A DNA stretch of 16,902 nt from an uncultured Thermoplasmata archaeon (GTDB lineage: Archaea > Thermoplasmatota > Thermoplasmata > Methanomassiliicoccales > Methanomethylophilaceae). The translations under genes and the position numbers were made by a program. Below the pieces are notes generated by a model. That model saw only the letters and a list, made by a program, of their open reading frames with translations, was not told the origin of the DNA and did not search any database. This document shows, in pieces, positions 1 to 16,902 of this stretch (positions are counted from its first letter, which is position 1; each line of letters opens with the position of its first letter). The stretch is from NCBI GenBank assembly GCA_946545675.1, contig CAMNNR010000011.1, positions 1-16,902 on the forward strand, read 5' to 3'.

Positions 1-1111
1 CTGCGCCATTCTCGTTCACGCACACGATCGTGTAGGTCACGAGCCAGTAGCTCTCCTTGCCCAGGGTCCAGGAGAATTCTGCCCTGTAGCTGTGGCCCGT
101 GGCGGGGATAACTTCCTTGGTCAGGTTCTCATACTTCTTCCCTTCCCATTCCGCCGTGTAGGTAATCGATCCTTCTTCGGTACAAGACGGCTCCTCGCGG
201 ACAGCTGTGACCTTCAGGGTCACCTGGGTCTCATGTCCCGGAGTCGTACACTCCAGGGTGGCGGGCACGGTGAGGTTATCGGGATCCGTCTTGTCCAGAT
301 GAGCCCAGTCAATGTCTCCGACACTGAATACATGAACGTGCTGCTCCACGTCATTGATTCTGACGTCGGAACCGGTAGCGGTCTCATCCATCCTGATGGT
401 GGTCTCGCCGAGTTTGGCAGTGGTCTGGTCGTCGTTGGTGCTCACGGATACGTTGTCTGCGACAGTCAGGGTGTCTACGTTTCCGTTGGCACCAATCTGC
501 ACGGCGACACTGCAGTCCTTGGCGACATTGACATTGGTGACGTTTCCGTCAGCGACGTTCAGGTTGCAGTCGTTGCCCATGGAGACATTGGTGACGTTTC
601 CGTCAGCGACGGTGAGGCTCGTACCTGCGGACAGGGTCAGGTTCTCAACCTTGGTATCCGCTCCTTGGACAGTGACGTCCGCCGTACCTTCGGCCGAGAC
701 ATTGCTGAAGCTCCCCGTTCCTTCGCTAGTGAGAATGGTGTCGGTCTTCGCGTTCACGCTGGACATCTGCGTGTTGTTCGCCACGATGCGGGGCGGTTCC
801 CCGTCCGTCTTCTCAACCGTGGTGGTTCCTTCGATCTCGCACCCGTCCAGGGTAATCGAATGGCTTCCTCCTCCACGGATTATGAGCTCTTTGACGATTT
901 TCAGGTTCTTCAGAATCACGTTGCCATTGCCTACGGCGGCGGATATGATCACCGTGTCATAGGTGGCGTCTTCATAGGTTCCCTCCGTTTCGATGTTGAG
1001 GATATTGGCGACGGTCTTCTCACCGCTTCCTCCCATCAAAAGGAAAGCCCCGCAGCCGGCTGCCACAACGGCAACCGCCGCAATGATTGCGACCAGTACT
1101 TTGTTGTCCAT
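1..1111 (-). CDS. Membrane-anchored surface protein, 3' end outside window (partial)
   Basis: The frame is open from ATG at 1111 to the window edge (370 codons seen), so the C-terminus is missing. Residues 4-26 form a hydrophobic N-terminal segment, a signal anchor or uncleaved signal peptide. Residues 35-225 are rich in short Val/Asn/Thr strands, with VADGNVTNV at 168-176 and again at 186-194, suggesting a beta-solenoid-like fold. Residues 285-345 resemble the Cys/Gly-rich repeats ending in PATGH-Y that occur in many gut microbial surface proteins; PATGHSY is at 336-342. No enzyme motif is visible. There is no clear Shine-Dalgarno sequence; a TATA-like CTTAAAAA (plus strand, 1143-1150) lies about 36 bp upstream, so the leader would be very short. 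Most likely an extracytoplasmic adhesin-like protein. The function is unknown; the coding call is firm. Confidence 0.82.
   Translation of the reverse strand, partial: MDNKVLVAIIAAVAVVAAGCGAFLLMGGSGEKTVANILNIETEGTYEDATYDTVIISAAVGNGNVILKNLKIVKELIIRGGGSHSITLDGCEIEGTTTVEKTDGEPPRIVANNTQMSSVNAKTDTILTSEGTGSFSNVSAEGTADVTVQGADTKVENLTLSAGTSLTVADGNVTNVSMGNDCNLNVADGNVTNVNVAKDCSVAVQIGANGNVDTLTVADNVSVSTNDDQTTAKLGETTIRMDETATGSDVRINDVEQHVHVFSVGDIDWAHLDKTDPDNLTVPATLECTTPGHETQVTLKVTAVREEPSCTEEGSITYTAEWEGKKYENLTKEVIPATGHSYRAEFSWTLGKESYWLVTYTIVCVNENGA
530..611. repeat. 28-nt perfect direct repeat inside the surface-protein gene
   Basis: Bases 530-557 and 584-611 are identical and 54 nt (18 codons) apart. They encode the repeated peptide around VADGNVTNV. 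The spacing keeps the frame, so copy number could change by slippage or recombination without breaking the gene. Confidence 0.85.
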
Positions 1112-1142
1112 GTTATCAATGGTTTACGAAACTACGGGCACG

Positions 1143-1150
1143 CTTAAAAA
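1143..1150 (-). promoter_or_regulatory. Putative TATA box of the left surface-protein gene
   Basis: On the minus strand the sequence reads TTTTTAAG, about 36 bp before the ATG at 1111, in an AT-rich stretch (1120-1230) separating this gene from the AMP phosphorylase gene. This is a position and composition call only. Confidence 0.4.
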
Positions 1151-1237
1151 CATGCGTTAACAAAAACTGTAATCTGACTAGTTTATCTCAGTATTTTTTA
1201 TCAAAATCGTACTAAACAGTCATATGTATTGAATATC

Positions 1238-1282
1238 CCGGAATGGTTTCGGTGACCGCAACTGGCCCGGTCTCAATTCCGG
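1238..1282 (-). terminator. Possible nested hairpin at the end of the AMP phosphorylase gene
   Basis: CCGGAAT (1238-1244) can pair with ATTCCGG (1276-1282), and inside it GACCG (1254-1258) with CGGTC (1268-1272). The structure spans the stop codon at 1273-1275. There is no clean T-run directly after it, so it may be chance or a 3'-end structure rather than a true terminator. Confidence 0.25.
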
Positions 1283-2826
1283 AATCTTATCAGGTCCAGC
1301 ATCTCCTTGCTGGGGATTCTTTCGATTATCATCTGGTCTGAGGTAATCGGCTGATCATCGACCACGCCCATCGGGCGGCGGGATCTGGCGGAAGCAATGG
1401 CTCTATCGAGTTTCGAAGCGGTCTTTGCATAAATCCTGAACAGGACGTCTCCTTCGTTGATCTTGTCACCGACTTTATGCATCATCTCGATGCCTCCCTC
1501 GATATCCGAGGGGGCGCCTGCGGCCTTGGCGATGGCGACGATGCTGTGGTTGTCGATGAAACCGACGTAACCGTTCCTTTTGGCGTGCACGTCCTTGGTA
1601 AACAGTCCGACGGGTATATCCTCGGACCTGAGGTCAGGATCACCATTCTGGGTCTTTACGATTTGCAGGAATTTTTGGTGTGCTTTGCCGGACCTGAGAA
1701 TCTCCAGGGCGCGGGCCTTCCCATCCTTTTCGCCGGCCATCTCAAGCAGTATCCCCGCCATGGAGCATGCCTTGTCCACGATGTCGGGGTCGCAGTCCTT
1801 CCCTTCCAGGACCTCTATGCACTCCCTTGCCTCGAGGAGGGGACCGATGGCCCTGCCGAGGGGCTGGTCCGCCCTGGTGACGGCACATTCTATGTGGATT
1901 CCCAGCAGAGTTCCCAGGTTCCTGATGGCTTCGGCATAACTCCTTGCTGACTCTATGTCTGGAGTCTTGGTCGTCTTTCCCAATGGGATGTCGACCAGCA
2001 GGTGGGTGGTTCCGATGGCGACCTTCTTGCTCATGATGGAAGCCATCATCATAGGGCGGGGATCGATGCCCATGGGTCTCTCCGCCTTGATGATCAGACT
2101 CCCGACGGGAGCATAGTCCTCGTTTCCGCAGGCGAATACCCCTCCAGCTTCCCTGACAGCGGAAACCAGGGCATCCGTATCCATCTCCACATCGCAGAAA
2201 GTGTCGACGAAATCAGATGTCCCGCAGGCGCTGCTTATCGCTCTTGAGGACATCTTGGGGATGATGAGGCCTTCCGAGGCTACGATAGAAACGACCACCG
2301 GGGTGATCTTGTTCCCGGGAACACCGCCAAGGCTGTGGAAGTCGAAGACAGGTTTCACTCCCAGGTCCACCGTCTTCCCCGTGGCGGCCATGGCCCTTGT
2401 CAGGAATGCCACCTCAGCGATGTTGGCGTTATTCACGTTGAACGCAGATATGAATGCGAGTATCTCCTTTTCCGAGAGGTTCTCAGCCATGATGTCGCCG
2501 ACGACGGACTCGATTTCCGCCCTGCCGAGGGTACCTCCGTTGATCTTCTTCCGGATCGACAGGATGGACTCGGGAAGCGGAGAATAGACGACTTCCACTT
2601 CATCACCGGCCTTCACGCCGCAGCGGTCGAGAAGAGTCTGGGACATCACCACGAGTCCCCTTGTAGCGTCATAGTCCGTGATGACCACAGCTGACACGAC
2701 AGAACCGCTGCCGGTGATTCTCACGCGGTCGGTATGGTCCACACCCATCTTCAGGCAGTCGTCGACGTTCAGTACCACGATAGGTTCGGAGGTCTTTATG
2801 TCCGAGAGTCTGGCGGTGAGTTTCAT
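1273..2826 (-). CDS. deoA: AMP phosphorylase (archaeal thymidine phosphorylase family)
   Basis: 517 residues, close to the roughly 500 usual for archaeal AMP phosphorylases. An N-terminal domain (residues 1-85) not found in bacterial thymidine phosphorylase precedes the conserved nucleoside phosphorylase core. Visible core motifs are HSLGGVPGNK (164-173) and KMSSRAISSACGTSDF (191-206), which correspond to the phosphate- and nucleotide-binding segments. Known family members convert AMP (also CMP or UMP) plus phosphate to ribose-1,5-bisphosphate plus base in the cytosol. That product feeds ribose-1,5-bisphosphate isomerase and type III RubisCO; neither gene is in this window. The gene is apparently transcribed alone, since hairpins separate it from the upstream methyltransferase gene. 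The start at 2826 fits the family N-terminus, but no strong Shine-Dalgarno sequence is seen. The stop is TGA. Confidence 0.92.
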   Translation of the reverse strand: MKLTARLSDIKTSEPIVVLNVDDCLKMGVDHTDRVRITGSGSVVSAVVITDYDATRGLVVMSQTLLDRCGVKAGDEVEVVYSPLPESILSIRKKINGGTLGRAEIESVVGDIMAENLSEKEILAFISAFNVNNANIAEVAFLTRAMAATGKTVDLGVKPVFDFHSLGGVPGNKITPVVVSIVASEGLIIPKMSSRAISSACGTSDFVDTFCDVEMDTDALVSAVREAGGVFACGNEDYAPVGSLIIKAERPMGIDPRPMMMASIMSKKVAIGTTHLLVDIPLGKTTKTPDIESARSYAEAIRNLGTLLGIHIECAVTRADQPLGRAIGPLLEARECIEVLEGKDCDPDIVDKACSMAGILLEMAGEKDGKARALEILRSGKAHQKFLQIVKTQNGDPDLRSEDIPVGLFTKDVHAKRNGYVGFIDNHSIVAIAKAAGAPSDIEGGIEMMHKVGDKINEGDVLFRIYAKTASKLDRAIASARSRRPMGVVDDQPITSDQMIIERIPSKEMLDLIRFRN

Positions 2827-2882
2827 CGTCTCGTGATGTGCAGGCTGAATAATGAATGTTTCCCGTCAGGGATTCAATGATG

Positions 2883-2911
2883 AAAAACCGCCCCGGGGTT
2901 CTCCCCCGGGG
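2883..2911 (-). terminator. Hairpin plus T-run, intrinsic-type terminator of the methyl-transfer operon
   Basis: CCCCGGGG (2891-2898) and CCCCGGGG (2904-2911) flank a 5-nt loop. Read on the minus strand, the stem is followed by CGG and then five T (2887-2883), the form of an intrinsic terminator. It lies between the methyltransferase stop and the AMP phosphorylase start. Confidence 0.65.
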
Positions 2912-2946
2912 TTAAGCTGTTTCTTGGAGTATTCGCAAGCAAAGGT

Positions 2947-2966
2947 GGGGAGGTGCGGACCTCCCC
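2947..2966 (-). terminator. GC-rich hairpin just after the methyltransferase stop
   Basis: GGGGAGGT (2947-2954), loop GCGG, ACCTCCCC (2959-2966): a perfect 8-bp stem beginning 11 nt after the TGA at 2977-2979. It is not followed by a T-run. It may protect the mRNA 3' end or act together with the second hairpin at 2891-2911. Confidence 0.55.
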
Positions 2967-2976
2967 TGGGTTTTAC

Positions 2977-4005
2977 TCATCCCTTGATTGCCTTGACAAG
3001 GGCCCTGATGTTGTCGTCAGGGGTTCCGATGGGCACACCGCATCCGGCGGAGATGACGTTGAATCCCGCTTCGGCACTTGCCTTGGCGGCGGCCGCCACG
3101 TCCTCGGGCTTTCCCTTGAAGAGAGGGAAGGCGCATCCGACGTTTCCGACCATGCATCCCCTGTGGTTTGCGATCTCTATCGCCTTCTTCGGGGGGACCT
3201 TCTCCTCGACGGAGATTCCGTCAACACCGGTATCCAGCATGTACGGGATGATGGGTGCGGAGTCTCCGCAGATGTGAAGGATGGTGTGTCCCTTCAGACT
3301 GCCGAGACAGCTCTTCACGAACTGTCCGGACTGCACGGGGAAGTCGGAGGGTGCCAGGATATCCGTGGAAGCCGAAGGCTCCGACATCTGCACCATGTCC
3401 GCTCCGTTGTCGAGCATCGCCTGACCGAAGGCCTTACAGTAGGGTGCGATGGCACCTACCCACTTCTGGGCCCTCTCGGGTTCCGTCCAAACCGAATACA
3501 CGAGGTTCTCGGTGTTGAGCAGGTGTCCGGTAAGGGTGAACGGTCCGGTGTTACCTCCGATGACGACGTAATCCTCACCGTGGGTCTTCTGCATGATCGC
3601 CATCGCGTCGATGGCGGTCTTGACCCTGCCGGTCTTGAGGAATTCATCGATGTCCGGAAGGTCGTCCGGCTCGTCGTAGATCTTCTTCATCGGGTTGTAG
3701 GTGAAGGGGTGTCCCTTCAGCATGGGTGATGAAGTGGGGGTTCCCAGGTCGATGGGGCAGCCGAGTGCCTCCGCCTCTTCGGTGAGGCAGAATCCTGCCC
3801 TGACCGACTCCAGACCGAAGTAGTCAGCCTGTGCGCATGCCAGGGTAGCCATCTTCTGGGGGTCGGCATGTGCCTCGGGCCAGGTAGCTCCGCAGGCCTT
3901 CATCATTCCGATGGTGTCGCAAGTCGTGAAGACCGCCACAGGGGGGCGGTCCAGGGGTTCCTGCTTGAGTGCCGCAAGTACTCTGTCTCTGCATGACATT
4001 GCCAT
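2977..4005 (-). CDS. Methylcobamide:coenzyme M methyltransferase (MtsA/MtbA/MtaA family)
   Basis: A protein of the uroporphyrinogen-decarboxylase-like superfamily, full length at 342 residues from ATG 4005; GTG at 4014 would add three. The zinc site of the family is present: H247-x-C249 in LHICGD and C325 in SAGCG (numbered from the GTG). In the family, this zinc binds coenzyme M thiolate, which attacks the methyl-Co(III) of the partner corrinoid protein to give methyl-CoM. ATG 4005 is preferred because AGGTG lies 8 nt ahead of it; the gene then starts just after the corrinoid-protein stop (TGA, 4011-4013). Sequence alone does not separate MtaA (methanol), MtbA (methylamines) and MtsA (methyl sulfides). 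The tight pairing with one corrinoid protein and the absence of a substrate methyltransferase favour an MtsA-like role, which is inference. Confidence 0.88.
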   Translation of the reverse strand: MAMSCRDRVLAALKQEPLDRPPVAVFTTCDTIGMMKACGATWPEAHADPQKMATLACAQADYFGLESVRAGFCLTEEAEALGCPIDLGTPTSSPMLKGHPFTYNPMKKIYDEPDDLPDIDEFLKTGRVKTAIDAMAIMQKTHGEDYVVIGGNTGPFTLTGHLLNTENLVYSVWTEPERAQKWVGAIAPYCKAFGQAMLDNGADMVQMSEPSASTDILAPSDFPVQSGQFVKSCLGSLKGHTILHICGDSAPIIPYMLDTGVDGISVEEKVPPKKAIEIANHRGCMVGNVGCAFPLFKGKPEDVAAAAKASAEAGFNVISAGCGVPIGTPDDNIRALVKAIKG

Positions 4006-4010
4006 TTCAA

Positions 4011-4649
4011 TCACACCTTCGAATTGATGAACTTCACAGCCTGCTGTGCGTTCTCGTCTCTGTGGTCAGCTCCGATCTCCTCTGCGAATGCATCGGTCGT
4101 CGGAGGTCCTCCGATGGTAACCACGACCTTGTCGCGGTAACCGCTTTCTCCAATCAATTTCAACGTCTTCGCCATGTTGTCCATGGTAGGCGTCATCAAA
4201 GTACTGAGGCACACTACCTCTGCCCTGTCCGCCAGCATCGTCTGTGTGATGGTGGCGGGCGGTACGTCCTTTCCTGCGTCGTTCACGAGGAAACCAGCTG
4301 CTGTGAGCATGGTCTTCACGATATTCTTTCCGATATCGTGGACGTCACCCTGTACGACAGCGGTGATCGCCTTTTTCGCAGTCACGTTCTCGTCCTTGGG
4401 GATGGCAGGTATGAGGACATCCAGTCCCTCATACATACTGTGAGCGGCAACCAGTACCTGCGGGAGGTACATCTTGCGCTCTGCGTAGTTGTCTCCTATG
4501 ACTCCCATTCCGACGACCAAACCTTCGTTGATCGCCTTGACGGGATCCATTCCCTCAGCGAGCGCTGTCTCTGCTGCCTTCTTGGCCCTCGGGGGGTCAC
4601 AGGCAACAACAGCGTCAGCTAGTTCCTTCAGAATAGAACTCTCATCCAT
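4011..4649 (-). CDS. Methyltransferase corrinoid protein (MtsB/MtbC/MttC type)
   Basis: 212 residues: an N-terminal four-helix cap domain (about 1-88) and a Rossmann-like B12-binding domain (about 93-212). The DVHDIG motif is at 102-107, with His104 as the expected lower axial cobalt ligand. The later LSTLMTPTM (148-156) and IGGPPTT (179-185) segments match the base-accepting pocket of the family. The C-terminal GAD is followed by HRD rather than the usual GY, a small departure. The protein would carry the methyl group from substrate to the zinc methyltransferase encoded next. A strong AGGAGG lies 8 nt ahead of the ATG. The leader is about 70 nt if transcription starts about 26 bp after the TATA box at 4745-4753. 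Stop TGA. The exact substrate class is undecided. Confidence 0.9.
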   Translation of the reverse strand: MDESSILKELADAVVACDPPRAKKAAETALAEGMDPVKAINEGLVVGMGVIGDNYAERKMYLPQVLVAAHSMYEGLDVLIPAIPKDENVTAKKAITAVVQGDVHDIGKNIVKTMLTAAGFLVNDAGKDVPPATITQTMLADRAEVVCLSTLMTPTMDNMAKTLKLIGESGYRDKVVVTIGGPPTTDAFAEEIGADHRDENAQQAVKFINSKV

Positions 4650-4713
4650 TTTCTTTTCCTCCTAAAGTGTTTTGGATGCGGTTGTTGGGCCAGGTTTGTC
4701 CCAGCGAATCGGT

Positions 4714-4726
4714 CCTTGTTCTGCCA
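4714..4726 (-). promoter_or_regulatory. 13-nt leader element shared, inverted, with the MFS gene leader
   Basis: The minus strand reads TGGCAGAACAAGG near the expected transcription start of the corrinoid-protein mRNA. The identical 13-mer is at 6131-6143 but on the opposite strand, so the two sense RNAs are complementary here. Function unknown. Confidence 0.5.
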
Positions 4727-4744
4727 ATGAATAAATAGTGGTTA

Positions 4745-4753
4745 GAATATAAA
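4745..4753 (-). promoter_or_regulatory. TATA box of the corrinoid protein gene
   Basis: TTTATATTC on the minus strand, about 100 bp before the ATG at 4649. It implies an own promoter for the corrinoid protein and methyltransferase pair, separate from the MFS promoter, with a leader of about 70-75 nt. Confidence 0.6.
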
Positions 4754-4762
4754 TGAGGTTTT

Positions 4763-4776
4763 GCGAACATGTACGG
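4763..4776 (-). promoter_or_regulatory. Candidate operator, copy 1 (corrinoid protein promoter)
   Basis: The plus strand reads GCGAACATGTACGG, matching the palindrome GCGAACATGTTCGC at 12 of 14 positions. Its centre lies about 20 bp upstream of the TATA box. Two other copies precede the MFS gene and the corrinoid adenosyltransferase gene in the same position. Confidence 0.6.
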
Positions 4777-4807
4777 GGATTGGCCGTATTTAACGGCCGT
4801 TTCCCCG
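4774..4807 (-). terminator. Hairpin after the MFS transporter gene
   Basis: Outer stem CGGGGA (4774-4779) with TCCCCG (4802-4807), inner stem GGCCGT (4782-4787) with ACGGCC (4793-4798), and a small internal loop. It begins about 10 nt past the MFS stop and is not followed by a T-run. It could partly end MFS transcripts while the corrinoid promoter restarts transcription. Its far edge overlaps the candidate operator at 4763-4776. Confidence 0.45.
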
Positions 4808-4816
4808 CTTTTCAAA

Positions 4817-6118
4817 TCAGTTTCTCTCCTTCTCGACAGAGAGGAAGGCGCACACGCATGCGATTACCATCAGGACCAGGGCCATGAGCCATACGGTCTG
4901 GTACTGTGCGAGGGTCTTGTCGGTGACAATGAATCCCGCGATGGTGATAAGGATCGCACCTCCCGCGAAGGGGAACAGGTTGAGTGCTGCAGTAGAGGTA
5001 CCGGCCATTGCGATGGGGTAGAGCTCCTTGATCTGTGCGTAGGACACGACGAAGAATCCTCCGAAGAATCCGAACAGGAAGTTGATCGCTGCCTGGATTG
5101 CGAAGTTGTTCATCGATTCCATACCTGCGGTTGCCCAGATGATCGCCCAGATCACGGTGTATACCAGAGTACCTATTATGACGACCTTCTTCCTGGAGTT
5201 GAGAACCCTGTCGGAAAGCCTTCCGGCGAGGGGACATCCGACGACCATTCCGATTCCGATCATGGTCAGGAGTAGTCCCGCATCGTCCTTGCTGAATCCG
5301 CAGACACCCTGGTAGTAGGATCCCGCCTGGGATGCCTGCCAGAGCATGATGGTTCCGTAAAGGGCGAAGAACCAGATGGCGAGAGGCCAGAACTTCCTTC
5401 CACTGGTGAAGGTCATCTTGAGGGCCTCGACGGTTCCGATCTTGTCGGTGTTCTTCTCGAGGATGGGTTCGCCGGTCTCTTCGGAGACGATCTCCTCGAT
5501 GGAGGGGAAGTCCTTCTCCGCGGGGAAGTTGCGAACGATAAGGAAACAAAGTCCCGCTATGGCTGCAGTGATCACAGCGAGGACGATGTAAGTCATCTCG
5601 ATTCCGAGTGCATCCATCATGATGACCATGGGGGTAGCGGCGGCGATTCCTCCGACGTTACCGACCAGGAGCAGGATACCGCTCATGGATGCGAACTCGT
5701 TCTTACGGAACCAGACAGCCAGCACCTTCATGATTGGGATGTAGACGACGGCAGCTCCGATACCAATCAGGAACTTACCGGCGATCATCAGGTCGAAGTT
5801 GTTGATGTTCGCTGATACCGCACTAAGAATGGATCCGACGGCGATGAGTGCTATGAAAGCGGACGCCGCGGTCCTGGGCCCCAGCTTATCCGTGAGGATT
5901 CCGCTGGGAATCTGCATTAACGTGTATGCGTACAGGTACGCGGACGCCAGCAGTGCGACGGATGCCGATCCGACACCGAACGCCTCCTGCAGGGTGGTGG
6001 AGATTGCTCCTCCCGTGGTCCTGTGGAAATACACAAAGAAGTATGCTATCGCAAGTACGCCGAATATGGCCCACCTGTATCCCAGCATCTTCTTCTTCGA
6101 TTCTTCATTGATGGTCAT
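4817..6118 (-). CDS. MFS transporter, substrate unknown
   Basis: 433 residues with about twelve hydrophobic segments in two halves, split by a charged cytoplasmic loop (about 195-247). The MFS motif A is present in the first half (GILTDKLGPR, 73-82) and again, degenerate, in the second half (GRLSDRVLNSRKK). YFHRT near residue 30 resembles first-helix motifs of anion/organic-acid type MFS porters. AGGAGAGG lies about 6 nt before the ATG at 6118. It is encoded upstream of the corrinoid protein and methyltransferase on the same strand and shares a promoter-proximal palindrome with them. A role in importing a methylated substrate, or exporting its demethylated product, is therefore likely but inferred. 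Stop TGA. Confidence 0.88.
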   Translation of the reverse strand: MTINEESKKKMLGYRWAIFGVLAIAYFFVYFHRTTGGAISTTLQEAFGVGSASVALLASAYLYAYTLMQIPSGILTDKLGPRTAASAFIALIAVGSILSAVSANINNFDLMIAGKFLIGIGAAVVYIPIMKVLAVWFRKNEFASMSGILLLVGNVGGIAAATPMVIMMDALGIEMTYIVLAVITAAIAGLCFLIVRNFPAEKDFPSIEEIVSEETGEPILEKNTDKIGTVEALKMTFTSGRKFWPLAIWFFALYGTIMLWQASQAGSYYQGVCGFSKDDAGLLLTMIGIGMVVGCPLAGRLSDRVLNSRKKVVIIGTLVYTVIWAIIWATAGMESMNNFAIQAAINFLFGFFGGFFVVSYAQIKELYPIAMAGTSTAALNLFPFAGGAILITIAGFIVTDKTLAQYQTVWLMALVLMVIACVCAFLSVEKERN

Positions 6119-6130
6119 TCAAACCTCTCC

Positions 6131-6143
6131 TGGCAGAACAAGG
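6131..6143 (-). promoter_or_regulatory. 13-nt leader element shared, inverted, with the corrinoid gene leader
   Basis: The MFS mRNA reads CCTTGTTCTGCCA here, ending next to its Shine-Dalgarno sequence. It is the exact complement of the element in the corrinoid-protein leader (4714-4726), so an RNA-RNA interaction or a protein site used in either orientation is possible. Confidence 0.5.
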
Positions 6144-6176
6144 TCGATCAACCAATTGTTCAATCTCCGTTAACCA

Positions 6177-6186
6177 CTATATAAAG
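6177..6186 (-). promoter_or_regulatory. TATA box of the MFS transporter gene
   Basis: CTTTATATAG on the minus strand. A start site about 26 bp downstream gives a leader of roughly 35-40 nt before the ATG at 6118. The overlapping word TAACCACTAT (6171-6180) also occurs, inverted, beside the corrinoid-gene TATA box (4735-4744). Confidence 0.6.
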
Positions 6187-6190
6187 AATT

Positions 6191-6204
6191 GCGAACATAG
6201 TCTT
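6191..6204 (-). promoter_or_regulatory. Candidate operator, copy 2 (MFS promoter)
   Basis: The plus strand reads GCGAACATAGTCTT: one perfect half-site (GCGAACAT) of the GCGAACATGTTCGC palindrome and a degenerate second half. It is centred about 16 bp upstream of the TATA box. Confidence 0.5.
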
Positions 6205-6217
6205 TTATTGACTATGT
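6195..6217. promoter_or_regulatory. 8-bp inverted repeat upstream of the MFS promoter
   Basis: ACATAGTC (6195-6202), 7-nt spacer, GACTATGT (6210-6217), a perfect dyad overlapping operator copy 2. It is not seen at the other two promoters, so it may be specific to the transporter gene. Confidence 0.5.
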
Positions 6218-6325
6218 CAAGATTTATATTGCTGATTCAATGAAGAATATTTTCTATCACAAAATATTACAATCATTTATAAATATTTATATAATAAAAA
6301 GAAATGGAGAAATATATTATCCAAC
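6218..6325. other. AT-rich divergent intergenic region
   Basis: This stretch between the MFS and adenosyltransferase promoters is strongly AT-rich with many TATA-like words. No credible gene, RNA or repeat is seen in it. It probably serves as upstream promoter or chromatin-accessible DNA. Confidence 0.5.
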
Positions 6326-6339
6326 CAGAACATGTTCGC
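6326..6339 (+). promoter_or_regulatory. Candidate operator, copy 3 (corrinoid adenosyltransferase promoter)
   Basis: It reads CAGAACATGTTCGC, 12 of 14 matches to GCGAACATGTTCGC, with a perfect 10-bp palindromic core GAACATGTTC (6328-6337). It is centred about 18 bp upstream of the TATA-like box at 6348-6353. Confidence 0.6.
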
Positions 6340-6347
6340 GCGTATTA

Positions 6348-6353
6348 TTTAAA
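6348..6353 (+). promoter_or_regulatory. TATA box of the adenosyltransferase gene
   Basis: TTTAAA is centred about 26 bp before the ATG at 6376. That spacing puts the transcription start at the start codon, so the mRNA is probably leaderless, which fits the lack of a Shine-Dalgarno sequence. Confidence 0.55.
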
Positions 6354-6375
6354 CACGGTGCATCGATAAGTAATC

Positions 6376-6918
6376 ATGGAAGACATCGAGGAGATCAGGA
6401 GCAAGCTCGGTTTGGTACAGATCTACACGGGAAACGGCAAGGGCAAGAGCACTGCCGCCTTCGGTCTCGGTTTCCGTGCGGCCGGAAGAGGATTGAACGT
6501 CCTGGTCCTGCAGTTCCTGAAACCCGCAGTCGGTTACGGGGAGCAGGTATCGTGCGGTCGTTTCGAGAACATAACCCTCTTTTCCATGGGATTGGATCAT
6601 TTCGTATCGAAGAAACCCAAACAGGAGGATATCGACGCTGCCCGCGAGGCTCTCGCCAAGTCGTGCGAACTCATGAACACCGGGAAGTACGATGTCGTGA
6701 TCCTCGACGAGGCCGTCAATGCGGTCCGTTTGAATCTTCTGACTGATACAGAGCTCATCGAAGCCCTCAAGGCCAGGCCTCCGCATGTCGAAGTCGTACT
6801 GACCGGAAGGGGAATAACCCCCGCACTCGAGGAATATGCGGATCTGGTGACCGAGATGAAGCTGGTGAAGCACCCTTACGACAAGGGAATCCAGGCAAGG
6901 GTCGGCATCGAGTATTGA
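6376..6918 (+). CDS. cobA: Cob(I)yrinic acid a,c-diamide / corrinoid adenosyltransferase
   Basis: 180 residues, the usual length for the BtuR/CobO/CobP family. The P-loop GNGKGKST is at 19-26, the Walker B-like VVILDEAVNAV is at 107-117, and the C-terminal signature with LVTEM, KHPYDKG and VGIEY runs over 157-180. The enzyme transfers the 5'-deoxyadenosyl group of ATP to cob(I)alamin or its precursors in the cytosol. Gene names cobA, cobO and btuR are all used for this family. It is transcribed divergently from the MFS/corrinoid/methyltransferase genes and shares their candidate operator, which links corrinoid processing to corrinoid-dependent methyl transfer. Its stop (TGA, 6916-6918) directly abuts the stop of the convergent acetyltransferase gene, together forming TGATCA. 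Confidence 0.92.
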   Translation: MEDIEEIRSKLGLVQIYTGNGKGKSTAAFGLGFRAAGRGLNVLVLQFLKPAVGYGEQVSCGRFENITLFSMGLDHFVSKKPKQEDIDAAREALAKSCELMNTGKYDVVILDEAVNAVRLNLLTDTELIEALKARPPHVEVVLTGRGITPALEEYADLVTEMKLVKHPYDKGIQARVGIEY

Positions 6919-7416
6919 TCACAGGTCCTTGACCATCATCACGCGGAGATAGGTCAGGGTCTCCGTCTTCCGGAATCCGTGGGATTCGTAGAAACGGATG
7001 GCACCGTCGTTATCGACGTTGACATCCAGGTGGATACGCTTCGCTTCATGGTTGCGGGCTTCCGATTCCACGGTTTCCATCAGGATGCCGCCGATTCCCT
7101 TCCCCCTGAATTCCGGAAGGAGGTACAGTTTGCTGAGATACATCCCCATCTCATCCAAGCCGTAACTGATGTAGCCGGCCCTTTCACCTTCGGCGAGGAT
7201 GAAAGCGTAATTCATCCCCGTGCCGATCTGTTCCCTGATCTTCTCGGGAGCCTGGTATTCCTGCAGGAACCCCTCCAATACATCGGAAGGGACATCGCGG
7301 TATACTTCGTGGAAAATCAGGTCTGCCATTTCTGAAATGGTTACGGAATCCTCCGGCCTTGCAGCACACAGCTTTACCGATGGTTTTTCCTGTTTAAATT
7401 TTTCATTCTGGCACAT
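6919..7416 (-). CDS. GNAT family N-acetyltransferase
   Basis: 165 residues with the GNAT fold. The acetyl-CoA binding motif A, LYLLPEFRGKGIGG (97-110), contains the R/Q-x-x-G-x-G signature, and motif B, DNDGAIRFYESHGFRK (135-150), is also present. It probably acetylates a small molecule or an N-terminal amine; the substrate cannot be told. GGTGA lies about 8 nt before the ATG at 7416. It follows the transglutaminase-like gene by 26 nt on the same strand, so it may be the last gene of that operon. It ends tail to tail with the adenosyltransferase gene with no intergenic bases. Stop TGA. Confidence 0.88.
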   Translation of the reverse strand: MCQNEKFKQEKPSVKLCAARPEDSVTISEMADLIFHEVYRDVPSDVLEGFLQEYQAPEKIREQIGTGMNYAFILAEGERAGYISYGLDEMGMYLSKLYLLPEFRGKGIGGILMETVESEARNHEAKRIHLDVNVDNDGAIRFYESHGFRKTETLTYLRVMMVKDL

Positions 7417-7442
7417 GCAATTTCACCACATTTTACAGAAGT

Positions 7443-9047
7443 TCAGGGGAGCTCCAGGAATTGGTATTCTTCGTAGAGTGTGCCTACCACACATCCGACC
7501 AGGCGATAGCTGTGACTGTACAATTGGATGGTCAGTTTGTCATCGAAGGAGGCACTGTAGGTATAGATCTCCTGACTCCCAGTGGTCTTCTTGAAAAACA
7601 CTGGGGAAATGCAGGTAGTCTCGCACAGGAAATACTTCTTCCCGTGATAGACTGCTTTGTCGATGCTTGCATCGGTTCCATAGTTGGTGCATGAATCGAG
7701 GCAGACCGAACCCATTACATGATCGTCGAGGACTATCAGTCCGGAACCATATCCTGCCAGTCTGTATAGTGTATCAAGCAGTATCGAGGTATCCTCGCAG
7801 TCACCCATACCTGTGTACAGAGTCATCGATGGGAATGCCCATACATCAGTGGCATCCAGATGGTTCGTGCAGTTGTAGTTCTGCGCATAATCGTACTCGT
7901 AGACTTTGGAAATCTGTACGAAAGAAAGGAGGAACTGGGCATACTCCTGACCGTCCGTGGGGAGGGTGGGGAAAGCCGCCTGGTATTTCTCCTTCAGAGC
8001 AGTCTGCAGTTTGACCACCGAAGAATCTGCGACGCAGAATCCCGGCATCTCATTGACCGATATGTGATTCTGCAGACCGTTGCTGTAATGGATATCCCCC
8101 AGTTTGCTCAGCATCATCTCGTTCCAATAGTCAGCGTAATCGTAGGTCAGGGTCATGGCAAATTGCTTCGCTTTGGCGGAATCGTTGACTGCGGCCCTCC
8201 ACGCATAACTTCTGTCGTATTGTGAGGTGGTGTCGTAACGTCCATCGCCTTGGCAGAGGCTGAATGTTCCCGTCACCGTTGCTAACGGGAGGAGGTCGCT
8301 GGAATTCTGATAAAGATTGAATTTGACAGTGTACTCTCCGTATTGGAGGCCTTTGGCATAGATCACTGATGTGCATGATGCGGAATTATAGGTGATTCCG
8401 TTGACAGTGGAAAACGTGTGATATTCCGTCTCCGTGCTGAACGAATAATCGGAAACCGCGATAACATTGTCTCCGCTGAGGATTTGCATATTGATTTTGT
8501 TGAAATCGCTCTCGGGATTACCCAGTGCATTGGTAGTCAGAGTGTACCAGTCCCATGTGTAACCTGCAAGGGAAATAAGGATGTAACCTCCTTCGTTGAA
8601 CGTAAGTGCCAGGGTCCCGCCTGTGGTTCCGTTGCCGACGAATCCTTCTCCGGAAAGGATGGCGTAATCATACCTATCGGAATAGGGGTTGTAGACCGTG
8701 AACGGTTTCTCGACAGAATCGGAAACAGTCACTATGCAGTCATCGCGATAATCCCCTGCCGTGGCGGTGATCTTGGCGGTTCCGGTTTTGATCGCGGTGA
8801 TGGTTCCTCCGCTGACCGAGACGATGCTCTCGTCATCGGAAGACCATGAGATGTCGGAATACTTCTTCCCGTCAGGCAGGGACCATACGGTGAGATCCTC
8901 GGTATCGCCTACCTCCAATGACAGCTTAGTGCTTGAAAGACCCAGAGGGTGCTCCGGTTCGCTGATGAATGTCGGAAGGGAGAAGAAAATGAGCGCTCCG
9001 ACGATAATCGCGGCCGCGATTCCCCAGCCGATGTACTTCCCGTCCAT
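7443..9047 (-). CDS. Membrane-anchored Big2 Ig-like / transglutaminase-like protein
   Basis: 534 residues. Order: short cytoplasmic N-terminus, one membrane helix (8-29), a Big2-type Ig-like domain (about 36-110, with LSLEVGDTEDLTV and GTAKITATAGDYRD), a beta-rich region (about 115-265), then a transglutaminase-like domain (about 290-534). The catalytic-type Cys417 lies in MGDCEDTSILL, His443 in VLDDHVMG, with an acidic CETT at 475-478, consistent with a Cys-His-Asp/Glu papain-like triad. The active domain would lie outside the cell. Such domains act as proteases, amidases or crosslinkers; which applies here is unknown. Its ATG overlaps the stop of the upstream paralogue (TGATG), indicating translational coupling. 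Stop TGA. Confidence 0.85.
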   Translation of the reverse strand: MDGKYIGWGIAAAIIVGALIFFSLPTFISEPEHPLGLSSTKLSLEVGDTEDLTVWSLPDGKKYSDISWSSDDESIVSVSGGTITAIKTGTAKITATAGDYRDDCIVTVSDSVEKPFTVYNPYSDRYDYAILSGEGFVGNGTTGGTLALTFNEGGYILISLAGYTWDWYTLTTNALGNPESDFNKINMQILSGDNVIAVSDYSFSTETEYHTFSTVNGITYNSASCTSVIYAKGLQYGEYTVKFNLYQNSSDLLPLATVTGTFSLCQGDGRYDTTSQYDRSYAWRAAVNDSAKAKQFAMTLTYDYADYWNEMMLSKLGDIHYSNGLQNHISVNEMPGFCVADSSVVKLQTALKEKYQAAFPTLPTDGQEYAQFLLSFVQISKVYEYDYAQNYNCTNHLDATDVWAFPSMTLYTGMGDCEDTSILLDTLYRLAGYGSGLIVLDDHVMGSVCLDSCTNYGTDASIDKAVYHGKKYFLCETTCISPVFFKKTTGSQEIYTYSASFDDKLTIQLYSHSYRLVGCVVGTLYEEYQFLELP

Positions 9048-10033
9048 CAGCTTACCTCATAGAATGTGTAGAGGCCCTGGCCGATCCTTCCCCTGCCCAG
9101 GTAGTAGGAGAGCATGTGGCCGTTGTGGGAACTGTAGTTCACTCCCACAGGCTGGTAGGATTCGGTGGTGGTCTCGCATGCGTAGTAGGTCTTCCCGTTG
9201 ATGGTCTCGGAGATTATCTCCCCGGATCCGGTTGCGGGTGCACTGTAGTTCTCGAGGGCGACACCGGCCATTGCGTGTTCCGGGACGATGAGAAGGGCGG
9301 CGGAATAGCCAGCCTGCTTGTAGAGGGCCGCACATAGTATCGAGGTATCCTCGCAGTCGCCCATCTTGTTGGTTATGGTCTCCACCGGATAGGCATAATA
9401 TTCCGACTTGCCGTACGTGACGTAGTCGTCAGCGTACGCATAAGCGGCCTGGACATATGCCAGTATGAACTCCGCGTAGTGCTGGTCCGCTACTGGTGTC
9501 TTCCCGAATGCATTCTCGTACAATACCGCGAGCTTGGATGCCACTGTGGCAGTGTAAGTCTCGGTCTTCACGAAGTCGGTGCAGGTCGACCAGTCCACCA
9601 CCGCCCTGCCCGAAGAATTCGTATTGTGCCAGGCAGTATAATCTGCCTTCTCCACGGGGATATCGAAATAGAAACTACCGCCGAGATATGACCACTTGAA
9701 TTCCACCTTGTACTCATCGGAGGTGTAGGTCCCGTCGTATTCCTGAGAGAAGCTCCTCCCGTACAGTTCACCCTTCTGTTCGAGATTGAGGAAAGGTGAG
9801 AACAGGACCAATGCGGCAACGGCGATCACCGCCACGGTCAGGAGGATGCTCGTACCTTTGTACCTGGGTCTCGGAGGCGCCATATACGCGGGTTCGTAGG
9901 TATAGGTGGTGCTTTGCCCGGTTAACGGACCCTCATCGGAACAGAACGTATATCCCGAGGAAAGATAGCGTCCGCAGGCAGGGCAGAACACAGCCCCCTC
10001 GGGCACCTCTCTTCCGCATTCGGGACAGTACAT
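9047..10033 (-). CDS. Zinc-ribbon, membrane-anchored transglutaminase-like protein
   Basis: 328 residues. An N-terminal zinc ribbon (C3, C6, C17, C20 in CPECG and CPACG), a Tyr/Pro-rich linker, one membrane helix (61-80), then a transglutaminase-like domain. Cys227 lies in MGDCEDTSILCAALYK and His253 in VPEHAMAG, with a later CETTTE. The motif blocks match those of the downstream 534-residue protein, so the two are paralogues sharing a catalytic domain but with different N-terminal modules. The zinc ribbon should be cytoplasmic and the catalytic domain outside. A TATA box ending at 10062 is about 26 bp from the ATG at 10033, implying a leaderless mRNA, and it directly abuts the tRNA-Cys 3' end. 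It is first gene of a likely operon with the Big2 protein and possibly the acetyltransferase. Confidence 0.85.
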   Translation of the reverse strand: MYCPECGREVPEGAVFCPACGRYLSSGYTFCSDEGPLTGQSTTYTYEPAYMAPPRPRYKGTSILLTVAVIAVAALVLFSPFLNLEQKGELYGRSFSQEYDGTYTSDEYKVEFKWSYLGGSFYFDIPVEKADYTAWHNTNSSGRAVVDWSTCTDFVKTETYTATVASKLAVLYENAFGKTPVADQHYAEFILAYVQAAYAYADDYVTYGKSEYYAYPVETITNKMGDCEDTSILCAALYKQAGYSAALLIVPEHAMAGVALENYSAPATGSGEIISETINGKTYYACETTTESYQPVGVNYSSHNGHMLSYYLGRGRIGQGLYTFYEVS

Positions 10034-10054
10034 AGAACCTGAATGTAATTTTTT

Positions 10055-10062
10055 GTATAAAA
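10055..10062 (-). promoter_or_regulatory. TATA box of the transglutaminase-like operon
   Basis: TTTTATAC on the minus strand, centred about 26 bp before the ATG at 10033 and only two bases from the encoded CCA end of tRNA-Cys. The mRNA is probably leaderless. Confidence 0.55.
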
Positions 10063-10064
10063 GT

Positions 10065-10138
10065 TGGAGTCGGGGGAGGGAATCGAACCCCCATATGAGG
10101 ATCTGCAGTCCCCCTCATAGCCACTGTGATACCCCGAC
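10065..10138 (-). tRNA. tRNA-Cys, anticodon GCA
   Basis: A cloverleaf folds on the minus strand. Acceptor GTCGGGG pairs perfectly with CCCCGAC; the D stem is TCAC/ATGA (three pairs). The anticodon stem GGGGA/TCCTC holds the loop CTGCAGA with anticodon GCA. The variable loop is 4 nt, and the T arm is GGGGG-TTCGATT-CCCTC. Position 73 is U, the usual tRNA-Cys discriminator, and CCA is encoded (10065-10067). A TTTAATAC box lies about 30 bp upstream. No intron is seen. Confidence 0.95.
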
Positions 10139-10216
10139 AGTTGCATTCCAGGTTATCTGTCGACCGTATTAAACCCTTTCGTAGGTCCGGTTCGGTGTCC
10201 AGACTCGGCGATTATC

Positions 10217-10582
10217 TCAGAACAGGGAACGGCCACGGTTGAATGCCTTGTACCCCTCATCCGTCCGTCCGGCTTTGCATAGGAGGTTCCCCAGGGCATA
10301 CCAGGAATCAGCATCGTCGGGGTCCTCCTCGAGATGTTTCTTCAGGTGCCGTATGGCCCCCTCTATATCTCCCTCGGATTCCAGACGTTTGCTTTCGTTC
10401 CTGCCCCCGGTCTCGTAATCCAGGACCCTGAGCATTTCGGCCTGGGCATTCCTGAAGAAGACCTCGATGCTGTTGTCGGTCAGCCACGGGTAGCGGGAGT
10501 GGAGGATCCTGCAGAACTCCTCCTTCTCCTTGGGATCGGGTTCGGCCTTCACGCCTTTGAAGATCTTCCTCGGAACGTTCAC
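10217..10582 (-). CDS. Small TPR-repeat protein downstream of pyrK
   Basis: 121 residues from GTG 10582. Residues about 62-95 and 93-121 form TPR-like helical hairpins (GDIEGAIRHLKKHLEEDPDD, then ADSWYALGNLLCKAGRTDEG). The N-terminal 60 residues are charged and unassigned. The start is uncertain: the frame is open back to the pyrK stop (TGA 10634-10636) and the 17 codons before the GTG have the same high-GC third positions as real genes here, but contain no ATG, GTG or TTG. An ATG overlaps the pyrK stop but lies in another frame. The protein may serve as a scaffold; no partner is visible. Last gene of the parvulin-pyrD-pyrK cluster. Stop TGA. Confidence 0.72.
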   Translation of the reverse strand: MNVPRKIFKGVKAEPDPKEKEEFCRILHSRYPWLTDNSIEVFFRNAQAEMLRVLDYETGGRNESKRLESEGDIEGAIRHLKKHLEEDPDDADSWYALGNLLCKAGRTDEGYKAFNRGRSLF

Positions 10583-10633
10583 GGTGAGTTTTCCGTGGGT
10601 AACCTCGATGTAGCCCTCGGGCGTGGGGATGGC

Positions 10634-11404
10634 TCATCCCTTCCTGAACTTCACGACGCGTCCGCACTCGTCCCTCTTCTGCACACCGAAGTCCTTCATC
10701 TGAGCGATCTGGGTCTTCGTGAATACGGGGCCGTCCTTGCAGACTCTTTGGCCATCCATCACGCAGCATCCGCAGACCCCGGCGCCGCATTTCATGTGCC
10801 TTTCGAGGGACAGTTGGCAGTCCACTCCGAGCTCCTCGCAGGCCTTGTAGAGGAAGAACAGCATGACCTCGGGGCCGCAGGCGACCACGCAGTCGTAGTG
10901 GTTCTCCGCGTGTTTCTCCCTGAAGAGCTGAACGGTGTTGCCGTGGAAACCGAAGGAACCGTCGTCGGTGGAGTACCAGACGTTCTTGGCCGCTTTCTCG
11001 GCCCTGTCACGCATGACGAGGTCCCTCTCGGAACGTCCGCCGATGATGGTGTCCGCCCCGCTCGCTTCCACCGCGGGCATTATCGAGGCGGTGCCGATGC
11101 CTCCGCCGATGATGAGGTACTTCCTACCGTCGGAAAGGTCGTATCCGTTTCCGTAGGGTCCCCTGATGCCGATGGTATCGCCCGCTTTGAGCTGGTGGAG
11201 CTTCTCGGTGTCGGGACCGATCCTCTTAACGCTGATGGATTTGACCTTTCCCGTGGAAGAGAGGGACATTGGGATCTCCTCCATACCGGGGCACCAGACC
11301 ATGACGAACTGTCCGGGTTTCGCCTCGAAAGAGGTCTCGAAGGCGATGGTCTTGGTGTCGTAGTTGTCTTCGGTGACTGATTTGATCTTCACGAACTCAC
11401 TCAT
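10634..11404 (-). CDS. pyrK: Dihydroorotate dehydrogenase electron transfer subunit
   Basis: 256 residues from ATG 11404. AGGTG sits 6 nt ahead of it; the alternative GTG at 11413 adds three residues. Order: ferredoxin-reductase-like FAD-binding barrel (about 1-95), NAD-binding domain with IIGGGIGTAS (101-110, numbered from the GTG) and VVACGPEVM (176-184), then a [2Fe-2S] cluster site with C209, C214, C217 and C225 in the pattern CGAGVCGCC. The subunit passes electrons from the type 1B PyrD flavin to NAD+. Its start overlaps the pyrD stop by 8 nt, so the two are coupled and should form the PyrD2-PyrK2 complex in the cytosol. Stop TGA. Confidence 0.93.
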   Translation of the reverse strand: MSEFVKIKSVTEDNYDTKTIAFETSFEAKPGQFVMVWCPGMEEIPMSLSSTGKVKSISVKRIGPDTEKLHQLKAGDTIGIRGPYGNGYDLSDGRKYLIIGGGIGTASIMPAVEASGADTIIGGRSERDLVMRDRAEKAAKNVWYSTDDGSFGFHGNTVQLFREKHAENHYDCVVACGPEVMLFFLYKACEELGVDCQLSLERHMKCGAGVCGCCVMDGQRVCKDGPVFTKTQIAQMKDFGVQKRDECGRVVKFRKG

Positions 11405-12302
11405 TTGCGACACCTACCATGTCTTTGATCGATTTGTAACCGTAATCCTTCATGAATTTCTCCAGGTCCCTGTTGACCTTGGAGAAGACCTCCGGGCCGT
11501 CAGTCAGCACTGCGCTGCCGATCTGGAAGGCCTGGGCTCCCGCCATGATGTATTCGGCTGCGTCCCTCCAGTTGGAGATTCCACCGACACCCACGAGGGG
11601 GATGGAGACGACCTTGTATAGGTCGTAGATCGCCCTCACTCCGACGGGTTTCACCGCGGGGCCCGAAAGTCCGCCGAACTTGTTGCTGAGGAAGGGCTTG
11701 GCGAACTCCGGCGAGATCACCATGGCTTTCAGCGTGTTTATCGCAACGATCGCATCTGCACCGCCGTCCTGGGCGGCGAGGGCGATCTGGGGCAGGATAT
11801 GGGTGTTGGGGGTAAGTTTGGCCCAGACGGGGATGCTCACCGCCGACTTCACCGCCGAGACGATGGATTTCACCATGTCTGGGTCTGTTCCAAGTTCCAT
11901 GCCGTATCCCTTAGCGTGGGGGCAGCTCATATTGAGTTCGACAGCGCAGGCGCCATACTCCTCCATCTTCACCGCAAGTGCGGTGAATTCCTCCGCATTC
12001 CCTCCGGCGACCGAGCCCACGATATTCCCGTGGGGTACAGCCTCAGCCATCTCCTCCCCGAAGAGTTCGATTCCGGGTCCGGGGAGGCCCATGGCATTGA
12101 CCAGTCCGCCTTCGACCTCGGTGAAACAGGGATTCGCATGTCCGGCTTTGGGTTGGGTGCTGATGGATTTGGACACCACCGCTCCCGCTCCGGCTTGCAA
12201 CATCCTCACCATCGACGCGCCGGTCTCGTCCATGATGCCGGAGGCGACCATTCCCGGGTTCTCCAGGGTGACCTTCCCCACTGCGGTTTTCAGAGCTGTC
12301 AT
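11397..12302 (-). CDS. pyrD: Dihydroorotate dehydrogenase, catalytic subunit (class 1B)
   Basis: 301 residues, normal for the family. The active-site base is Cys127 in ELNMSCPHAKG, as in class 1 enzymes. The FMN phosphate-binding segments GVGGISNWRDA (238-248) and QIGSAV (260-265) and the NTLKAM segment (189-194) are intact. It oxidises dihydroorotate to orotate, the fourth step of pyrimidine synthesis, with electrons leaving through PyrK encoded directly downstream. It follows the parvulin gene by 39 nt on the same strand. A GAGG lies about 13 nt before the ATG, a rather long spacing. Stop TGA. Confidence 0.95.
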   Translation of the reverse strand: MTALKTAVGKVTLENPGMVASGIMDETGASMVRMLQAGAGAVVSKSISTQPKAGHANPCFTEVEGGLVNAMGLPGPGIELFGEEMAEAVPHGNIVGSVAGGNAEEFTALAVKMEEYGACAVELNMSCPHAKGYGMELGTDPDMVKSIVSAVKSAVSIPVWAKLTPNTHILPQIALAAQDGGADAIVAINTLKAMVISPEFAKPFLSNKFGGLSGPAVKPVGVRAIYDLYKVVSIPLVGVGGISNWRDAAEYIMAGAQAFQIGSAVLTDGPEVFSKVNRDLEKFMKDYGYKSIKDMVGVANE

Positions 12303-12341
12303 CGTATCTTGTATCCTCTTCCCGTTATTAGTTGTTGGCAG

Positions 12342-12620
12342 TCATCTCTGTTCGATGATCTTGATGACATGCCATCTGAACTGGGTGCGGCAGACGGTTA
12401 TATCTCCCGGCTGTCCGCTGAATGCGGCGTGCTCGAAGGGTTTGACCATCTGTCCGGGACCGAACCATCCGAGGTCTCCTCCCTGTGCCCTGGAAGGGCA
12501 GGAGGAGAACTGTCCGGCCAGTGCCGCGAAGTCCTCCCCGGCTTCCACTTTGGACTTCAGTTCCTTGGCTTCTTTCTGGGTTTTCACCAGGATGTGTGCG
12601 CAGTGAGCTTCGTTAACCAT
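12342..12620 (-). CDS. Parvulin-type peptidyl-prolyl cis-trans isomerase
   Basis: 92 residues, a single stand-alone parvulin domain without signal peptide, so cytosolic. The family landmarks are seen: AHILVKT (8-14), SSCPSRAQGGDLGWFG (39-54) with Cys41, and RWHVIKI (82-88) with His84; the usual Gly before Trp-His is Arg here. It would isomerise Xaa-Pro bonds in folding proteins. It is first gene of the cluster with pyrD and pyrK. A TTTTAAG box centred at 12646 lies 26 bp before the ATG, so the mRNA is probably leaderless. Stop TGA. Confidence 0.92.
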   Translation of the reverse strand: MVNEAHCAHILVKTQKEAKELKSKVEAGEDFAALAGQFSSCPSRAQGGDLGWFGPGQMVKPFEHAAFSGQPGDITVCRTQFRWHVIKIIEQR

Positions 12621-12642
12621 AGTCCATGTGAACGCCGATTGA

Positions 12643-12649
12643 CTTAAAA
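12643..12649 (-). promoter_or_regulatory. TATA box of the parvulin-pyrD-pyrK cluster
   Basis: TTTTAAG on the minus strand, 26 bp from the parvulin ATG at 12620. It gives a leaderless transcript. It is divergent from the surface-protein promoter about 50 bp away. Confidence 0.55.
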
Positions 12650-12694
12650 CTCTGGCGGTATAACCCCAATGGAGACAATTTGTCGGTAAATCTA

Positions 12695-12702
12695 TTTTAT
12701 AC
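12695..12702 (+). promoter_or_regulatory. TATA box of the large surface-protein gene
   Basis: TTTTATAC about 40 bp before the ATG at 12738, followed by a strong AAGGAGG Shine-Dalgarno sequence ending 6 nt before the ATG. This gives a short, well-translated leader, unlike the leaderless neighbours. Confidence 0.6.
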
Positions 12703-12737
12703 AGTAAAACTATTCAAGAGGCTCAAGGAGGAACATA

Positions 12738-15700
12738 ATGAAATCCAAAACGATTGTATTCATTGCAATTGTCATGGCGTTCGCTATGGTCATGCCGGTC
12801 TCTGCGTTTGTCAGCAACGCAGACCCTGAAGTGCCCATAGACGACCCCGAGCCCACTGATGACTCCTCAGGAAGTTCGTTCCTAAACCTTCCTGTGGACA
12901 AAGAGGGCGTCACCAAAGCTCTGATAGCGATTCTCACTGAAAAGCCCGAGGAGGCGAAGGAAGAGAAAAAGATCTCCACGGATACCACGATAGGTTCCGG
13001 AGAGGTGGAAATCGTCAACTACGATTACGTATTCACCGAAGGAGCTACCCTTACCGTCAAGGCAGGAGGATACTTCCTGATCGTGATTTCCCACGCATTC
13101 TCGTTCACTTCCGCAGATAAGTTCGCAGAAATAATTTTCGAGGAGGGTTCCAACCTCGCTATCCTCACCAAAGCACCTTTGGACGAGGATGAAAAGATCG
13201 ATACCACCCTCATCGAAGACCTTGCTGTATGGCAGAAGACCTTCGAGTTCGATGAATCCTTCTGCTTCAAAGGAAGCATGTCTTACGGCATCACTAATGA
13301 TGCCCCCCTCAAAACCGTCAGCCTCAAAGCCGCCAGCGGTTTTGCAGTTAGGGATGATGCAGCTGATGATGCATACACCACCGAATCCGTACTCACCAAG
13401 GATTCCAGTGTCAGTGCTAAGATTACTACTGCACTTCCGATGACTGTCGAGGCTGTAATCGACGCTGAAGCTATCCAGACCATGCACGCCCAGAGCGATG
13501 CAAAGGTCGAGAACAAGTTCTCTGTCAACTCTGTCACCAATGTGACTGCTAACTATAGCGAAAAGGCACTGACCGCCGACATCGTCACCAACTCCACCAT
13601 CACCGCATCTTCAACTTCCGACGGAGTATCTATCCCCGTCACCCTGAAGGTCGATGGAGATGTGGATGTCAAACTGGCCGATTTCGACCCCCTGGTACTC
13701 TTCGGCGAAGGGAGCTTAGACGGTATCACTCCTGAATTCGCCGGTACCCTCACCCTCACCTTTGCCGTCGGTAACTTCACCGACTATCAGGCCGGCAAGG
13801 CCAAGATGACCGCCGAGGGACTCACTCTCAAAGCGAGCGCCACCATCGACAGCTCCTCTGTCGCCGTTGCCGCAGAGCTTTCAGCGGGAAAACTGGCTGT
13901 CGATTCCGACAGTGCAACCAACCCTGTCAGCGCCGAGATCAGCAATCTTTTCCTGGGCATCGGACTCAAACTGGCAAAGGTCGCACCCACCCCCGTCCCC
14001 ACCGGCGAAGAGATTGTCGATGACATCGATTCCGGATTGATGCCCGGCGTTTCCATGTCTCCTGCATCGATGATCGCCACCATGTACACCCAGATCGCTA
14101 CCGCATACGTCGAGCATTTCGCTTCGATGACGGATGAGGAGCGCGCAAAACTTACCGACGCCGATTACAATGTGTTCGCCTTCGACAGCATCTTCGGCAT
14201 GGTTAATCCCATGATCGCTGCCACCGGATACGAGGTCAGCGAGGTAAGCCTCAAGGCCTCAGTAGGAAAGGCGGTCGTCGACGCCGGACCCGCCGACATC
14301 ACTGCTGACAATGCTTCCTTCGAGGCAGTAATCAGCAAGGATTCCGGTATTTCCGTCAACGTGAAAGTCGGATACGCCCACGCAATCGTCCAGACCGTTA
14401 CCAAGATGGTCGTCTATCTCCAGAATGTCGAAATCGACGTCATGAACTCCAAGGAGAAGGACACCTTCCTCGACATTAGTGTCAAGGGAGACTTTGATGT
14501 CATCATGTATGCAAACGGCAAGCTCAACATGGAGATCTACTTCGCCGGCGTGCAGGCAAATGCCCGTATGGGTGCGGACCCTTCCAAACCCGTTATCCCC
14601 GGTCTGTCCGTTGATACCGCAGAGGTAACCCAGGAAGGTGTCGTCTTCGCATTCGAGGACATCTCCTTCGATAACGCCACCTCCACACTCAAAGCCAAGA
14701 CCCTCAAGGTCAGCGGTTCCTATTATGGTAAGGAGTACCGCCTCATGGGAGTCAGCGGTACCATGAGCGACTACCAGGCCACCATCGGAGGCGGAATGAC
14801 CATCGGTTCCTACGAGATCACCGCTACCGATGTCAATGGCAACACCATCGAGGTCACCAAGAAGTATGACTCCGCCGCAAAGGAGATCGTCACAACCGTG
14901 AGCACCACCGGACCCTTCTGGGCAAGGGAACTGTTCCTCGCCGATGGTATCGACAACTACCTCAATGCCCCCATCGCCGGTGCTGATGCTTCCGCTACCG
15001 ACCGTCTCGTCGTCACCAGCGGACAGCTGATCTTCAGTGAGAACAACTCCGATATCGCGGAAAAGTATGGTTTCGAGAAGATCACCGGTGAGATATACCT
15101 CGCATCCGCAGATGTGACGGGATTCACCGATGCATTCAGCTCCATCACCCTGCCTGACGGAACCGAGTACACCTTCAGTCTCGTCGGATGTGCTCTCGGC
15201 CTCGTGTTCGATAAAGACGCAGTCGCTTCCTACAAGGTCTTCGTCTTCCCCGGATTCGGAACCGAGTTCACCAACCTGAAGAACATCAAAGTGAACGCCG
15301 ACCTCACCGCAGAGGTTACCGATACCGCTAACATCAGTTGCACCGCATCCGCCGATGTGTTCGAGATCATCCTCGACGGAAAATCCATCACCAAGGAAGC
15401 CAAGGCTGACAATGAATTCGTATATGATGTAGGTGCCAAGGTCGTCGCAGTCGTCGATGCCAACGGAGCCATCGTAGGAAGTGTCGCTGACAGTAAGTGG
15501 ACCTACACCCGCCACATGGGAACCGGTACACTGAACCTCACCACCGTCGAGGCAGAAACCATCGATTCTGTCATCGCGGGACTCAATACCGTCCAGGGTA
15601 AGGCCGTGAGTTTCACCGCCCCCACCCTCGATGTTACCAACCCCGCAATCCTGGCATTCAGCGATTCCGGACTCCGTTTCGAGATCAAGGACGCAACCTA

Positions 15701-16088
15701 CAGCGGACAGCCGATGAACGTCATCGCCCAGCAGACCCAGTACAACGGAAAGAACGCATTCATCGTCAAGGTGCTCAGCGGAGAGGAAGCAGTCCCCTCC
15801 ACTTTCTGCTTCCCTATTGAGAAGGACAACATGAAACTGATGCACGTCGACGAGTTCGGAAGGGTCAGCACCCTGGCCTCCGATGTCGTTACCATCGACG
15901 GTAAGATGTACCTGCAGGCTGACATGTCGGACTACTCCATCCTCTATGTAGAGGAGGATAACCCCCACATCGGCCCCCAGCCCACCAGCTCTGAGAGCAA
16001 CCTGCTCGTCTTCGTCGGTGCCGCTGTCGCAGCTCTTGCTATCATCGCTGTCGTGGTGTTCTTCGTCGTAAGGTCGAAGAAGGCTTGA
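12738..16088 (+). CDS. Large secreted surface protein with C-terminal membrane anchor
   Basis: 1116 residues. A signal peptide (1 to about 28) is followed by an acidic Asp/Pro/Ser linker (29-48). A long beta-rich, Thr/Ser/Ala/Val-rich ectodomain reaches about residue 1075, then a short linker, a membrane helix (about 1088-1111) and the positive tail RSKKA. Two parts of the ectodomain look duplicated: VSLKA then KDS at 194-223, and VSLKA then KDS at 503-536, each followed by a GD(V/F)DV-type strand. No catalytic motif or sortase signal is seen. Strong ribosome binding, a strong C-ending codon bias (ACC, ATC, GTC, AAC) and a UUCG-loop hairpin after the stop suggest high expression. A cell-envelope or S-layer-like role is inferred. 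The family was not recognised. Stop TGA. Confidence 0.88.
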   Translation: MKSKTIVFIAIVMAFAMVMPVSAFVSNADPEVPIDDPEPTDDSSGSSFLNLPVDKEGVTKALIAILTEKPEEAKEEKKISTDTTIGSGEVEIVNYDYVFTEGATLTVKAGGYFLIVISHAFSFTSADKFAEIIFEEGSNLAILTKAPLDEDEKIDTTLIEDLAVWQKTFEFDESFCFKGSMSYGITNDAPLKTVSLKAASGFAVRDDAADDAYTTESVLTKDSSVSAKITTALPMTVEAVIDAEAIQTMHAQSDAKVENKFSVNSVTNVTANYSEKALTADIVTNSTITASSTSDGVSIPVTLKVDGDVDVKLADFDPLVLFGEGSLDGITPEFAGTLTLTFAVGNFTDYQAGKAKMTAEGLTLKASATIDSSSVAVAAELSAGKLAVDSDSATNPVSAEISNLFLGIGLKLAKVAPTPVPTGEEIVDDIDSGLMPGVSMSPASMIATMYTQIATAYVEHFASMTDEERAKLTDADYNVFAFDSIFGMVNPMIAATGYEVSEVSLKASVGKAVVDAGPADITADNASFEAVISKDSGISVNVKVGYAHAIVQTVTKMVVYLQNVEIDVMNSKEKDTFLDISVKGDFDVIMYANGKLNMEIYFAGVQANARMGADPSKPVIPGLSVDTAEVTQEGVVFAFEDISFDNATSTLKAKTLKVSGSYYGKEYRLMGVSGTMSDYQATIGGGMTIGSYEITATDVNGNTIEVTKKYDSAAKEIVTTVSTTGPFWARELFLADGIDNYLNAPIAGADASATDRLVVTSGQLIFSENNSDIAEKYGFEKITGEIYLASADVTGFTDAFSSITLPDGTEYTFSLVGCALGLVFDKDAVASYKVFVFPGFGTEFTNLKNIKVNADLTAEVTDTANISCTASADVFEIILDGKSITKEAKADNEFVYDVGAKVVAVVDANGAIVGSVADSKWTYTRHMGTGTLNLTTVEAETIDSVIAGLNTVQGKAVSFTAPTLDVTNPAILAFSDSGLRFEIKDATYSGQPMNVIAQQTQYNGKNAFIVKVLSGEEAVPSTFCFPIEKDNMKLMHVDEFGRVSTLASDVVTIDGKMYLQADMSDYSILYVEEDNPHIGPQPTSSESNLLVFVGAAVAALAIIAVVVFFVVRSKKA

Positions 16089-16097
16089 AACAATTTA

Positions 16098-16113
16098 CGG
16101 CCCTTCGGGGCCG
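16098..16113 (+). terminator. UUCG-loop hairpin after the surface-protein gene
   Basis: CGGCCC (16098-16103), loop TTCG, GGGCCG (16108-16113): a perfect 6-bp stem with a very stable tetraloop beginning 10 nt after the TGA. It is followed by a C-run and then a mixed T-rich stretch, so it may be a 3'-end stabiliser as well as a terminator. Confidence 0.6.
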
Positions 16114-16194
16114 ACCCCCCATCTTCTGTTCTGTGACTTATCGAACCACCGCGATGCGGAAAGATTGTTATCTGCCGAGTGATTAACCGCAGTT

Positions 16195-16902
16195 ATGCTG
16201 ATCCTGCTATTGGGGCTTGCAGCCCTCGTCATCGGTTACCTGACCTATAGCAGGATCGTTCAGCGTATCTTCATCCCGTTCAGGGAATCCACTCCCGCGC
16301 TTGAAATGGGGGATGGTATGGATTATGTCCCCATGCCGAGATGGAAGAATCACATCATACAGCTCCTCAACATCGCGGGTACCGGACCCATCTTCGGTGC
16401 ACTCATGGGTGCCAAATGGGGGCCGATCGTCTTCCTGTGGATCATATTCGGTACCATTCTCGGTGGAGCTGTACACGACTACATGTCGGGGATGATGTCG
16501 GTCCGCGAGAAGGGGATGTCGATCCCCCTCATCATCCACAAACACATCGGTGAATGGACGAGGCTCCCCATCCTCGCCCTGTCAATCTTCCTCCTAATCA
16601 TGGTGTCGGCGACCTTCACCAGGGGTGCGGCCGATCTTCTGGCATCCATCACGGGGATCGACATGTACTTCTGGGTGGCGGCCACCCTGATCTACTTCAT
16701 AGCATCCTCCCTCCTTCCGATAGACAAGGTCATCGGGAGGATCTACCCTGTCCTGGGATTCCTGCTGATACTCATGGCGACAGTGGTCCTCGGTGGCATC
16801 ATCGTGGGCGGTTACGAGTTCCCCGCATTATCGTTGACCAACCAGCATCCCACAGGTGCCGAGTTCCTGCCCGACATGTTCATCACTGTCGCTTGCGGAG
16901 CC
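16195..16902 (+). CDS. cstA: CstA-family transporter (carbon starvation protein A-like), 3' end outside window
   Basis: 236 codons are seen, and the frame is open at the window end. The N-terminal membrane helix is followed by the family hallmark LNIAGTGPIFGALMGAKWGP (about residues 57-76) and GGAVHDYMSGMMSVREKG (about 90-107). Several further membrane helices follow. CstA-family proteins of bacteria import peptides or pyruvate during carbon limitation; the archaeal substrate is not known. No Shine-Dalgarno sequence is seen before the ATG at 16195; a weak TATA-like GATTGTTATC about 27 bp upstream suggests a leaderless mRNA. It is separated from the surface-protein gene by the UUCG hairpin and is likely transcribed on its own. 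Confidence 0.88.
   Translation, partial: MLILLLGLAALVIGYLTYSRIVQRIFIPFRESTPALEMGDGMDYVPMPRWKNHIIQLLNIAGTGPIFGALMGAKWGPIVFLWIIFGTILGGAVHDYMSGMMSVREKGMSIPLIIHKHIGEWTRLPILALSIFLLIMVSATFTRGAADLLASITGIDMYFWVAATLIYFIASSLLPIDKVIGRIYPVLGFLLILMATVVLGGIIVGGYEFPALSLTNQHPTGAEFLPDMFITVACGA

Follow-up and report, generated by a model that had tools for sequence, protein, structure and literature searches.

The stretch of DNA analysed here (the window, 16,902 nt) carries a short palindrome in front of each of three genes, coding for a corrinoid protein, an MFS transporter and a corrinoid adenosyltransferase, which raises the question of whether the three promoters share one operator and, if so, which protein reads it and to what effect. 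A preliminary description had placed a 14-bp palindrome at these promoters, 16-20 bp from the TATA box. All three sites were found where it put them (Table 1), its scores against the 14-mer (12/14, 10/14 and 12/14) were re-obtained, and the centre-to-centre distances from operator to TATA-like box measure 20 bp (corrinoid protein), 16 bp (MFS) and 17 bp (adenosyltransferase); the unit that is conserved, however, is the 12-mer CGAACATGTTCG rather than the 14-bp form. In the MFS operator the distal half is degenerate and the proximal half intact.

Table 1. Genes, operators and TATA-like boxes of the window (TATA-like boxes were read from the sequence).
Feature	Position	Strand	Description
MtxA, methylcobamide:CoM methyltransferase, MtaA/CmuA (URO-D) group, 345 aa	2977..4014	-	PF01208, 4e-61
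Corrinoid protein MtxC (MtsB/MtbC-like), 212 aa	4011..4649	-	Pfam B12-binding and B12-binding_2
TATA-like box, corrinoid-protein promoter	4746..4753	-	TTTATATT
Operator of corrinoid-protein gene	4763..4776	-	GCGAACATGTACGG; promoter strand reads CCGTACATGTTCGC, 1 mismatch to CGAACATGTTCG
MFS transporter, 433 aa	4817..6118	-	PF07690, 5e-47
TATA-like box, MFS promoter	6178..6185	-	TTTATATA; aligned across relatives
Operator of MFS gene	6191..6204	-	GCGAACATAGTCTT; promoter strand reads GACTATGTTCGC, 3 mismatches to the 12-mer
Operator of adenosyltransferase gene	6326..6339	+	CAGAACATGTTCGC, 1 mismatch to the 12-mer CGAACATGTTCG
TATA-like box, adenosyltransferase promoter	6346..6353	+	TATTTAAA
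ATP:corrinoid adenosyltransferase CobA/BtuR, 180 aa	6376..6918	+	PF02572, 3e-60

At the three window promoters, and in the spacing seen in relatives, the palindrome, read on the promoter strand, lies shortly before BRE/TATA, which is the placement of an archaeal upstream activating site. In 18 of 42 target promoters, a set in which many loci were fetched because they bear the site, the best TATA-like octamer begins 9 bases past the palindrome. The TTAT block of the TATA-like box at the corrinoid-protein promoter is kept in a 6-genome alignment, and the centre of the adenosyltransferase box lies ~26 bp from the ATG, so that a leaderless transcript is likely for this gene. As for the proteins encoded behind the sites, MtxA scores over the cut-offs of TIGR01463 (261 bits) and NF004889 (303 bits) and below the MtaA and MtbA equivalog cut-offs in the profile scan, MtxC reaches 184 bits against TIGR02370 (cut-off 215), and CobA/BtuR is over the cut-offs of NF004637 and TIGR00708; the MtxA gene probably forms one operon with the corrinoid gene.

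Many relatives keep the MFS-transporter and corrinoid-protein sites at their corresponding promoters; such conservation is the very test that had been named as able to overturn a shared operator. In MFS loci fetched by protein similarity alone, the 12-mer occurs with at most one mismatch in 16/29 promoters, counting L285/L286 and the Methanothrix loci, which are near relatives and not independent, while 0/114 other promoters of those loci come within 2 mismatches of it; the 29 promoters derive from 33 loci after the fragmentary L302 and L307 and the Acinetobacter loci L308 and L309 were dropped. Within the order the site is kept by different genera and families, and in Methanothrix it likewise precedes an MFS gene. 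Aligned in relatives, the MFS site has 0-1 mismatch in G005, G033, G002, G030 and G018 and 3 in G006 and G010, and it is not recognisable at the aligned position in G012 and G001, both genomes with the regulator discussed below; the corrinoid-gene site is exact in G005 and G002, with 1 mismatch in G033, 2 in G012 and 3 in G006. The proposed sharing by three promoters thus holds for transporter and corrinoid protein, but its cobA leg is clear only here and in the sister species G005, where cobA adjoins the cassette: among 29 cobA promoters tested (30 homologues, L320 being without usable upstream DNA), only the own genome (G000) and G005 have a one-mismatch site at -49. Sites with 3 mismatches are seen at -51 in G010 and G013, but four more genomes have them at differing distances, and membership of the corrinoid adenosyltransferase in the regulon is only weakly supported.

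The view that the window holds no regulator gene agrees with a scan of 10 window proteins. A candidate of 214 aa lies on another contig of the same genome (G000:C90:4340-4984); its match to PF04967 (4e-18, 65.4 bits, cut-off 23.1) assigns it an HTH_10 C-terminal domain, and it is the only HTH_10 match found in G000, with one match each in G005, G012, G006 and G011. PAS and GAF domains were not found in it, and since HTH_10 is the only domain at E<=0.001, its domain content sets it apart from Bat in the strict sense. An HTH_10-type regulator gene stands inside the cassette in 13/31 loci examined. In G006 the gene row reads IDH-like, regulator, MFS, MtxC, MtxA, CYTH-like (the first and last names assigned by eye), linking to the cassette the unlinked genes beside IDH-like and CYTH-like genes. 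An MFS transporter match is present in 47/61 genomes, the own genome included; with the sets entered by hand and the partial MFS of G045 not counted, regulator and MFS transporter occur together in 21 of the 61 genomes, MFS alone in 2, the regulator alone in 3 and neither in 35.

Based on a conserved, TATA-adjacent site and a regulator that travels with the cassette, we uphold the earlier proposal of one DNA-binding regulator with a small regulon of transporter and methyl-transfer genes, and we suggest, with a probability of about 0.68, that CGAACATGTTCG serves a methyl-compound regulon as its upstream activating site and is read by a single HTH_10 regulator acting as an activator. The HTH_10 (Bat/NarO-type) protein would bind the palindrome, roughly one helical turn before BRE/TATA, as a dimer with one half-site per subunit, and would help from there to recruit TBP/TFB. 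This would turn on the corrinoid/CoM methyltransferase operon at the same time as the MFS importer, and in one sister species as well as in this one the neighbouring corrinoid adenosyltransferase may have been drawn into the regulon.

The same protein might instead act at the site as a repressor that is relieved by the substrate. This we consider unlikely: in L112, L113 and L221 the palindrome does end 12 bp ahead of the start of the regulator gene itself, which suits autorepression, but at the target promoters it stands before TATA and covers neither TATA nor the start, and the evidence reported for Bat and for haloarchaeal nos is of activation (PMC2253796, PMC10062603).

Rather improbable, too, is a real operator read by a different DNA-binding protein, with the HTH_10 gene a mere passenger of the cassette. 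The main objection to an HTH_10 reader comes from Methanothrix MAGs, where the MFS gene has an exact site in L290, L292 and L301 and one with a single mismatch in L291, while neither an A1-type regulator nor any HTH_10 gene was found in these four genomes. The own-genome regulator is moreover unlinked, with no site of <=2 mismatches in the surrounding DNA that was fetched, and in L299 the regulator is present and the site was not found. The own genome is 71% complete, and another reader may therefore be missing from it; in Haloferax mediterranei, the protein that reads the 12-mer is reported as not identified and a NarO homologue as not found (PMC10062603). Against such a passenger, the MFS site (<=2 mismatches) occurs in 15/16 regulator-positive loci and in 5/11 regulator-negative ones (p 0.009; labels entered by hand, L287 and L306 left out for want of a regulator status), and the 5 regulator-negative bearers are all Methanothrix or other Methanosarcinales; of the regulator-negative loci outside those groups, 0/5 have the site. 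In a Haloferax denitrification cluster, too, the 12-mer and an HTH_10 gene occur together, and Bat-type regulators have been suspected at haloarchaeal denitrification promoters (PMC11218638).

A far less probable explanation is chance, that is, a loose motif common in the genome and met three times. The window by itself is weak evidence for a shared operator: the 14-mer with <=3 mismatches occurs at 4 places (0.70 expected), a number that 1/200 window shuffles also attains, and just two of the four are sites of the finding, the one at 6191 (4 mismatches) being excluded. In the own genome the 12-mer has no exact copy and 9 places with <=1 mismatch, of which 2 are window promoters, 1 (C8:556) lies upstream of another gene and 6 are coding; because of these coding copies, and because the 8-mer ATGTTCGC occurs 73 times, the loose motif is partly background. 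Across 61 genomes (the own one, which has none, and 60 relatives) the exact 12-mer is found at 41 places in 27 genomes, and both the reversed 12-mer and another palindrome of equal composition occur exactly 0 times; the genus-wide list covers the matches listed, with 5 genomes afterwards searched singly. Order-wide, 64/147 genomes have the exact 12-mer and none the reversed one, with surroundings read among the matches listed (those left out include G133-G143). The gene calls come from a crude caller of our own and will contain errors in some starts and short ORFs; by these calls, the 70 fetched loci hold 84 distinct exact sites, 37 of them coding and 47 non-coding. Among the latter, 32 were scored at MFS, MtxA, MtxC or regulator starts and 2 more (L107, L208), overlooked by the scoring, are plainly at MtxC. 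Of the remaining 13, three (L196, L199 and L207) are probably coding, with a start codon (ATGTTCG) overlapped by the site. One-mismatch sites with surroundings read are coding in 33/48 distinct cases. The genome scan called for earlier thus does find background, but the conserved place at orthologous promoters, with zero controls, is decisive against pure chance for the MFS and corrinoid sites; this refutation does not extend to the cobA site outside G000 and G005. A corrinoid (B12) riboswitch or other RNA control, suggested by the corrinoid-related genes, can be set aside, as only a tRNA attains the gathering score in the window and the element, being a DNA palindrome that precedes TATA, is probably absent from the transcript.

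What the activated genes would act on is suggested by the gene set. The pairing of MtxC with a single MtaA-family enzyme, to which no separate methyltransferase for the substrate adjoins, resembles MtsB-MtsA, and for this reason the substrate, and with it the inducer, is most likely a methylated thiol or a methylthiopropionate-type acid. Alongside a constant regulator, site and URO-D-type enzyme, the transporter can be of different types (MFS, APC, GPR1/YaaH; L217, L225), and three cysteines (C19, C38 and C91 in P0001 numbering) are invariant in both regulator alignments. We tentatively put forward, as a possibility slightly short of even, that HTH_10 and CGAACATGTTCG beside TATA form a code retained in such distant archaea as Halobacteria, Methanomassiliicoccales and perhaps Methanothrix and put to new use in anaerobic energy metabolism. 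Among Methanomassiliicoccales this code would come as plug-in cassettes of regulator, operator, interchangeable transporter and URO-D methyltransferase, with or without corrinoid protein, and the regulator might sense methyl substrate, corrinoid state or redox through the three cysteines.

The regulon had been called undescribed, and among the open-licence literature matches listed neither a regulator nor an operator of methyl-substrate genes was found reported for Methanomassiliicoccales; the operator itself is already published, since the same 12-mer is known from haloarchaeal denitrification promoters (PMC10062603), and what is new is therefore the regulon, not the operator. The cell could in this way induce the import of a methylated compound jointly with the use of the methyl group that it carries, and the analysis yields a candidate protein, a 12-bp site and a list of targets. 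If true, the proposal ties methanogen substrate choice to a regulator family known from haloarchaeal responses to oxygen and nitrogen oxides. The operator could also serve as a tag for finding unknown methyl-substrate transporters; APC, GPR1/YaaH, EamA and SMR genes have already been seen behind it.

Among methyltransferase systems, a close comparison is MtsA-MtsB, which in ISO4-H5 (Methanomassiliicoccales) has been assigned to methyl-3-methylthiopropionate, in a description whose available part mentions neither an operator nor an HTH_10 regulator (PMC5011839). MtsA-MtsB of Methanosarcina and ISO4-H5 consists of one corrinoid protein and one bifunctional CoM methyltransferase, a third enzyme being absent, and the same gene set is present here: among the 10 window proteins scanned, an MtaA/CmuA-family enzyme lies beside the corrinoid protein with no third methyltransferase, which suggests an Mts-like role of MtxA/MtxC on methylated thiols. 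Substrate-specific control of methyltransferase genes in Methanosarcina is exerted by Msr regulators, a protein family different from HTH_10.

Our system would resemble Bat and the bop regulon in having a bacterioopsin-activator-type helix-turn-helix at the C-terminus of the regulator and an upstream element common to promoters, although the bop upstream activator sequence differs from CGAACATGTTCG. Bat carries GAF and PAS domains together with this helix-turn-helix, and an upstream activator sequence is common to the bop-regulon promoters of Halobacterium salinarum (PMC2253796); the regulator considered here has neither GAF nor PAS at E<=0.001. In this it is like NarO and DmsR, bacterioopsin-activator-like regulators without PAS and GAF (PMC11218638). 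The exact and one-mismatch copies of CGAACATGTTCG at our target promoters match the operator CGAAYATDKTYG that marks a NarO/DmsR-type regulon.

Haloarchaeal nosZ and nor promoters carry CGAACATGTTCG itself, and nirK CGAATATGTTCG, 66-79 nt before the ATG; altering the 12-mer lowers nos promoter activity, whereas altering a weak copy at nar in H. mediterranei, where the motif occurs in 83 promoter regions, had no significant effect (PMC10062603). On a Haloferax larsenii plasmid an HTH_10 gene lies between nirK and nosZ, with CGAATATGTTCG before nirK and an exact 12-mer before the next gene, and the palindrome with <=1 mismatch was not found at 3/5 haloarchaeal HTH_10 loci examined. The H. larsenii protein has HVO_0513_N in its N-terminal part, where our regulator has no Pfam domain, and haloarchaeal plasmid proteins share <=40% identity with the latter over part of its length (among the matches listed, 60 of 125). 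Binding of the operator by our regulator is predicted from linkage; the 12-mer is the same in both settings, while its targets are respiration genes in haloarchaeal denitrification and transporter and methyltransferase genes in these methanogens.

The preliminary description placed a 14-bp palindrome before the corrinoid protein, MFS transporter and adenosyltransferase genes, at 4763-4776, 6191-6204 and 6326-6339 of the window, and all three matches were confirmed on rechecking. On each promoter strand ATGTTCGC is followed by a TATA-like box; the element is thus oriented and lies upstream of TATA. From the window alone the case for an operator is weak: with up to 3 mismatches the 14-mer has 4 matches against 0.70 expected, a number attained in 1 of 200 shuffles, and only 2 of the 4 are sites of that description. 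At the window's MFS site the TATA-proximal half alone is intact. The window is contig C11 of G000, a genome of 1.17 Mb and 71% completeness; its kin are Methanomassiliicoccales.

Genes and other features located in the window
Feature	Position	Strand	Remark
AMP-phosphorylase-like protein	1273-2826		score 517.7, slightly below the AMP phosphorylase cut-off of 535
MtaA/CmuA-family CoM methyltransferase	2977-4014	-	
Corrinoid protein	4011-4649	-	
MFS transporter	4817-6118	-	
CobA-type adenosyltransferase	6376-6918	+	
tRNA gene	10068-10138	-	Rfam
1116-aa ORF	12738-16088		N-terminal signal and C-terminal membrane anchor (by eye); likely a large surface protein

Before MFS orthologues located by protein search the palindrome recurs, and in promoter alignments of the MFS gene (10 genomes) and the corrinoid gene (6 genomes) its TATA-proximal part is well conserved, and the TATA block comes next. 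The element conserved as a unit is the 12-mer CGAACATGTTCG. Of 61 genomes, 27 carry it without mismatch, at 41 places in all, and G000 is not among them; in the same genomes the reversal has no exact copy, and the control palindrome CGACAATTGTCG has none, its reversal one. Across the order, 64 of 147 genomes hold the exact 12-mer and none its reversal. With up to one mismatch, the 14 genomes of the genus carry 5 to 16 copies each, versus 0 to 4 for the reversal; 33 of 48 one-mismatch sites examined in context are coding. MFS loci picked by protein similarity alone gave 29 promoters of 200 bp, some from close relatives and so not wholly independent of each other. The 12-mer is exact in 10 of these promoters; in 6 it has one mismatch, in 4 two and in the other 9 four or five. 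None of 114 other promoters at these loci, outside the transporter-methyltransferase cassette, has it at two mismatches or fewer, and 2,831 random 200-bp stretches gave 0 exact, 6 one-mismatch and 31 two-mismatch sites. Spacing was read in 42 target promoters that match with one mismatch or none, many of them picked for carrying the site: in 18 the best TATA-like octamer begins 9 bases past the palindrome, and A/T content is 71 to 95% in columns 10 to 16.

Distinct exact sites numbered 84 (70 loci were fetched for them), 37 intragenic and 47 not. Several of the 37 share one place in dehydrogenase-like genes (L093, L120, L121, L122, L124 and others), where the 12-mer makes up codons of a PNMFGD stretch (by eye); these coding copies are background that genome scans must exclude. 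At gene starts, 32 of the 47 were scored: MFS 15, CoM methyltransferase (MtxA) 10, corrinoid protein (MtxC) 4 and regulator 11, tallies that overlap, as some sites are common to two divergent genes. Two further sites (L107, L208) are MtxC promoters, and the remaining 13 include three overlapping a start codon. The same 13 include sites before two APC permeases (L217, L100), that of L217 with a URO-D enzyme after it and a homologue of the regulator close by, before an EamA-type permease with two small genes (107 and 47 aa) after it (L108:6001-7736, G005), before a hydrolase-like gene (L220, by eye) and before an SMR transporter (L101). An SMR-type transporter pair (L101:6001, L254:1501) lies behind a palindrome that is exact in G010 and G013 and has 1 mismatch in G005; at L225 two sites separate the regulator from a GPR1/YaaH-family transporter, after which comes an enzyme resembling the MtxA of L223 (by eye). 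The cassette pattern is regulator, operator, transporter of varying family and URO-D-type methyltransferase.

The cassette regulator is about 205-235 aa long, has an HTH_10 domain (PF04967) at its C-terminus and carries three cysteines invariant in both regulator alignments. Its gene is present in the cassette at 13 of 31 MFS loci examined, often divergent from MFS with one palindrome common to both. By profile search (E<=1e-8), 41 of 61 genomes encode it; the single G000 copy (C90:4340-4984) is that genome's sole PF04967 match, and G005, G012, G006 and G011 have one match each. Several genomes of the genus have the gene flanked by isocitrate/isopropylmalate-dehydrogenase-like and CYTH-like genes (names by eye); in G000 the contig ends where relatives have the CYTH-like gene. 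In G006, MFS, MtxC and MtxA directly follow the regulator at this place, which connects the unlinked regulator copies to the cassette. Counted by genome, 21 of 61 have both MFS and regulator and 35 have neither; 2 have only MFS and 3 only the regulator (sets compiled by hand with cut-offs of about 52% identity and 150 bits; close kin uncorrected, the split MFS of G044 included, the partial one of G045 excluded). The MFS site (up to 2 mismatches) is found at 15 of 16 regulator-positive versus 5 of 11 regulator-negative loci (p 0.009). With moderate confidence we take the HTH_10 protein to be the putative regulator of the operator genes; a dimer would fit, because the 12-bp site has two-fold symmetry. 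DNA fetched round the C90 gene holds no operator site, and L299 has the regulator and no site. The MFS site is degenerate or absent in G012, G001 and G007; the first two have the regulator despite this, and none was found in G007.

The 5 regulator-negative loci with a site all belong to Methanothrix or other Methanosarcinales. In Methanothrix MAGs the palindrome lies ~90 bp before MFS genes of 52-55% identity to that of the window, exact at L290:1048, L292:4523 and L301:3953 and with one mismatch at L291:830; in these four genomes neither an A1-type regulator nor HTH_10 was found. Either another protein reads the palindrome there, or the MFS gene was gained by transfer and its site is now silent, or the regulator gene is missing from the MAGs. 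The operator's place upstream of BRE/TATA would suit recruitment of TBP/TFB. Repression has a lower probability, and may occur at those loci where the palindrome adjoins the start of the regulator gene itself.

For cobA, 30 homologues were compared, 29 of them with usable upstream DNA. Just two genomes, G000 and G005, show a site with one mismatch, at -49, and in both cobA adjoins the MFS gene. Sites with 3 mismatches lie at -51 in G010 and G013 and at other distances in four further genomes, so matches of this quality are close to what chance would give; all others have at least 4 mismatches. The cobA site is real in the species pair, yet a local recruitment. A non-coding near-operator, CGAATATGTTCG, lies at C8:556-567 of G000 (L264:556-567), 62 bp upstream of a DUF6951 gene followed by a hydantoinase/oxoprolinase-like gene; DUF6951 is possibly a fourth target there.

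We put at roughly two in three the probability that the HTH_10 regulator reads the 12-mer and activates the MFS and methyltransferase genes together, with cobA drawn in locally. One regulator with a small regulon, as first proposed, is supported for the transporter and methyl-transfer genes, whose sites are conserved, and is weak for the adenosyltransferase. The regulon is new as far as searched; the operator is already known, the 12-mer having been published in haloarchaea (PMC10062603). Among the window proteins scanned, the corrinoid protein is accompanied by a single CoM methyltransferase and by no substrate-specific partner. By composition, and as an analogy, this set resembles MtsA-MtsB, assigned in ISO4-H5 to methyl-3-methylthiopropionate (PMC5011839).

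The haloarchaeal motif was met by a text search for GAACATGTTC. The nosZ and nor promoters of Haloferax mediterranei carry the same 12-mer and nirK carries the near-operator form found on C8, at 66 to 79 nt upstream of the start codon; the motif occurs in 83 promoter regions, its alteration lowered nos promoter activity, at nar, where the copy is weak, alteration made no significant difference, and a NarO homologue was not found in the genome (PMC10062603). NarO and DmsR, described as bacterioopsin-activator-like regulators, have neither PAS nor GAF, and two NarO/DmsR-like genes, one in the nirK-nor cluster, are proposed as H. mediterranei regulators (PMC11218638). On a Haloferax larsenii plasmid an HTH_10 gene lies between nirK and nosZ; nirK is preceded by that nirK form and the next gene by the exact 12-mer. 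A Halobaculum plasmid nirK cluster has CGAACACGTTCG before cbb3-type oxidase and MoaD-family genes (L350:14074, L350:14555). Our confidence is slightly lowered because the published work does not name the 12-mer's reader and 3 of 5 haloarchaeal HTH_10 loci inspected lack such a site. Operator and HTH_10 family nonetheless co-occur in two distant archaeal groups, as putative site and reader in both, and this lends independent support to the HTH_10 protein as reader. The operator's place also resembles the upstream activator sequences of the bop regulon (PMC2253796). More tentatively, at somewhat under even odds, an HTH_10/12-mer code may have been kept across distant archaea and re-used for anaerobic energy metabolism, in Methanomassiliicoccales as plug-in cassettes whose regulator would sense substrate, corrinoid state or redox via its cysteines.
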